Shown here piece by piece: positions 1 through 64,000 of a DNA stretch of 64,000 nucleotides; position 1 is the stretch's first letter, and every line of letters starts with the position of its first letter. The position numbers were made by a program, and so were the translations under genes. Under the pieces are notes generated by a model. The model did not search any database, was not told where the DNA came from, and saw only the letters and a program-made list of their open reading frames with translations. Source of the stretch: Phycisphaerae bacterium RAS1 (lineage in GTDB: Bacteria > Planctomycetota > Phycisphaerae > UBA1845 > Fen-1342); assembly GCA_007859745.1 (NCBI GenBank), contig SMLU01000002.1, forward strand, positions 550,942 through 614,941, read 5' to 3'.

Positions 1-149
1 AACCTGGCGGCGAAGTAAAAAACAGTGCGTGGAAATCGCTCGCGCGGGGCGTTTCAGAACCCCGCACGGCAGTGCGGGGCGCCCCCGCCAGGGGCAAGCC
101 GCGTCGGTCGCTGTCAGGCTGGATCAAGCGAAAACCCTCGGAGTTCCGC

Positions 150-1124
150 ATGCGCGTCTTGTCGGGCACTCAGCCGTCCGCCCAGCTTCACCTGGGCAAT
201 TACTTCGGCGCGATGAAGCAGCACATCGAGCTGCAGGCGCAGAACGAGTGCTACTTCTTCATCGCCAATTATCACACGCTGACAACGTTAAACGACGCGG
301 CCCGCCTGCGGCAGCTCACGATCGACGTCGCGCTCGACTACCTGGCGATGGGGCTCGACCCCGCCCGGGCCTGCCTCTTCCGCCAGACGGACGTCCCGGA
401 AGTAACCGAGCTGGCGTGGATCCTCGCGACCGTCACCGGCAAGGGCCTGCTCGACCGCGCAACGTCCTACAAGGACAAGGTCGCACGCGGCATCACGCCC
501 AACGTCGGCCTTTACACCTACCCCGTGCTGATGGCCGCCGACGTTTTGATTTACCGCAGCGACCTGGTGCCCGTCGGCAAGGACCAGAAGCAACACGTCG
601 AAATGGCCCAGGACATGGCGACCTATTTCAACGAGGCCTTCGGCCGCCCCGTGCTCAAGCGACCCGAGCCGCGCTTCAACGAAACGCCCTACGTTCCCGG
701 CGTCGACGGCCAGAAGATGAGCAAGAGCTACGGCAACGCCATCGAGATCTTTGGCGACGCCAAGGCGATGAACAAGAAAATCATGGGCATCCAGACCGAC
801 AGCACCCCGGTCGATCAGCCGAAAAACCCGGACACGTGCAATGTCTTCGCGTTGCTCAAGCTGCTCGCGTCGAAGGACGAAGCGGCGGAGTGGGACCGCC
901 GCTACCGCGCCGGGGGCATGGGCTACGGCGAAGCGAAGAAGCGGCTGGCGGAGCTGTACGAAGGTTACTTCGGTCCGCGACGGGCCGCGCGGGCCGACTG
1001 GGCGGCGCGACCGGCGGATGTCGAGGATATACTCCGCGAAAGCGGCCGCAAGGCGCGCGCCGTGGCGCAGGCGGTGATGGCGGAAGTCCGCGACGCCTGC
1101 GGGCTGGTAACGGCTAGGAATTGA
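150..1124 (+). CDS. trpS: Tryptophanyl-tRNA synthetase
   Basis: Charges tRNA-Trp with tryptophan in the cytoplasm; 324 residues, normal for bacterial TrpS. The class I signature is seen at the N-terminus (GTQPSAQLHLGNY, a HIGH-type motif) and as KMSKSYGN in the second half. The ATG at 150 is chosen because the protein then starts MRVLSGTQPS, right at the Rossmann fold; the open frame extends to 72 but adds only unrelated residues. The stop codon lies in the edge of an inverted repeat (AATTGAACCACGG) that recurs near 44.37 kb, so the last residues are encoded by repeat DNA. scpA follows on the same strand. Confidence 0.96.
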   Translation: MRVLSGTQPSAQLHLGNYFGAMKQHIELQAQNECYFFIANYHTLTTLNDAARLRQLTIDVALDYLAMGLDPARACLFRQTDVPEVTELAWILATVTGKGLLDRATSYKDKVARGITPNVGLYTYPVLMAADVLIYRSDLVPVGKDQKQHVEMAQDMATYFNEAFGRPVLKRPEPRFNETPYVPGVDGQKMSKSYGNAIEIFGDAKAMNKKIMGIQTDSTPVDQPKNPDTCNVFALLKLLASKDEAAEWDRRYRAGGMGYGEAKKRLAELYEGYFGPRRAARADWAARPADVEDILRESGRKARAVAQAVMAEVRDACGLVTARN

Positions 1125-1340
1125 ACCACGGAGACACGGAGACACGGAGGCACGGAGAATGCGAAGACGAGGGATCGAGGGATCAAGGGATCGAGGGACC
1201 AAGGGATCGGGGGACCAAGGGACCGAGGAAGAGACGCGCGCCGGCCGCGATCTCTCGCGCCCTTAATCCCTTTATCCGTTGATCCCTTTGGCGCTCGTTC
1301 TCTTCTCCGTGCCTCCGTGCCTCCGTGGTTGTTTTCGCTT
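1118..1340. repeat. Nested inverted-repeat element between trpS and scpA
   Basis: The outer arms are tandem CCACGGAGACACGG units (about 1123-1158) and their inverse ending in CTCCGTGGTTGTTTT (about 1303-1336). Inside is a second inverted repeat of the octamer GGATCRAG (about 1162-1222) and its inverse (about 1258-1290), around a short core containing CGGCCGCGATCT. The outer arms recur at 44.37-44.53 kb. The octamer arms recur in mfd and dnaE2. There is no coding content; the element fills the whole gap between the two genes and ends about 20 bp before the scpA start. Confidence 0.85.
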
Positions 1341-1356
1341 TCGGCGGTGATACAAG

Positions 1357-2112
1357 TTGACCGAAGAATACCGCGTTCAACTCGACGTCTTCACCGGTCC
1401 CCTGGACCTCCTGCTCTACCTCGTCCGCCGGGACGAGTTGGATATTCAGGACATCTCCCTTACGCGCCTCGCCGACCAGTACCTCGATTACGTCCACCTG
1501 CTCGAAGAGCTTGACCCCAACGCCGCCAGCGAGTTTCTCGTCATGGCGGCGACGCTGGCGGAGTGGAAATCGCGGGCGCTCTTGCCGACCCCGCCGCTGG
1601 ATGCGGCCGACGACGCCGACGATCCGCAGGCCAACCTGGTCCGCAAGCTGCTGGAATACAAGCGCTTCAAGGACGCGGCCCGGGCGCTCGGGGCCGCCGC
1701 GGATGAGCGCGCCAAGCGGTTTGTCCGCGCGCCGGCGAACCTGCCGCCGGAATTGCAGGGCGTTGAGCTGGAAGAGGTGGAAGTCTGGGACCTGCTCTCT
1801 GCGTTCGGGCGGGTGATGACCTCGATTGGCCGCGGTCCGGGCGTGCACGAGGTGCGTTACGACGACGTGCCACTGGAGCAGCACCAGGCCGACATCATGG
1901 CGCTCATCAGCGCCCGCGGGGCGACGACGTTTCGCGAGCTGTTCGACGGCACGGAGTCGAAGGCGCAGATCGTCGGACGGTTCCTGGCGCTGTTGGAGCT
2001 GCTCCGCACGCGCCGGCTGCGCGCCGAGCAGGAGCGCGTCTTCGGCGAGATTTACCTGTTCCTGCTGGCGGAGGCGGAGCCGGAAGCGGAAGCAGAGGCG
2101 CAGACCGCGTAG
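1357..2112 (+). CDS. scpA: Segregation and condensation protein A
   Basis: Kleisin subunit of the SMC-ScpAB condensin, which acts in chromosome compaction and segregation. The N-terminus (VQLDVFTGPLDLLLYLVRRDELDIQDI) is the diagnostic SMC-head binding region; the C-terminal winged-helix region follows (ISARGATTFRELFD...RFLALLELLR). 251 residues, normal length. The start is TTG at 1357, because no ATG or GTG gives the conserved beginning and the frame has no upstream start; the ribosome binding site is weak. No scpB follows, although the two are often adjacent. The C-terminus is a Glu/Ala-rich tail. Confidence 0.93.
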   Translation: MTEEYRVQLDVFTGPLDLLLYLVRRDELDIQDISLTRLADQYLDYVHLLEELDPNAASEFLVMAATLAEWKSRALLPTPPLDAADDADDPQANLVRKLLEYKRFKDAARALGAAADERAKRFVRAPANLPPELQGVELEEVEVWDLLSAFGRVMTSIGRGPGVHEVRYDDVPLEQHQADIMALISARGATTFRELFDGTESKAQIVGRFLALLELLRTRRLRAEQERVFGEIYLFLLAEAEPEAEAEAQTA

Positions 2113-2162
2113 GTGGGCATTGCCCACGGAGCGTACGGTTGGCCATGCGCACCCTTCAGGTC

Positions 2163-2260
2163 CTTCCGAGCCGCGACCGTGAGGGAGCGGTTGTGCCAAG
2201 ACGCGGTCCAACACCGCTCCCTTACGGTCGCGGCTCGGACGTTGAAGACCGCTCCCTTAC
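2163..2260. repeat. GAGCCGCGACCGTGAGGGAG palindromic repeat, split by an IS
   Basis: One copy (about 2168-2190) and its inverse (about 2215-2240) form a long hairpin; a further inverse copy starts near 2250 and is cut at 2260 by the insertion sequence. Its other half resumes at 3756-3776. The same family appears at 15.33-15.39 kb and 58.70-58.77 kb. The reconstituted sequence CGCTCCCTTAC/GGTCGCGGCTCGG matches intact copies. Confidence 0.8.
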
Positions 2261-3755
2261 GAGACTGAGAACTTTTCCTTTGGCCGGCGTCGGTTTCCTT
2301 GTCGCATGGTCTGCGGCTCGTGATTCGCTTGTTTACTTCGGCTGCACCGGCGGGTTCATTCGCTCACCGTTGGTCAGGTGACGAGCTGCGCGGTGAAGTG
2401 CATCACGTTGTAGGCGAGGGCGGCCCAAAGGGCCTGGCAGCGTACTTTGGCCAGCCCGCGCACGACGCATTGCGCCAGTCCGCGATACCGTTTCAAGTCG
2501 GCGTTGACCGGCTCGGCGGTCGAGGCTCGCTGCTTATAGATCGTCTGGCCCGCCGGCGTTCCCATGCGCACGCGCCAGGCCGCCACGCCCGGACCGTCAG
2601 AGCGTTTGGGCGCAAAGCCCGCGGTGTCGTTCCCGGTCTTCTGCGGCGGCGCATAGATGCGCGTGCCCGCCGCTTCGGCGCGCTCGATCTCGGCCAACTG
2701 CACGTAGCCGCCGTCGAGCAGGTGCTCTACCACCTTCGCGCCGCTGCGCCGCTCCACCTGGGCGCGCAGCGGCGCTGCTTGCTGGTGGTCGCTGCGGGCC
2801 TGGGTGACGTCCACCCCCACAATCGCGCGGCTCTCCACGTCGGTTGCCAGTTGTACGTTATACGCCGGACGGTAGCCGCCGTCGGGCATCTTCATGACGC
2901 GCGCTTGCGGGTCGATCGTCGAGGCCCGCGGCTCTTTGGCACGCACGTCCGGCCGCTTGGACTGCTGCTGGTCTGCGCCAATCTTCGGCAACTCGGCCAA
3001 CGCCGCTTCGATTCGCTCGACCCGCTCCCGGGCCGCACGCTCCTGCGCGGCACGCCGTCGCGCATCCGCGGCAGGGTTGTCCGACTGGGCCTTGACCGCC
3101 GCCACATGGGCGCGGGCTTCCGTCAGTTGACGCTGCAGCGTCGCCTCGCGGCGGAAGGTGTGCCGCCCGGCGTCGGCCCGCACCTTGGTTCCGTCCTGCG
3201 CAATCCGACGCACGCTCACGATCCGCTTGTGCATCAGCACCGCCAACACCTGCGAAAACAGTTCGTCCAGCGCCGCCCTGTGACCGACGCGGAAGTCATT
3301 CAACGTGTGATAGTTCACCGGCACGCCGCCGCACAGCCAGCGAAAAGCGTCCTGGCAGCCGCAGCGTCGCTCGATCTCGCGCCCACTGCCAATCCCCTCG
3401 ATCGTCGCGTACAGCCACAACGCCGTCAGCAACTGCGGATCCGTCGCCGGCCGGCCCGGCTCGTCGCCGCGCGCCTTGAGCGGGGCGCTGAACGCCGAAA
3501 GATCGAGCCGCTCCACGACCGACCAAACCGCCCGCGCCGCGTGATCCGCCGGCAGCAGATCCTCCAGACAGCACGGCAGCAGCAACGACTGCTCGCGATT
3601 CGGCCGCCGAAGCCGCGGCGGCTCCGCCAACGCACGCCGCCCCGTCGATTCCGATACTGGGTCGTTCATCACGGCATCCATTCCGGCAATCAGCATCGTC
3701 GTGTCCATGTCGAATAATGTACCATCCCCGGCAAGGGGGATTTATTCTCACTCTC
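2261..3755 (-). mobile_element. IS1182-family insertion sequence
   Basis: About 1495 bp, with one transposase gene. The ends are imperfect inverted repeats: GAGACTGAGAAC at 2261 against GAGAGTGAGAAT reading inward from 3755. A 4-bp duplication, TTAC, flanks it (2257-2260 and 3756-3759). Removing the element and one TTAC restores a complete copy of the CGCTCCCTTACGGTCGCGG repeat, which fixes the boundaries independently of the transposase. Family assignment is from the transposase protein. Confidence 0.87.
2374..3708 (-). CDS. IS1182-family transposase
   Basis: DDE transposase that moves the surrounding element; 444 residues. The N-terminal part (LPCCLEDLLPADHAARAVWSVVERLDLSAF...GRPATDPQLLTALWLYATIEGIGSGREIERRC) matches the DUF772 transposase domain. 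A DDE catalytic region follows, with a likely first aspartate in IAQDGTKVRAD and a coiled Arg/Ala-rich stretch around residues 200-250. The frame is intact from ATG to stop, so the copy may be active. Starting at the internal Met (MDAVMND) is also possible. A long open frame on the opposite strand is a GC-driven shadow. Confidence 0.92.
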   Translation of the reverse strand: MDTTMLIAGMDAVMNDPVSESTGRRALAEPPRLRRPNREQSLLLPCCLEDLLPADHAARAVWSVVERLDLSAFSAPLKARGDEPGRPATDPQLLTALWLYATIEGIGSGREIERRCGCQDAFRWLCGGVPVNYHTLNDFRVGHRAALDELFSQVLAVLMHKRIVSVRRIAQDGTKVRADAGRHTFRREATLQRQLTEARAHVAAVKAQSDNPAADARRRAAQERAARERVERIEAALAELPKIGADQQQSKRPDVRAKEPRASTIDPQARVMKMPDGGYRPAYNVQLATDVESRAIVGVDVTQARSDHQQAAPLRAQVERRSGAKVVEHLLDGGYVQLAEIERAEAAGTRIYAPPQKTGNDTAGFAPKRSDGPGVAAWRVRMGTPAGQTIYKQRASTAEPVNADLKRYRGLAQCVVRGLAKVRCQALWAALAYNVMHFTAQLVT

Positions 3756-3822
3756 TTACGGTCGCGGCTCGGAGAGAGCGGCTTGCCGTGGTGACGTTTT
3801 TGGATGGTGATTGGAGTTCCAC

Positions 3823-4284
3823 ATGAGCAAACCCAGCGAACGACTGAAAGAACTTGGAATCACGCTTCCTTCACTGAACAAGCCCGTCGGCGCGTACGTG
3901 CCCGCCGTGCGGCACGGCGACACGCTCTTCCTCTCCGGCCAAATCCCGTTTCGCGACGGGAAGCTGGCGTATGAGGGCAACGCCGGCCTGGACCGGACGC
4001 TCGACGAAGCCAAGGACGCCGCCCGCATCTGCGCCCTGAACGCGATCGCGGCGGCGGCGGATGCAGCGGGCGGGATCGACAACCTGGCGCGCGTGCTGAA
4101 GGTCGTGGTCTACGTCGCGTCGCACGAGGGGTTCAATGAACAGAGCAAGGTCGCCAACGGGGCCAGCGACCTGCTGGTCGAAATCTTCGGCGAGAACGGC
4201 AGGCACGCGCGGGCGGCGGTGGGCGTGGCGGAGCTTCCGCTGAACGCGACGGCGGAGGTGGACATCATGTTCGCCGTGAAGTAG
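3823..4284 (+). CDS. RidA family protein (YjgF/L-PSP type)
   Basis: Members of this family hydrolyse reactive enamine/imine intermediates, such as 2-aminoacrylate, in the cytoplasm; the exact substrate of this paralog cannot be read from sequence. 153 residues, longer than RidA itself (about 128) and like the YjgH/TdcF-type group with an N-terminal SERLKELGITLP segment. Family signatures are the strand LFLSGQIPF near the start and the C-terminal ARAAVGVAELPLNATAEVDIMF, with the ligand-binding Arg position. ATG 3823 is preceded by GGAG six bases upstream. The gene sits just beyond the IS1182 element, whose insertion may affect its promoter. Confidence 0.9.
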   Translation: MSKPSERLKELGITLPSLNKPVGAYVPAVRHGDTLFLSGQIPFRDGKLAYEGNAGLDRTLDEAKDAARICALNAIAAAADAAGGIDNLARVLKVVVYVASHEGFNEQSKVANGASDLLVEIFGENGRHARAAVGVAELPLNATAEVDIMFAVK

Positions 4285-4346
4285 CGGCGAAACCACCCGG
4301 AAGCCTACGCCCGGTTGGTACAATCAGCGTGAAAGGAGCCGATCCA

Positions 4347-4544
4347 GTGAGCGCCTCACCGACTGCCAAGGACCGCGCCCGGGAAATACTCGATCAGCTT
4401 CCGGACGACTGCACGATCGAAGATGTCCAGTATCACCTGTACGTAGCGGAGACCCTTCGCCGCCGCCTTGACGCCGCGAACGCGGGGAACACCGTGCCGC
4501 ACGAGGAGGCGGAAAAGCGGCTCGACAAATGGCTCGTCAAGTAA
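4347..4544 (+). CDS. Putative type II antitoxin
   Basis: A 65-residue acidic and basic helical protein, not homologous to a named antitoxin that I can recognise with certainty. The C-terminal motif VPHEEAEKRLDKWLVK resembles the toxin-binding tail of small antitoxins paired with ParE/RelE. GTG 4347 is preferred over GTG 4329 because AAAGGAG lies eight bases upstream of it. The reading frame overlaps the toxin gene by 16 bp, the usual arrangement for such pairs. Autoregulation would be expected but no operator was identified. Confidence 0.72.
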   Translation: MSASPTAKDRAREILDQLPDDCTIEDVQYHLYVAETLRRRLDAANAGNTVPHEEAEKRLDKWLVK

Positions 4545-4834
4545 GGTGGGTGTCTGAGGCGATCGACGATCTGGACGCGATCGCCGCGTACATTTCACGC
4601 GATTCGCCGACGCACGCGGCGGCCGTCGTATCCCGCATGATCGCCGCCGCGGCGGAACTCGCCCTGTTTCCGTTGTCATGCCGCCGCGTTCCGGAATGGG
4701 ACGATGATGCCGTGCGACAGCGAATCGTGTACAGCTACCGGCTGATCTTCCGCATCAAGGGTGATGTCATCGAGATTCTGGCCGTGATTCATGGGGCGCG
4801 GATGCTGCCGGACGACACCCGTGATCGCGGCTAG
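4529..4834 (+). CDS. ParE/RelE-family toxin
   Basis: 101 residues, the usual size of the ParE/RelE toxin fold. Recognisable features are the opening strand and helix (VRWVSEAIDDLDAIAAYISRDSPTHA), the middle PLSCRRVPEWDDDAVRQRIV and the closing strand pair YSYRLIFRIKGDVIEILAVIHGARML, typical of ParE-type toxins. Depending on subtype, these poison gyrase or cleave ribosome-bound mRNA; the sequence does not settle which. Translation is probably coupled to the overlapping upstream antitoxin gene. Confidence 0.88.
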   Translation: MARQVRWVSEAIDDLDAIAAYISRDSPTHAAAVVSRMIAAAAELALFPLSCRRVPEWDDDAVRQRIVYSYRLIFRIKGDVIEILAVIHGARMLPDDTRDRG

Positions 4835-4908
4835 CCCGGACCGCAGCGTCCAGCGCTCCCCGCGGCACTAATCTGGTTGAGGGTATTATCCTGATTCGCG
4901 CGACGCGC

Positions 4909-5427
4909 ATGCTACTGTTGTTCCTGGCGATGGCGCTCGCCGCCCTCGGTGTGGCGAGCATGTGGGCGAACGTGTCATTGCACGTCCAGCCGCGCCGGAG
5001 CACGTGGTGCCTGCACGCGACGGCGGAGCGCGCGGCGTTCGACGTGCAGTACGACCTTGCCGAAGCGGTCGACGATCCCACCTCGCTGTTTCGCCCGCGT
5101 CAGTCACGGCATCATCAGTGGGGGCCCTTTCGCGTCAGCTTCGTCGCCCTGTATGGCACCTACAGCCCATTCAGCGCGACGCCGCTCAGCAACCAGCAGG
5201 CGTGGGTGGTCGCTGGTCCAATATGGGCGCCAGTGGCGTTGCTCTTCCTCTGGCCGGCGCTCTCCTTCGTCGCCTCAGTCCGCCGCCGCCTTCGGTGTCG
5301 AAAGCGGCTGCGCGCCGGGCAGTGCCTCAAGTGCGGCTACAACCTGACCGGCCTGAGCGAGCCGCGCTGCCCCGAGTGTGGCGCCGCCATTCGCCCGGCG
5401 CAGGCGCAATTGCCTGCCGACGAGTGA
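4909..5427 (+). CDS. Membrane protein with C-terminal zinc ribbon
   Basis: 172 residues of unknown function. An N-terminal hydrophobic segment (MLLLFLAMALAALGVASMWANVSL) is followed by an extracytoplasmic loop of about 100 residues, a second membrane segment (VAGPIWAPVALLFLWPALSFVASV), then a basic stretch and the zinc-ribbon CLKCGYNLTGLSEPRCPECG, two CxxC pairs. This layout recurs in many planctomycete proteins; the ribbon would face the cytoplasm. The gene stands alone between the toxin gene and a secreted protein gene. Confidence 0.8.
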   Translation: MLLLFLAMALAALGVASMWANVSLHVQPRRSTWCLHATAERAAFDVQYDLAEAVDDPTSLFRPRQSRHHQWGPFRVSFVALYGTYSPFSATPLSNQQAWVVAGPIWAPVALLFLWPALSFVASVRRRLRCRKRLRAGQCLKCGYNLTGLSEPRCPECGAAIRPAQAQLPADE

Positions 5428-5664
5428 AACGCACAGAAACCGGGCCAATCGCGTGGTAAGGCGCGCCGTCCTCCGTAGGCTCCACGGCGCGGCGCTTGCG
5501 GCAATTACACGCGATCGCGCGTGCCGCCAGTTTTTCGTTGCAATTCCAGTCACGCCAGCCGTAGACTGGCGTCAATCTGGCCGGTTGCAGTTGGCTGGCG
5601 CACTGCGGGTCCGCTCCTCCACGTGCGCCGCTTCGTCACACCTCTTCAAAAAAGGAGCTCAGGC

Positions 5665-6720
5665 ATGTCTCTTCCCCGTCTCGTCGCCGTCGGCGTCGCC
5701 ATACTCGTCAGCGCCGCGGCTTCGGCTCAGCCGAACCCGGGCGCCAGCCGACAGGCGCGCGTGGGCTGCGCGAGCCCGTGCGAAGATGATTGCGTCTTTG
5801 AGACATTTACGGTGTATGGCTACTCACCCAGCGGCACGCTCATCAGCGTCCGCCTCGGACACCGCAAAGTCAGCACGCCGGCAGGCTGCAATTCCGACAT
5901 CTCGCCCGGCGCGTCGACCGTGAGCTGGACCATCGGCGGCAACACGCAGACCTTCACGTTCAACCCCGAAGGCCAGACCAACGACCCCGGCAACCGTAAC
6001 AACGTCAACGACTTCACGCGCGACCTGATGGGCGCCGGGTGGGACTGGGTCGAAAACGACGGCGTCAACTCGATGCAGCTTGCAGGCGCCGGCGCGATCA
6101 GCGGACTGTCATTCAATTTCAAGTCGATCCTCATATGCACCTGCAAAACTGAGGACGGCGACGGGAACCTCCCCACCGCGACGCGGACGACCACCACCAC
6201 CGGCGTGTACAGCGGTCAGGCGTCGGGCCCGAATGACACGTTCGACCCCGGGACCATTTCGGTGGGGAAGACGGGCTTTCGACCAACGAATTTCGGCATT
6301 CCGTACGAATCGACGGTCTACTCCGACAGCGAGATCGCCCCGGCCAGCCGCGTTCTGCCCGGGCAAGTCCTGAACCGCGTCATGCACTTCCCGCCTCCCG
6401 GTCCGCCCGCGCCCGGTTCGGGGCTGCCGTTCCTGCTGGTCAAGGCGTACAACATCCGCGATGCGCAGGGGACTTCTGACGTGCGCCTGTTCGTCGACAA
6501 TCTGCCGGTGAGCGGCGCGTTCGACGCGCACGACATGGATGAGGACGTGGGCATGGGCGGCGTGCAGATATTCCGCTTCCCGCGGGAGGGTGCGCTGGGC
6601 AACGCGGTCGCCGATGGGCAGGTGCAGTTGCGGCTCGAATACGCGGCCAGCGATGGGCAGTTCATCGCGCTGGACTTTCTAGCCCGGATATTTCATCAGT
6701 TCGTTGCTGCGTTGAAATAG
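5665..6720 (+). CDS. Secreted protein, 3' end replaced by an IS
   Basis: Starts at ATG 5665 with AAAGGAG just upstream. A signal peptide (MSLPRLVAVGVAILVSAAASAQ) leads into a Cys-containing N-terminus (CASPCEDDCVFETFTVYG) and a beta-rich body with no recognised domain. The native coding sequence stops matching at codon TTT 6676-6678; the last 14 codons (LARIFHQFVAALK and stop) are read from the left end of the IS1380-family element. A plausible continuation lies on the far side of the element (see 8284-8423) and encodes a membrane anchor. As it stands, the protein would be secreted but not anchored. Confidence 0.75.
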   Translation: MSLPRLVAVGVAILVSAAASAQPNPGASRQARVGCASPCEDDCVFETFTVYGYSPSGTLISVRLGHRKVSTPAGCNSDISPGASTVSWTIGGNTQTFTFNPEGQTNDPGNRNNVNDFTRDLMGAGWDWVENDGVNSMQLAGAGAISGLSFNFKSILICTCKTEDGDGNLPTATRTTTTTGVYSGQASGPNDTFDPGTISVGKTGFRPTNFGIPYESTVYSDSEIAPASRVLPGQVLNRVMHFPPPGPPAPGSGLPFLLVKAYNIRDAQGTSDVRLFVDNLPVSGAFDAHDMDEDVGMGGVQIFRFPREGALGNAVADGQVQLRLEYAASDGQFIALDFLARIFHQFVAALK

Positions 6721-8283
6721 ACATGGCCTCGAAGCCTTGTAAACTGGGGACTTGCTAGAGGTTCGCCAGTGTTCAGGCAAGGAGGCCACGTGTGACAGAG
6801 TGTAACGGCCAGGGGTTGCTGTTTTCCAGTCTGGGGCGGCAGAAGATTGTGGGCGATTTTGCGGGTGGGCGGCTCACGACGGATGCGGGCGGGTTGCTGC
6901 TGCGGGAAGTGGATCGGCGTGTGGGCCTGGTCGAGGCGCTGGCCGGGTGTCTGACTGATCCGCGTGATCCGGCGAAGATTGTGCATGCGCAGCGGACGAT
7001 GTTGGCGCAGCGGATTTTCGGCATCGCGCTGGGCTACGAAGATCTGAACGATCACGCCACGCTGCGCAGCGATCCGCTGTTTGCGGTTCTGGCCGAGCAG
7101 ACGCCTGACGCCGCGGCGCCGCTGGCCAGCGCGCCGACGCTGTGCCGGCTGGAGAATCGCGTCGATCGCAAAGCGCTGGGGCGTCTGGCGGCGGCGCTGG
7201 TCGGGCAGTTCATCGCGTCGTATGACGCGCCCCCGGCGGAACTGGTGCTGGACTTCGACGCCACGCACGACCCGCTGCATGGCAAACAGGACGGCCGCTT
7301 CTTTCACGGCTTTTACGACTGCTACTGCTTTTTGCCGCTGTACGTGTTCTGCGGCGATCGGCTGCTGGTCAGCTATCTGCGGCCCAGCAACATCGATGCG
7401 GCTCTGCACAGCGCCGCGATTCTCAAGCTGCTGGTGACGCGGCTGCGGCAGGTCTGGCCGGCGGTGCGGATCATCGTGCGCGGCGATTCGGGCTTCTGCC
7501 GCTGGCGGCTGATGCGCTGGTGCGACCGGCACGACGTGCAGTACGTGCTGGGCCTGGCGCGCAACAAAACGCTCGAAAAACAGGTCGCACCGTGGATGGC
7601 GGCGGCCCAGGCACAATTCGAGGCCGCGAATCAGAAGGTGCGCAACTTCCACGAATTCGAGTACGCCGCGCAGACCTGGGATCGCGCGCGGCGCGTGATC
7701 GTGAAGGCCGAACATCTGCCGCAAGGCCCGAACGTCCGCTTCGTGGTCACCAACCTCATCGATCGCCGTCCGCAGCAGATCTACGACGACCTCTACACGC
7801 AGCGCGGCGAGATGGAGAATCGCATCAAGGAGCAGCAGCTCATGCTGTTCGCCGACCGAACCAGCTGCCACGCGTTCATCGCCAATCAATTCCGGCTGCT
7901 GCTGTCGAGCGCCGCCTACGTGCTGGTCGAGCACCTGCGCCGCACCGCGCTGCTCGACACCGAACTGGCGCAGGCCCAGACCGACACCATCCGGCTCAGG
8001 CTCTTCAAGGTCGCCGCGCGGATCGTCACCAGCGTTCGGCGAGTCGTGCTGCACCTGTCGAGCGCCTATCCCCTGCACGAACTATTCGCCCGCATCCTCG
8101 CCCGCCTACGCACCGGCCCGCCCCGGCGACCCGCCCCGGCGTAGCCCCCAACAGCCCGAATCGCGACCGGGGGTAAGGGGGCGCTGCGCGCCAAAACCGC
8201 TCAAACCACACAAACAACCCACGCCAACCCGAACGCACAGCAACCGGCAGCCCAAGCGACAACTGATGAAATATGCGGGCTAG
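6679..8283 (+). mobile_element. IS1380-family insertion sequence
   Basis: About 1605 bp. The ends are 23-bp inverted repeats with one mismatch: CTAGCCCGGATATTTCATCA at 6679 and CTAGCCCGCATATTTCATCA reading inward from 8283. It contains a single full-length transposase. No convincing target-site duplication is visible for any placement of the boundaries, so flanking rearrangement or decay is possible. The element interrupts a gene for a secreted protein. The 116 bp between the transposase stop and the right end contains a pyrimidine/purine-rich stretch but no gene. Confidence 0.9.
6792..8144 (+). CDS. IS1380-family transposase
   Basis: 450 residues. The N-terminus (LLFSSLGRQKIVGDFAGGRLTTDAGGLLLREVD) is characteristic of IS1380 transposases. 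The DDE core is visible as LVLDFDATHDPLHGKQ (first Asp), VRIIVRGDSGFCRWRLM (second Asp) and YTQRGEMENRIKEQQLMLFADR (Glu). The start is GTG 6792, preceded by AAGGAGG with six bases of spacing. The frame is intact. Confidence 0.95.
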   Translation: MTECNGQGLLFSSLGRQKIVGDFAGGRLTTDAGGLLLREVDRRVGLVEALAGCLTDPRDPAKIVHAQRTMLAQRIFGIALGYEDLNDHATLRSDPLFAVLAEQTPDAAAPLASAPTLCRLENRVDRKALGRLAAALVGQFIASYDAPPAELVLDFDATHDPLHGKQDGRFFHGFYDCYCFLPLYVFCGDRLLVSYLRPSNIDAALHSAAILKLLVTRLRQVWPAVRIIVRGDSGFCRWRLMRWCDRHDVQYVLGLARNKTLEKQVAPWMAAAQAQFEAANQKVRNFHEFEYAAQTWDRARRVIVKAEHLPQGPNVRFVVTNLIDRRPQQIYDDLYTQRGEMENRIKEQQLMLFADRTSCHAFIANQFRLLLSSAAYVLVEHLRRTALLDTELAQAQTDTIRLRLFKVAARIVTSVRRVVLHLSSAYPLHELFARILARLRTGPPRRPAPA

Positions 8284-8423
8284 GCCTCTTCTTCGTGTCG
8301 GGTTCGCCGCCGGTCCCCGCGACAACGGTCTCCGGTTCGATCCTGCTGACGCTGTTTCTGCTGGTCGCGGCGCTGATTCTGCTGCGACGTGGCGGCCGAC
8401 GGCCGACCAGCGCTACGTCGTGA
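8284..8423 (+). pseudogene. 3' remnant of the IS-split secreted protein gene
   Basis: Read in one frame from just beyond the right end of the IS, this encodes FFVSGSPPVPATTVSGSILL, then TLFLLVAALILLRRGGRR and a TGA at 8421-8423. That is a hydrophobic segment followed by a basic tail, as in the C-terminal sorting/anchor segments common on secreted planctomycete proteins. It has no start codon of its own. The frame does not join the 5' fragment directly without a small deletion or a 5-bp duplication, so the original junction is uncertain. Confidence 0.6.
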
Positions 8424-8537
8424 CGCTCAGCGACCAGCGGACAGTAGCGTAGAGTGTGGTGGCGTCGCGCCGATGCGGCGTCGTTTGCCGAAAGGTGTTA
8501 TCGCGCCGCCAACGCCCTGATCGCCCCCGGCCACAAT

Positions 8538-8603
8538 GGTGCGTTCGGGCCGCAATTGATCAACAGTGAGAACTCACAATCAATCAGCGCGGCCCGAACG
8601 CAC
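8538..8603. repeat. 16-bp perfect inverted repeat
   Basis: GGTGCGTTCGGGCCGC (8538-8553) and its exact inverse (8588-8603) flank a 34-nt AT-richer loop. It lies in the otherwise empty 232 bp between the pseudogene remnant and the DUF5615 gene. It could act as a bidirectional terminator for the converging genes or be a miniature repeat; no T-run follows. Confidence 0.75.
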
Positions 8604-8655
8604 CTCCCCTGCGATGTCGATCGCGAATCCCGGCCGATGGCCCCGGGCTGATGAA

Positions 8656-9033
8656 TCAGCTCCATTCTGCGGGCTTCGGACGGAGGCGTATTCTCCCGAA
8701 CTCGACGATGGCGAGCCTTCCCGGCAGCGCGGCAATGCACGTATTCTCCCTCATGAACGCCGCCACGAGTTGAACGACCAGGTCCGCGCCCGCCGTCTCC
8801 GGCAGCCAGAAAACGGCGATCCCCGCATGCTCTTCGGGAGGGTACGCGCGCTCGTCCGCGAAGTCGAAATCTCGCGTCATCAGCGCAAGCCGCCCGGCCC
8901 GCGCGTGCTCCGCGATTTCCGCGTCGCTCGCGTCGGCCAGCGGCGTGTCGCGAAGGTGGGTGCATTCGTGCCCGGCGGCGCGAACGGCGCCCGCCGCACT
9001 GCGAGGCATGTTGGCGTCAAGCAGGAAGTGCAT
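8656..9033 (-). CDS. DUF5615 PIN-like toxin protein
   Basis: 125 residues starting MHFLLDANMPRS, the first acidic motif of the DUF5615 PIN-like nuclease fold (LLDANM). Further motifs are DTPLADASDAEIAEHARAGRLALMTRDFDFAD (acidic residues of the active site) and IAVFWLPETAGADLVVQLV. The upstream partner is a DUF433 gene ending 2 bp before this start. Such DUF433-DUF5615 pairs are widespread and considered toxin-antitoxin-like modules; activity here is inferred. Confidence 0.88.
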   Translation of the reverse strand: MHFLLDANMPRSAAGAVRAAGHECTHLRDTPLADASDAEIAEHARAGRLALMTRDFDFADERAYPPEEHAGIAVFWLPETAGADLVVQLVAAFMRENTCIAALPGRLAIVEFGRIRLRPKPAEWS

Positions 9034-9035
9034 CG

Positions 9036-9269
9036 TCAGCCGGCCAGCGGGTAGTGCGCCTCTCGGTCAAGCAGCGCCGTGACATACCCCAGCGCAGCCT
9101 GAATCTCGTCCAGCGTCACGTCGTACTCCCGCGCGACCGTCTCCATGGACATGCCGCCCGCCAGACTGCCGGTGATCAGCGCGACCGGCACGCGTGTCCC
9201 GCGAATGACGGGGCGACCGTGGCACTTTCGCGGATCGATTTCGATGCGGCCGTGTGCTTCCGGCGTCAT
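9036..9269 (-). CDS. DUF433 protein, putative antitoxin
   Basis: 77 residues, first gene of the pair with DUF5615. The family signature is visible: GRIEIDPRKCHGRPVIRGTRVPVALITGSLAGGMSMETVAREYDVTLDEIQAALGYV, a winged-helix-like DNA-binding fold. GAGGAA precedes the ATG. It likely binds and neutralises the downstream PIN-like protein and represses the pair. Confidence 0.9.
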   Translation of the reverse strand: MTPEAHGRIEIDPRKCHGRPVIRGTRVPVALITGSLAGGMSMETVAREYDVTLDEIQAALGYVTALLDREAHYPLAG

Positions 9270-9432
9270 GACGTTTCCTCACTTGCGCAGATTCTACCAC
9301 CGGCTGGGCGATTTCGTCTCGCCCGTTGCGGCCGAGCTGGTATCATGTCTTTGGGGAGACCGTGCGCGTATGCCGCCCGCTCGCTCCGTGCGCTGTAGAC
9401 TCTGATTGGCATTCGCGAAAGGAGACGCACCC

Positions 9433-11097
9433 ATGACCGCTCGTGTTCTGCGCGCGACGCCCCCGTCGCTCTGCTTCGTGCTGCTGGCACCTCTCGTCTG
9501 CCTGGCCGACAACCTGGCCATCGTCAGCCACTCGCCCGCCTCCAGCGCCAGCAACGTGCCGCGCGGCACCGGCTTCGTCGTCACCTTCGACCGCCCGGTC
9601 GACCCCGCCACGGTCAATTTTGACAATATCCGCGTTTTCGGCCACGGCACAGGCGCGATTCGCGGCACATTCGCGCTCTCCAACGGCAACCAGACCGTCA
9701 CGCTCACGCCCGACCGCAGCTTCTCCGCCGGCGACGTGGTGATGGTGACGCTCTCGCACAACCTGCGCGGGGCCGACAACAACCCGCTGCGCAGCGCCGG
9801 CTATGGCTACCGCTTCACGACCATCGCCGACCCGGCCACCATGAGCTTCACACAGATCATGAGCGTCTCCAACCGCGGCACGACCCCGCAAACGCGCATC
9901 TACGGCGCCATCGGCTCCGATCTGGACAACGACGGCTGGCTCGACCTGACGACGGTGAACGAGGTCAGCTCCGACCTGCGCATCTTCATGAACCGCGCCG
10001 ACGGCACCGGCCTGTATCACAACTTCATGCAGCCACCTGAGACGATCAACTTCGAGAGCAGCCCCAACGACTGCGCCGACTTCGACAACGACGGCCTCGT
10101 CGACGTCACCGTCGCCAGCTCAGCCACGTCCGTCGTCTCCGTCCTGCTCGGCCACGGCGACGGCACGTTCGGCCCGCAGCAGACCATCAACGTCGGCAGC
10201 ACGCCGCACGGCATGGCCACGCTCGATGCTGACGGTGACGGGGACATGGACATCGTCACCAGCAACACCGGCGGCAATAACTGCTCGATCATGTTCAACA
10301 ACGGCGCGGGCGTTTTCGGGCCGGCGACGCATTTCGAAGGCGGCGGCAGCGGTGAATATGCGCTGGGTTCGGCGGACATGAACAACGATGGCATCTTCGA
10401 CCTGGTCGTCGGCGCCCAGGGCAACCAGCGTATCGTCGTCCAACTCGGGAACGGCAACGGCACGTTCACGCAGTCCTCCAACATGCCCGCGGGCGGGGCG
10501 GTGTGGATGCTCGGCACCAGCGACGTGAACAACGACGGCAACGAAGACGTGCACACCGCCAACAGCGGCAGCAGCAACGGCTCGATCCTGCTTGGCAACG
10601 GGGCGGGCGCGATCGGCTCGCCCGCGACCTACGCCGCCACGCCGCAAACCGTCTCCACCCGCACCGGCGACCTCGACGGCGACGGCGATCTGGACTGGGT
10701 GCTGTCTTGCTTCAGCGGCGGACAGTGGCACGTCTACCGCAACAACGGCAACGGCACTTTTACGCCGCACGTCATTATTCCGGCCGCGTCGAATCCGGCG
10801 TGCGCGTCGATTCTGGACGTGGACAACGATCATGATCTGGACTTGGTGCTGCTGGATGAGATTGCGGACCTGATGCGCGTCTATCGCAACGCCGGGCCGC
10901 TGGTGGACGGCGACATGAACTGCGACGGATCGGTGGACATTCTGGACATCAATCCGTTCACCCTGGCGCTGAGCGACGCCGCGGCGTACAACGCGGCTTA
11001 TCCGAACTGCAACCGTAATAACGCCGACGTGAACGATGACGGAAGTGTCGATGTGCTGGATATCAACCCGTTTGTGGCGTTGATCAGCGGCGGCTAG
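9433..11097 (+). CDS. Secreted FG-GAP repeat protein with Big_5 domain and dockerin-like tail
   Basis: 554 residues. A signal peptide (PSLCFVLLAPLVCLAD) is followed by a bacterial Ig-like Big_5 domain (SHSPASSASNVPRGTGFVVTFDRPVDPATV, about residues 30-135), then about seven FG-GAP/VCBS-type calcium-binding repeats (for example DLDNDGWLDLTTV, DFDNDGLVDVTVA, DMNNDGIFDLVVG). The C-terminus holds two dockerin-like calcium loops, DGDMNCDGSVDILDINPF and DVNDDGSVDVLDINPF, ending in SGG. ATG 9433 has AAAGGAG upstream. The protein would be extracellular, probably binding carbohydrate or other surface proteins; its partner is unknown. Confidence 0.88.
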   Translation: MTARVLRATPPSLCFVLLAPLVCLADNLAIVSHSPASSASNVPRGTGFVVTFDRPVDPATVNFDNIRVFGHGTGAIRGTFALSNGNQTVTLTPDRSFSAGDVVMVTLSHNLRGADNNPLRSAGYGYRFTTIADPATMSFTQIMSVSNRGTTPQTRIYGAIGSDLDNDGWLDLTTVNEVSSDLRIFMNRADGTGLYHNFMQPPETINFESSPNDCADFDNDGLVDVTVASSATSVVSVLLGHGDGTFGPQQTINVGSTPHGMATLDADGDGDMDIVTSNTGGNNCSIMFNNGAGVFGPATHFEGGGSGEYALGSADMNNDGIFDLVVGAQGNQRIVVQLGNGNGTFTQSSNMPAGGAVWMLGTSDVNNDGNEDVHTANSGSSNGSILLGNGAGAIGSPATYAATPQTVSTRTGDLDGDGDLDWVLSCFSGGQWHVYRNNGNGTFTPHVIIPAASNPACASILDVDNDHDLDLVLLDEIADLMRVYRNAGPLVDGDMNCDGSVDILDINPFTLALSDAAAYNAAYPNCNRNNADVNDDGSVDVLDINPFVALISGG

Positions 11098-11113
11098 AGC
11101 GGTTCTGGTTTCC

Positions 11114-11216
11114 TGTAGCGTCGGACCTCCGCGTCCGACGACTGAAATCGCAATCGGACACGGAGGTCCGACGCTATAAGTCCGCTGGGACGGGCGAGAC
11201 GCCCGTCCCACCCAAA
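11114..11216. repeat. Two palindromic repeats downstream of the FG-GAP gene
   Basis: First, CGTCGGACCTCCGCGTCCGACG with an inverse copy (TCGGACACGGAGGTCCGACG) about 30 bp on; a relative occurs near 40.86 kb. Second, GGGACGGGCGAGACGCCCGT, a palindrome found again in mfd (14.39 kb), at 18.95, 37.09 and 40.92 kb. They lie between the converging FG-GAP and mfd genes. Confidence 0.8.
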
Positions 11217-11255
11217 TGTCCACAATCTCGGACGGCCGCAATGCGTTGTTCGCCG

Positions 11256-14852
<3,597 letters not shown>

Positions 14853-14974
14853 GGCGGAATTGTAGCGGCCGGCCCCCGTGCCGGCCGGCGCGGTAGCGGC
14901 CGGCCCCCGCACCGGCGGCTGCGACGGGATGGGCCCGTTCCCACGTTCCCACCTTCCCACGTTTTCCACGGCGC

Positions 14975-15280
14975 TTACTTCGGCGCGACGTAGTTCGGGA
15001 TGTCGCGCTGCTGGCCGAAGAAGAAATCTTCCATGTGCGTGCGGAAGACGTCGTTGGCCTCGTCGGAGGTGGGGTCGAGGCGGTATTCGTTCATGACCAT
15101 TCGCATGTAGTCAGTCCACATGCTCCAGGCCTGGGCCGAAACGCCGGCCAGCACGCGGTCGCGCAGCGCCGGTCCGCCAAAGAGCAGGCACATCCGCGCG
15201 GCCTGGTCTCCGTCGCGGGTCGAGGTGTCGATCGCCGGCAGCTCCTGTCCGAGCTTGGCGCATTTCACGGTTGCAGACAT
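14975..15280 (-). CDS. YggX-like Fe(II)-trafficking / oxidative damage protection protein
   Basis: 101 residues. The family pattern is seen as VKCAKLGQELPAID...GPALRDRVLAGVSAQAWSMWTDYMRMVMNEYRLDP...FRTHMEDFFFG, with the conserved N-terminal Cys and the W..W..MxxNEYRL core. YggX is linked to protection of iron-sulfur clusters against oxidants. ATG 15280 has GGGAG close upstream; the open frame extends further but without conserved sequence. The gene runs toward mfd on the same strand, 122 bp apart. Confidence 0.85.
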   Translation of the reverse strand: MSATVKCAKLGQELPAIDTSTRDGDQAARMCLLFGGPALRDRVLAGVSAQAWSMWTDYMRMVMNEYRLDPTSDEANDVFRTHMEDFFFGQQRDIPNYVAPK

Positions 15281-15329
15281 AAGGCTCCCTTTCCTGTCAC
15301 GCCGATGATAGCCGATTGGTCGCCACAAT

Positions 15330-15475
15330 CAGAGCCGCGACCGTGAGGGAGGGTGGCGCTTTCCGAGCCGCGACCGTGAGGAAGCGCGGTTCCTGTAGGG
15401 TGGGCCGTGCCCACCATTCGTATTCGTCGTGCGGGCGCCAATCGTTTGTGGGCACGGCCCACCGTACAGTCGCGC
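15330..15475. repeat. Two palindromic repeat families upstream of the YggX-like gene
   Basis: Two tandem copies of GAGCCGCGACCGTGAGG (about 15332-15385), then GTAGGGTGGGCCGTGCCCAC (about 15397) and its inverse GTGGGCACGGCCCACCGTAC (about 15450-15470) around a 34-bp core. The second family has a half copy at about 21079-21100. There is no coding content in 15281-15503. Confidence 0.8.
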
Positions 15476-15503
15476 GATCAGCGACTCTGGGCGAGCGCGA
15501 TCT

Positions 15504-17140
<1,637 letters not shown>

Positions 17141-17144
<4 letters not shown>

Positions 17145-17554
17145 GTTCGGGATTCCGGCGCGGCGTCAGCGCAAGATGCGGGACCTGTCGGAAGCAGCGC
17201 GGCGATCTTGCCCAGCAACCGCTCGAACTCGACCGGCTTGGTGTCGTAGTCGTCGCAGCCGGCCGCGAGCGCCTTTTCGCGGTCGCCGGGCATCGCGTGG
17301 GCCGTGAGCGCGATGAGCGGGATGCGCTGCGACGAGGCCTGGGCTCGAATCCGCCGGGCGGCCTCCCAGCCGTCGATCACCGGCAGGTTCATGTCGAGCA
17401 GAACGAGGTCGGCGCGCTCCGCGCCGGCCATTCGAACCGCCTCGGCGCCGTCCGTGGCGCAGATCACCTCGTAGCCGCGCCGTGCCAGCCGCCGCGAGAG
17501 CATGTTGCGGCTCAGTTCGTCGTCTTCAACCAGCAGGATTCGCGGCATGGCCAT
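17141..17554 (-). CDS. Single-domain response regulator
   Basis: 137 residues, a stand-alone receiver with [13 protein letters not shown] (acidic pocket), phosphoacceptor D54 in [16 protein letters not shown] in [10 protein letters not shown] and K in [10 protein letters not shown]. It has no output domain, so it probably relays phosphate between the flanking hybrid kinase and the phosphatase. Start at ATG 17554, 23 bp after the upstream gene; its stop overlaps the kinase start by 4 bp. Confidence 0.92.
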
Positions 17555-17577
17555 CCAGTTTCCCGGGGCGACTGGCG

Positions 17578-18840
17578 CTAGGCGCGCGGCGGTTCGATTT
17601 CGATCGCCAGGGCAGACACGTCGTCATCAAATCCCCTGCCGCCGCTCGCCCGCGTCCAGGCCTCGGCGGAGCTGACGATCGCGTCCATGGACGCCTGCAG
17701 GGGCGACACGCGCGTCTGCTCGGTGGTCGCGACAATCCGCTCGCTCTCGAATCGCTTGCCCTCGCCGTTCTTGGCGTCGGCGATGCCGTCGGAATAGAGC
17801 AGGATTCGGTCGCCGGGCCGCAGTTGCAGCACCTGCTCTTCGTAAGGGAACTCCGGTACCCAGCCAATGGGAAACGCGGACGCGGCGATGTCCCGTGCGG
17901 GGGCGCTGGCGGGAATGTGCACCGGTCCCGGGTGTCCGGCGCTCACGTAGCGCATCTCGAAGGTCTGCGTGTTCAATACGCCGTACCAGAGCGTGAAATA
18001 CTGGGCGATTTCAGTGTCCATCGGAAAACGGCGATTCAGCTCGGCCGCCACGACACCCGGCGGCGTGGCCTCAAGCGCCGCCCCGCCGGCTGGTCCGCGG
18101 CGCACGACCAGGCTTTCCGCGTCGCCGCCGGGCACGGGTGAAAGCACGCGCGCGAGCGTGACCGAAAGCAGCGAGGCCTTGGCGCCGTGGCCGCTGACAT
18201 CGAGCAGGTAGACGCCCACGTGCGAATCGTCGAGCTTGAAGACGTTCAGAATGTCGCCGCCCAGCTCGTCGCACGGGCGATAAACCCAGGAGAAGTTCAT
18301 CGGCGAGGCGCTGCGGATCTCGGGCGGGCGCGTCGGCAGGAGCGAGCGCTGCACGCGAGCGGCGGCGACCAGGTCCTGCTTCATGCGTTCGTTGGCCGAG
18401 GCGAGCTGCTCGTTGCGCTGCGACAGGTCGCGCTGCAGTCCGACGATCTGATCGACCGCATGTTTCAGCGCAAGCTGCGTCTGCACCCGCGCCAGCACGA
18501 CCGGGAAGTCGATCGGCTTGGTGACGTAATCGTTGGCCCCCAGATTCAGCGCTTCGATGATGTCCTCACGCTGATCCTTGGCGGTGGCCATGATGACCGG
18601 CAGCGCCTCGCGCCCGCGCTTCTGCCGCAGGCGGCGGAGCACCTCGAAGCCATCGATGCCCGGCATCATTACGTCGAGCAAAAGCAGGTCAACGGGCTGC
18701 TTGTCGATCAGCGCCAGCGCCTCCAGCCCGTCGGCGGCGGTGTGAAGCGTGTGCCCGGCCCGCTGCAAGCGCCGCGAAAGCATGTCGCGGTTGGCTTCGT
18801 TGTCGTCGACCACCAGAATGACGCCGGGTCTGGATTCCAC
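17578..18840 (-). CDS. Receiver-controlled PP2C (SpoIIE/RsbU) phosphatase
   Basis: 420 residues. An N-terminal receiver (ILVVDDNEANRDM, D56 in LLLLDVMMPGIDGFE) is joined by a coiled linker (LQRDLSQRNEQLASANERMKQDLVAAARVQ) to a SpoIIE-type serine phosphatase with metal-binding positions in DELGGDILNVF, YLLDVSGHGAKASLLS and LLYSDGIADAKN. RsbU-like proteins dephosphorylate anti-sigma antagonists in partner-switching cascades; no such antagonist is encoded nearby. First gene of the operon. Confidence 0.92.
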   Translation of the reverse strand: MESRPGVILVVDDNEANRDMLSRRLQRAGHTLHTAADGLEALALIDKQPVDLLLLDVMMPGIDGFEVLRRLRQKRGREALPVIMATAKDQREDIIEALNLGANDYVTKPIDFPVVLARVQTQLALKHAVDQIVGLQRDLSQRNEQLASANERMKQDLVAAARVQRSLLPTRPPEIRSASPMNFSWVYRPCDELGGDILNVFKLDDSHVGVYLLDVSGHGAKASLLSVTLARVLSPVPGGDAESLVVRRGPAGGAALEATPPGVVAAELNRRFPMDTEIAQYFTLWYGVLNTQTFEMRYVSAGHPGPVHIPASAPARDIAASAFPIGWVPEFPYEEQVLQLRPGDRILLYSDGIADAKNGEGKRFESERIVATTEQTRVSPLQASMDAIVSSAEAWTRASGGRGFDDDVSALAIEIEPPRA

Positions 18841-18944
18841 GTATTGCGGCCCTCGGGCGCAGCTTAACCCTGGGTCGAAAGCGTCTCAATGCACGCGCAT
18901 CGTACGGGTAATCGTCGCGCCGCCCAGTGGAGCGTGGGCGTCAA

Positions 18945-19020
18945 TTGGGTGGGACGGGCGTCTCGCCCGTCCCGGCCGCATCAGGAACGGGCAAGATGCC
19001 CGCCCGTCCGCCCGCTCTAC
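18945..19020. repeat. GGGACGGGCGTCTCGCCCGT repeat
   Basis: A palindrome GGGTGGGACGGGCGTCTCGC followed by GGAACGGGCAAGATGCCCGC about 20 bp on. The same two-part element occurs at 37.09-37.16 and 40.92-40.99 kb. It fills most of the 213 bp between the phosphatase and carbonic anhydrase genes; nothing else is visible there. Confidence 0.8.
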
Positions 19021-19053
19021 TCAAACACAGTCTACCGTTGCCGGCCGCCGCCT

Positions 19054-19866
19054 CTACTTGTCGCCGTGCACGCCGCCATCCGTGGTCACGGCCGGTGCGC
19101 TCGGCGGCGCCGGATGCGCGTCGTGCGACTCGGCCCGCGCGACCACCTGCTCCTGGTCGGGATGTTCGCCCATCCAGCTCACTCGGCCGGTGTCGATGTC
19201 GTACACGCCGCCGACAACCCGCGCCGTCCCGCTCTTCATTCTCTCGCGAACGATGGCGCTGTGGCTGATCAGCGCCTCCATGCTGCACCAGGTGTTGATT
19301 CGAACCGCCTCATGAATCAGCGCGGCGCCGCTGCGCGGCGGATAGTTGCCGCGCGCCTTGTCGGCCGCCGGCGCCAGCCGGGCCAGCAGCGTGGCGATCG
19401 ACCCATGTTCCTCTGCTTTCCGGACGGCGGCTGTCACCGCCCCGCACTGCTCGTGACCCAGCACGATTACCAGCGGCGTTTTCAGGTGTTCAACCGCGTA
19501 CTCAATCGATCCGGCTTCATCATCCGCGCAGACGTTGCCGGCCACCCGCACCACGAACACGTCGCCGACGCCGACGTCGAACAGATCCTCGATCGGCACG
19601 CGTGAGTCCGAGCAGGCGAGAATTGCCGCGAACGGATGCTGACCACTGACCGCCGTTTCGTGGCGCTGCGCTGCGCTCAGATGCGGATGAACGGACGCGT
19701 CCTTTGCGAAGCGCTCGTTGCCGGCGGTCAGCCGTTCGAGCGGGTCAGTCTGTTCATCAATGGCCGGCGCACCGGATAAGCTGCGCGAGGTCGCCTGACA
19801 ACCGGCGACGAGTACGGTGCAGACTGCGATAGTGACCGATAGCAGCGTGCTTGGACTCCGCGGCAT
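19054..19866 (-). CDS. Beta-class carbonic anhydrase, predicted lipoprotein
   Basis: Interconverts CO2 and bicarbonate. 270 residues. Zinc ligands are visible in ILACSDSRVPIEDLFD (Cys and the Asp-Arg pair) and LGHEQCGAV (His and Cys). The N-terminus is a lipoprotein signal (TLLSVTIAVCTVLVAGCQAT, lipobox VAGC), placing the enzyme in the periplasm or on a membrane, unlike most cytoplasmic beta enzymes. Position KSGTARVVGGVYDIDTGRVSWM near the end matches the family's C-terminal strand. It is followed by an Ala/Pro/His-rich tail. GGAG precedes the ATG. The gene is transcribed alone. Confidence 0.93.
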   Translation of the reverse strand: MPRSPSTLLSVTIAVCTVLVAGCQATSRSLSGAPAIDEQTDPLERLTAGNERFAKDASVHPHLSAAQRHETAVSGQHPFAAILACSDSRVPIEDLFDVGVGDVFVVRVAGNVCADDEAGSIEYAVEHLKTPLVIVLGHEQCGAVTAAVRKAEEHGSIATLLARLAPAADKARGNYPPRSGAALIHEAVRINTWCSMEALISHSAIVRERMKSGTARVVGGVYDIDTGRVSWMGEHPDQEQVVARAESHDAHPAPPSAPAVTTDGGVHGDK

Positions 19867-20254
19867 GGACTTTCTCCGTTTCGTTTAACTTGTGCCCTGC
19901 TACGTCGTGTTATCGGACGTATCAGCCCTCGTCCACAGCCACTAAATCGGCATGCCGTCCGGCGATCCGCGAGAATCTTCGAAGAAACCCGGCCGCCACA
20001 CCCGCGTTTGCCGTCGCGGGAAAGCACGTAGGCGCATGATCCCGATGCGATTGCGGTCTCTGCCGGACGGAAAATCCTCTCCATCGTGCGTGAGATAGTC
20101 GCCCGGATCGCGTTTTGTCCCTGGAGACGCGCGGCGTCAGCGAGCTTGCCGCGACCGCGGACCGCCGCTGCGTTAGAGCGGCGGTGATGGTCAAACGGAA
20201 ACAGTGGTGCCAGCAGCGGATGGCCAAGTTAGAATGACCGAGCAGGGCCGACAC
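19867..20254. other. 388-bp divergent intergenic region
   Basis: Lies between the carbonic anhydrase gene (leftward) and the first LysM gene (rightward), so it should carry both promoters. The bases just upstream of the carbonic anhydrase start are AT-richer than the surroundings. I see no repeat family, RNA gene or clear promoter consensus. Small open frames here have no supporting features. Confidence 0.5.
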
Positions 20255-21022
20255 ATGTTCAGTTTCAACCGATCCAACAAGCCGCTTCGCGCCGCGCCGC
20301 GGGGACGCCGCACGCCCCTGGCGCCGGAATTGCCGCCTGAGGCGCCACCGCCGGCGCAGGAAAAATCGTGGATCAAAATCAGCGTGGTCGAAGACGCCAC
20401 TTGCCGCCCGTTGCCGGGCGTCACAATGCAGCTCACCCAGCCGAATGGCAAGACATTTGATTTCACCACGCGCGCGGACGGCGCGATCGAAGTGTACGAG
20501 ATCGATTTGGGCGACTGCAGCGTCGCCTGCAACCTGGAGGGTGCGCGCATGACCGACACGTTCGGCTTCGTCGCCACCGGCCGGGAGCCGAGCGGGCAGG
20601 CCGAGACGGCCGACCCGAAGTACAAGTACGGCCGCAAGCGGAAGATCAAGCCGGCGCCGGCCGCGCACGCCGCGGCCACCGACGGGCGCATCGCAGACGT
20701 TGAACAGCACAAAGTGAAGAGCGGCGAGTCGATCGACAGCCTGGCACAGGCCGCCGGCCTGACGTGGCAACAATTGGCGATTTTCAATTTCGGCACGGCC
20801 GACCCGGTGCAGATCAACCGCTTCCTGGCCGAAAAGGTGGGCTGCTCGAAGAAGACGGCGGACGGCGCGAACTACATGTTCGACGACAAGGACGACCCCG
20901 GGATCATTTTCATTCCGAAGCCCTGGCGATTCGACGGACTGGCAGCGGAAGAGCGGCACGTCATCCGCGTGAAGCTGCTCAAATGGAAGACCTCCAAGCC
21001 GGAATGGGACTTCTCGATCTGA
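20255..21022 (+). CDS. LysM carrier-like protein, paralog A
   Basis: 255 residues, no signal peptide. Three parts are visible: a basic N-terminus (KPLRAAPRGRRTP) shared with the gene at 24277; an Ig/CarboxypepD-reg-like segment, about residues 37-105 (WIKISVVEDATCRPLPGVTM...TFDFTTRADGAIEVYEIDLGDCSVAC), like those on T6SS and contractile-injection effectors; and a LysM domain (VEQHKVKSGESIDSLAQAAGLTWQQLAIFNFG) ending in DPGIIFIPKPW. ATG 20255 is chosen because the paralog begins at the same point (MF...KPLRAAPRGRRTP). It probably binds peptidoglycan and may guide the hydrolase encoded next. The exact role is unknown. Confidence 0.78.
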   Translation: MFSFNRSNKPLRAAPRGRRTPLAPELPPEAPPPAQEKSWIKISVVEDATCRPLPGVTMQLTQPNGKTFDFTTRADGAIEVYEIDLGDCSVACNLEGARMTDTFGFVATGREPSGQAETADPKYKYGRKRKIKPAPAAHAAATDGRIADVEQHKVKSGESIDSLAQAAGLTWQQLAIFNFGTADPVQINRFLAEKVGCSKKTADGANYMFDDKDDPGIIFIPKPWRFDGLAAEERHVIRVKLLKWKTSKPEWDFSI

Positions 21023-21131
21023 ACCCGCAGCGGCGGATGACGAAGATCGCAGGGTCGACGGCGATCCAACTGCAGACTTGTCGGGTGGGCCGTGCCCACC
21101 CTGGAACGGTCGAATCGACCGGAGCGAACCG

Positions 21132-24095
21132 ATGGCGACCATCTACTCGGAACTCACGGCGCACGAGCAGGACTTCGCTACCAACAAAAAGGCGCCCTAC
21201 TCGAAGGACGGCGAGATCAAGAACAACGAGTACACGTTCGCCAATGATACATTGGAGAGCGGCGGCAACTCGGTCAGCGTCGTCACGCTGACGACCGATG
21301 ATTCGTCGAATTACTACTACGAAACCGAAACGACCAAGAGCCTGGTCGTCCTGCATTACACCGCCGGGCGCCTGAAGGGCGATGTCGGCGCACTCACCAC
21401 CGACGGCAACCACGTCAGCGTCTCCTACGTCGTCGCACGCGACGGCACCATCTATCGCCTCTTCGACGACAAGTACTGGTCCTACCACCTCGGCTCAGGT
21501 GCGGTGGGCGGAAACGAGCTTAACTCGAAACGCGGCGTCGGCATCGAGATTTCCAACGCCGGCTGGCTGGAGCTGCGCAACGAAACCGAGCTCTGGGCGT
21601 TTGTAAACCCGGACGTCGCCGGCTCCGGCAAGCACTACTGCAATACGACCGACACCGACGCGTATGTAAAGCTCGACACGCCCTTTCGCGAGAAGGAGTA
21701 CTTCGCAACCTACACGGACGCGCAGTACACCTCGACCCGCTCGCTGCTGAAGTACCTTGCCGCCCAGCACAGCATTCCGTACGAGTTTCTTGACGAAACC
21801 AAGCGCTACGAGCTGTTCGCCACGAACACCGAAGCGAAAGACTTCAAAGGCATCGCCTCGCACATCAACTTCCGCAGCTCGGGCAAATGGGACATCGGCC
21901 AGGCGTTCAAATGGGAAAAACTGACCGAGGACGCGCCGGCCGACACGCCTGCCGCGCCGCCGGCCGCCGGTCCGGCGCCTGCGCCCGCAGCGCCGCCCGC
22001 CGCGCCCGTCTCGAACTCGACCGCCTTCGCGCTGCCCATCGACCTGGGCAAAGGACTGGCCGTCACCGAAGAGAACCGCGATCTCTTCTACGAACACACC
22101 GAGCTGTCGAATCACGGCGGCTACTACCCGCTCGGCACGAACACCGTCTGGCATGGCGGCGTACACTTGCATGCCAATGTCGGCAAGGCGGTGCATGCCT
22201 GCGCCGACGGCGTCATCGTCGCCGCCCGCCTGCCGTCCGACGCGATGCTCGCCAACGGCGAATATGGCAGCCGCGCGTTCATTCTCGTGCAGCACCAGGC
22301 CCCGCCGGGTGGGTTCGAACCGCAGAAGCCCAAGACCGTGACGGGTTACACCATTTCTTCGCCCACGCTCAACCTGCGGCAGACGCCCGGCTCCTCGAAC
22401 AAGCCGGCCGACGACGTGATCGGACAGCTCATCGCCGGCGATCAGTTGGAGGCGACGGGCGAGCCGGTGCAGGTCGACGGCGGCCTGTGGGCGCCGGTCG
22501 TTGTATCGAACGCGGCCGACCCGATCCTGACCGGCGCGGAAGGGTACGTCTCGGCGCACGAAAGATACGTCACTCCGCTCTACGCCGGCGGGCCGCCCGC
22601 CGCCGGCACGCCGGGCTTGGCGTACTACTCGCTCTACGTGCATCTCAGCACGCAGGCCCTGGAGGTCGGCAACGCCGGCCTGGCGGACATCGCCTGGCTT
22701 CGGGCCGACGGCGGCGTGGTGACGGCGTTCAAGACGCTGGTGAACAAGCTGCCGCTGCGCGAGAAGCCGCTGGAGTCTCAGACCTGGTTCACGACGCTGG
22801 CCAAGGGCGCCGAGCTGCGCGTCGTCGACGCCCCGGAGCAGGGCGGCGACGGCAAGTACAACTGGCGCTTCATCGAAGTGGCCAGCGGCGACACGGCCAA
22901 CGCCGGTAAGCGCGGCTGGATTCCGGCCCAGCCCGAGTGGGTGCAGTCGATCGCGAACATCATGCCGAACACCGCCCTGCTCGACGCGCTGCGCTCGGGA
23001 AACATCGTCAAGCCGGCCGATTTCGTCAAAGCGCACGTCGGCGCCGGCGACAAGCTGTGGACGATGGGGGAGTACGGCTCGCCCGATTACCGCTCGGCCA
23101 TGATCCACTGGGAGATCTTCTCGCAGGACAACCTGGTTCCCTCCTGGCGCCAGGCGGTGGACAGCGAAGACGACTTCAACATGGACTGCCAGCAGATACT
23201 CGGGCTGGTCGAGCAGGATTTCTTCGGCTCCGACGAGGTGCTGACCGCCGACGAGATCGACCGCTTCTATTCCACCAATCCCAGCTCGAAGCTGCTGCGG
23301 CAGTGGGCCTGCCAGTTTGCCAGCGAGTGGGGCGTCGATCTGGACACCGCCATCGACAAGCTCAAGGGCCGCTGGTTCACCGGCCACCTGAAAGAGCGCA
23401 TCGCCCCCTACCTCTGGTGGGATGAAGCCGCGGCCGCCGGCGTCCCCCTTCCGGCCGGCAAGAAAGTCTGGCACTACAACCCGATCGCGCTGATGGACAT
23501 CGCCGGTCGTGTGGCCCCCGGCGGCGGTGGGTTGCCGTCGGGTGAAGACAGCGGCCCGGCCGACATTCACCTGTCGGTCACGTTCTGGAGTCAGTACGAA
23601 TCCGGCCACGGCTTCGAGCCTGGCGACACGTCGTGCTTCAAGGCGGCCAAGTCGATGGCGGAGGCCGCGGGCGCGACGGTCGCCGACCCGTCGCACCGCA
23701 TCCAGGTCGGGTTGTCGGAAGATGAAGACGGGAAGTTGTCGATCGACAGCGCCGCCGCCGAGCAGGGTCGCAAGTACATCGACCGGGAGCTGGAAGCCGG
23801 CCGGCCGGTAGTAGTCGGCGTCAGTCACGCGGACAAGTCGTACAACGTGGACAAGCTGACGGATCACTTTGTGCTGATCACCGGGCGCAAGCGCGACACC
23901 GCCGGGAACACGACCTACATGTATCACGACCCGGCTTCCGGGTCGAAGGGCGCCGACACGAACTCGAACAACCGATTCTCGATCGAGTCCGGAACGGGCA
24001 AGATGTACCGCGACGGCAAGATCGCCGATGGCGGCGTAGTCAGCCGGCGTTTCGAGGTCGCCATGGTCCGCCGAAATGAGGAAGCGCTGGCGTAG
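21132..24095 (+). CDS. Multi-domain peptidoglycan hydrolase, effector-like
   Basis: 987 residues, no signal peptide. Domains: Amidase_2, about 60-260 (H75 in LHYTAG, E139 in GVGIEIS, H244 in ASHINFR, K252); an Ala/Pro linker (270-292); an M23-like region, about 320-510, with WHGGVHLH where HxGxD is usual and YVHLS at the end; two SH3-like segments (LNLRQTPG at about 413; LPLREKPL at about 540); a helical region with DEVLTADEIDRFYSTN and VWHYNPIALM as in T6SS-associated cell-wall effectors; and a C39-like cysteine peptidase, about 810-980 (C835, H912, D933). ATG 21132 has GGAG upstream. The likely target is peptidoglycan stem peptides. The M23 part lacks the usual metal-binding Asp. Confidence 0.82.
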   Translation: MATIYSELTAHEQDFATNKKAPYSKDGEIKNNEYTFANDTLESGGNSVSVVTLTTDDSSNYYYETETTKSLVVLHYTAGRLKGDVGALTTDGNHVSVSYVVARDGTIYRLFDDKYWSYHLGSGAVGGNELNSKRGVGIEISNAGWLELRNETELWAFVNPDVAGSGKHYCNTTDTDAYVKLDTPFREKEYFATYTDAQYTSTRSLLKYLAAQHSIPYEFLDETKRYELFATNTEAKDFKGIASHINFRSSGKWDIGQAFKWEKLTEDAPADTPAAPPAAGPAPAPAAPPAAPVSNSTAFALPIDLGKGLAVTEENRDLFYEHTELSNHGGYYPLGTNTVWHGGVHLHANVGKAVHACADGVIVAARLPSDAMLANGEYGSRAFILVQHQAPPGGFEPQKPKTVTGYTISSPTLNLRQTPGSSNKPADDVIGQLIAGDQLEATGEPVQVDGGLWAPVVVSNAADPILTGAEGYVSAHERYVTPLYAGGPPAAGTPGLAYYSLYVHLSTQALEVGNAGLADIAWLRADGGVVTAFKTLVNKLPLREKPLESQTWFTTLAKGAELRVVDAPEQGGDGKYNWRFIEVASGDTANAGKRGWIPAQPEWVQSIANIMPNTALLDALRSGNIVKPADFVKAHVGAGDKLWTMGEYGSPDYRSAMIHWEIFSQDNLVPSWRQAVDSEDDFNMDCQQILGLVEQDFFGSDEVLTADEIDRFYSTNPSSKLLRQWACQFASEWGVDLDTAIDKLKGRWFTGHLKERIAPYLWWDEAAAAGVPLPAGKKVWHYNPIALMDIAGRVAPGGGGLPSGEDSGPADIHLSVTFWSQYESGHGFEPGDTSCFKAAKSMAEAAGATVADPSHRIQVGLSEDEDGKLSIDSAAAEQGRKYIDRELEAGRPVVVGVSHADKSYNVDKLTDHFVLITGRKRDTAGNTTYMYHDPASGSKGADTNSNNRFSIESGTGKMYRDGKIADGGVVSRRFEVAMVRRNEEALA

Positions 24096-24276
24096 ATCGA
24101 GCCCGGCGGAAGGCTCGGTCGCTTGACTTTGGCCCTTGGTTGAGGCATTTATTCAATAGGGAGCCGGGGGCGGGTGTTCACTTTTGATTGGGGGCACGTT
24201 GATTGTGCGGCCGGGCGAGTGGGCGGCAGGGTTTGTGTTGCGCCTCCGCTCACGCCCGGGGGGTAGAGGCGAGGCT

Positions 24277-25347
24277 ATGTTCACGGAAAACCCATGGCGG
24301 CATTCCAAGCCACTCCGGGCCGCTCCGCGCGGCCGCCGCACCCCGCCCGCCGCGCCCGTCGAGGCGGACACCTCGCCGGTCGCAGTCGAGCATTCATGGA
24401 TCAAGTTCAAGGTCGTCAATAACGACGACGGGGCGCCGCTGTCGGGCATCCTCCTCAAGGTCACGCAGCCAAACGGACGCCGGTTCGACTTCACCACCCG
24501 GCCGGACGGCGTGGTCGAGGTGGATGAGATCGACGCGGGCGCCTGCGGCGTCACGTGCGACCTGACGGACGCGCGGATCACCGATACATACGACTTTGTC
24601 GCCGTGGCGAATGAGCGTGTCGAACCCGACGACGCCAGCACCGCGACGCCCACCATTCGGATGGACCGCGCCGTCCGGATCGCGCAAATCGAGCCGCATA
24701 AAGTAGCCTCCGGCGAGACGCTGGAGAGCCTGGCGCAGGGCGCAGGCATGACCTGGCAGCAGCTCGCACTCTTCAATTTCGGCACCCAGATCCCGAGCGA
24801 GATCAACGAGTTCCTGCGCGACCAGGTCGGCTGCACGCAGCGCACGACCGACGGCAACAACTACCGGTTCGACGACGCCGACGACCCAGGCATCGTCTTT
24901 ATCCCTGCTGTTTGGCAGCAGGCCGATCTGGCGACCGACCAACAGCACATCATTCGCGTCAAAGCCTTCGGCGGGCTGCAACTCTGCATCCGGCTGGCGT
25001 GCGACCCGGCGGCGGCCGAGTCGATGGATGACCGATTCGTCCTGACCAGCACCGACGGCACGTATCGAGAAGAGAAAACCGTCAGCGATGATGAGCGGCC
25101 CGGCGACGACTACGTTGACCTGCACTTCAGCGGTCTGAAGAGCGATGCGTCCTACACGCTTCAGGTCTTTGAATCAGAAGGCGCCGCGCCGGTCACCATC
25201 TTCGAGAATGTCCCCTACGCACGCCTGGCCGGCCTTTCGCCGCACACCGCAGAGTCGCGCGACGAGGATCTGGTTCTGGAGGCGGCCGACGCGGAATTCG
25301 CGGAAGACGCGCCCGAAGACGGCGCTGCCGACGCCGGCGAGGCGTAG
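24277..25347 (+). CDS. LysM carrier-like protein, paralog B
   Basis: 356 residues, no signal peptide. It is a paralog of the protein at 20255, with the same order: KPLRAAPRGRRTP N-terminus, Ig/CarboxypepD-reg-like domain (WIKFKVVNNDDGAPLSGILLKV...EVDEIDAGACGVTC), LysM (IEPHKVASGETLESLAQGAGMTWQQLALFNFG) and DPGIVFIPAVW. It carries an extra C-terminal domain of about 130 residues (LCIRLACDPAAAESMDDRFVLTSTDG...YTLQVFESEGAAPVTIFENVPYARL), beta-rich, and an acidic tail. Start chosen by alignment with the paralog. It ends 20 bp before the zincin gene and may chaperone or target it. Confidence 0.78.
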   Translation: MFTENPWRHSKPLRAAPRGRRTPPAAPVEADTSPVAVEHSWIKFKVVNNDDGAPLSGILLKVTQPNGRRFDFTTRPDGVVEVDEIDAGACGVTCDLTDARITDTYDFVAVANERVEPDDASTATPTIRMDRAVRIAQIEPHKVASGETLESLAQGAGMTWQQLALFNFGTQIPSEINEFLRDQVGCTQRTTDGNNYRFDDADDPGIVFIPAVWQQADLATDQQHIIRVKAFGGLQLCIRLACDPAAAESMDDRFVLTSTDGTYREEKTVSDDERPGDDYVDLHFSGLKSDASYTLQVFESEGAAPVTIFENVPYARLAGLSPHTAESRDEDLVLEAADAEFAEDAPEDGAADAGEA

Positions 25348-25367
25348 TCGAGCACGAGGACCCTCCC

Positions 25368-26753
25368 ATGGCAGACGATACAACCGGCACCGGCTCCTGG
25401 GCGCTGACCCACGAAGCGCCGCCGCGCGAGCACGGGGTCGAAGAGACTGCGGCGGCGCCGGCCGCCCGGACGCGCCGCCGGATTCAGGTGAACGAGCCGC
25501 TGGTCATTGTCGGGCAGGTTCCGGTGGTTGAGTTCGTGACCGACGCCGACAACGACCACGTCGCCGACGCCACCGGCAGCGTGGCCCGCTTCGCCCGCGT
25601 CGGACTCTGGGACAACGCGTTCGGCGCCGGCGGCGCGCTGCTGAACAACGCCGCCGAAGCGACGAACTTCGTCGGCGCCGACTCGCGCCGCTTCTATGTT
25701 CGTGTCCGCGACCGCGGCGCGTCGGGCCAGGTTCGGGTGTACTGGAAAACCGTCTATCCCAATCGCCGTGACAAGGACGCACCGGCCCGCGGCTATGTGA
25801 CGTGTGTCGAAACCGCGGCGGGCTCCGGCATATTTGTTTCCAAGGCCCTCATGCTCGTGACCGACGGCGCGGACGCCGTTCAGCGAACGCACAACGGATT
25901 GACCGGCGACGCCGGCGGCCTGCGGGCGCGCGACGAACCGGACCACCGCCTGCGGCGGGTCAACGTGTTCACGCACGTCGTCGCCGAGTATCGCCCCAAT
26001 CCGCGCGGGACGGTCTTCCGCCAGCAGATCCCCGTTTTTCAACGGAACCCCGAGTCACGCAAGAAGCTGCCGCTCCAGATTTTCGTCCTGCGGCGCGTCG
26101 CCGGCGGCCAGCCCGTCACCGCGTTCAACACCATCTGGCGTTCCGATCTGCGCGTCATTCGCCAGACGTACGCCCGCCTGGGAATCTGGGTGCACACCGT
26201 CAACGTCGCGGGCACGCCGAATTCGCGCGTCGTTCGCGACGGGATCGACAGCCTGGTCGAAATGGACCCGCCCGCCGGGATCAACGTCGGTAATCTGAGC
26301 GTCGCGGACGAGAAGACGCTCAGCAACACGGCCGCCAGCATGCTCAGCACGGTTCGCCTCTTCTACGTGGGCGCCTTCGCCAGCGGCAACGGCGGCGAGG
26401 CCAGCCCCGACAGCGCGATCGCCGCTTCCCCCGACCCGGCCGGCAACATGCCGCTGGCCGGCAATGCGTACGTGGCTCGCGCCGTCGTCGGTCCGTACGC
26501 CGCGGCCCACGAAATCGGCCACCTGCTGATCGACAAGTCGCGCCTGGTCGTTTCGTCGGGACACTACGTCGCGCCGGCGGGCGCCGCCGGGACGCTCCGA
26601 CCGGACACGCGCAACCTGATGTCTCCGGCGGCGCTGCCACTGCGTGAGACGGCGACGGCGCCCAAGCGCCTCTGGGACAATGACGATGCCGACGCCTACA
26701 ACCAGCACCAGCGAATTCTCGTGCGGCCGTCGCGGTTCCTTCGAAACTGGTAG
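25368..26753 (+). CDS. Zincin-like metalloprotease, effector-like
   Basis: 461 residues, no signal peptide. The C-terminal third has a zinc-protease signature HEIGH (in PYAAAHEIGHLLIDKS), a downstream His (SSGHYV) and NLMSP, which looks like a Met-turn. The N-terminal two-thirds is beta-rich (FYVRVRDRGASGQVRVYWKTVYPNRRDKDAP), with no domain I recognise. GAGGA precedes ATG 25368. The adjacent LysM paralog B and the hydrolase two genes upstream suggest a set of exported enzymes; the substrate is unknown. Confidence 0.72.
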   Translation: MADDTTGTGSWALTHEAPPREHGVEETAAAPAARTRRRIQVNEPLVIVGQVPVVEFVTDADNDHVADATGSVARFARVGLWDNAFGAGGALLNNAAEATNFVGADSRRFYVRVRDRGASGQVRVYWKTVYPNRRDKDAPARGYVTCVETAAGSGIFVSKALMLVTDGADAVQRTHNGLTGDAGGLRARDEPDHRLRRVNVFTHVVAEYRPNPRGTVFRQQIPVFQRNPESRKKLPLQIFVLRRVAGGQPVTAFNTIWRSDLRVIRQTYARLGIWVHTVNVAGTPNSRVVRDGIDSLVEMDPPAGINVGNLSVADEKTLSNTAASMLSTVRLFYVGAFASGNGGEASPDSAIAASPDPAGNMPLAGNAYVARAVVGPYAAAHEIGHLLIDKSRLVVSSGHYVAPAGAAGTLRPDTRNLMSPAALPLRETATAPKRLWDNDDADAYNQHQRILVRPSRFLRNW

Positions 26754-26755
26754 CC

Positions 26756-27334
26756 ATGCGACCGACACTGCTCATGTTGCTCTGTACAATTCAGTACGGA
26801 TGCGCGGAGACGCGAACCATGATGGCGACTGATGTGACCCCACCCCGCATCGCGGAGCTGGAAGAAGAACTGGGCACCGTGGACGTCAACCCGATCGAAA
26901 GGGAGGCTGCGCTGAGCAAGTTCGACGCGCAGACGCGCGATGCGCTCGCGGCGCAGCTCGCGCGACGCGTCGCGCCGCCCCCGGCCGGCCGCGTCGTGGC
27001 CGGCCTGGCGTTGATCCTCTCCGATCGCAACCGAGCAGACGTCGAAGCCGTGTACGTCTTGAACCTCCGATCGCCCGACGCCGGCGCGCGCCGTGCGTCG
27101 CTCTACGGGCTGGACAAGCTCGGCCACGCGGCGATCATCGACTTCGCCGTTTCCGCGCTGCACGACCCCGACGACGGCGTGCTCGACGCCGCCTGCTGGA
27201 TCCTGTCACAAAGGGGCAAGAACGACGAGCGCATTGGCGCGCTGCTTCAGAACACGGCCGACGCGCATCGCGACGACCCGCGCTTTCCCATGAGCAACGC
27301 CCTGCTGGAGGGCGCCGGCTATCGTCCCGAGTGA
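26756..27334 (+). CDS. Small HEAT-like protein, possible immunity factor
   Basis: 192 residues; begins 2 bp after the zincin stop, so the two are very probably co-translated. The N-terminus MRPTLLMLLCTIQYGCAE could be a short lipoprotein signal, but the lipobox is poor. The body has two or three HEAT-like helical repeats (SPDAGARRASLYGLDKLGHAAIIDFAVSALHDPDDGVLDAACWILSQRG). Position right after a toxin-like enzyme and a binding-type fold would fit an immunity protein; this is inference from context only. Confidence 0.62.
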   Translation: MRPTLLMLLCTIQYGCAETRTMMATDVTPPRIAELEEELGTVDVNPIEREAALSKFDAQTRDALAAQLARRVAPPPAGRVVAGLALILSDRNRADVEAVYVLNLRSPDAGARRASLYGLDKLGHAAIIDFAVSALHDPDDGVLDAACWILSQRGKNDERIGALLQNTADAHRDDPRFPMSNALLEGAGYRPE

Positions 27335-27417
27335 GTCCAACCGCGCGCGATCCAATTGAATCCGGTAGGGTCCGCTGTGCGGACCCTTCGCGCTGAGCGC
27401 CCCTTCTCGGCCGCGGC

Positions 27418-27985
27418 TCAACCTCCCGACAGCAGCGCCACAAACGGATTGATATCCAGCACGTTCACGCTTCCATCCCCGTCAATGTCCCCGTGTTGAT
27501 ATTGCAGCCGGGAAATTGGTTGGCGTACTCGGTCGGATTCGCCAGCGCCAGCACGAACGGGTTGATATCGAGCACGTTGACCTGGCCGTCACAGTTCATG
27601 TCGCCCATGACCGCGACCGCGTTCACCGTGATCCGCACACCGTTCGACAGATAGCTGACCTGCGCGCCGAAGGGCAAATCGAGCGTCGAAAATTGGCCGC
27701 TGCGCGTTGTGGCCGTCAAAACGTCGAACGTCTGCCCCACCGTCGGCGTGAATCCACTGGTGTAGCGCACGCGCAGCGTTCCCCCGAGCGTGGCGGCGCC
27801 CGTGACGGCCAGCCGGTCGTGTCCGCTGCCGGGCGTCGTGCCGGCGATATCAAACGTCGCACCATCCGCATGAATGGATGAGGAACTGACGCGCAGGACG
27901 CCGTTGCTCATTCCCGAGAAGTTTCCCTTGGCCGTCCCGCCGCTGATAGCCAGCGTCGCGCCGGGCGCCGTATCCCACGTGGCGC
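27418..27985 (-). pseudogene. Truncated, frameshifted secreted protein with dockerin-like tail
   Basis: The readable part begins near 27985 with a beta-helix-like repeat (APGATWDTAPGATLAISGG...GNFSGMSNGVLRV), has no signal peptide or start, and runs into dockerin loop GDMNCDGQVNVLDINPF. A one-base deletion near 27487, in a G-run, shifts the frame so that translation stops at 27465. In the other frame the tail continues GDIDGDGSVNVLDINPF...LLSGG to a stop at 27418. So the gene lacks its 5' end and has a broken 3' end. The shift could be a sequencing error; the missing 5' end could not. Confidence 0.8.
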
Positions 27986-27989
27986 CGGG

Positions 27990-28162
27990 GGCCGACTCCT
28001 CTTGCGGCGCTGGGCCGGGCCTATTCAGCAGCCGGTCGCGACGGCGAGGCGGAGCCGGCGCTGGCCGAAGCGCTCAGACTTCTGCAAGCCGCGCTGGGCG
28101 AGAATCACCCGCGAGCACAGACGGTCGCCGCCGAGCTGGAGCATCTGCGCGCGGTGAAGTGA
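27990..28162 (+). pseudogene. 3' fragment of a TPR protein gene
   Basis: From about 28001, reads LAALGRAYSAAGRDGEAEPA, then LAEALRLLQAALGENHPRAQ and TVAAELEHLRAVK before the stop at 28160-28162. This is a tetratricopeptide C-terminus as found on planctomycete TPR kinases. No start or upstream part is present; it abuts the truncated 5' side of the dockerin pseudogene. The two remnants point away from each other, so an internal deletion removed both 5' halves, or the assembly joined two loci. Confidence 0.72.
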
Positions 28163-28164
28163 CG

Positions 28165-28268
28165 CCACGGTCCGCACAGCGGACCCTACGAATCTCCGCG
28201 GTCCGCACAGCGGACCCTACAAATCTACGAATCTACGAATCGGTAGTAGGGTCCGCTGTGCGGACCAC
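28165..28268. repeat. GGTCCGCACAGCGGACC palindrome array
   Basis: Two direct copies (about 28168 and 28200) and one inverse copy (about 28250) of GGTCCGCACAGCGGACCCTA, separated by short AATCTACG units. Single copies are at about 27363-27385 and 36210-36232. They may serve as terminators for flanking genes; no T-run is present. Confidence 0.82.
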
Positions 28269-28310
28269 CGCCTGGACGGCGCTGCGGGCAACCAAGCACA
28301 CCGCGCGCCG

Positions 28311-29108
28311 TTACAGTGACACGCGCGTCGTGGTGGCCGCGTCGAGCCGCTGCCGCCGGCCATCCGCCCGCCGAATCACCAGCGCGCCGTCCAGACCGAT
28401 TTCCAGCACGATTCCTTCAACCCGCGCCCCGCCGGAAACGACGGCGATTGGTCGGCCGATGTCTTCGCAGCGCTGCCGCCACGCGGCGGCGAGCGACTCA
28501 GCCGCTTCGGCCGCAAGCGCGAGCGACGCGTCAAGCCGGCGAAGCAGTGCGTCCAGCAGTCGCGTTCGGTCGATCGCGTCTTTCGACGACATTTCGAGCG
28601 ACGTCGCCCGCCCCGCCAGCTCCGCGGCGAAGTGACCGGCCTGTTGCAGGCAGTTGATCCCGATGCCGATGACCAACGCCCGGCTCAGGCCGCCGGACAG
28701 CGGCGTCGATTCCGCCAGCACTCCGCCGAGTTTTCTGCCGTCTACCGCCAGATCGTTCGGCCACCGAATCCGCGGCCGGACGTCCGGCGCCGCGACGGCG
28801 ATCGCTTCGCATGCCGCCACGCAGGCGATCGTCGTCGCCTGCAGAATTCGTCGCGAGTCAGCCGGCTCGCGGAGCAGAACGCTCACCAGGATGGACGAGC
28901 CGCGCGGCTCGATCCACTTCCGCCCCAGCCGGCCGCGCCCGGCGGTTTGATGCTCGGCAATCGCAACCGCCCCATCGGCCAGCACCGCCGCCTCGCGCAG
29001 TAAGAACGCGTTCGTGCTGTCGATCTCGCGGAAGTGCAGAATCTCGCTGCCCACGCGGCACAACTCGCCGCGCGGCGGCAATTCGGCCAGGCGAATCAGC
29101 CCGCTCAT
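28311..29108 (-). CDS. birA: Biotin--[acetyl-CoA-carboxylase] ligase
   Basis: 265 residues. Attaches biotin to the carboxyl carrier protein via biotinyl-AMP. Core motifs: EIDSTNAFL, the nucleotide-binding GRGRLGRKW, LRWPND-type RIRWPNDLAVDGRKLGGVLAE and GIGINCLQ. The short N-terminus shows no helix-turn-helix domain, so it is probably a monofunctional ligase without the repressor role of E. coli BirA. The start overlaps the panB stop by 4 bp (ATGA), implying an operon with panB. Confidence 0.94.
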   Translation of the reverse strand: MSGLIRLAELPPRGELCRVGSEILHFREIDSTNAFLLREAAVLADGAVAIAEHQTAGRGRLGRKWIEPRGSSILVSVLLREPADSRRILQATTIACVAACEAIAVAAPDVRPRIRWPNDLAVDGRKLGGVLAESTPLSGGLSRALVIGIGINCLQQAGHFAAELAGRATSLEMSSKDAIDRTRLLDALLRRLDASLALAAEAAESLAAAWRQRCEDIGRPIAVVSGGARVEGIVLEIGLDGALVIRRADGRRQRLDAATTTRVSL

Positions 29109-29956
29109 TTTTCGCCAGCGGCCACCGGCCGGCCGCTCATGGGGTAGACGTGTTCGGGCCGCGGATAAACCCCCGTCTCGATGTCCGCGACGTAGCGCTC
29201 CATCGCCTTGCCGATCGTTTCGTCCAGCCGGGCGAGCGCCGGCACGAAGCGCGGCACGCGGGCGGCGCCGAACCCGAGCATGTCCTGCGTCACGACCACG
29301 TGCCCGTCGCAGGCCGGCCCGGCGCCGCAGCCGACAACCGGCACGTCCACCGCCGCCTTCACCGCCAGCGTCGCCTCGTTCGGCACGGCTTCGAGCAGCA
29401 GCATGATCGCCCCAGCCTCCACCGCCGCGCGGGCGTCCTGCACCAGCTCAGCGATTGCCGCCTCGTCGCGCGCCTGGGCCTTGTAGCCGTTGGGCGTCAG
29501 CACCTGCTGCGGCCGCAGCCCCAGGTGCACAATCACGTCGATGCCGATTCGGCTGACGCCGCTCACCAATTCAGCTTCGTCGCGCCCGGCCTCGATCTTG
29601 ACCGCGTCGCATCCAGCCTCATCGCGGAAGCGGCGGGCTGCCGCGATCGCGACATCGATGCCGCGACTGAGCGACACGTAGGGCATGTCCCCCACCAGCC
29701 AGACGCGCGGAGCGCCGCGGCGCACCGCCTCGGCCAGCGTGACCATGAGATCGAGCGGAACATCGCGCGTATTCGGGCGCCCCAGCAGCACCGTGCCCAT
29801 CGAATCTCCCACCAGCAGGCTGTGAACACCGGCCGCCTGCGCCAGCGCCGCCGTCGGAAAATCGTAGGACGTGAGCATCGCGAACTTCCGTCCGGCGGCC
29901 GCCCGCCGGCGAAGTTGTTCCAGTGTGATGCGCGCATGCGGAGCAGAAGCGTTCAT
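29105..29956 (-). CDS. panB: 3-methyl-2-oxobutanoate hydroxymethyltransferase
   Basis: First committed step of pantothenate synthesis: transfers a hydroxymethyl group from methylene-tetrahydrofolate to ketoisovalerate. 283 residues, normal. Motifs: KFAMLTSYDFPTAALAQAAGVHSLLVGDSMG (metal and substrate site), DMPYVS, AVKIEAGRDE, IDVIVHLGLRPQ, LLLEAVP and GCGAGPACDGHVVV. ATG 29956 is used, with GAGG just upstream; the open frame extends to 30028 without conserved residues. Confidence 0.95.
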   Translation of the reverse strand: MNASAPHARITLEQLRRRAAAGRKFAMLTSYDFPTAALAQAAGVHSLLVGDSMGTVLLGRPNTRDVPLDLMVTLAEAVRRGAPRVWLVGDMPYVSLSRGIDVAIAAARRFRDEAGCDAVKIEAGRDEAELVSGVSRIGIDVIVHLGLRPQQVLTPNGYKAQARDEAAIAELVQDARAAVEAGAIMLLLEAVPNEATLAVKAAVDVPVVGCGAGPACDGHVVVTQDMLGFGAARVPRFVPALARLDETIGKAMERYVADIETGVYPRPEHVYPMSGRPVAAGEK

Positions 29957-30091
29957 ACCTCGCCAATCTGCCGGAGATACTCGGCCCGTACGTAACACAA
30001 CCTCACCCGACTCAGGAATGATACGCAAGCCGCGGCGGCCCGCACAGACCGCCCATTCGGGCGTCTCGCCCGGACGACCCCGCCGCCCGAC

Positions 30092-31441
30092 CTACCGGCC
30101 GCCGGGCGGGTCTTCGGCCAATTCGGCCAGGCGAGTGGCGGCGGTGCGGCGCGCGTCTTGCGACGCCGCGCCGGACAAAACCGCGCGGTACAGCCGCCGC
30201 GCTTCGGCAACGTTGCCCGCGTCACGTTCAGCCTCGGCCAGGCGCAGTTGCGTGTCCGGCTGATCCGGTTTGCAGTTCAGCGCACGGCGCGTGAACTCCC
30301 GCGCCGCGGCCACGTCGCCGCAGACGCCGTAATGATCCGCGGCGGCTAGGAACGCGCTGTGCATCATCTCGCTGCGCCGGGCGGGCGTGCGGTCGGCCCG
30401 CTGCTGCGCGAATCTCAGGAACTCGGCCACGCGCCCAAGCTCCAGCGCCAACCGTTCCAGAAGCTCCAACATTTCGTCCGGCGCCTGGTCCAGCAGGGCC
30501 GGCTCGCCGCCGCGCAATACGCTGTAGGCCGTCTCTGCCCGCCCCGCGCTGCGCCAGATTCGAGCATGGAGCAGGTGCGCGTCCGGCGTGTCGAGGCCGG
30601 CCGCCAGCGCCCGCCGGATGCGGTACATCGCAGACGCTTCGGGGCAACAGAGAAACTTCCGCTGGCCCGCCGGCTGCTCGAGCAGCAGCCACCCAGAGAC
30701 GATCTGGCCCGCCCTCGCGCCCGGAATCTCGCGCAGCTCGGTCTGCCCCAGCGCGCGATCGAGCATCAGATAGGCGCGCGCCGCCAGCAGATCGCCGCGC
30801 GGATCGTCCGCCAGTACGCGGCCCGACTCATCAATCCGCGTCAGAGCCAAAGCCCCGCACCCGTCCTGCAGCGCCGCGTCGATCCATGCAAGCCGCACGA
30901 AGATGTCATCTGGATAACGCGCCAGCGCCTCGCCCAGCACGGCGTCGCGCGCCGCTGGCCGCGCCTCGGCGGCGTACGTCGCGGCAAGCAGCGTCAGTCC
31001 ATCCGCGTTGAGCCGCGTTCGAACCTCTTCCAACAGCGCCGCGGCGGCGCCCGCCTCATGGGACTTCAGCTTCAGGCGCGCCAGGGCCGCACGCACGTCC
31101 GTGTTCCGCGGATGCTGCGAATCAAGCAATTCCAGCGTCCGCTGCGCGTCGCTGCGGCGGCCGGCGGCTTCGTACGCTTCGGCGAGCTTCAACGGATAAA
31201 CCGGTTCATCGGGCCGCTTGGCGACCGCCTGCGATAACGACGCCACCGCTTGAGCGTAATCGCCTTCATTCAACTTCCGGCAACCGATTTCGAAGAGTCT
31301 GTCGGCGGGAAGCGACTCGAAGGCGGGGCGCGACGTCGGCGGATCGGCCTGCGCGGCGCCCGCAACCAGCGCAAGCTGCAATGCGACGATGACGAGCCGG
31401 GCGCCCACGTCGGGTGGACGACGACGCCTCGCGCTTGTCAT
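30092..31441 (-). CDS. Secreted TPR protein
   Basis: About 449 residues. A signal peptide (GARLVIVALQLALVAGAAQADPP) follows a basic start. The rest is a run of tetratricopeptide-like repeats (FEIGCRKLNEGDYAQAVASLSQAVAKRPDEPVYPLKLAEAYEAAGR; REFTRRALNCKPDQPDTQLRLAEAERDAGNVAEARRLYRAVL). A scaffold role in the periplasm is likely; no catalytic motif. Start at ATG 31441; divergent from mutS2, 95 bp away. Confidence 0.82.
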   Translation of the reverse strand: MTSARRRRPPDVGARLVIVALQLALVAGAAQADPPTSRPAFESLPADRLFEIGCRKLNEGDYAQAVASLSQAVAKRPDEPVYPLKLAEAYEAAGRRSDAQRTLELLDSQHPRNTDVRAALARLKLKSHEAGAAAALLEEVRTRLNADGLTLLAATYAAEARPAARDAVLGEALARYPDDIFVRLAWIDAALQDGCGALALTRIDESGRVLADDPRGDLLAARAYLMLDRALGQTELREIPGARAGQIVSGWLLLEQPAGQRKFLCCPEASAMYRIRRALAAGLDTPDAHLLHARIWRSAGRAETAYSVLRGGEPALLDQAPDEMLELLERLALELGRVAEFLRFAQQRADRTPARRSEMMHSAFLAAADHYGVCGDVAAAREFTRRALNCKPDQPDTQLRLAEAERDAGNVAEARRLYRAVLSGAASQDARRTAATRLAELAEDPPGGR

Positions 31442-31536
31442 GAATGTCGGGCTTCGCATACGCTTCGCAGTGGCGGGCGGGCGCGCCGCCGGCCGCTCCT
31501 GATTGTCGCGTTCTTTTCGCTCGGACGCAATTCACG

Positions 31537-33870
31537 ATGGACGCCCACGCACTTCAATGCCTGGATTTCGCTCGCATCCGCGAGCTGCTGGCGGGCTTCG
31601 CGCTCACCGGTCTGGGCCGCGGCCTGGCGCACTCCATCAAGCCGGTTCAAAAAGCCGACCTCGTCCGCCGCTGGCTCGGGCAAGTCGATGAGCTGAGTCG
31701 GCTGGACGATTTGCAGGGCATGCCTCCCTTCGGCGGAATCAGCGATATCCGCGAGATCATTCCCCGCTGCACGCCGCCGCTGCGCGTCTCGGTCGACGAT
31801 ATGGCCTCCGTCGGCCGCACGTTGGAGGGCACGCACGCCCTGTCGGCGTATTTTGCGACGCTGCCGGCCGAGGGCTTCGCCGAGCTTCACCACCTGGCGC
31901 AGCGCATCGGGGATTTTCGGACGATCGCCGACCGCATCGCGGCGGTCATCGACGAGCGCGGTCAGGTGCGCGACGACGCCAGTCCCAAGATCCGCCGCAT
32001 CCGACATGAAATCGCGGATGCGTCGGCGCAGATCGCCGGCGCCGTGGACAAGCTGCTGGCCGATCCGGGTGTGCGCCGCTTCCTGCAATATCCGAACGCG
32101 ACGTTCCACAACGACCGCACGGTGCTCCCGCTGCGGACCGAATATCGCGGCCGCCTTCCGGGCATCATTCATCGAACGTCCGACAGCGGCGCGACGCTCT
32201 ACGTCGAGCCGGGCGTAGTCGTTGAACTGAACAACCGCATCACCAATCTGCGCAGCGAGGAACAGGAAGAGATCAACCGCCTGCTCTGGGAGCTGGCGCA
32301 CGAGGTAAAGCTCAACGAGCGCGAGATACTCTCCACGCTCGACACGCTGGCGGTCGTCGACCTGATCGCCGCCAAGCTCCGCTTCTCACGCAGCTTCGGG
32401 CTGCGCTGCCCGGATGTCGCCGACGAGTACCGCGTCAACGTGCGCCAGGCGCGCCATCCGCTGCTGCTGGAGCTGTTCCGCCAGCGGCGCGAAGCAGGCG
32501 AGACGCCCGGCGAGGTCGTGCCGATCGACTACCGCATCGGCGAAGACTTTCACATGCTGATCATCACCGGCCCGAACACCGGCGGAAAAACGGTGACGCT
32601 CAAGACAATCGGGCTGCTCAGCGTCATGGTCCAGGCCGGATTGCCGGTGCCGGTCGGCCCGGGCTCGACCTTCGGCATGTTCGGCAACGTGCTGATCGAC
32701 GTCGGCGACGAGCAGAGCCTGCAGCAGTCGCTCAGCACATTCAGCGCCCACCTGCGGCGCCTGCTCGAAATGCTGGCGCGCTCGAACGCCGCGACGCTGG
32801 TGCTTATTGATGAAATCGGCGCCGGCACCGACCCGGACGAGGGCGCTGCCATCGGGCGGGCGATCCTCGACGAGCTGCTGCGGGTCGAGTGCCGTTGCCT
32901 GGTGACGACGCACCTGGGCGCGCTGAAGGCCTTCGCCCTGACGCGCGAGAAGGCGGAAAACGCCTGCGTCGAATTCGACATCGAGACGCTGCGGCCCACC
33001 TACCACCTGCGGATCGGCGAATCGGGCATGAGCAACGCCATCGACATCGCCCAGCGCCTGGGAATGCCCCGCCGCCTCGTGATCGCGGCGCGGCGCAACC
33101 TCTCCAAGCGGGCCCGCGCCATGCGCGACGTGCTTGAAGGCACATCCGTCGTCAAAAGAAACGCCGAGACCGCCCGCCAGGAAGCCCAAAACGCGAAACT
33201 GGCGGCCGAGCAGGCGGCCCAGGAGTCGGCCTCCGCCAAGGTGCAGTTCGAGCGCAAGCGCGCCGACTTCGAAACGTGGGTGCAGCACGTCGTCCATCTC
33301 CAGCCCGGCGACGCGGTGCGCGTCCGCGGCTTCGACCGTGACGGGAAGATTGTGCGGATGCGCCTGGATCAGCAGCGGGCGGAGGTGGACGTCGGCGCAT
33401 TCACGGTTGAAGTGCCGCTGGGCGACGTGCTCCCGCCGCAGGCCCCGCCCCCGCCGCCAAGGGCGTTGCGACCGCCGCCCCCGCCGCCGCAACGAAACCG
33501 GCCGCGCGGCCCGCAGGGCCCTGCCCCGCGCGGGCCGCAGCCGCCCGGCGGCCCCCGCCCGCCCCGCGACGAGCACCGCGAGCGCCCGCGCCCGCCGCAG
33601 CCGCCGATGAGTGATGAGGAAGCGGCCGCACTGAAGCCCGGTGACGTGGTGTTTTCGAAACGATTTCACCGCGACGGGCGCGTGGTGCGCGTCAAGAAGG
33701 AAAAGAAGATCGCGGTGCTCAGCGTTGGACTCCTGGAAGTTGAGATTCCCTTCAGCGGGCTGGCCAAGATCGAAACGCCGCCGGGCAAGGCGGCCGCCAG
33801 GAAAAACGGGCCCGACCTCGCGCCGCGGCCTGCGCCGCACGCTCCCCTGAGCGACGTGCCATCCGCGTGA
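31537..33870 (+). CDS. mutS2: MutS2-family ATPase lacking the Smr domain
   Basis: 777 residues. MutS2 acts on branched DNA or collided ribosomes. The core and clamp helices precede the ABC-type ATPase: Walker A TGPNTGGKTVTLKTIG, signature ...DEQSLQQSLSTFSAH, Walker B LVLIDEIGAGTDPDEGAA. After a coiled coil there are two copies of a small beta module (GDAVRVRGFDRDGKIVRM and GDVVFSKRFHRDGRVVRVKKE) separated by a Pro/Arg-rich linker of about 80 residues. The usual C-terminal Smr nuclease domain (LDLRG motif) is absent. ATG 31537 begins at MDAHALQCLDF, the conserved start. Confidence 0.92.
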   Translation: MDAHALQCLDFARIRELLAGFALTGLGRGLAHSIKPVQKADLVRRWLGQVDELSRLDDLQGMPPFGGISDIREIIPRCTPPLRVSVDDMASVGRTLEGTHALSAYFATLPAEGFAELHHLAQRIGDFRTIADRIAAVIDERGQVRDDASPKIRRIRHEIADASAQIAGAVDKLLADPGVRRFLQYPNATFHNDRTVLPLRTEYRGRLPGIIHRTSDSGATLYVEPGVVVELNNRITNLRSEEQEEINRLLWELAHEVKLNEREILSTLDTLAVVDLIAAKLRFSRSFGLRCPDVADEYRVNVRQARHPLLLELFRQRREAGETPGEVVPIDYRIGEDFHMLIITGPNTGGKTVTLKTIGLLSVMVQAGLPVPVGPGSTFGMFGNVLIDVGDEQSLQQSLSTFSAHLRRLLEMLARSNAATLVLIDEIGAGTDPDEGAAIGRAILDELLRVECRCLVTTHLGALKAFALTREKAENACVEFDIETLRPTYHLRIGESGMSNAIDIAQRLGMPRRLVIAARRNLSKRARAMRDVLEGTSVVKRNAETARQEAQNAKLAAEQAAQESASAKVQFERKRADFETWVQHVVHLQPGDAVRVRGFDRDGKIVRMRLDQQRAEVDVGAFTVEVPLGDVLPPQAPPPPPRALRPPPPPPQRNRPRGPQGPAPRGPQPPGGPRPPRDEHRERPRPPQPPMSDEEAAALKPGDVVFSKRFHRDGRVVRVKKEKKIAVLSVGLLEVEIPFSGLAKIETPPGKAAARKNGPDLAPRPAPHAPLSDVPSA

Positions 33871-33894
33871 GGCTCATGAGCGAGCCGACCGACA

Positions 33895-34164
33895 TCACTC
33901 ATCTGCCCGCCGCCGCGTCCGGTCGAGACGCGCCAGCGTCTCGGCCCGCCAGCGATCGATCCGTTCATAGTCCCGCTTGTTGAGCCGCGCGTCGGCCAGC
34001 GTCTCGGCGATGTGCTCCAGCCGGCGGCTCTCGGCCCAGATCACGATGCAGCGACGGCACGTTGCAACGTGCGCCTGAATCGCCGCTGATTGTTCGGATG
34101 TCAACGTCCCGCTGGCCGCCGCAAAAACGGTGTCACGCGCCGGGCATTGCGATCTACTGCTCAT
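33895..34164 (-). CDS. Zinc-finger anti-sigma factor
   Basis: 89 residues. Carries the anti-sigma zinc motif H-x3-C-x2-C (HVATCRRC) in a small N-terminal fold, then a charged helical tail (DYERIDRWRAETLARLDRTRRRADE). No membrane segment, so it is cytoplasmic. The ATG at 34164 lies inside the last codons of the sigma factor gene (11-bp overlap, with GGGGAG upstream), a coupled arrangement that supports its role as that factor's regulator. Confidence 0.82.
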   Translation of the reverse strand: MSSRSQCPARDTVFAAASGTLTSEQSAAIQAHVATCRRCIVIWAESRRLEHIAETLADARLNKRDYERIDRWRAETLARLDRTRRRADE

Positions 34165-34712
34165 CGAGCTCTCCCCACATGCGCCGTGCAATGGCGCGGA
34201 TGCGCTTCAGCATGCGAAACTTGATCCCGTCCACCTGATTGCGGCTCATCGCGTACGCCGCGGCGACATCTACCGGCTTGCGCCGCTGAAGCACGAGGGC
34301 TTCGAAGATCTCGACGTGCCGCGGGTCCGCGTCGCGGCGGAGAGAATCGAGCGCCACCTTCTTCCGGAACGGCCGGCTCATCCTGCGCGTCAGCGACGAT
34401 CGGCGTCGCGCGGCCGGCCTTGCGGAACCAGTGGCGGATTTCGTTCAGGGCGACGGTGAGCGCCCACTTGCGGAAGCGTCCGCGGGCCGGGTCGTAGCTG
34501 AAGCGCGGCATGACCTCGACCATGCGAACGAGAAAAACCTGCACCAGCTCGTCAGCGGCGGCGCGGTCGAGGCCTTTTTTCTTGGCGAGACGATAGACGA
34601 TCGGCCCGTAGATCTCGACGAAGCGGCTCCACGCTTCTTGATCGTCCGTGTTCCGCAGCCGGAGAAGCAGCGTCGCGTTCGTCGCCGTCCTGGTCGCAGC
34701 TGATGCAGACAT
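34154..34712 (-). CDS. ECF-type sigma factor, frame broken between regions 2 and 4
   Basis: Region 2 is clear in the first frame from ATG 34712 (LRNTDDQEAWSRFVEIYGPIVYRLAKKKGLDRAAADELVQVFLVRM...RKWALTVALNEIRHWFRK). Region 4 is clear in the +1 frame, ending at 34154 (RHVEIFEALVLQRRKPVDVAAAYAMSRNQVDGIKFRMLKRIRAI). The shift must fall between about 34381 and 34440, in the linker. GAGGAA precedes the start. Options are a base-calling error, a decayed gene, or two polypeptides: the second frame has an ATG at 34381. I see no slippery heptamer. The anti-sigma gene follows. Confidence 0.75.
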
Positions 34713-34863
34713 GGCGATTCCTCGGCGACCCATCGGGCCGTACAGTGAGTATGGTCGCGCTTGGAAATCTTCGCGACCCTGAGGTTTTTTCAAAGGAGTT
34801 TCTGGAAAAATGGCGCGCCGCCGGGACACGCGGGCGCCGGTCAGCGGCGCGGCCCGCGCGGGA

Positions 34864-34995
34864 TTGACTTCGTCTGATTTAAGCGCATACCATTTAATGA
34901 CTTACGGCTGGCGCGCTTTTTCGGACGCGGCCGCCCGGGAACCGTCCGGCGAAGCGCAATATCCTCTTGCATCGAGAGTTGCATCGGGATAGACT
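34864..34995 (+). promoter_or_regulatory. Two candidate sigma-70-type promoters upstream of the PEP-CTERM gene
   Basis: TTGACT (34864) and TACCAT (34888) with an 18-bp spacer, and TTGCAT (34967) and TAGACT (34990) with a 17-bp spacer. Both point at the gene starting at 35231 and leave a leader of about 230-340 nt. The surrounding 518 bp between the divergent sigma factor and PEP-CTERM genes holds no gene; no known riboswitch was recognised in the leader. Consensus matches only. Confidence 0.35.
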
Positions 34996-35230
34996 GCGTG
35001 TGGAGGTGTTCCGTCCGCGGGAAAGAAGCGGTTCTGAATCCCCTCCAACTAGATTGTGTATGGCGACTGCTACGAGCGGTCGACTGGCAACGCTGAGGCG
35101 CTGCGCTGGTTTGAGTAACCTGCGCGTGCAAGTCGGGACACGTTCCACCCCGGCGCGTACGACGCATCGCGGCAGCCAAAGCGTGTGTTTCTTTGGTTCC
35201 ACTTCCTGGCCAGGGAAGAAGGAGGAGTTA

Positions 35231-36037
35231 ATGAGAGGGTTTTTGGGTCTTGTGACAGTGCTCGCGGTGCCGGCCCTCGCGCTGGCTGACCGCGTGCTGC
35301 CGACCAACCGGGATTACATCCCGGCCCCGGCCGGCGCCCCGCAGATTGAGCAGAACGCTCCGGGCTTCAATGGTTTTGAAGCTCCGTTCGTGGTTGGTCC
35401 GATTAACACGCAGCAGGGTTGGACGACTTTCACCGCCAACCAGCTCGCGCCTGTGATCTCGACCGCCAACCCGGCGGGCCCCACCCAGCACCTGCGCCTC
35501 GCGCTGGGGCCGGGCACGGCTGGCTCGTTCAACGGCGCGTTCAGCCCCGACATTGGCAATTTTGTCAACAAGCCGTCGGAAGTGTCGGTCGACATCGCGA
35601 TTAACAGCCCGGGCGGCGCCGATGCCCATCTCGTCGGCCAGGCGCCCAGCCAGTCGCTGTTGACCTGGCGCGTGAACTTCAGCTTCAACGGCACGATCAA
35701 CGTGCTGGACGACGCTGATGGTCTGCCGGGCGGTTCGCTTGCGTTCATCCCGACCGTGCCTTGGACGCCCGGCGTTTACAAGACGCTGCGGGTCGAGTCC
35801 ATCGCTCCGAGCGGCCCGAACACCGGTCAGTTGCGCTACTACTATGATGGCAACTTGATCTACACCAGCAGCGCCGGCCACTACGCCGGCACCGCCGTCG
35901 AGCAGGTCATCCTGTTCGGCGACAACTTCTACAACAACGCTCAGGAATCCATCGACTACGACAACCTGAACTGGACCCCGGAACCGGCCAGCCTCGCGCT
36001 GCTCGGCCTCGGTGCGCTGGTTCTGCGTCGCCGCTAA
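35231..36037 (+). CDS. PEP-CTERM sorting domain protein
   Basis: 268 residues. A signal peptide (MRGFLGLVTVLAVPALALAD) leads into a beta-sandwich, probably concanavalin-like, body (QGWTTFTANQLAPVIS...LRYYYDGNLIYTSSAG...DYDNLNWT). The C-terminus is PEPASLALLGLGALVLRRR, a typical PEP-CTERM signal: PEP, hydrophobic helix, arginines. It is presumably cut by an exosortase elsewhere in the genome. AAGGAGGAG lies upstream of ATG 35231. A strong terminator follows, so it is monocistronic. Confidence 0.92.
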   Translation: MRGFLGLVTVLAVPALALADRVLPTNRDYIPAPAGAPQIEQNAPGFNGFEAPFVVGPINTQQGWTTFTANQLAPVISTANPAGPTQHLRLALGPGTAGSFNGAFSPDIGNFVNKPSEVSVDIAINSPGGADAHLVGQAPSQSLLTWRVNFSFNGTINVLDDADGLPGGSLAFIPTVPWTPGVYKTLRVESIAPSGPNTGQLRYYYDGNLIYTSSAGHYAGTAVEQVILFGDNFYNNAQESIDYDNLNWTPEPASLALLGLGALVLRRR

Positions 36038-36069
36038 GCCGATCGATTTCGATCGCGTGTGAATGAAGA

Positions 36070-36111
36070 AGCCCCGATCCGGTTACCGCCGGGTCGGGGT
36101 TCTTTTTTTTT
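36070..36111 (+). terminator. Rho-independent terminator
   Basis: An 11-bp stem (CCCCGATCCGG at 36072-36082 with CCGGGTCGGGG at 36089-36099, one G-T type pair), a 6-nt loop and a run of nine T starting at 36103. It ends the PEP-CTERM transcript 33 bp after the stop. Confidence 0.92.
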
Positions 36112-36204
36112 GGATGCCGCGCTGAGGCTCGCCGTTCCCGGGGGAGTGCGGGCGTCCCGCCCGCGTCGAAGACGACGCGCGCAGAAATTTGTTGGGCGCC
36201 GAGT

Positions 36205-36268
36205 CGAACGGTCCGCACAGCGGACCCTACGGTCTTTGAACTCGCTACTTTGAACTCGCTACTCTGAA
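36205..36268. repeat. Two repeat families at the methyltransferase 3' end
   Basis: One GGTCCGCACAGCGGACCCTA palindrome (about 36209-36231), then two TTGAACTCGCTACT units (about 36237-36268) that also occur at 45.72-45.85 kb. The second run extends into the methyltransferase gene, whose last residues (EFRVASSK) are encoded by it. Confidence 0.75.
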
Positions 36269-37030
36269 CTCACCCGCGAGTCTTCCGGCGAACAGAAGCG
36301 TGTCATACTCGAACGCCACGCGCCCCTCGCGCGACGTCGAATCAAACAGTCGCCGCAGTTCCGTGGTGAGCGCGGCCACGGCGGGGCCTTCACGCGGCAC
36401 GTAGGACGCCGAGCGCGTTCGACCCAGCAGGCCGTCCCAGTCGAAATGCTGAACATTGTCGAAGCGCCAGCGCCGGTAGCCGGACGGGCCGAAGAACACC
36501 GCGATCTTCTGCTCGTTTGCATACTCGCCGCTGATCTTCACGTACTCCGGGCACAGGCGGCGGAGGAGCGTCTCGTAACCCGATAGAAATGCCGACGAGT
36601 CAAGCCGCCGGTTGTTCCAGTACAGCCCGACCGGGCCGCCGGGCCGCAGGATGCGGGCGAATTCAGACCGGGTGGCGCTTTGATCGAACCAATGAAAGGC
36701 CTGGCCGACGACGACGGCGTCAACGCTGACATCAGGCAGCGTGGTCGCCTCCGCCCGGCCGGCGACGGCTCGGAACGTACTCCACGGCGCCAGCAACGCC
36801 TCGCCGGCGGTGCGCATCTCATCGTTCGGCTCGATGCTGATGACATGGTGGCCCAGCTCGAGGAAGCGGATCGCGAGGTTCCCCGGACCGCAGCCGATGT
36901 CAGCGACGATGCTCGCGGGCTTCAGCGAGAATTCCTGCGCCAATGTCTCCGCGCACTCACGCGGGTAGCCCGGGCGGTGCGCCACGTAGTCGGCCACGCG
37001 GGCGGAGAATCGGCGAGTGGGGTCGAACAT
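36245..37030 (-). CDS. Class I SAM-dependent methyltransferase
   Basis: 261 residues from ATG 37030 (MFDPTRRFSARVADYVAHRPGYP). SAM-binding motif I is VADIGCGPGNLAIRFLELGHHVISIEPN, followed by DAVVVGQAFHWFD and RILRPGGPVGLYWNNR. The AFHWFD pattern is typical of the group annotated as ubiquinone/menaquinone-type or small-molecule methyltransferases; the substrate cannot be named. The C-terminal residues derive from a tandem repeat. No operon partner. Confidence 0.88.
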   Translation of the reverse strand: MFDPTRRFSARVADYVAHRPGYPRECAETLAQEFSLKPASIVADIGCGPGNLAIRFLELGHHVISIEPNDEMRTAGEALLAPWSTFRAVAGRAEATTLPDVSVDAVVVGQAFHWFDQSATRSEFARILRPGGPVGLYWNNRRLDSSAFLSGYETLLRRLCPEYVKISGEYANEQKIAVFFGPSGYRRWRFDNVQHFDWDGLLGRTRSASYVPREGPAVAALTTELRRLFDSTSREGRVAFEYDTLLFAGRLAGEFRVASSK

Positions 37031-37086
37031 GTCGTGGAAACCTCGCCGATAACGTATCTCGGCGCAGGCCAGAGAGCCGGTGAACA

Positions 37087-37160
37087 TTCCGGTGGGACGG
37101 GCGCCTCTCCCGTCCCCGCTGTCTCACGAACGGGCAAGATGCCCGCTCCACCCGAAAAGT
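37087..37160. repeat. Two-part GGGACGGGCG repeat
   Basis: GGTGGGACGGGCGCCTCTCC followed, 18 bp on, by GAACGGGCAAGATGCCCGCT and CACCCGAAAAG. Same organisation as the copies at 18.95 and 40.92 kb. It lies between the methyltransferase and the tRNA. Confidence 0.78.
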
Positions 37161-37216
37161 TCACAGACTCTCACCCGCACGGGCGGCCCCGACACCCGCT
37201 GCATCCGTCGATCGCA

Positions 37217-37299
37217 TGCGAGAGGCGGGACTCGAACCCGCACGGGGGTTGCCCGCCAGAACCTAAATCTGGTGCGTCTGCCAATTCCGCCACTCTCGC
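37217..37299 (-). tRNA. tRNA-Leu (TAG)
   Basis: 83 nt, class II. The acceptor stem GCGAGAG pairs with CTCTCGC; discriminator A. Anticodon stem CCAGA/TCTGG, with loop TTTAGGT giving anticodon TAG. A long variable arm (about 14 nt, CGGGCAACCCCCGT) and the T arm GCGGG-TTCGAGT-CCCGC are clear. CCA is not encoded. Confidence 0.96.
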
Positions 37300-37404
37300 G
37301 CAGCCCGCGTAGATTCTCAGCTTGCTGCCGCGCCAAAACAAGTGGAAGAAAGCGCCGCCGCCGCCTCTGGGCGCATTCCGATGGAGATTCCGATTGGCGG
37401 CGTC

Positions 37405-37508
37405 ATTCCGAACCCCCTGCGCCAAGCGGTGGGTTGACGATCGTCAGCGATTGGCGTCCCACACGCCGCGGACGTCACCCCGCCGCTTGGCGCGGCGGGT
37501 TCGAATGG
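37405..37508. repeat. Paired REP-like palindromes
   Basis: A degenerate palindrome (AACCCCCTGCGCCAAGCGGT) followed by TTGACGATC, a unique core, GGACGTCACC and the inverse palindrome CCGCCGCTTGGCGCGGCGGG with TTCGAA. First of five intergenic copies of this two-palindrome element between 37 and 57 kb. It ends about 45 bp from the kinase stop codon. Confidence 0.82.
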
Positions 37509-37551
37509 ATCGCCACCCGAAATCCGATGCACTCCGGCTGAGCGACCGGCC

Positions 37552-40188
37552 TCACGGAGGCGGCGCCGGGGCGCTGGCCGGCGGCGCAAGCTTCGACTCC
37601 CACTCCTGCAACTTGCCCTGGACTTCCGCCGACTCCGGCTGGTCCTGCAGCCACCACTTGTAGAGCTTCACAAACGCCTCAATCGTCTGCCGCGTGTGCT
37701 GCGGCGGCAGGCCCGCAGTGCCGATGATCTGGTCATACGCGGCCTGTATTTCGCTTTCGGCCTCCTCGAAGCGCTTCAGCCGGATCAGGCAGTTGCCCAG
37801 GTTGCGCCGGATCAGGGCCGTCTGAAAGTGCCCCGGCGGAAGCGCCTGCTGCAAAATCGCGAGCGTCTCACGATAAAGCGGCTCGGCCTCCGCGAAGCGC
37901 TCCGTGTCGCGCAGCAGCGACGCCAGATTGTTCATGCTCTGCGCCACCTGCACGTGCGTCGGCGGCAGCACCTTGCGGCGCATCTCCAGCGCGGCGCGGT
38001 AGATCGGCTCCGCCGCCGCCGTGTTCCGCTGCATGTTGAGAGCGAGCGCTTTGTTGTTCAGAACAGTCGCGATGGTGGCGTGCTCCTCTCCGTAGGCCGC
38101 GTGCAGTAGTTCCAGTGATTGGTCGGCCGCCTCTATGGCGCCTTCCAGATCACCCTTCGCTCGCAGCAGGTCGCCCAGGTTGGACAGGATCACGCCGCGC
38201 TGACCGACAAAGCCTGTCGTGTCTGCGTTGGGCACCGCCAGCGCCGCACGATAAGCCTCTTCCGCCGCCGGCAGATCGCCCTGCGAGACGAGCAATTCGG
38301 CGTGATTGCTCAGCAACACGGCCCGCTTATCCGGTTGCAGCTCAGGTATGGCGTCGGCCAGCCGCCGCGTCTCCTGGTAAAGCTCGGCCGCCTCCGGCAG
38401 CCGCCCCTGCGAGTGAACCGCCTCGGCCAGGTTCGACAAAGCCGTGACGATCTGCTCCGGGTCGGCGCCCGTCGCCCGGTGCAGCTCAAGCGCCCGGCGC
38501 GCGTGGAGTTCACAGGCGTCCTGCCGGCCGAGGGTGTAGCTCATGTGGCCCAGCACCTCGTGCAGCGCGGCCTCAACCGCCGGCTGGCCGGCGAGCGCCC
38601 CGGAAGCCAGGCGCTGCTCAGCGCGCGTCACGACGTCGCTGATGCGCTCGTCACGGTTCTCCGGCGCCCGGTACGGGTCGTCGGCGCCCAGCAGGTCAGA
38701 GGTCAGAAAGCGCGTGACGGCTTCGGCCTGGGCGCGGCGCGATTGGGCCACCTGGCGTTGCGCCGCCTCATCCGCCCGCGCCGTTTCAGCCGCCTCGCGC
38801 TGTTTCTTCTCGTCCGCGCGGGCGTCCCGCGCCGCGTCGCGCTCCTGCCGCGCCTGAAGCAGGCCGAACCCGGTGCCGATGACGCCCAGCACCAGTAGCG
38901 CCAAGATCGCCCCGCCGGTCGCGAACGCCGCCCGATTTCGCCGCACCAGTTTTTTCAGCCGGTAGCCCCGGCTCGGCGGGCCGGCGTCGACCGGCTCGTC
39001 GCGCAGGTGATGCTGGAGATCGTCCGCCAGGGCCGCGGCCGAGGCGTAGCGCCGCCCGCGGTCCTTCTCCAGGCATTTCATCACGATCCAATCCAGCTCC
39101 GCCGGCAGCCCCGCGTTTCGCACGCTGGGCCGGACCGGTTCGATCTCGCGGATCGTCCGCAGCAGCGCCTCCAGCCCGCCGGTCGCGAGCTTGCCCACAT
39201 CGAACGGCGGCGCGCCGCACAACAGCTCATAAAGCAGTACACCCAGAGCGTAAATGTCGCTGCGCGTGTCGATGTCGGCGTTGCGCAGATCAGCCTGCTC
39301 CGGGCTCATGTAGGCCGGCGTGCCGATGAACTGCCCCTCCAGGGTCAGCAGCGTGCCCTCGACCAGCGGCTGCTGGGTCGCCTTGGCAATGCCGAAATCG
39401 ATCACCTTCGGCGTCGGGCGCCCGTCCTGCTCGACCACCAGCACGTTCGACGGCTTAATATCCCGGTGGATCACGCCTTTCTGGTGTGCGTGCTGCACCG
39501 CTTGACACACCTGCATGAAGAGCTCGATCCGCTGCCGCAGGTCGAGCTGCTTGTCGTTGCAATGGCGCGTGATCGGACTGCCGCGCACCAGCTCCATCAC
39601 GAAGTACGGCCGACCGTCAGCGGTCTGCCCGGCGTCGAACACCTTCGCGATGCCGGGATGGTCCATGACCGCCAGCGCCTGCCGCTCGGCCGAGAAGCGC
39701 GCAATGATCGGCCGCGAGTCCATCCCCGGCTTGACGACCTTCAGCGCGACTTCGCGCGCCACCGGCGCCGTCTGCCGGGCCCGAAAAACCGTGCCGAACC
39801 CGCCCTCGCCCAACCGCTCGATCAGCTCGTAGCGATCGATCGCGTCGCCGATTGACTCGACCGCTCCGCCACCCGCCTCGACGCGCCGGTCGGCGCGGGT
39901 CTCGTCCGCGATCCCGCGTCCCGCGATGCTCGATCCATCCTTCCCGCCGCCCAGAAGCGGAGCGAGGTCGCGCTGCAGTCCCGCGTCCGCCGCCGCCGCG
40001 TTCTCCAGCCAGTTCGAGCGCAGCGGATCGCGCGAGTTCTCAAAGTGCACCAGCAGCGACACGACCCGGCTGCGCAGCTCCTCGTCCCCGCCGCAGGCCT
40101 GTTCGACGAACGCCCCGCGCTGCGGCGCGGGCTCGCGCCAGGCCGCCTCGAACACCTCCGCCAGCCGTCGGAATCGTTCCGGATTCAC
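37552..40188 (-). CDS. Transmembrane serine/threonine kinase with TPR repeats
   Basis: 878 residues. An N-terminal helical segment of about 110 residues precedes a Pkn-type kinase domain (about 118-390): glycine loop LGEGGFGTVFRA, VALKVVKPG lysine, HRDIKPSN catalytic loop, DFGIA, and GTPAYMSPEQ activation segment. A single membrane helix (AFATGGAILALLVLGVIGTGFGLL, about 420-445) is followed by a coiled coil and about eight tetratricopeptide repeats outside. It lies 7 bp downstream of an ECF sigma factor gene of the type usually paired with such kinases, so it may control that factor by phosphorylation. Confidence 0.95.
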   Translation of the reverse strand: MNPERFRRLAEVFEAAWREPAPQRGAFVEQACGGDEELRSRVVSLLVHFENSRDPLRSNWLENAAAADAGLQRDLAPLLGGGKDGSSIAGRGIADETRADRRVEAGGGAVESIGDAIDRYELIERLGEGGFGTVFRARQTAPVAREVALKVVKPGMDSRPIIARFSAERQALAVMDHPGIAKVFDAGQTADGRPYFVMELVRGSPITRHCNDKQLDLRQRIELFMQVCQAVQHAHQKGVIHRDIKPSNVLVVEQDGRPTPKVIDFGIAKATQQPLVEGTLLTLEGQFIGTPAYMSPEQADLRNADIDTRSDIYALGVLLYELLCGAPPFDVGKLATGGLEALLRTIREIEPVRPSVRNAGLPAELDWIVMKCLEKDRGRRYASAAALADDLQHHLRDEPVDAGPPSRGYRLKKLVRRNRAAFATGGAILALLVLGVIGTGFGLLQARQERDAARDARADEKKQREAAETARADEAAQRQVAQSRRAQAEAVTRFLTSDLLGADDPYRAPENRDERISDVVTRAEQRLASGALAGQPAVEAALHEVLGHMSYTLGRQDACELHARRALELHRATGADPEQIVTALSNLAEAVHSQGRLPEAAELYQETRRLADAIPELQPDKRAVLLSNHAELLVSQGDLPAAEEAYRAALAVPNADTTGFVGQRGVILSNLGDLLRAKGDLEGAIEAADQSLELLHAAYGEEHATIATVLNNKALALNMQRNTAAAEPIYRAALEMRRKVLPPTHVQVAQSMNNLASLLRDTERFAEAEPLYRETLAILQQALPPGHFQTALIRRNLGNCLIRLKRFEEAESEIQAAYDQIIGTAGLPPQHTRQTIEAFVKLYKWWLQDQPESAEVQGKLQEWESKLAPPASAPAPPP

Positions 40189-40195
40189 CGCGTGC

Positions 40196-40756
40196 TCACT
40201 CCCGGCTCAGCTCGCCCCGCAGCCAGGCCTTCGCCATGCGCCAATCGGCCTCGACCGTTGAAAGCGACACCTGCAAGTGCTCGGCGCTCTGTTCGGCCGT
40301 CAGCCCGCCGAAAAACCGCAACTCCACCACGCGCGCCTTGCGCTCGTCGAATTGCGCCAGCTTGTCCAGCGCGGCGTTCAACCGTTCAAGGTCCAGTTCC
40401 GGCTCACCCAGGATGGGCGTGTCCGCGCTCAGCGTAATCGGCGACTTGCCGCCGCCACGCTTCTCCGCGTTTCGCGCAACGGCGTAGTCGGTCAGCACGT
40501 TTCGCATGACACGCGCCGCAATCGCCCGGAATCGCACCGGGTCGGACCAGTCGGCGCTGGCCTGCGCCAGTCGAAGATAGGCCTCATGAACCAGCGCCGT
40601 CGGTTGCAGCGTGTGATCGGTTCGCTCGTTGCGGAAGTAGCGCTGCGCCTGCGCGTGCAGCTCCTCGTACAACTGACCGAAAAGCCCGGACGAAGGGCGC
40701 CGCGACGCGTCCTGCGATGAGCCCGGCAGCCCGGATCGGTTCGCCTCTTGTGCCAT
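40196..40756 (-). CDS. ECF sigma factor, kinase-linked type
   Basis: 186 residues. Region 2: LYEELHAQAQRYFRNERTDHTLQPTALVHEAYLRLA...FRAIAARVMRNVLTDYAVARNAEKRGGG, the pattern of the Sigma70_ECF group common in planctomycetes. Region 4: DERKARVVELRFFGGLTAEQSAEHLQVSLSTVEADWRMAKAWLRGEL. ATG 40756 has AGGAAG upstream. No anti-sigma gene is adjacent; the kinase that follows is the probable regulator. Confidence 0.93.
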   Translation of the reverse strand: MAQEANRSGLPGSSQDASRRPSSGLFGQLYEELHAQAQRYFRNERTDHTLQPTALVHEAYLRLAQASADWSDPVRFRAIAARVMRNVLTDYAVARNAEKRGGGKSPITLSADTPILGEPELDLERLNAALDKLAQFDERKARVVELRFFGGLTAEQSAEHLQVSLSTVEADWRMAKAWLRGELSRE

Positions 40757-40854
40757 GTGCCAACTTCCTGCAAGTAGCTTACGGCGGCGCACTTACGGTT
40801 CAATCCAAATTCTCGAAATCCGCGCGGGGCGCGCCATGCGATCCGACGGCCTGT

Positions 40855-40990
40855 CGCGTCGAACCTCTGTGTCCGACGGCGATTTGAGCGTCGGACGCGA
40901 TTGAGGCTGTGACCATTTGGGTGGGACGGGCGTCTCGCCCGTCCGCGCGATCTTAGGAACGGGCAAGATGCCCGTTTCACCCGAAAGACT
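40855..40990. repeat. Repeats upstream of the ECF sigma factor
   Basis: GTCGAACCTCTGTGTCCGAC and GCGTCGGACGCG (related to the 11.12 kb family), then GGGTGGGACGGGCGTCTCGC and GGAACGGGCAAGATGCCCGT. The 253 bp between the sigma factor and transporter genes is mostly these two families; no clear promoter is visible among them. Confidence 0.75.
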
Positions 40991-41045
40991 CGCAGGCTCA
41001 TTAGCCCGTGCCACACGGTTGTGGGATAGACTCTAAACTTCGCCC

Positions 41046-41996
41046 ATGATCGGCCCCGACCCCGTACTCATCGGCCAGGCCGCCGGAGTCGCGACATCGG
41101 CGCTCTGGACCGGCACGTCCCTTCTGTTCACCGCCGCCGGAAGACGCCTGGGCGCAACCACCGTGAACGCCGTGCGGCTCGTGGTCGCGCTTCTGCTCCA
41201 TGCACTGACACAGCGCATCTGGAGCGGGCAGTGGATTCCGCCCGCGAGCGGCGGACAGGTCGCGTTTCTCGCGGTGTCGGGCGTGCTCGGGCTTTGCCTC
41301 GGCGACCAGGCGATCATCACCGCCATGCTAGCCATCGGGCCGCGCCTGACCAGCTTGATTCAAACCACCGCGCCGATCGTCGCCGCACTTCTGGGAGCGG
41401 TCGTTCTCGACGAAATCCTGCCGCCCTCGGCGTGGATCGGCATCGGCATGACCATCGCGGGCGTCGTCTGGGTCCTGTTGGAGCGGGGCGAATCGGCGAG
41501 CGTGATTCCGTCGCAGCGCTGGCGTCTGGGCGTCACGATGGCGCTGATCGCCGCCGCGTGCCAGGCCGGCGGACTGCTGCTGAGCAAGCAGGGAATCGGA
41601 CACGGCTGGTTGCCGCCCGAGCAGCGGCTGAATCCGCAGGCCGCAGCGCTGCTGCGGATGGCCGCGGCGCTGGCCGGGATGATCCCACTGCTGGCGCTGC
41701 GATCACTGCGCGCGCAGCCCGGCGCCGCGCGCCCCACGGCGGCGGCAAGGCGACAGGGATACGCCCTGTCGATCTGTGGCGCCGTCGTCGGACCCTATCT
41801 TGGCGTGTGGTTTTCGCTGGTCGCGTCGGATCGCGTGCCCCTGGGCGTGGCGCAAACGCTGTGCTCGTTAACGCCGATTTTCATCCTGCCGGTTCTGGCG
41901 CTGGGATACCGCGAGAAGATCTCCTTTCGGGCCGGCGGCGGCGCTGTCGTGGCGGTCGCGGGCGTGGCGGTGCTGTTTCTCAGGCCGTTCGGGTAG
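41046..41996 (+). CDS. EamA/DMT-family transporter
   Basis: 316 residues with about ten hydrophobic segments in two EamA-like halves (for example VAFLAVSGVLGLCLGDQAIITAML, LIQTTAPIVAALLGAVVLDEILP in the first; LGVAQTLCSLTPIFILPVLALGYREKISFRAGGGAVVAVAGVAVLFL in the second). Such permeases export metabolites or amino acids in the inner membrane. The substrate is not readable. Stands alone. Confidence 0.9.
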   Translation: MIGPDPVLIGQAAGVATSALWTGTSLLFTAAGRRLGATTVNAVRLVVALLLHALTQRIWSGQWIPPASGGQVAFLAVSGVLGLCLGDQAIITAMLAIGPRLTSLIQTTAPIVAALLGAVVLDEILPPSAWIGIGMTIAGVVWVLLERGESASVIPSQRWRLGVTMALIAAACQAGGLLLSKQGIGHGWLPPEQRLNPQAAALLRMAAALAGMIPLLALRSLRAQPGAARPTAAARRQGYALSICGAVVGPYLGVWFSLVASDRVPLGVAQTLCSLTPIFILPVLALGYREKISFRAGGGAVVAVAGVAVLFLRPFG

Positions 41997-42022
41997 GGTT
42001 CCGTCGCCCGGTGGTTCTTTCG

Positions 42023-42076
42023 TGGGGAGCATCGGCGTCCCGCCGGTATGCACCGGCGAGACGCCGATGCTCCCCG
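42023..42076. repeat. GGGAGCATCGGCGTC inverted repeat
   Basis: GGGGAGCATCGGCGTCCCGC (from about 42024) and its inverse (ending about 42075) around TATGCACC. It sits between converging transporter and Sua5 genes and could act as a bidirectional terminator. Confidence 0.78.
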
Positions 42077-42084
42077 AAACCGCA

Positions 42085-43128
42085 TTATGGATGGCCGGAC
42101 GGACTTCCCGCCGCCCTTCGCAAACGGTCGCGTATCGCGTGGAACGCGTCGCTTTCCGGCGGCATCGCGACCACGATGACATCGAGGCCGGCCGAGTCCA
42201 ACGCGTGCAACGCCGCATAGAGCCGGCGACCGTACTCTCCGGCATCCGCCGGCATTTCGATCAGCGATGCGCCCGCCGGGCAACTGTGCCGCGCCGCCCC
42301 CAGCGCCAGCCAGCCCACCCGCCGCCCGGCGGATGCGAGCCCCCCTACCATCGCAGCGTCATCCTGCTCCACGCACACCAGCGGCGTCTGAGGGGCGTAG
42401 TGCCGCTCCGTCATTCCCGGCGCGCGATTCGCGCCCGCCGCCGACGAAAGCGCGTCGGCGTCAGAGCCGCCGTGACGCCGATGCAGCTCGACCCGGCCGA
42501 TGACATCCTCCAGCATCGCCCGCGACACCGGGCCAGGTCGAAGCACCTGCGGCGGCGTCACAGTCACGTCGACGACGGTCGACTCGATGCCGCCCATGGT
42601 CGGGCCGCCGTCCAGAAGCAGGTCGATGCGTCCATCCAGATCCTTCAGCACGTGCTCGGGCAGCGTCGGCGAAAGGTGCATCGCCCGGTTGGCGCTGGGC
42701 GCCGCAATCGGCCGGCCCGACTCGCGCAGCAGCGCCGCGGCGACTGCATGCGACGGCACGCGCAGACCCACCGTCGGCCCGCCGGCGGTGACGGCGTCCG
42801 GGATCGTCGCAGGCTTCCACACAACCAGCGTCAGCGGACCGGGCCAGAAATGATCGGCCAGCCGGTCCGCCACGCGCGGCCATTCGCCGGCCAGCGCCCG
42901 GGCGGCGTCCGCATCCGCGGAGTGCACAATGATCGGGTTGCCGGATGGGCGCCCCTTGGCTTCGAAGATGCGCAAGACGGCGGCCGCATCGAGCGCGTCG
43001 CCGCCCAGGCCGTACACGGTCTCCGTCGGAAAGGCGACCAGGCCGCCGCGGCGAATGACGTCGGCCGCCCGCGCGATGCCGGCGGCATCCGGATGAACCG
43101 CGTCGACGGTGATCCTCTCGGTTTTCAA
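42085..43128 (-). CDS. sua5: L-threonylcarbamoyladenylate synthase, Sua5 type
   Basis: 347 residues. Makes threonylcarbamoyl-AMP for the t6A37 modification of ANN-decoding tRNAs. The YrdC domain is complete: GGLVAFPTETVYGLGGDA, EAKGRPSGNPIIVH, FWPGPLTLV, VGLRVPSH and PIAAPSANRAMHLSPT. After STVVDV comes the Sua5 linker and C-terminal domain (APGMTERHYAPQTPL...). The longer two-domain form distinguishes it from TsaC. Confidence 0.94.
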   Translation of the reverse strand: MKTERITVDAVHPDAAGIARAADVIRRGGLVAFPTETVYGLGGDALDAAAVLRIFEAKGRPSGNPIIVHSADADAARALAGEWPRVADRLADHFWPGPLTLVVWKPATIPDAVTAGGPTVGLRVPSHAVAAALLRESGRPIAAPSANRAMHLSPTLPEHVLKDLDGRIDLLLDGGPTMGGIESTVVDVTVTPPQVLRPGPVSRAMLEDVIGRVELHRRHGGSDADALSSAAGANRAPGMTERHYAPQTPLVCVEQDDAAMVGGLASAGRRVGWLALGAARHSCPAGASLIEMPADAGEYGRRLYAALHALDSAGLDVIVVAMPPESDAFHAIRDRLRRAAGSPSGHP

Positions 43129-43173
43129 GACGCGCGGCCTCTCATCCGGTGGTTCGGGGCTCTGGCCCGCACA

Positions 43174-44352
43174 TCACACCGCTTCAATCGCAATCGCCAC
43201 GGCGTTGCCGCCGCCCAGGCAGGCGGACGCCACGCCGCGCTTCAGCCCCTTGCGCTTCAGCAGGTGCGCCAGCGTCCCGAGAATCCGGCTGCCGCTGGCG
43301 CCGATCGGGTGCCCCAGCGCGATCGCCCCACCGGCGATGTTCATGTTCTCCGCCCCCAATTCCAGTCCTTTCATGCAGGTCAGCATCTGGGCCGCGAAAG
43401 CCTCGTTGATCTCCCACAGATCGACCTTCTTCAGATCCCAGCCGGCCTTCTCGCACACCATGCGGCAGGCGCCGATCGGCGTGAAAAACAGGTCGCGCGG
43501 CGGACCGCCGGACGTGGCGTGCGCGACAATGCGCGCCAGCGGCGCGACGCCGCACTTCTTCAGGCCGGCCTCGCTCGTGACCAGCACGGCGGCGGCGCCG
43601 TCGGAAATGGTAGACGCATTCGCCGCGGTTACGGTGCCGTCCTTGCGGAAGACGGCCTTGAGCGACGCGATCTTCTCCGGATTGAGCTCGGCGCGGATGG
43701 TCTCGTCGGTGTTGAACGGACGCTCGGCCTTGGGCACGGCCACCGGCACACGAAAGCCGTCAAACAGGCCGTCCCGATCGCCCTGGGCCGCCCGCTGGTG
43801 GCTGCGCAGGGCGAACTCGTCCTGCGCTTGCCGCGTGATTCCCGCGCGGGCGCCGGTTTCGTCGGCAATCGCGCCCATGATCTCGCCGTCGAAGATGTTG
43901 GTCAGGCCGTCAAACTCCATCTCGTCGACAAGGTCGGCTTTTCCGAACTTGTGCCCGGCTCGCAAACCGCGCAACAAGTGCGGCGCGTTGCTCATCGACT
44001 CCATCCCGCCGGTGAGCACCACGTCTACGTCGCCGGCGCGGATGAGCTGGTCGGCGAACATCGCCGCCTGGATGCCGCTGCCGCAGACCTTGTTGATCGT
44101 GACGCAGGAGATCGTGTCCGGGATTCCGGCGGCCAATGCGACCTGCCGGGCCGGGTTCTGGCCGCAGCCGGCCTGAAGCACCTGGCCGATGAAGACCTCG
44201 TTGATCGCGGCGCGATCCACCTTGCACTCGTCGAGCAGCGCCTTGGCGACCTGTCCGCACAGCGCCGTCGCGGACAGCTTTGACAGGCTGCCCATGAAGT
44301 TCCCGATCGGACTCCGCCGCACGGCGGCGATGTATGCGTTTCTAGCGGGCAT
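43174..44352 (-). CDS. Acetyl-CoA C-acyltransferase (thiolase)
   Basis: 392 residues, the usual length. Nucleophile C90 in INKVCGSG, the histidine motif NIAGGAIALGHPIGASGSR and the second cysteine in SACLGGGNA are present, as is NEAFAAQ. It resembles biosynthetic and short-chain thiolases (acetyl-CoA acetyltransferase), but chain-length preference is not certain. Adjacent acyl-CoA dehydrogenases on the same strand suggest beta-oxidation or butanoyl-CoA metabolism. Confidence 0.94.
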   Translation of the reverse strand: MPARNAYIAAVRRSPIGNFMGSLSKLSATALCGQVAKALLDECKVDRAAINEVFIGQVLQAGCGQNPARQVALAAGIPDTISCVTINKVCGSGIQAAMFADQLIRAGDVDVVLTGGMESMSNAPHLLRGLRAGHKFGKADLVDEMEFDGLTNIFDGEIMGAIADETGARAGITRQAQDEFALRSHQRAAQGDRDGLFDGFRVPVAVPKAERPFNTDETIRAELNPEKIASLKAVFRKDGTVTAANASTISDGAAAVLVTSEAGLKKCGVAPLARIVAHATSGGPPRDLFFTPIGACRMVCEKAGWDLKKVDLWEINEAFAAQMLTCMKGLELGAENMNIAGGAIALGHPIGASGSRILGTLAHLLKRKGLKRGVASACLGGGNAVAIAIEAV

Positions 44353-44366
44353 GTCTTACCTCAGGT

Positions 44367-44535
44367 CAAATTGAACCACGGAGACACGGAGGCACGGAGA
44401 GGACACAAAAGAGAGGCAAGCCGACTGCGGGCGCGCGGCGTGCGAAAGTGAGTAGTGGCGCGCGTCGGGAGCTCCCTTGCCCTTTTCTCTCCCCTTTTCG
44501 CATTCTCCGTGTCTCCGTGTCTCCGTGGTTGTTTT
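44367..44535. repeat. CCACGGAGACACGG-armed inverted element
   Basis: Left arm AATTGAACCACGGAGACACGG and further units (about 44368-44400); right arm, inverse units ending CTCCGTGGTTGTTTT (about 44500-44535). A core of about 100 bp has its own weaker inverted pair (GAGAGGCAAG / CTTGCCCTTTTCTCTC). The same arms surround the 1.1-1.34 kb element. It fills the gap between the thiolase and the upstream acyl-CoA dehydrogenase gene; no gene inside. Confidence 0.85.
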
Positions 44536-45707
44536 CAGGAGTACGCCCGAGCCGAAGCCCACGCGGGGTCCGTCAGCAGCTTGCGCGCGATCACCAGCCG
44601 CTGAATCTCGCTCGTGCCTTCGTAAAGCTCCGTAATCTTCGCGTCGCGCAGCAGCCGCTCGACTGGATACTCGCTGCAATAGCCCCACCCGCCGAAGACC
44701 TGGATCGCCGCGTTCGTGGCGCGGCTGGACATCTCGCTGGCGAACATCTTGGCCATGGCCGCCTCGCCGCCGAAGGGCCGCTTGTTCTGCTTGAGCCAGG
44801 CCCCGCGCCAGCACAGCGCCCGGGCGGCGGCCAGACCCACCGCCATATCGGAAAGCTTCCATTGAATCGCCTGGAAACTGGCGATCGGCTGGTCGAACTG
44901 TTGCCGCGTCTTCGCGTATTTCACGCTTTCATCGAGCGCCGCCTGGGCGATGCCGATGGCCTGGGCCGCGACGCCCAGCCGGCCGCCGTCGAGCGTCGCC
45001 AGCGCGATCGGCAAGCCGCGGCCGCGTTCGCCCAGCAGGTTTTCCTTCGGCACCACGCAGTCTTCGAAAACGAGCTCGGCCGTGCTGCTGGCGCGGATGC
45101 CCATTTTCTTTTCGAGCTTGCCGATGCGCAGACCGCGCGACTGCTTGTCGACGATGAAGGCCGACATGCGGCGCTTCGGGTTGTCCGGGTCGGTGACGGC
45201 GAAGAGCACGATCACGCTGGCCTCGTGGCCATTCGTGACGAAGCACTTGGTGCCGGTGATGTGCCAGCCGTCGCTCTTTTCAACCGCCGTGCAGCGAGCC
45301 GCGCCCGCGTCGCTGCCGCTGCCCGGCTCGGTCAGCGAGAAGCAGCCGATCCACTCGCCACTGGCCAGCTTCGGCAGATATTTCAGCTTCTGCGCCGGCG
45401 TGCCGAAATTCAGAATCGGATCGACGCAGAGCGAGTGATGGGCGGAGATGAGAATGCCGGTCGCCCCGCAGGCGCGCGACACCTCCTCGACCGCCATGAC
45501 GTAGGCCACGACATCGAGCCCGCCGCCGCCCAGCTCCGCCGGCACGTAGATTCCGAGCAACCCCATCTCCGCCAGCTTGGCGACCAACCCCTCCTCGTAC
45601 TGACCGTGCTCATCGCGCCACGGCGCCTGGGGTGCAATCTCCTTCTGGCAGAAATCACGCAGCGCGTCGCGAAGCTGACGTTGGTCATCATCGAGCCGGA
45701 AATCCAC
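44535..45707 (-). CDS. Acyl-CoA dehydrogenase
   Basis: 390 residues, FAD enzyme introducing the alpha-beta double bond of acyl-CoA. Family signatures: CFSLTEPGSGSDAGAARC, GWHITGTKCFVTNG, KMGIRASSTAELVFEDCVVP, RQQFDQPIASFQAIQWKLSDMA, and IQVFGGWGYCSEYPVERLLRDAKITELYEGTSEIQRLVIAR, which includes the usual catalytic glutamate region. Probably short- or medium-chain. Electrons would go to an ETF encoded elsewhere. Confidence 0.95.
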   Translation of the reverse strand: MDFRLDDDQRQLRDALRDFCQKEIAPQAPWRDEHGQYEEGLVAKLAEMGLLGIYVPAELGGGGLDVVAYVMAVEEVSRACGATGILISAHHSLCVDPILNFGTPAQKLKYLPKLASGEWIGCFSLTEPGSGSDAGAARCTAVEKSDGWHITGTKCFVTNGHEASVIVLFAVTDPDNPKRRMSAFIVDKQSRGLRIGKLEKKMGIRASSTAELVFEDCVVPKENLLGERGRGLPIALATLDGGRLGVAAQAIGIAQAALDESVKYAKTRQQFDQPIASFQAIQWKLSDMAVGLAAARALCWRGAWLKQNKRPFGGEAAMAKMFASEMSSRATNAAIQVFGGWGYCSEYPVERLLRDAKITELYEGTSEIQRLVIARKLLTDPAWASARAYS

Positions 45708-45715
45708 TCAGCACC

Positions 45716-45850
45716 TCGTGGAGTTCAAAGGAGCGAGGAGCGAGTAGCGAGTCGAAGACGGATAGCCAGATCGCTCAGCAACAACCATGCGACGCCTGCT
45801 TCAGCACTCGCTACTTGAACTCGCTACTCGCTACTCTTAACTCGCTCCTC
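45716..45850. repeat. GCGAGTAGCGAGT inverted repeat element
   Basis: Left arm GGAGTTCAAAGGAGCGAGGA with GCGAGTAGCGAG (about 45718-45755); right arm, inverse units CTCGCTACTTGAACTCGCTA and so on (about 45805-45848). Core of about 50 bp. A single arm occurs at 36.24 kb. Fills the gap between the two acyl-CoA dehydrogenase genes. Confidence 0.8.
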
Positions 45851-47004
45851 TACGCCGCTTCCCCCGCCAGCAATTCCCGCGCGATCAAGATCCGCTGAAT
45901 CTGGCTGCTCCCCTCGCCAATCTCGCACAGTTTCGCGTCACGCATGTAACGCTCGACCGGAATGTCCTTGGTGTAGCCGTAGCCGCCGTGAATCTGGATC
46001 GCGTTCAGACAAGCCTTGGTCGCAATCTCACTGGCGAACATCTTGGCGGCCGACGCTCTTAGCCGCGCGTTTTCACCGCGGTCGAGCGTCGCGGCGGCGT
46101 CGTGCACGAGCAGCCGGGCGGCGTCGGTCTCGGTCGCCATATCAGCCAGCATGAACTGGATCGCCTGCAGGTCCGCGATCGGCTTGCCGAAGGCGGTTCG
46201 CTGGTGCACATACGCCAGCGATTCCTCCAGCGCCCCGCGCGCCAGGCCGACCGACAGCGCCCCGATGCCCACGCGCCCGCGCTCCAGCACCTTCAGCGCA
46301 TCGACGTAGCCCATGTTGTATTGCCCGCAAAGCGCCTCCGGGCCGACCGGCACGTTCTCCAGGTTCAGCGTGACCGTGTCGCTGGCCCGCATCCCCATCT
46401 TGTCTTCCTTGTGGCCCACGGAGAATCCCGGCGTGTCGCGCTCCACCAGGAACGCGGAAATGCCCTTGGGCCCCTTCTCCGGCTCGGTTCGGGCCGTGAT
46501 AACGTACAGCCCGGCCCGCACACCATTCGTGATGAACTGCTTGTGCCCGCTGATCCGCCAGCCGGCGCCGTCCTTCACCGCAGTCGTCTTCAGCGCCGCG
46601 GCGTCGGAGCCGCAGCCCGGCTCAGTCAGCCCCCACGCGCCAATCAGCTCGCCCTTCGCCAGCCGCGGCCAGTACTTCTTCTTCTGCTCCTCGCTGGCGC
46701 CGGCGATGATCGTGTGGGCCACACACAATCCGTTGTGCGCGGCGAGCAGCAGAGCTACCGCCCCATCCTGCCGGGCGACTTCCTCCATCACGACCGCATT
46801 CGCCAGGTAGCCCAGCCCGGAGCCGCCGTACTCCTCGGGGATGAACACTCCGAGCAGCCCCAGCTCCGCCATCTTCTGGACGATCTCGTCAGGCATCCAC
46901 TGCTCGCGGTCCCAGTCGCGCGCGTGCGGGCGGATTTCCGACGCCGCGAACTCGCGGACGGTGTCTCGCAGGGCGAGCACGTCTTCGGGGAGGTCGAAGT
47001 TCAT
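45850..47004 (-). CDS. Acyl-CoA dehydrogenase, second copy
   Basis: 384 residues from ATG 47004 ([20 protein letters not shown]); a GTG at 47022 is an alternative. Motifs as for the neighbour: [66 protein letters not shown] and [41 protein letters not shown]. The two copies are diverged paralogs rather than a recent duplication. Together with the thiolase they form a same-strand metabolic group, but each gap is filled by a repeat element. Confidence 0.95.
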
Positions 47005-47129
47005 GTTGGCTTGACCTTTCACAGGGACGGGCGCGGCGCGTACCCGCGCATCACGTCAGCGGCTAAGATTGTACTTGAATCAGCCGCCGGGCAAAACTGC
47101 ACCCAACCACGAGCCGTGAGTCCTCGCAC

Positions 47130-48035
47130 GTGCATCTTCGCACCATCAGCCTCCTGGGAATCGCCGCCGGCAAGGGCGCTCGCAAGCCCGGCGCCGAAGA
47201 CGGGCCTTACGAGCTGCGGGCCGCCGGACTGGTCGAGCGACTCACCCGACGCGGTCATCGCGTCGAAGACCTCGGCGACATCCCCGGCGTCTATGAAACG
47301 CGCACGGCCCGCGGCGGCGCGATTAACAACCTCCGCAACATTGTGCACGTGAACCGACACACGCACGCCTGCGTCCTCGGCGCGCGGCGAAAGGCGCCCG
47401 AATCATTCCTGCTGGTCATCGGCGGCGACCACAGCCTGGCGATCGGCGTGCTGGCCGGCTTGTCGGACGCATGCAGGCGGCTCGGAATCCTCTGGATCGA
47501 CGCGCACGCCGACTTCAATACGCCGCGCTCCAGCCCGTCCGGCAACGCCCACGGCATGAGTCTCGCCGTTGCGTGCGGCCGTGGGCACATCGAGTTAGTG
47601 AACCTGGCGGATCGTCATCCAATCGTCGACGAGAGCGACGTCTGCCTGCTCGGTTGCCGGGACATCGACGCGGCCGAGCAGGCTGAGCTGGACAACAGCG
47701 CCGTAACACTGGCGACGACGAAACAGTTCCGGCGCCGCGGCGTTGTCAGCACCGCGGTCGACGCCTGTCAGTCGCTCGCGCGGCGATGTGACCATGTGCA
47801 TCTCAGCTTCGACATCGACGTGCTCGACCCGTCCATCGCACCCGGCACCGGCACGGCCGTTCCGGGAGGGCTGACACGCGAGGAGGCGATTGACCTGCTC
47901 TCCGCGTTGTCCAGGCAGGGCTTGGTGCACTCGGCGGAGTTCGTTGAGTACAACCCGGCCCTGGACCGCGACGGAGGCACGCGCACGATCGCAATTGAAC
48001 TGATCGAAGCGCTCTGCGGGGCGACGCGGAAATGA
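47130..48035 (+). CDS. rocF: Arginase
   Basis: 301 residues. Hydrolyses arginine to ornithine and urea. Manganese-binding motifs are intact: GGDHSLAIG, WIDAHADFNTP and SFDIDVLDPSIAPGTGT; the C-terminal glutamate region EFVEYNPALDRDGGT follows. The SGNAHGMSLA substrate loop favours arginase over agmatinase. The start is GTG 47130. Stands alone, divergent from the acyl-CoA dehydrogenase gene. Confidence 0.92.
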   Translation: MHLRTISLLGIAAGKGARKPGAEDGPYELRAAGLVERLTRRGHRVEDLGDIPGVYETRTARGGAINNLRNIVHVNRHTHACVLGARRKAPESFLLVIGGDHSLAIGVLAGLSDACRRLGILWIDAHADFNTPRSSPSGNAHGMSLAVACGRGHIELVNLADRHPIVDESDVCLLGCRDIDAAEQAELDNSAVTLATTKQFRRRGVVSTAVDACQSLARRCDHVHLSFDIDVLDPSIAPGTGTAVPGGLTREEAIDLLSALSRQGLVHSAEFVEYNPALDRDGGTRTIAIELIEALCGATRK

Positions 48036-48190
48036 CGATAGAACGAGATTCGCGGCGTCCGGACCGTGCGCCACTGCGCATCCGCGCACAGAAGGGCCGA
48101 TAACTCGGGTTGCGCGGCGACCCGGCAACCGAATCGAGCGCCGCGAGGCCGGCGCGCAATAACAGAATGTGGCGTTCGGCGTACCGCCTT

Positions 48191-48309
48191 TCCGAACCCG
48201 CCGCGCCGAGCGGCGGGTTGAGGTGCGTACCTCGCACGGCGTCAATCGACGACCTGCCGCGGCGAACGCGCCAGGATGTCACCCCCGCCGCTTGGCGCGG
48301 CGGGCGCGG
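48191..48309. repeat. Paired REP-like palindromes
   Basis: TCCGAACCCGCCGCGCCGAG with GCGGCGGGTTG at the left, a core of about 60 bp, and GATGTCACCCCCGCCGCTTG with GCGCGGCGGG at the right. It lies in the 368 bp between arginase and the first DUF1573 gene; nothing else is visible there apart from the RBS. Confidence 0.82.
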
Positions 48310-48403
48310 ATAAGCGAGCGAGCTTGCAGCGCGGCGAAACGCCCCGCATCATACTGGGCTCGCCATGCGGCGATCGCCCATCGAACCCCACGGAGCACTA
48401 GGC

Positions 48404-49495
48404 ATGCATCGATTGGCACCAACATGGTTTCGGTTCGACCTGATTCGCCTGACCGCACTGACGCTGTGCGCCGCGGCTGCCTGGGCCGCCGATCCGCCGC
48501 CCGCCGCCGGGCAGCCCAAGCTGACCCTCTCGGCCGAAGAGTGGAACATGGGCGAGGTCTGGTATGGCCACATCGAGAAATTCACGCTGAAAGTGAAAAA
48601 CGACGGCACCGCGGAGCTGAAGATTCACAATGTCCGGCCGTCGTGCGGCTGCACCGCCGCGGCGCCGGCCAAGACCGTCCTCGCGCCCGGCGAGGAAACA
48701 ACGATCGGCATTGATTTCGACACGAAAAAGAAGTTCGGCGACGCCAGCAGCAGCGTCGAGATCATGACGAATGATCCGACGCGCTCGCTCGTCTCCTTCA
48801 AGCTCAAGGGATTCGTCAAACGCGCCATCAAGATGACCCCGATCGGCGGCGTCGTCATTCGCGACACGGATCCGAACGGCGTGCACACCGCCCGCTGCCG
48901 CGTGGAGAACATGGAAAACGAGCCCATGACGCTCAAGATCGTGAGCGCCAACGCACCCAAGTTCGATGTGCAGGTGCAGGAGGTCACGCCCGGCAAAGTC
49001 TGGGACGTCGTCGCCACGTCGCGCCCGCCGCTGCCTTTCGGCAGTACCGTTGGATCGTGTGAAATCTCAACCGGCCTGACGCGCGAGCCGCAGTTCACCA
49101 TGTACGTGCAGGGCAACATCCTGCGGCGGGTGACGGCCGTGCCCGAGGCGATCCTGATTCACGCCGACTTCATGCAGGCGTCCCAGCGGACGGTCCGTCT
49201 GCAGTACTACGGCGGGGACGCGAATTTCAAAGTGACCGGCGTGAAGTGCTCGAATCCGAAGATCACCGGCACCGCCAGCCCAGCCGTCCTCCCGGACGCG
49301 TCGTACGCGCAGCTCGAGCCGCGCCCCAGCAAGCTGTGCGACGTGCGGATCGAGCTGCCGGCCGGCCCCGAGATTCCGAAGGAAGGATCGATCGTCGAGA
49401 TTTTCACGTCGGATCCTGATTTCGCGAAGCTCGAGATCTTCGTGACCAGCGACGCCGAGCTCTACCGCCACAAGATGGGCATGAACAGGAAATAG
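48404..49495 (+). CDS. DUF1573 protein, first copy
   Basis: 363 residues from ATG 48404 with GGAG upstream. A signal sequence (LIRLTALTLCAAAAWAADPP) precedes a DUF1573 domain: WNMGEVWYGHIEKFTLKVKNDGTAELKIHNVRPSCGCTAAAPAKTVLAPGE, with the conserved CGC. The remaining 200 residues are further Ig-like beta-sandwich repeats. DUF1573 proteins are common in planctomycetes and Bacteroidetes; function unknown, probably periplasmic. The paired cysteines may bind metal or take part in redox with the rhodanese and MauE-like proteins downstream. Confidence 0.88.
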   Translation: MHRLAPTWFRFDLIRLTALTLCAAAAWAADPPPAAGQPKLTLSAEEWNMGEVWYGHIEKFTLKVKNDGTAELKIHNVRPSCGCTAAAPAKTVLAPGEETTIGIDFDTKKKFGDASSSVEIMTNDPTRSLVSFKLKGFVKRAIKMTPIGGVVIRDTDPNGVHTARCRVENMENEPMTLKIVSANAPKFDVQVQEVTPGKVWDVVATSRPPLPFGSTVGSCEISTGLTREPQFTMYVQGNILRRVTAVPEAILIHADFMQASQRTVRLQYYGGDANFKVTGVKCSNPKITGTASPAVLPDASYAQLEPRPSKLCDVRIELPAGPEIPKEGSIVEIFTSDPDFAKLEIFVTSDAELYRHKMGMNRK

Positions 49496-49581
49496 TTCGC
49501 CGCTCCGGCCTCCCGCGGCCGATGCGCGAGTGAATCAACAATCGTGCGTTTGCGACAACCGCTAACCGAAGTGAGGACGTC

Positions 49582-50985
49582 ATGAAAAAGCTGATGCAGA
49601 TGCTGCTGGCACTGGGCCTGATGGCCGCCGTGCTGAAACCCGCGTTCGCCGATGAAAAGAAGGACGGCGCTCCCGCGCCCGCCGGCGCGCCGCCCGCCGC
49701 GCAGCCGGCCCAGCCGGCGCCGGCGCCGACCCCCGGCACGCCCCCGGCCCCCAGCGCCCCGACCGGCGGCAAAGGCAAGCTCGAACTCTCCAACAATGTC
49801 TGGGACTTCGGCGATGTCTGGCAAGGCGACGCGGTCCAGGGCGAAATCGGCGTCAAGAACACCGGCGAAGGCCCGCTGATGATCGACGTGCGCAGCTCGT
49901 GCGGCTGCACCGTCGCCACCAAGCCCAAGAGCCCGCTGGCGCCCGGCGAGTCGGATAAGCTGGTCATCTCCTACAACACGCAGAAGCGCAAGGGGCCGGC
50001 CAATCAAACCGTGACGCTCACCACGGACGACCCGGCCCAGCCCAGCGTGCCCGTCACCGTCAAGGGCACGGTCAAGGAGCTCGTGATCATGGAGCCGGCG
50101 GAAGGCGTCTCCTTCGGCCGCCTGCTCGAAACCTCGACCGAGAAGCGCACCGTCAAGATCCGCCCGCAGTACAAGGAGCCGATGACGCTGAAGCTCAAGG
50201 AAGGCGCCGACTTCGGCCACTACAAGGTGGACTTCAAGGAAGTAAAGGCCGGCGAGGAATATGAGCTGACGGTCGAGACCGTCCCGCCGCTCAAGGAAGG
50301 CGCCGGCGCGCGGATCGAGATCGCGCTGGAGACGAGCCTCGAAAAGCACAAGAACGTGAGCATTCCGGTTCAGGCCTTTATTCAGGAGCCGGTGCAGGTT
50401 CGCCCGACGCGCGTCTTCGTGCCCAAGAACGTCAGCAACCCGGTGACGCGCCTGATCCGCGTCAGCTACACGCCCGAGAACCCGATCAAGATCGTCGACG
50501 TCAAGTCGAACAACGACGCCATCAAGGTTTCGATCGTCCCGCCCAAGACCGGCGCCGCGAACACGCAGATCGCCTATCACGAGATTCAGGTGACGCTGCC
50601 GCCGTCGGACCAGATTCCGGCCAAGGGCGCCCAGATCGAGATCACCACCGACGCCAAGGACGCCCGCTACCAGAAGTTCACGATTCCGGTCGACGTCGTC
50701 GAGCGCCCGGCCGCCGCCGGCGCCCCGCAGGTCACCCCCAGCCCGCAGATCAAGATGGTGCCCGCCACCCCGGCCAACACGGGCGCGACCGCCCCGCCGT
50801 CGCCCGGCAGCGGCGCCAAGGGCGATGAAGGCAACACGGGTATGACGCCGAAAGACGCGCCCAAGGGTGACGCGCCCAAGAGCGATGCACCGAAGGGCGA
50901 CGCGCCCAAGGGCGATGCGCCGAAGGGCGACGCGCCGAAGCCCGCTGAGCCCAAGTCGGACCCCGGCAAGAAACCCGGAAAGTAG
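49582..50985 (+). CDS. DUF1573 protein, second copy, with KGDAPK tail
   Basis: 467 residues. Signal peptide (LMQMLLALGLMAAVLKPAFAD), a Pro/Ala-rich linker, then DUF1573 (LSNNVWDFGDVWQGDAVQGEIGVKNTGEGPLMIDVRSSCGCTVA) and two more beta-sandwich segments. The C-terminal 70 residues are a low-complexity tail with an 18-bp tandem repeat giving KGDAPK/KSDAPK units, probably a flexible or wall-associated region. It starts 86 bp after the first copy; the two share fold and CGC motif but are diverged. Confidence 0.88.
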   Translation: MKKLMQMLLALGLMAAVLKPAFADEKKDGAPAPAGAPPAAQPAQPAPAPTPGTPPAPSAPTGGKGKLELSNNVWDFGDVWQGDAVQGEIGVKNTGEGPLMIDVRSSCGCTVATKPKSPLAPGESDKLVISYNTQKRKGPANQTVTLTTDDPAQPSVPVTVKGTVKELVIMEPAEGVSFGRLLETSTEKRTVKIRPQYKEPMTLKLKEGADFGHYKVDFKEVKAGEEYELTVETVPPLKEGAGARIEIALETSLEKHKNVSIPVQAFIQEPVQVRPTRVFVPKNVSNPVTRLIRVSYTPENPIKIVDVKSNNDAIKVSIVPPKTGAANTQIAYHEIQVTLPPSDQIPAKGAQIEITTDAKDARYQKFTIPVDVVERPAAAGAPQVTPSPQIKMVPATPANTGATAPPSPGSGAKGDEGNTGMTPKDAPKGDAPKSDAPKGDAPKGDAPKGDAPKPAEPKSDPGKKPGK

Positions 50986-51009
50986 TCCGCCTCACGGAGC
51001 GGTGCGGCG

Positions 51010-51543
51010 ATGATCGCTTTCGCCATGCGTACGATCCTGATCCTGGCGGCTTCCGCAGCCGCCGGGATCGGCTATGCGCATTGGGTGAAAGGCCTGCCGC
51101 TCGTTCCCGACCCCAAGGACATCGGCCCGCCGCCTCAGCCGCGCTCGGAATATGAGAAAATCACGGACCGCGCCTCGATCTCGCTCGAAGATTTCAAGGC
51201 TCATTTCATGAGCGGCGGTCTGGTGATCGACGCCCGACCGGCCGAGGAGTTCCTGAAGGGCCATCTGGACGCCCCGCTCATCCTGAATGTGCCCGCCGAC
51301 GGCGTCGCGCAGCACATCGTCCGCCTCGACGCCTTTCGCGGCTTGCCGATCGTGCTCTACTGCACCTCCACCTCCTGCCACATGGCCCACGACGTCCTCA
51401 TCGCACTTGAGCAGGCCGGCTACTTCGACTTGAAAATCTACATCCCCGGCTGGGACGACGGCATCGTGAAGTTCGGCCTGCCCATCGCGTCCGGCCCGGA
51501 ACCCATGGGCGCCGCCCCCGACTCCGGCGGGAGTGGACGATGA
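51010..51543 (+). CDS. Membrane-anchored rhodanese-like protein
   Basis: 177 residues. An N-terminal anchor (ILILAASAAAGIGYAHWV) is followed by a rhodanese domain: ISLEDFKAHFMSGGLVIDARPAEEFLKGHLDAPLILNVPAD and active-site loop LYCTSTSCHMAHDVLIALEQAGY. The loop cysteine is present but the loop is not the canonical CRxGxR. It is probably a periplasmic sulfur carrier or thiol-binding protein. 24 bp after the DUF1573 gene and overlapping the next gene by 4 bp. Confidence 0.87.
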   Translation: MIAFAMRTILILAASAAAGIGYAHWVKGLPLVPDPKDIGPPPQPRSEYEKITDRASISLEDFKAHFMSGGLVIDARPAEEFLKGHLDAPLILNVPADGVAQHIVRLDAFRGLPIVLYCTSTSCHMAHDVLIALEQAGYFDLKIYIPGWDDGIVKFGLPIASGPEPMGAAPDSGGSGR

Positions 51544-52049
51544 CCGCCAGCAACGCGCTCGCAGAAGCACTGCCGCCGCCCGCCGTCGCGACCGCCTCGC
51601 GCCGGTCGGCGACACGCGTACTTCTGTCCTGGTTGCCGCGTCTCCTGGTCGCGCTCATCTTCATCTACGCCGGCCTGGGCAAGGCCGCCGATCCGTCGAC
51701 GTTCGCCAAGGAAATCCGCAAATACAACATGGCCCCGGTGGAGCTGACCAATCTGCTGGCGGGCGCCGTGCCGGCCCTCGAGCTGGCGACCGCCGGCATG
51801 CTTGTGCTTGGCATCTGCCGCCGCGAGGCGCGCCTCCTGCTGCTGCTGATGCTCGCCGGATTCACCGCCGCCAAGTGCGTCATGCTCATGAAGGGCATTG
51901 ACATCGCCTGCGGCTGTGTTCCGTCGGACAGCAAGCTCGCCTTTCTCTTCAAGGGCGAGATGGGCGTTGCGACCAACGCCGTCCTGATCGCCTGCCTGTT
52001 CATAGACATGGCTTTCACGCCCAAGCGCCGCCTGCCTACCGCCGCCTGA
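51540..52049 (+). CDS. MauE/DoxX-family membrane protein
   Basis: 169 residues with four hydrophobic segments (LLVALIFIYAGLGKAADPSTFAKEIRKY is the family start; MLVLGICRREARLLLLLMLAGFTAAKC; ATNAVLIACLFIDMAF). MauE-type proteins help form disulfides in periplasmic proteins; the loop motif IACGCVP carries two cysteines. As last gene of the DUF1573-DUF1573-rhodanese operon it may maintain the redox state of those cysteine-bearing proteins. Confidence 0.86.
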   Translation: MTASNALAEALPPPAVATASRRSATRVLLSWLPRLLVALIFIYAGLGKAADPSTFAKEIRKYNMAPVELTNLLAGAVPALELATAGMLVLGICRREARLLLLLMLAGFTAAKCVMLMKGIDIACGCVPSDSKLAFLFKGEMGVATNAVLIACLFIDMAFTPKRRLPTAA

Positions 52050-52171
52050 GCGCCCGCACCGGAGAGTGCGGCCATCCCGCCCGCCACGCCGCGCACTCCG
52101 CTTGCCCCCGCGCAACCGCCTGTCCGACGCGTTCTGGCCGACCGTTCCGGCAGACAGCGGCCGGACCGTTT

Positions 52172-52340
52172 TTCGGAACCCGCCGCGCCAAGCGGCGGGG
52201 TGACGATCAGACGCGACCGATGCCACACAGGCAGAGGGATGTCAACCCGCCGCTTGGCGCGGCGGGTTCGGACAGATTGGCCCGCCGCGAACGCGGCGGC
52301 TTCGGACAAATCGGCCCGCCGAACTTGCCAGGATCGCTGG
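52172..52340. repeat. Paired REP-like palindromes with an extra unit
   Basis: Left palindrome GGAACCCGCCGCGCCAAGCG with GTGACGATC, a core of about 45 bp, then ATGTCAACCCGCCGCTTGGC and GGGTTCGGACAGATTGGCCC, followed by two looser GCCGCGAACGCGGCGG/TTCGGACAAATCGGCCC units. It is in the 396-bp gap upstream of the TSP3 gene; no other feature seen. Confidence 0.83.
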
Positions 52341-52445
52341 TCACACCCGTACGACGACGCCACGCAATCAGGCTAATCCGGCCGTTTGGCCGCCGTTTGT
52401 ATTGACGGCTCCTTCTGTCCGGTCCGGGCTCCTGCGAGGTGCGCC

Positions 52446-54038
52446 ATGTCGCTTCATTCTCTCCCGCAACCCACGTTCGCTGCGCGTTCCAAGAGTCTGC
52501 TTTGTTCGGTGTTGATCTGCACTGACTTGCTCCTCCCCAACGCCGGCTGCCCGGAAGAAGAGGAGCCGCCGCCCGACGTTCCCAACATCGAAGTCCCGGA
52601 AGTCCCGACTCCGTCCGACCACGGCGCCTGCTGCCTGCCCGACGGCCAGTGCACCGATGCCAGCAACCGTGCGGCGTGCGACACCCGCGGCGGATACTGG
52701 CACGGCATCGGAACGACGTGCGCCGAAGTGGTCCTCTGCAACAGCAGCGGGCCGTTCCGCGACCTCTGCGAGAACGCCCAGCCCTGCAGCGGCGAGGGGC
52801 CGTTCGTTTTCAATACGAACGAAGACCGCAGCAGCACGGAAGGCCTCATCCCGAGGTCCGGCGGCTGCCGGCGAATCTGGCTGGACGCGTTCGCCTGCTG
52901 GACGGCCGATCAGACCGGCCGCTACGCCATGGACACCTGCGGCGAGGAGAACGCGGTCAACACCTTGATCGCAGTCTACGACGGCTGCGCGTGCACGCTC
53001 ACGCTCGAGCGCATGCTGGCGTGCAATGACGACGGCGACGCCTGTGAGAGCGGCGGTTCGCGGCTGGAATTTGAAGCGGTCGCCGGAATGTCCTACATGC
53101 TGCACGCCGGCGAGCATTACAACGAGGTGGCGGGCGGCGCAGTCTACGTTCGCGTGACCTATCTCGGGCCAATCGAGTTGCCGGATGCGGATGAGGACGG
53201 CGTGCTCGACGCGGACGACAACTGCCCGGAGGCGGCAAACCCCAATCAGGCGGACAGCGACGATGACGGCGCGGGCGACGCATGCGATCCTGACGCGGAT
53301 TTCGACGGCGACGGCTTCATCAACGCGGACGACAACTGCCCGACCCTCGCCAACCCGGGCCAGGAAGACGCCGACGGGAACGGCGTCGGCGACGTCTGCG
53401 AACCGACCGCTGACAACGACGAGGACGGTGTGCCGAACGTTGAGGATAATTGCCCCAACACGTCGAACGAAGATCAGGCCGACGCGGACGACGACGGCGT
53501 CGGCGACGCCTGCGACGATTCCGACAATGACGGAATTCTCAGCATCGACGACAACTGTCCCGACACCGCCAACGAAGATCAGGCCGACGCCGATAGCGAC
53601 GGCATTGGCGACGCCTGCGAACCCGACTCCGACAACGACGGCACAATCGACGACGAAGATGGCTGCCCGGAAGATCCGGAAAAGACCGCGCCCGGCGCCT
53701 GCGGCTGCGGCAACCCGGACACGGACGCGAACAGCAACGGCACGCCCGACTGCACCGAAGAGCCGCCCGTCACGCTGCGCCTGACGTTCACGCTCGACGG
53801 CGAACCGGTCGTCTTAACCGTATTCGTGTGGGAAAACACTTGTCTGGAAGGCGAGGCGCGTTGCACGGGCATGAGCAGCTCGCTGGGCGTCTTTGAGTGC
53901 GCCGGCCTCACCGACGGGCTTCAAGTCTGTGTGTACGCCTACAACGAGCAGGTCAGTTCGGGAAGCCGGTCGTTCAACGTCAGCGACACCGACGGCGACG
54001 GCGTCGCCGAATTCGCGATCGACGTCGCGCCGGAGTAG
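52446..54038 (+). CDS. Thrombospondin type 3 repeat protein, probable lipoprotein
   Basis: 530 residues from ATG 52446. The N-terminus (SLLCSVLICTDLLLPNAGCPEEEE) has a weak lipobox. The body carries Cys-rich segments (CCLPDGQCTDASNRAACDTRGGYW), a domain with DLCENAQPCSGEGPFVFNTNED...ACWTADQTGRYAMDTCG, then about six calcium-binding TSP3 repeats (DEDGVLDADDNCPEAANPNQADSDDDGAGDACD) and a C-terminal beta domain (VTLRLTFTLDGEPVVLTVFVWE). Surface-exposed; ligand unknown. Confidence 0.88.
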   Translation: MSLHSLPQPTFAARSKSLLCSVLICTDLLLPNAGCPEEEEPPPDVPNIEVPEVPTPSDHGACCLPDGQCTDASNRAACDTRGGYWHGIGTTCAEVVLCNSSGPFRDLCENAQPCSGEGPFVFNTNEDRSSTEGLIPRSGGCRRIWLDAFACWTADQTGRYAMDTCGEENAVNTLIAVYDGCACTLTLERMLACNDDGDACESGGSRLEFEAVAGMSYMLHAGEHYNEVAGGAVYVRVTYLGPIELPDADEDGVLDADDNCPEAANPNQADSDDDGAGDACDPDADFDGDGFINADDNCPTLANPGQEDADGNGVGDVCEPTADNDEDGVPNVEDNCPNTSNEDQADADDDGVGDACDDSDNDGILSIDDNCPDTANEDQADADSDGIGDACEPDSDNDGTIDDEDGCPEDPEKTAPGACGCGNPDTDANSNGTPDCTEEPPVTLRLTFTLDGEPVVLTVFVWENTCLEGEARCTGMSSSLGVFECAGLTDGLQVCVYAYNEQVSSGSRSFNVSDTDGDGVAEFAIDVAPE

Positions 54039-54084
54039 TTGGCTGGGACCAGAGATTCTGGCAGGTTCGGCGGGACAAGTCTGT

Positions 54085-54232
54085 CCGAAACCGCCGCGGG
54101 CTAATCTGTCCGAACCCGCCGCGGGCTAATCTGTCCGAACCCGCCGCGCCAAGCGGCGGGGTGACCTCCCCGACCCGTGGCGCCGCTCGCTTACCATCGT
54201 CACCCCGCCGCTTGGCGCGGCGGGTTCCGAAA
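54085..54232. repeat. Paired REP-like palindromes with tandem flank
   Basis: Two tandem units GAACCCGCCGCGGGCTAATC-TGTCC lead into the palindrome CCGCCGCGCCAAGCGGCGGG with GTGACC, a core of about 35 bp, and the inverse CCGCCGCTTGGCGCGGCGGG with TTCCGAA. The tandem units look like partial duplications of the left end. It occupies much of the 375 bp before the caspase-like gene. Confidence 0.83.
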
Positions 54233-54413
54233 AGCGTCTCGACCGGCGTCTCACCGTGCCGCCGCTGCGGAGACTGCGCTCGTGCCGCATAGACGCACGA
54301 ACCCGCCGCGCGGCTAGAAGCGCGACGCAGAATTCTTCGCCTGCAATTCCCGATCGTTCTCTTCGTTGCCACTGGTACGTCAATGATGACGAACGCAACC
54401 AAGGAGACGATCG

Positions 54414-57098
54414 ATGCGACGAATGATTACGCACTCGCACCTGGGCCGACTGGCGGCCGGGACCCTGCTCGTGGGCTCTATCGCGGCGGCGCGGCCCGTC
54501 CGGGCTGACTCGATCCGGCTGTACGATCAGCCGGTCGCGCTGCCGATGAACCGCTGCGAGCTCTCAACCGTTCAGCGAACCAGCCAGGCCGGCGCCGTCG
54601 AACTCGACGCCGCGGCGCTGCTCGACGGCGATCCGGCGACGGCGATCGAACTGAATGCCGCAACCGGGGAAGCGCTTGAGGTCATCTTCACCGGGGCTCC
54701 GCGCTGGCTGAACCGCATCTCGATCGACAGCGACGCCGCGGGCGTCACGGTCGATCTGCTCAACCTGGACGGCGCCCGGACGCCGGCCGCCAAGCGCGAC
54801 GCAGGCGACGGTCAGGCCGTCTGGATCGAGCTCGACGACGCGCGCGTGCGCGGCCTGAGACTCACGCCGGTCGGCGCGTCGCGCGTGCAGATTCGCGAGC
54901 TCGGCGCCTACTTTTCGCAGGTCGACCCGGACGCCGGCGAGCGCGGCAGCGGCGACGGGAACGAGCTGATGTGGGAAGCCGTCGAGAACTACTCCGGCTC
55001 GCCGCTGTTCAACACCATCGACGACGCCGAGGCGCTCGAGGACAAGCTGCCCAGCAGTTGGACGGTCAGCGGCTATCCCGACGGCAGCGCCTGGGAGCAG
55101 GATTTCAAGCGCACCGACCTCGGCGGCACCAACGGCAGCTACGCCGATGCCAACGACCTGGTCTATTTCTCCGGCCACGGCACCTCCGGCTTCGACAGCT
55201 TCTTCGGCTCCACGCAGCGCGGCGTCCTCTTCTCCGACAGCACCCACGACGACACGACGCTGCTGCCTGGCGACGCCAACGACGCGCTCGGCGACAGCAA
55301 CGGCGGCGAGATGGAGTGGCTCTGTTTCTCCGCCTGCCGCGTCCTGGACAACTCCACCGCCCGCGACAGTTGGGCCGACACGATGTTCGGCGCCCACCTG
55401 ATCTGCGGTTACGACACCGTCATGCTCGACGTCGAGAACGGCCGCGAGTTCGGCAAGCAGCTCAACGGCACGAGCATCTTCGACCCGGCCGAGACCATCA
55501 AAACCTCATGGTTCAACGCGGCCGAGGAGTATCACGGCGCCGGATACACCGCCGCCGTCATCGGCGAGACATCATCCATGGGCAGCGATTTCATCTGGGG
55601 CGAGGGCACGGTCGCCTCCGACCCCACGCCCGACAGCACCTACAGCTACTGGTCATTCGCAACCACCAGCGCCGGAGCGTCCGTAGCGGCGCCGGCCGAC
55701 GGCTACACGCCGCCGCTCGATCCGGTCGTGTTTGAGTCCGGCTCGCGGCAGGGCTTCCGCGTCGTCATCGACCGCGCCGAGCTGGATACGAGCCGCTCGC
55801 AGCCCATGATGCGCGTCTTCAACACCGTCCCGGCGATGGTCACGCCGGCCGACGTCCAGGCGATCGCGAGCACGCTCTGCCAGGCGACCGGCCGTTTCTG
55901 CGACTCGTCCGTCGGCCCGGATTCTGATATGGAAGAAATGAACGCCATCGACGGCGCGCTCGAACTTCGAGTTAAGACCGCGACCGGCGCGATCCACATC
56001 GAGGACACCAGCCGCTGGCTCGCGTGGCGCGACACCGCGCCCGAGCTTCCCGGCGAGCAGGACGCGGTGAACAACGCCAACGCGCTGCTCGAAACCTGGG
56101 AGATCCAGTCGCCCGGCGCCGTCGCCCAGCGCGTCGACTACGCCATCCAGGGCGAACGCACCAACGTCAACGGCGTCTGGCAGGACGTCCCCGAGACCAG
56201 CTTCGCCACCGCCATCCGCGTGATCTATCAGCGGCAGCTCGGCGCCGGCGGGGGATTCCCGGTCTTCGGGCCCGGCGGCTCGATGACCGTGGCCTTCGGC
56301 AACAACGGCCAGTTCCAGCGGCTCTTCCGCGGAGCGTGGCGCGAGGTGACGCCCGGCGAGATGGTTGAGACGATTCCGCTGGCCGACGCCCTCACCGCCC
56401 TGGCCAACCGTGGCGCCGACGCCCTGCTGACCGGCCTGAAGGTCGTCGCGTACGAGGTGACGATCAACTCGGTGACGCTCGGGTACTGGGAATTCGAAAG
56501 CTCGCGCACGCAAGACACGCTCCGCCCCGCGTTCATCCTGAGCGTGACGATCCGCGAAACGCCCGACGGCGTCTCCCCGCCGGTGTACGCCCAACACCGC
56601 GTCGCCATGTGGGCCGACGCACTGCCGCCGGTCGCGCAGATCAGCGGCGCGGCAGACGGAACCTGCGTCCCGGCCGGCTCGCTGGTGTGCGTGGCCGCCA
56701 ACGTCAGCGGCGGTGTGCCGCCATACCAGATTTCGTGGACCGACAGTGTGGACGGCCCGCTCGGCTCGACGCCGACGCTGTGCCACATGCTCAATGACGT
56801 GATCGACGCCCAGGGCCAGATTCGTTCTTCGCACACGATCCAGCTCCAGGTCCGCGACGCGCTGGGCAGCGTCAGCCACGCGCACGTGACGATCTGCCTG
56901 TCGCACCCCGGCGACATGAACTGCGACGGCGCCACGAACGTGCTGGACATCAATGCCTTCGTCCTCGCGCTGAGCGACCCAGCCGCGTACCAGGCCCAGT
57001 ACCCCGACTGCAACATCGCCAACGGCGACATCAACGGCGACGGCAACACGAACGTGCTGGATATCAACCCGATGGTGTCGCTGCTGTCGGGCGGCTGA
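54414..57098 (+). CDS. Secreted caspase/gingipain-like protein with dockerin-like tail
   Basis: 894 residues. A signal peptide (AAGTLLVGSIAAARPVRAD) is followed by a discoidin-like segment and then a region with the clan CD peptidase pattern: a His-Gly motif in VYFSGHGTSGFDSFFG and a Cys in EWLCFSACRVLDNS, as in gingipain, separase and CHAT proteins (I recall DUF6345 for this group; needs checking). A long C-terminal part holds an Ig-like PKD segment (VSGGVPPYQISWTD) and two dockerin-like loops (GDMNCDGATNVLDINAF, DINGDGNTNVLDINPM) ending SGG. Probably an extracellular cysteine protease; activity is not proven. Confidence 0.78.
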   Translation: MRRMITHSHLGRLAAGTLLVGSIAAARPVRADSIRLYDQPVALPMNRCELSTVQRTSQAGAVELDAAALLDGDPATAIELNAATGEALEVIFTGAPRWLNRISIDSDAAGVTVDLLNLDGARTPAAKRDAGDGQAVWIELDDARVRGLRLTPVGASRVQIRELGAYFSQVDPDAGERGSGDGNELMWEAVENYSGSPLFNTIDDAEALEDKLPSSWTVSGYPDGSAWEQDFKRTDLGGTNGSYADANDLVYFSGHGTSGFDSFFGSTQRGVLFSDSTHDDTTLLPGDANDALGDSNGGEMEWLCFSACRVLDNSTARDSWADTMFGAHLICGYDTVMLDVENGREFGKQLNGTSIFDPAETIKTSWFNAAEEYHGAGYTAAVIGETSSMGSDFIWGEGTVASDPTPDSTYSYWSFATTSAGASVAAPADGYTPPLDPVVFESGSRQGFRVVIDRAELDTSRSQPMMRVFNTVPAMVTPADVQAIASTLCQATGRFCDSSVGPDSDMEEMNAIDGALELRVKTATGAIHIEDTSRWLAWRDTAPELPGEQDAVNNANALLETWEIQSPGAVAQRVDYAIQGERTNVNGVWQDVPETSFATAIRVIYQRQLGAGGGFPVFGPGGSMTVAFGNNGQFQRLFRGAWREVTPGEMVETIPLADALTALANRGADALLTGLKVVAYEVTINSVTLGYWEFESSRTQDTLRPAFILSVTIRETPDGVSPPVYAQHRVAMWADALPPVAQISGAADGTCVPAGSLVCVAANVSGGVPPYQISWTDSVDGPLGSTPTLCHMLNDVIDAQGQIRSSHTIQLQVRDALGSVSHAHVTICLSHPGDMNCDGATNVLDINAFVLALSDPAAYQAQYPDCNIANGDINGDGNTNVLDINPMVSLLSGG

Positions 57099-57275
57099 TT
57101 CGCATGTCGGCGACGTTGATTCGCTGTCAGCAGAGTTGCCTCGCAGCGGCCGACGTTCCTTAGGTACGGCGGCGCTGGGAAGCCAAGCGGGCGAGGTCGA
57201 TCAAGGCCTCGCCCGCCGACGTTTCTTCGCCCGAAAGCCGCGGTAGCGCCCCAGCGCCGTGGCGCTGCCGCCCGT

Positions 57276-57385
57276 CTTTCCGAACCCGCCGCGCCAAGCG
57301 GCGGGGTGACGATCGCGACCAAGCGGCGCCGCACAAGCCGAGGACGCCACCCCGCCGCTTGGCGCGGCGGGTTCGGACAGATGTG
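57276..57385. repeat. Paired REP-like palindromes
   Basis: TCCGAACCCGCCGCGCCAAG with GCGGCGGGGTGACGATC at the left, a core of about 30 bp, and ACCCCGCCGCTTGGCGCGGC with GGGTTCGGACAGATGTGCCC at the right. It ends 58 bp before the dehydrogenase start; the 344-bp gap has nothing else recognisable. Confidence 0.83.
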
Positions 57386-57442
57386 CCCGCCGCAGCCTTC
57401 GAATACACTCCCGGCCGTTCTCTTCACGCTATGCGAGGAACC

Positions 57443-58684
<1,242 letters not shown>

Positions 58685-58702
58685 AAGCTATCCCATTGCT
58701 CT

Positions 58703-58770
58703 TTCCGAGCCGCGACCGTGAGGGAGCGGAGGCTTAAGAACCGCTTGCTTACGCGCGCGGCTCGGATCGA
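58703..58770. repeat. GAGCCGCGACCGTGAGGGAG palindromic repeat
   Basis: A copy at about 58708-58730 and an imperfect inverse at about 58742-58768, forming a hairpin between the converging dehydrogenase and dnaE2 genes. A fragment of the CACGGAG family's right arm (CTCTGTGGTTGTTT) follows at about 58796-58810, next to the dnaE2 stop. Confidence 0.75.
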
Positions 58771-58813
58771 AACGGCCTTGCGGCTGCCTCCCTTGCCTCT
58801 GTGGTTGTTTGCA

Positions 58814-62626
<3,813 letters not shown>

Positions 62627-62664
62627 GTTCGTATTATATTAGGTATCGCAGGATTGGCGAAGCG

Positions 62665-62962
62665 CAATCCGCCTCGCGCTTGGGGCTCGGATCTGAGGAT
62701 TCACTCGTCTCACCGGAGACGTGTAGGGCAGGTCGCAAACGGCCGCGCCACTGGCGCTGCGATGATCGAACGCGTCCATCGCGGCCGTTTGTGACCTGCC
62801 GTTCGTCGCTCCGCCGCGGCGAGAAAAGATTCTTGCACCAGCGGCGCCCCAAAGCTCCGCGCGCGAGGCCATCCGAGCCCCAAGCGCAAGCGCGTGGGGA
62901 TTGGACCAAGCGATTGCCGCTGCGCGCGAAATCCCCACGCGCTCGCGCTTGGGGCTCGGGCG
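62665..62962. repeat. Two inverted-repeat families upstream of dnaE2
   Basis: GGTCGCAAACGGCCGCG (about 62729) and its inverse CGCGGCCGTTTGTGACC (about 62781-62799), and copies of CGCGCTTGGGGCTCGG (about 62675 and 62945) with their inverse GAGCCCCAAGCGCAAGCGCG (about 62876-62896). It fills most of the 356 bp between dnaE2 and the aminotransferase gene. The bases just before the dnaE2 start are AT-rich (TAATATAATAC), a possible -10 region. Confidence 0.75.
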
Positions 62963-62982
62963 ACCGAACACACCGGCCTAGG

Positions 62983-64000
62983 TCACTTCATCCGCTCGGC
63001 GACCACCTTTTGCGCCGCCGCCGGCGCCGCGCCCAGCTCGACCGGATGTCCCAGCGCATGCAGGCACTGCTCAATCGCCGCGATCGCGCCGATCGTGTCC
63101 ACCGGATCAATGAAGCCCATGTGCGAAATGCGGCAGATTTTTCCTTCGAGGCTGTCCTGCCCGCCGGCCAGGTGAATGCCGTACGTTTCGCGCAGCTTCT
63201 TGCGCAGAATGCCTTCCTTGATCGCCTCGGGAATCAGCATCGCCGTCACCGAATCCGCCGGCCGCTTCGACAGAAGCTGCAGCTTCATCGCCGCCGTCGC
63301 GCGGCGCGTGGCCTCCGCCATCGTCGCCACGCGCTTCCACACGCCCTCCATGCCCTCGCCCAGCAGCATGTCCAGCGTGATCCGCAGCCCGCGCACCAGC
63401 AGATGCGCCGGCGTATACGGCGTGTCGCTCTTCTTGGCCGCCTTGCGGGCTTTGCTGTAGTTCACGTAGAACGCGTGCTGCTTGCTGTTGGCTTCGATCG
63501 TCTGCCACGCCCGCTCGCTTACCGACGCAAACCCCAGCCCCGGCGGCAGCATCAGCGCCTTTTGCGAACCGGTGACAACGATGTCCACACCCCACTCGTC
63601 CGGTTTCAACGGCATGCAGCCCGCCGACGTGATGCAATCGGCCAACAGCAGCTTGCCCGCAGCGCTGGTGATCTTCGCGATCGCCTCAAGGTCGCAGGCC
63701 GTCGCGGTCGACGTCTCGCTGTGCACCGCGATCACGCTCGTGATGGCCTTGTCCTTCTTCAGATAGTCGCCAACCACCGCCGGATCGATCGCCGTGCCCC
63801 ACTCGATCTTGTGGCGAATGCAATCAATTCCGTATTGCTCGCAGATCAGGCCCCAACGCTCCGAGAATTTGCCGTTCTCGATCACCAGGGCCCTTGATCC
63901 GGCCGGATGGCAGCCGACGATGGCGCCCTCCATGGCGGCGGTGCCCGAGCCGGTGAGGATGAGCACCTCGTTTTTCGTCATCAGGACCTTCTGCAGCTTC
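62983..64000 (-). CDS. Class V aminotransferase, 5' end outside the window
   Basis: At least 338 residues; the frame is open to the window edge, with residues KLQKVL before the first Met (63981), so the true start lies beyond 64000. PLP-dependent fold of the alanine-glyoxylate / serine-pyruvate aminotransferase group: LILTGSGTAAMEGAIVG, VIENGKFSERWG, AVHSETSTATACDLEAI, LLADCITSAGCMPL and the PLP lysine in DIVVTGSQKALMLPPGLGF. The C-terminal domain ends ICRISHMGFIDPVDTIGAIAAIEQCL. It may function in photorespiratory-type glyoxylate or phosphoserine metabolism; specificity is not determined. Confidence 0.92.
   Translation of the reverse strand, partial: KLQKVLMTKNEVLILTGSGTAAMEGAIVGCHPAGSRALVIENGKFSERWGLICEQYGIDCIRHKIEWGTAIDPAVVGDYLKKDKAITSVIAVHSETSTATACDLEAIAKITSAAGKLLLADCITSAGCMPLKPDEWGVDIVVTGSQKALMLPPGLGFASVSERAWQTIEANSKQHAFYVNYSKARKAAKKSDTPYTPAHLLVRGLRITLDMLLGEGMEGVWKRVATMAEATRRATAAMKLQLLSKRPADSVTAMLIPEAIKEGILRKKLRETYGIHLAGGQDSLEGKICRISHMGFIDPVDTIGAIAAIEQCLHALGHPVELGAAPAAAQKVVAERMK

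Follow-up and report, generated by a model that had tools for sequence, protein, structure and literature searches.

A DUF6345 protein of Phycisphaerae bacterium RAS1 related to clan CD peptidases and ending in a predicted dockerin-fold tail

Features of the locus

The ORF under study lies in the window, i.e. the whole stretch of 64,000 nucleotides of DNA that was analysed, and its features are compiled in Table 1. From the N-terminus to the C-terminus, it encodes a putative signal peptide, an N-terminal beta domain, a DUF6345 domain, a companion region related to the fungalysin/thermolysin propeptide (FTP), an Ig-SprB-like domain, and a dockerin-fold tail. The initial annotation had noted a signal peptide, SGHG and CFSACR motifs, and a C-terminal double calcium loop. 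All of these were retrieved, namely the signal peptide by eye, both motifs in the DUF6345 domain, and the calcium loops as two 12-residue loops inside the tail. The N-terminal domain had no Pfam match at E ≤ 1. Sub-threshold Pfam matches to SprB, as found for the Ig-like domain, were likewise present in L020, L022, and L013. Two full-length paralogues occur elsewhere in the genome (L002 and L003, 45% and 42% identical to the ORF, respectively).

Table 1. Features of the ORF encoding the DUF6345 protein, with positions in the window
Feature	Position	Strand	Basis
ORF, 894 aa	54414..57098	+	confirmed as placed by the initial annotation
Signal-peptide-like N-terminus, residues 1-31, ending VRA|D	54414..54506	+	judged by eye from the sequence
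N-terminal domain, residues 34-168, candidate discoidin/F5-8C-like	54513..54917	+	by-eye pattern only
DUF6345 domain, residues 191-414, clan CD-like	54984..55655	+	Pfam PF19872; hhalign versus C14/C25
SGHG, residues 253-256	55170-55181	+	sequence
His255 (SGHG), candidate catalytic His	55176..55178	+	conservation; aligned with C25 and C14 His
Cys308 (FSAC; CFSACR = residues 304-309), candidate nucleophile	55335..55337	+	conservation; aligned with C25 Cys
Companion region, residues 444-736, FTP-related through homologues	55743..56621	+	profile-profile comparison; best aligned at about residues 600-657
Ig-like/SprB-like domain, residues ~740-830	56631..56903	+	Pfam SprB E = 0.0012, below cut-off
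Dockerin-fold C-terminal tail, residues 833-894, Cys837 and Cys866	56910..57095	+	AlphaFold2 and Foldseek

Relationship of the DUF6345 core to clan CD

The core of the protein belongs to DUF6345 (PF19872; E = 6.8e-36, 124.2 bits versus a curated cut-off of 26.9), which Pfam describes as a family of unknown function and places outside any peptidase family. The family was named in no paper found in the literature searched and was present in 10 of 198 genomes of the class. When the protein was compared with Pfam C25 (PF01364) and C14, no match was found at E ≤ 1, the C25 score falling short of the family cut-off. A relationship of the core to clan CD (caspase C14/gingipain C25), as proposed by the initial annotation, is supported by a calibrated profile-profile comparison (hhalign, 200 permuted controls per target) together with the conservation of a candidate dyad. 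With a DUF6345 alignment of 14 rows, the score amounted to 33.0 against C14 (null maximum 20.4) and to 23.8 against C25 (null maximum 21.4), neither being reached by any of the 200 permutations. Similarly, an alignment of 24 rows raised the score against C25 to 29.4 (null maximum 17.7) and gave 30.2 against C14 (null maximum 19.2), again with 0/200 permutations each. As a yardstick, the accepted kin C25 and C14 scored 25.6 against each other, and the negative control, cohesin, scored 9.2 against DUF6345, a value reached by 80 of the 200 permutations. The alignment with C25 passes through GHG and FSAC in register, DUF6345 having the same order of His-Gly followed by Cys as C25 and C14, and its N-terminal NxY...L...DA motif is shared with C14. 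The probabilities assigned by hhalign itself to the clan CD matches were low (2-34%), and the match with C14 extended over only 30 columns without gap filtering and over 28 columns in the 24-row test. Global alignment did not bring the two Cys of DUF6345 and C14 together and gave nothing useful for C25. A single-sequence AlphaFold2 model of residues 180-430, built without an alignment, had a pLDDT of 31, and the DUF6345 profile had no matches among PDB sequences. In contrast to the C25 homologue of this genome, the protein carries the FTP-related region and has no Propeptide_C25 match; it further differs from the gingipain and caspase families in ending in a dockerin fold.

The candidate dyad and a paralogue devoid of it

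His255 and Cys308 were each conserved in 23 of the 24 sequences of the alignment, which includes the protein itself (13/14 in the smaller set), and the Gly following the His in 22 of 24, the alignment containing the near-identical L263-L265 of one genus. The dyad was retained even in sequences with only 16-19% identity to that of the window. The sole exception was a paralogue in the same genome that has lost both residues (SGHG being replaced by VGFT, and Cys by Ser) with its architecture retained. Since this concerns one of the three full-length paralogues of the genome, the DUF6345 scaffold can persist without the dyad. Hence, DUF6345 might have a caspase-type fold without being a protease, with a role in binding, in structure, or in other chemistry performed by the same dyad. 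Besides this paralogue, the standing of DUF6345 as a family of unknown function is in line with such a role, which is considered unlikely in view of the conservation of the dyad at low identity and of the propeptide-related domain travelling along, the latter fitting an enzyme that needs restraint.

The FTP-related companion region

A relationship of the companion region to FTP is supported indirectly, via its homologues. Indeed, a profile of nine companion rows scored 40.6 against FTP in profile-profile comparison (0/200 permutations), and a score of 40.6 was likewise obtained with just the six rows that stem from other genomes (0/100 permutations). The three rows of the own genome alone scored 16.0, which was reached by 7 of 100 permutations and thus was not above chance; against the six other rows, they scored 82.6 (0/100 permutations). 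Pfam FTP (PF07504) had no match at E ≤ 1 in the protein or in seven related proteins, all remaining below the cut-off, and a search of PDB sequences with the companion region yielded one chance-like match (E = 1.6). The companion follows the core in the protein of the window, and precedes the core or is encoded by a neighbouring ORF in its relatives. An FTP-related domain was not mentioned in the initial annotation.

Fold and loop chemistry of the tail

The C-terminal tail, which had been called dockerin-like, is a dockerin fold according to structure prediction. Its AlphaFold2 model (pLDDT 95, pTM 0.81) retrieved 37 matches with Foldseek, all 37 being cellulosomal dockerin, cohesin-dockerin, or scaffoldin entries (best E = 0.045), and the best structural match had a Z score of 8.9 over 58 residues. 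The Pfam Dockerin_1 score of the tail (18.6 bits) is below the curated cut-off of 22.9; it was by structure prediction and Foldseek that the fold was identified. Across the genome, Dockerin_1 had 42 matches at E ≤ 0.001, each exceeding the cut-off, in four cases only together with neighbours in the frame. The set compared consisted of 63 tails, defined as modules that begin 50-75 residues before the ORF end; the second copy of L102, which failed the pattern, and L140 and L149, with a module not at the ORF end, fell outside it. Columns 2, 4, 6, 13, 40, and 51 were invariant in 63/63 tails, and column 44 in 62/63. As in type I (cellulosomal) dockerins, the tail combines the fold with two duplicated 12-residue calcium loops with Asp/Asn ligands, of which positions 10-11 vary jointly between genomes. 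It differs from these in a Cys pair conserved in 62 of 63 tails (Cys837 and Cys866), the Ruminococcus dockerin 5m2o having the first Cys and not the second. NCBIfam NF041540 (GC-type dockerin domain-anchored protein) likewise describes a dockerin-like tail, but of a different variant; it had no match at E ≤ 1 in the protein of the window and matched three of seven tail-bearing proteins weakly (E 0.03-0.18, 12.2-14.7 bits versus a cut-off of 29).

Tail copies across the genome and their cargo

The tail region matched 149 other places in the genome at E ≤ 1.1e-16. The resulting count of at least 150 places is a lower bound, as scoring covered 150 of the 252 candidates, each of which is a listed match. 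The tail usually makes up the last ~62 residues of a protein, with a length of 61-65 residues in 62/63 tails. Its cargo is not limited to cellulose degradation, unlike that of cellulosomal dockerins, and includes a C25 gingipain homologue, a reprolysin-like M12 protease, and alpha-amylase-, GH15-, and GH57-like enzymes. The protein is best read as one of the passengers carried by a dockerin-type tagging system. The initial annotation described one protein; the tag is in fact genome-wide.

It is very improbable that DUF6345 itself is a sortase-like processing enzyme of the tail system. PorU, the sortase of the type IX secretion system (T9SS), is a gingipain relative, and the DUF6345 proteins of this genome bear the tail themselves, which would fit such a function. 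However, the tail-rich genomes G223 and G229, where 62 of 62 scored tail candidates were positive, had no DUF6345 match, and the presence of the family in so few genomes of the class argues in the same direction.

Loop positions 10-11

Loop positions 10-11 are known specificity and contact residues of dockerins. In the tail of the window, they read VL in both halves, those of G229 reading GF. They were near-uniform within a genome, and three dialects were found among four genomes of one family, two of them sharing a pattern. Both halves of a tail carry similar residues at these positions, which change together between genomes. In the four-genome test, the four contact columns led all others; with the own genome left out, columns 50 and 12 still led, and columns 49 and 11 came fourth and seventh, with columns 60, 8, and 53 among them.

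Concerning codon usage, entropy pooled over the tail was about that of the protein bodies for most residues and lower for Leu, Val, and Ile. It was clearly lower at tail positions 1, 2, 6, 7, and 14, codons at positions 1, 2, 6, and 7 being far more uniform than in the bodies (GGC for Gly1 and GAC for Asp6, each in 37/39). This uniformity would fit common ancestry of the tails or their copying inside a lineage, rather than receptor reading, as the origin of the residues at positions 10-11, as would the comparison being made among four genomes of one family with one shared pattern, and the rank of columns 60, 8, and 53 once the own genome is left out. Yet, copying should mark every variable column, whereas the contact columns led all others, and codons do vary at the contact Leu and the next Asp (Leu50: CTG 27, CTC 11, TTG 1; Asp51: GAC 21, GAT 18). 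Common ancestry or copying is considered a somewhat unlikely source of the dialects.

Search for a tail partner

Attachment through a dockerin-cohesin interaction, as put forward by the initial annotation, did not find a visible partner in the genome. Indeed, Pfam retrieved no cohesin (PF00963), and the best match of a profile of ten planctomycete cohesins was a fragment with E = 0.65; by these two profiles, no cohesin-bearing scaffold or anchor, as expected for a cellulosome or planctosome, was found in the own genome. Also, no cohesins were found in the seven listed genomes of the family (the own genome and six others), and inspection of the ORF ends in the cluster at C2:274-334 kb, which is rich in tails, revealed no scaffoldin. 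The same cohesin search was successful in 21 of 150 genomes of the class, including G192, a tail-bearing member of the order. This success, the fold, and the behaviour of positions 10-11, which is that of cellulosomal dockerins, would be consistent with an ordinary cohesin too divergent for the profiles to pick up, as would a two-cohesin scaffoldin in a cultured planctomycete relative, reported in PMC11557425. Against such a partner, which appears rather unlikely, stand the lack of cohesins in the seven listed family genomes, the poor score of even the planctomycete profile in the own genome, and the lack of a scaffoldin among the ORF ends of that cluster. In PMC6461901, secreted dockerin-bearing peptidases are proposed to form a surface complex, the hypothetical 'planctosome' of freshwater planctomycetes. 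The present system resembles it in its putative secreted peptidases with dockerins. It differs from that model, which has a cohesin-bearing anchor, in that no cohesin was found, tags are present in at least 150 places, and the contact residues vary from genome to genome.

Alternatively, the tail may serve as a folded signal for sorting or export, which a dedicated transport machine would recognise and perhaps cleave, as in the case of the C-terminal domain of the T9SS, without docking in the mature protein. Its location, mostly at the extreme C-terminus, its narrow length range, its being appended to very different enzymes, and the lack of a cohesin match in the own genome are in favour of this. 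Furthermore, gingipains carry a C-terminal domain at the protein end, and the C25 homologue of this genome bears the tail in that place. However, the fold is that of a dockerin, and similar contact residues changing jointly in both halves are expected of a two-site bound interface. Moreover, in 8 of the 40 lowest-ranked tail copies, the module is followed by more protein sequence instead of a stop. A pure sorting function is regarded as possible and not probable.

Proposed role of the protein and its tail

The reading put forward here, which is given an even chance of being correct, is that of an exported, cysteine-protease-like clan CD enzyme with an FTP-related companion and a dockerin-fold tail that would dock to a surface receptor. 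The protein would leave the cell via its signal peptide, the companion domain may keep the enzyme inactive or help its folding, and the tail would dock it, alongside many hydrolases with the same tag, on a surface receptor that reads positions 10-11 and would not be a recognisable cohesin. Confidence is not set higher because the link with FTP is indirect and codon choice varies unusually little at the beginning of the tail. More broadly and tentatively, the tail may act as a genome-wide address label for a non-cohesin receptor, with a lineage-specific two-residue code at positions 10-11 of both halves and with a clan CD protease bearing a relative of a thermolysin-type propeptide among its passengers. 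With such a code in every lineage, label and receptor would coevolve. This broader reading is kept short of an even chance because two of the four genomes share a dialect and because of the same codon uniformity.

The link of DUF6345, an unnamed family, with clan CD comes with a concrete candidate dyad and with a paralogue that has naturally lost it and can serve as a control. In addition, dockerin-fold tags with contact positions that are near-uniform per genome occur in very large numbers in genomes with no detectable cohesin. This raises the directly testable question of how these planctomycetes retain their secreted enzymes on the cell or outside it; the tail with its receptor could represent a new calcium-dependent protein coupling pair.

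As to mobile elements, no relatives of DUF6345 were found in viral contigs and phage records, nor of the tail in viral contigs; a plasmid search retrieved one DUF6345 protein, in Deinococcus.

Dockerin-fold tails

The DUF6345 protein of the window ends in a tail of the dockerin fold with two calcium loops. An AlphaFold2 model of this tail, built on eight sequences, had a pLDDT of 95 and a pTM of 0.81. All 37 Foldseek matches to it were cellulosomal dockerin, cohesin-dockerin or scaffoldin entries (best E-value 0.045, none below 0.001), the best structural match having a Z score of 8.9 (1.6 Angstrom over 58 residues). In the bacterium's own genome (G000; 5.5 Mb, 7 contigs), a protein search retrieved at least 150 tail matches (150 of 252 candidates were scored, all matching), and Pfam Dockerin_1 alone 42.

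Layout of the DUF6345 gene, its product and its neighbours (nucleotides refer to the window, residues to the product)
Feature	Position	Strand	Remark
ORF	54414-57098	+	codes for 894 residues
Signal-peptide-like segment	residues 1-31		sequence pattern
Discoidin-like region	residues 34-168		by eye; without Pfam match at E<=1
DUF6345	residues 191-414		Pfam E=6.8e-36, 124.2 bits against a cut-off of 26.9
SprB repeat	residues 762-778		weak Pfam match
Dockerin_1	residues 832-884		Pfam match, sub-threshold
Thrombospondin-type-3 protein	52386-54038		upstream of the DUF6345 gene
3-Hydroxyacyl-CoA-dehydrogenase-like gene	57359-58684		downstream of the DUF6345 gene; name from sequence only

Among 63 distinct own tails, picked as modules close to the ORF end, a cysteine was present at position 5 in 62 and at position 34 in 62, and tail length was 61 - 65 residues in 62, the exception being the tail of locus L134 (55 residues, lacking both cysteines). 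The cysteine pair was found in all 40 tails from three other genomes; among the 40 lowest-ranked own matches, a pattern search detected it in 36. Of these 40 matches, 30 reach a stop within 10 codons, eight continue as protein, L250 is cut off and L233 is ambiguous. More protein follows the tail module at L140 and L149, which are not at an ORF end and lie outside the 63, and at L220, L226, L231, L235, L239, L240, L243 and L247. The sequence beyond the modules is of the YTRY, RRLVWD and NIRYVWD type and, judged by eye, the continuing proteins are perhaps RHS-repeat proteins. The tail of L250 (C2:299072-299536) ends after the first loop and adjoins an opposite-strand ORF (C2:299503-300285), transposase-like by eye, which suggests an insertion into the tail.

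A crude signal-peptide pattern, applied to uncurated starts, was found in 34 of 62 tail-bearing ORFs. Scanning of nine tail-bearing proteins for cargo revealed a gingipain homologue of family C25 (L145; G000:C1:874960-879300), which also contains Propeptide_C25 and a P-domain and carries the same tail at its end. The other cargo comprised a reprolysin-like M12 protease, alpha-amylase-, GH15- and GH57-like enzymes, and the fourth DUF6345 protein.

A search for cohesin (PF00963) that had matches in 21 of 150 class genomes gave none in the own genome or in the six other listed genomes of the family. When ten of the class-genome cohesins were made into a profile, its sole match in the own genome was one fragment (E=0.65). 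The tail profile had matches in 19 of 101 class genomes; all 62 scored tail candidates were positive in each of G000 and the family genomes G223, G229 and G235. Dockerins are already known in planctomycetes: two sources describe a hypothetical cohesin-dockerin 'planctosome' (PMC6461901) and a two-cohesin scaffoldin in a planctomycete relative (PMC11557425). NCBIfam NF041540, a model of such dockerins, had sub-cut-off matches in three of seven tail-bearing proteins. A cohesin-less, cysteine-paired dockerin tag with genome-specific contact residues was not evident in the literature searched, most subscription papers being outside its scope.

Genome-specific residues in the calcium loops

According to PMC8063739, dockerin loop residues 10 and 11 are established specificity determinants. 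The 63 own tails were compared with 14, 14 and 12 tails from three other genera of the family, and the information of each column on the genome of origin was calculated from 12 tails of each genome, the labels being shuffled 200 times as a control. Columns 50 (1.74 bits), 12 (1.59), 49 (1.52) and 11 (1.41) were the most informative, the shuffled maximum over columns being 0.70 bits at 95% and 0.90 at its highest; these four are precisely positions 11 and 10 of both loops. At columns 11/12 and 49/50, the own genome has V or I, followed by L; G229 mostly has G, followed by F; and G223 and G235 have F first (13 or 14 of 14), followed mostly by G, A or R in loop 1 and G, R, E or D in loop 2. As G223 and G235 are alike and the other two each distinct, the four genomes display three dialects. 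With the own genome removed, columns 50 and 12 still ranked first and second, column 49 fourth and column 11 seventh.

The own tails were initially drawn from the best matches; the 40 lowest-ranked ones contained VL or IL in 31 of 40 first parsed loops and 31 of 35 second ones. Tails of the other genomes had been ranked by their similarity to the own profile, a bias that opposes the difference observed. Codons vary at the contact leucine and the next aspartate (Leu50: CTG 27, CTC 11, TTG 1; Asp51: GAC 21, GAT 18). Codons at the tail start are far more uniform than those of the protein bodies (Gly1 GGC and Asp6 GAC, each 37 of 39), which leaves room for shared descent or copying of the tails. 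From the sequences of these four genomes, we infer that the contact residues may have coevolved under the influence of a receptor.

DUF6345 and its proposed relation to clan CD peptidases

Of 149 genomes of the phylum, 3 contain DUF6345, as do 12 of 392 in a larger sample that overlaps with the first; at class level the count is 10 of 198. The own genome has four matches, and the domain is also present in Methanosarcina acetivorans, used as a control, and on one Deinococcus plasmid; no paper found by literature search names it. In an alignment of 24 sequences, including that of the window and three near-identical ones, the candidate dyad His255-Cys308 was conserved in 23 of 24 at either residue, as was Asp245, and Asp248 in 22. 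Only one aligned sequence lacks the dyad, namely a full-length own paralogue (C2:285174-287774; L003/L013), in which VGFT replaces the SGHG site and serine the cysteine. This paralogue, predicted from its sequence to be a dead enzyme, retains the architecture and the tail. A second full-length paralogue (C1:2171130-2173790) retains both dyad residues.

DUF6345 was compared by hhalign with profiles of C14 (caspase) and C25 (gingipain), each of 15 sequences from class genomes; its columns were permuted 200 times as a null, because E-values of shallow profiles are untrustworthy. The scores were 33.0 for C14 (null maximum 20.4) and 23.8 for C25 (null maximum 21.4), reached by none of the 200 permutations in either case; the accepted relatives C25 and C14 scored 25.6 against each other, and the cohesin negative control 9.2, reached by 80 of 200. 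The 24-sequence profile gave 29.4 for C25 and 30.2 for C14 (0/200 each). The C14 alignment covers 76 columns, from NxY...L...DA to SGHG, and that with C25 102 columns, from GHG to past FSAC; in the latter, the His and the Cys of both families coincide. In addition, the DUF6345 relative L022 has a weak direct Pfam match to the caspase family (E=0.21). Against a clan CD relationship, however, the C14 match spans just 30 columns unfiltered and 28 with 24 rows, a forced global alignment with C14 leaves the cysteine unmatched and that with C25 fails, hhalign probabilities are low (2-34%), and the structure model of the core carries no usable information.

The companion region

Counterparts of residues 444-736 were brought into one alignment with them: they follow DUF6345 in two own paralogues, L021 and L011, precede it in L020, L028 and Deinococcus, and lie in a neighbouring ORF in L010. 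The nine-row profile scored 40.6 against seven fungalysin/thermolysin propeptide (FTP) regions (null maximum 16.7; 0/200), control profiles of C25, C14, cohesin and DUF6345 scoring 9-14 against the same regions. The six rows from other genomes likewise scored 40.6 (null maximum 16.9; 0/100), and the three own rows alone 16.0, reached by 7 of 100 permutations. Own rows scored 82.6 across 227 columns against the other six (null maximum 23.7; 0/100) and are clearly related to them; an own-row HMM matched single rows unevenly in a six-sequence search (L010 5e-8, L020 0.022, L011 0.5). The window protein is thus linked to FTP indirectly, the signal coming from the six rows to which the own rows are related. 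In thermolysin- and fungalysin-type proenzymes, FTP domains act as inhibitor or chaperone. The companion region may be an inhibitor or folding helper of DUF6345.

Genomic surroundings

A 28-bp palindromic repeat occurs in nine copies in the window (at most 3 mismatches), against none expected from shuffles. It forms +/- pairs about 60 bp apart at 52177/52241, 54138/54199 and 57283/57346, two of which flank the DUF6345 gene, and three single copies. A dnaE2-like polymerase ORF (58814-62626, minus strand) stays open through short-hairpin-repeat inserts at three places. One insert (60310-60868) contains, in another frame, an ORF (60415-60786) matching 23S_rRNA_IVP (PF05635, E=5.4e-34), situated between the NTPase and finger domains of the polymerase.
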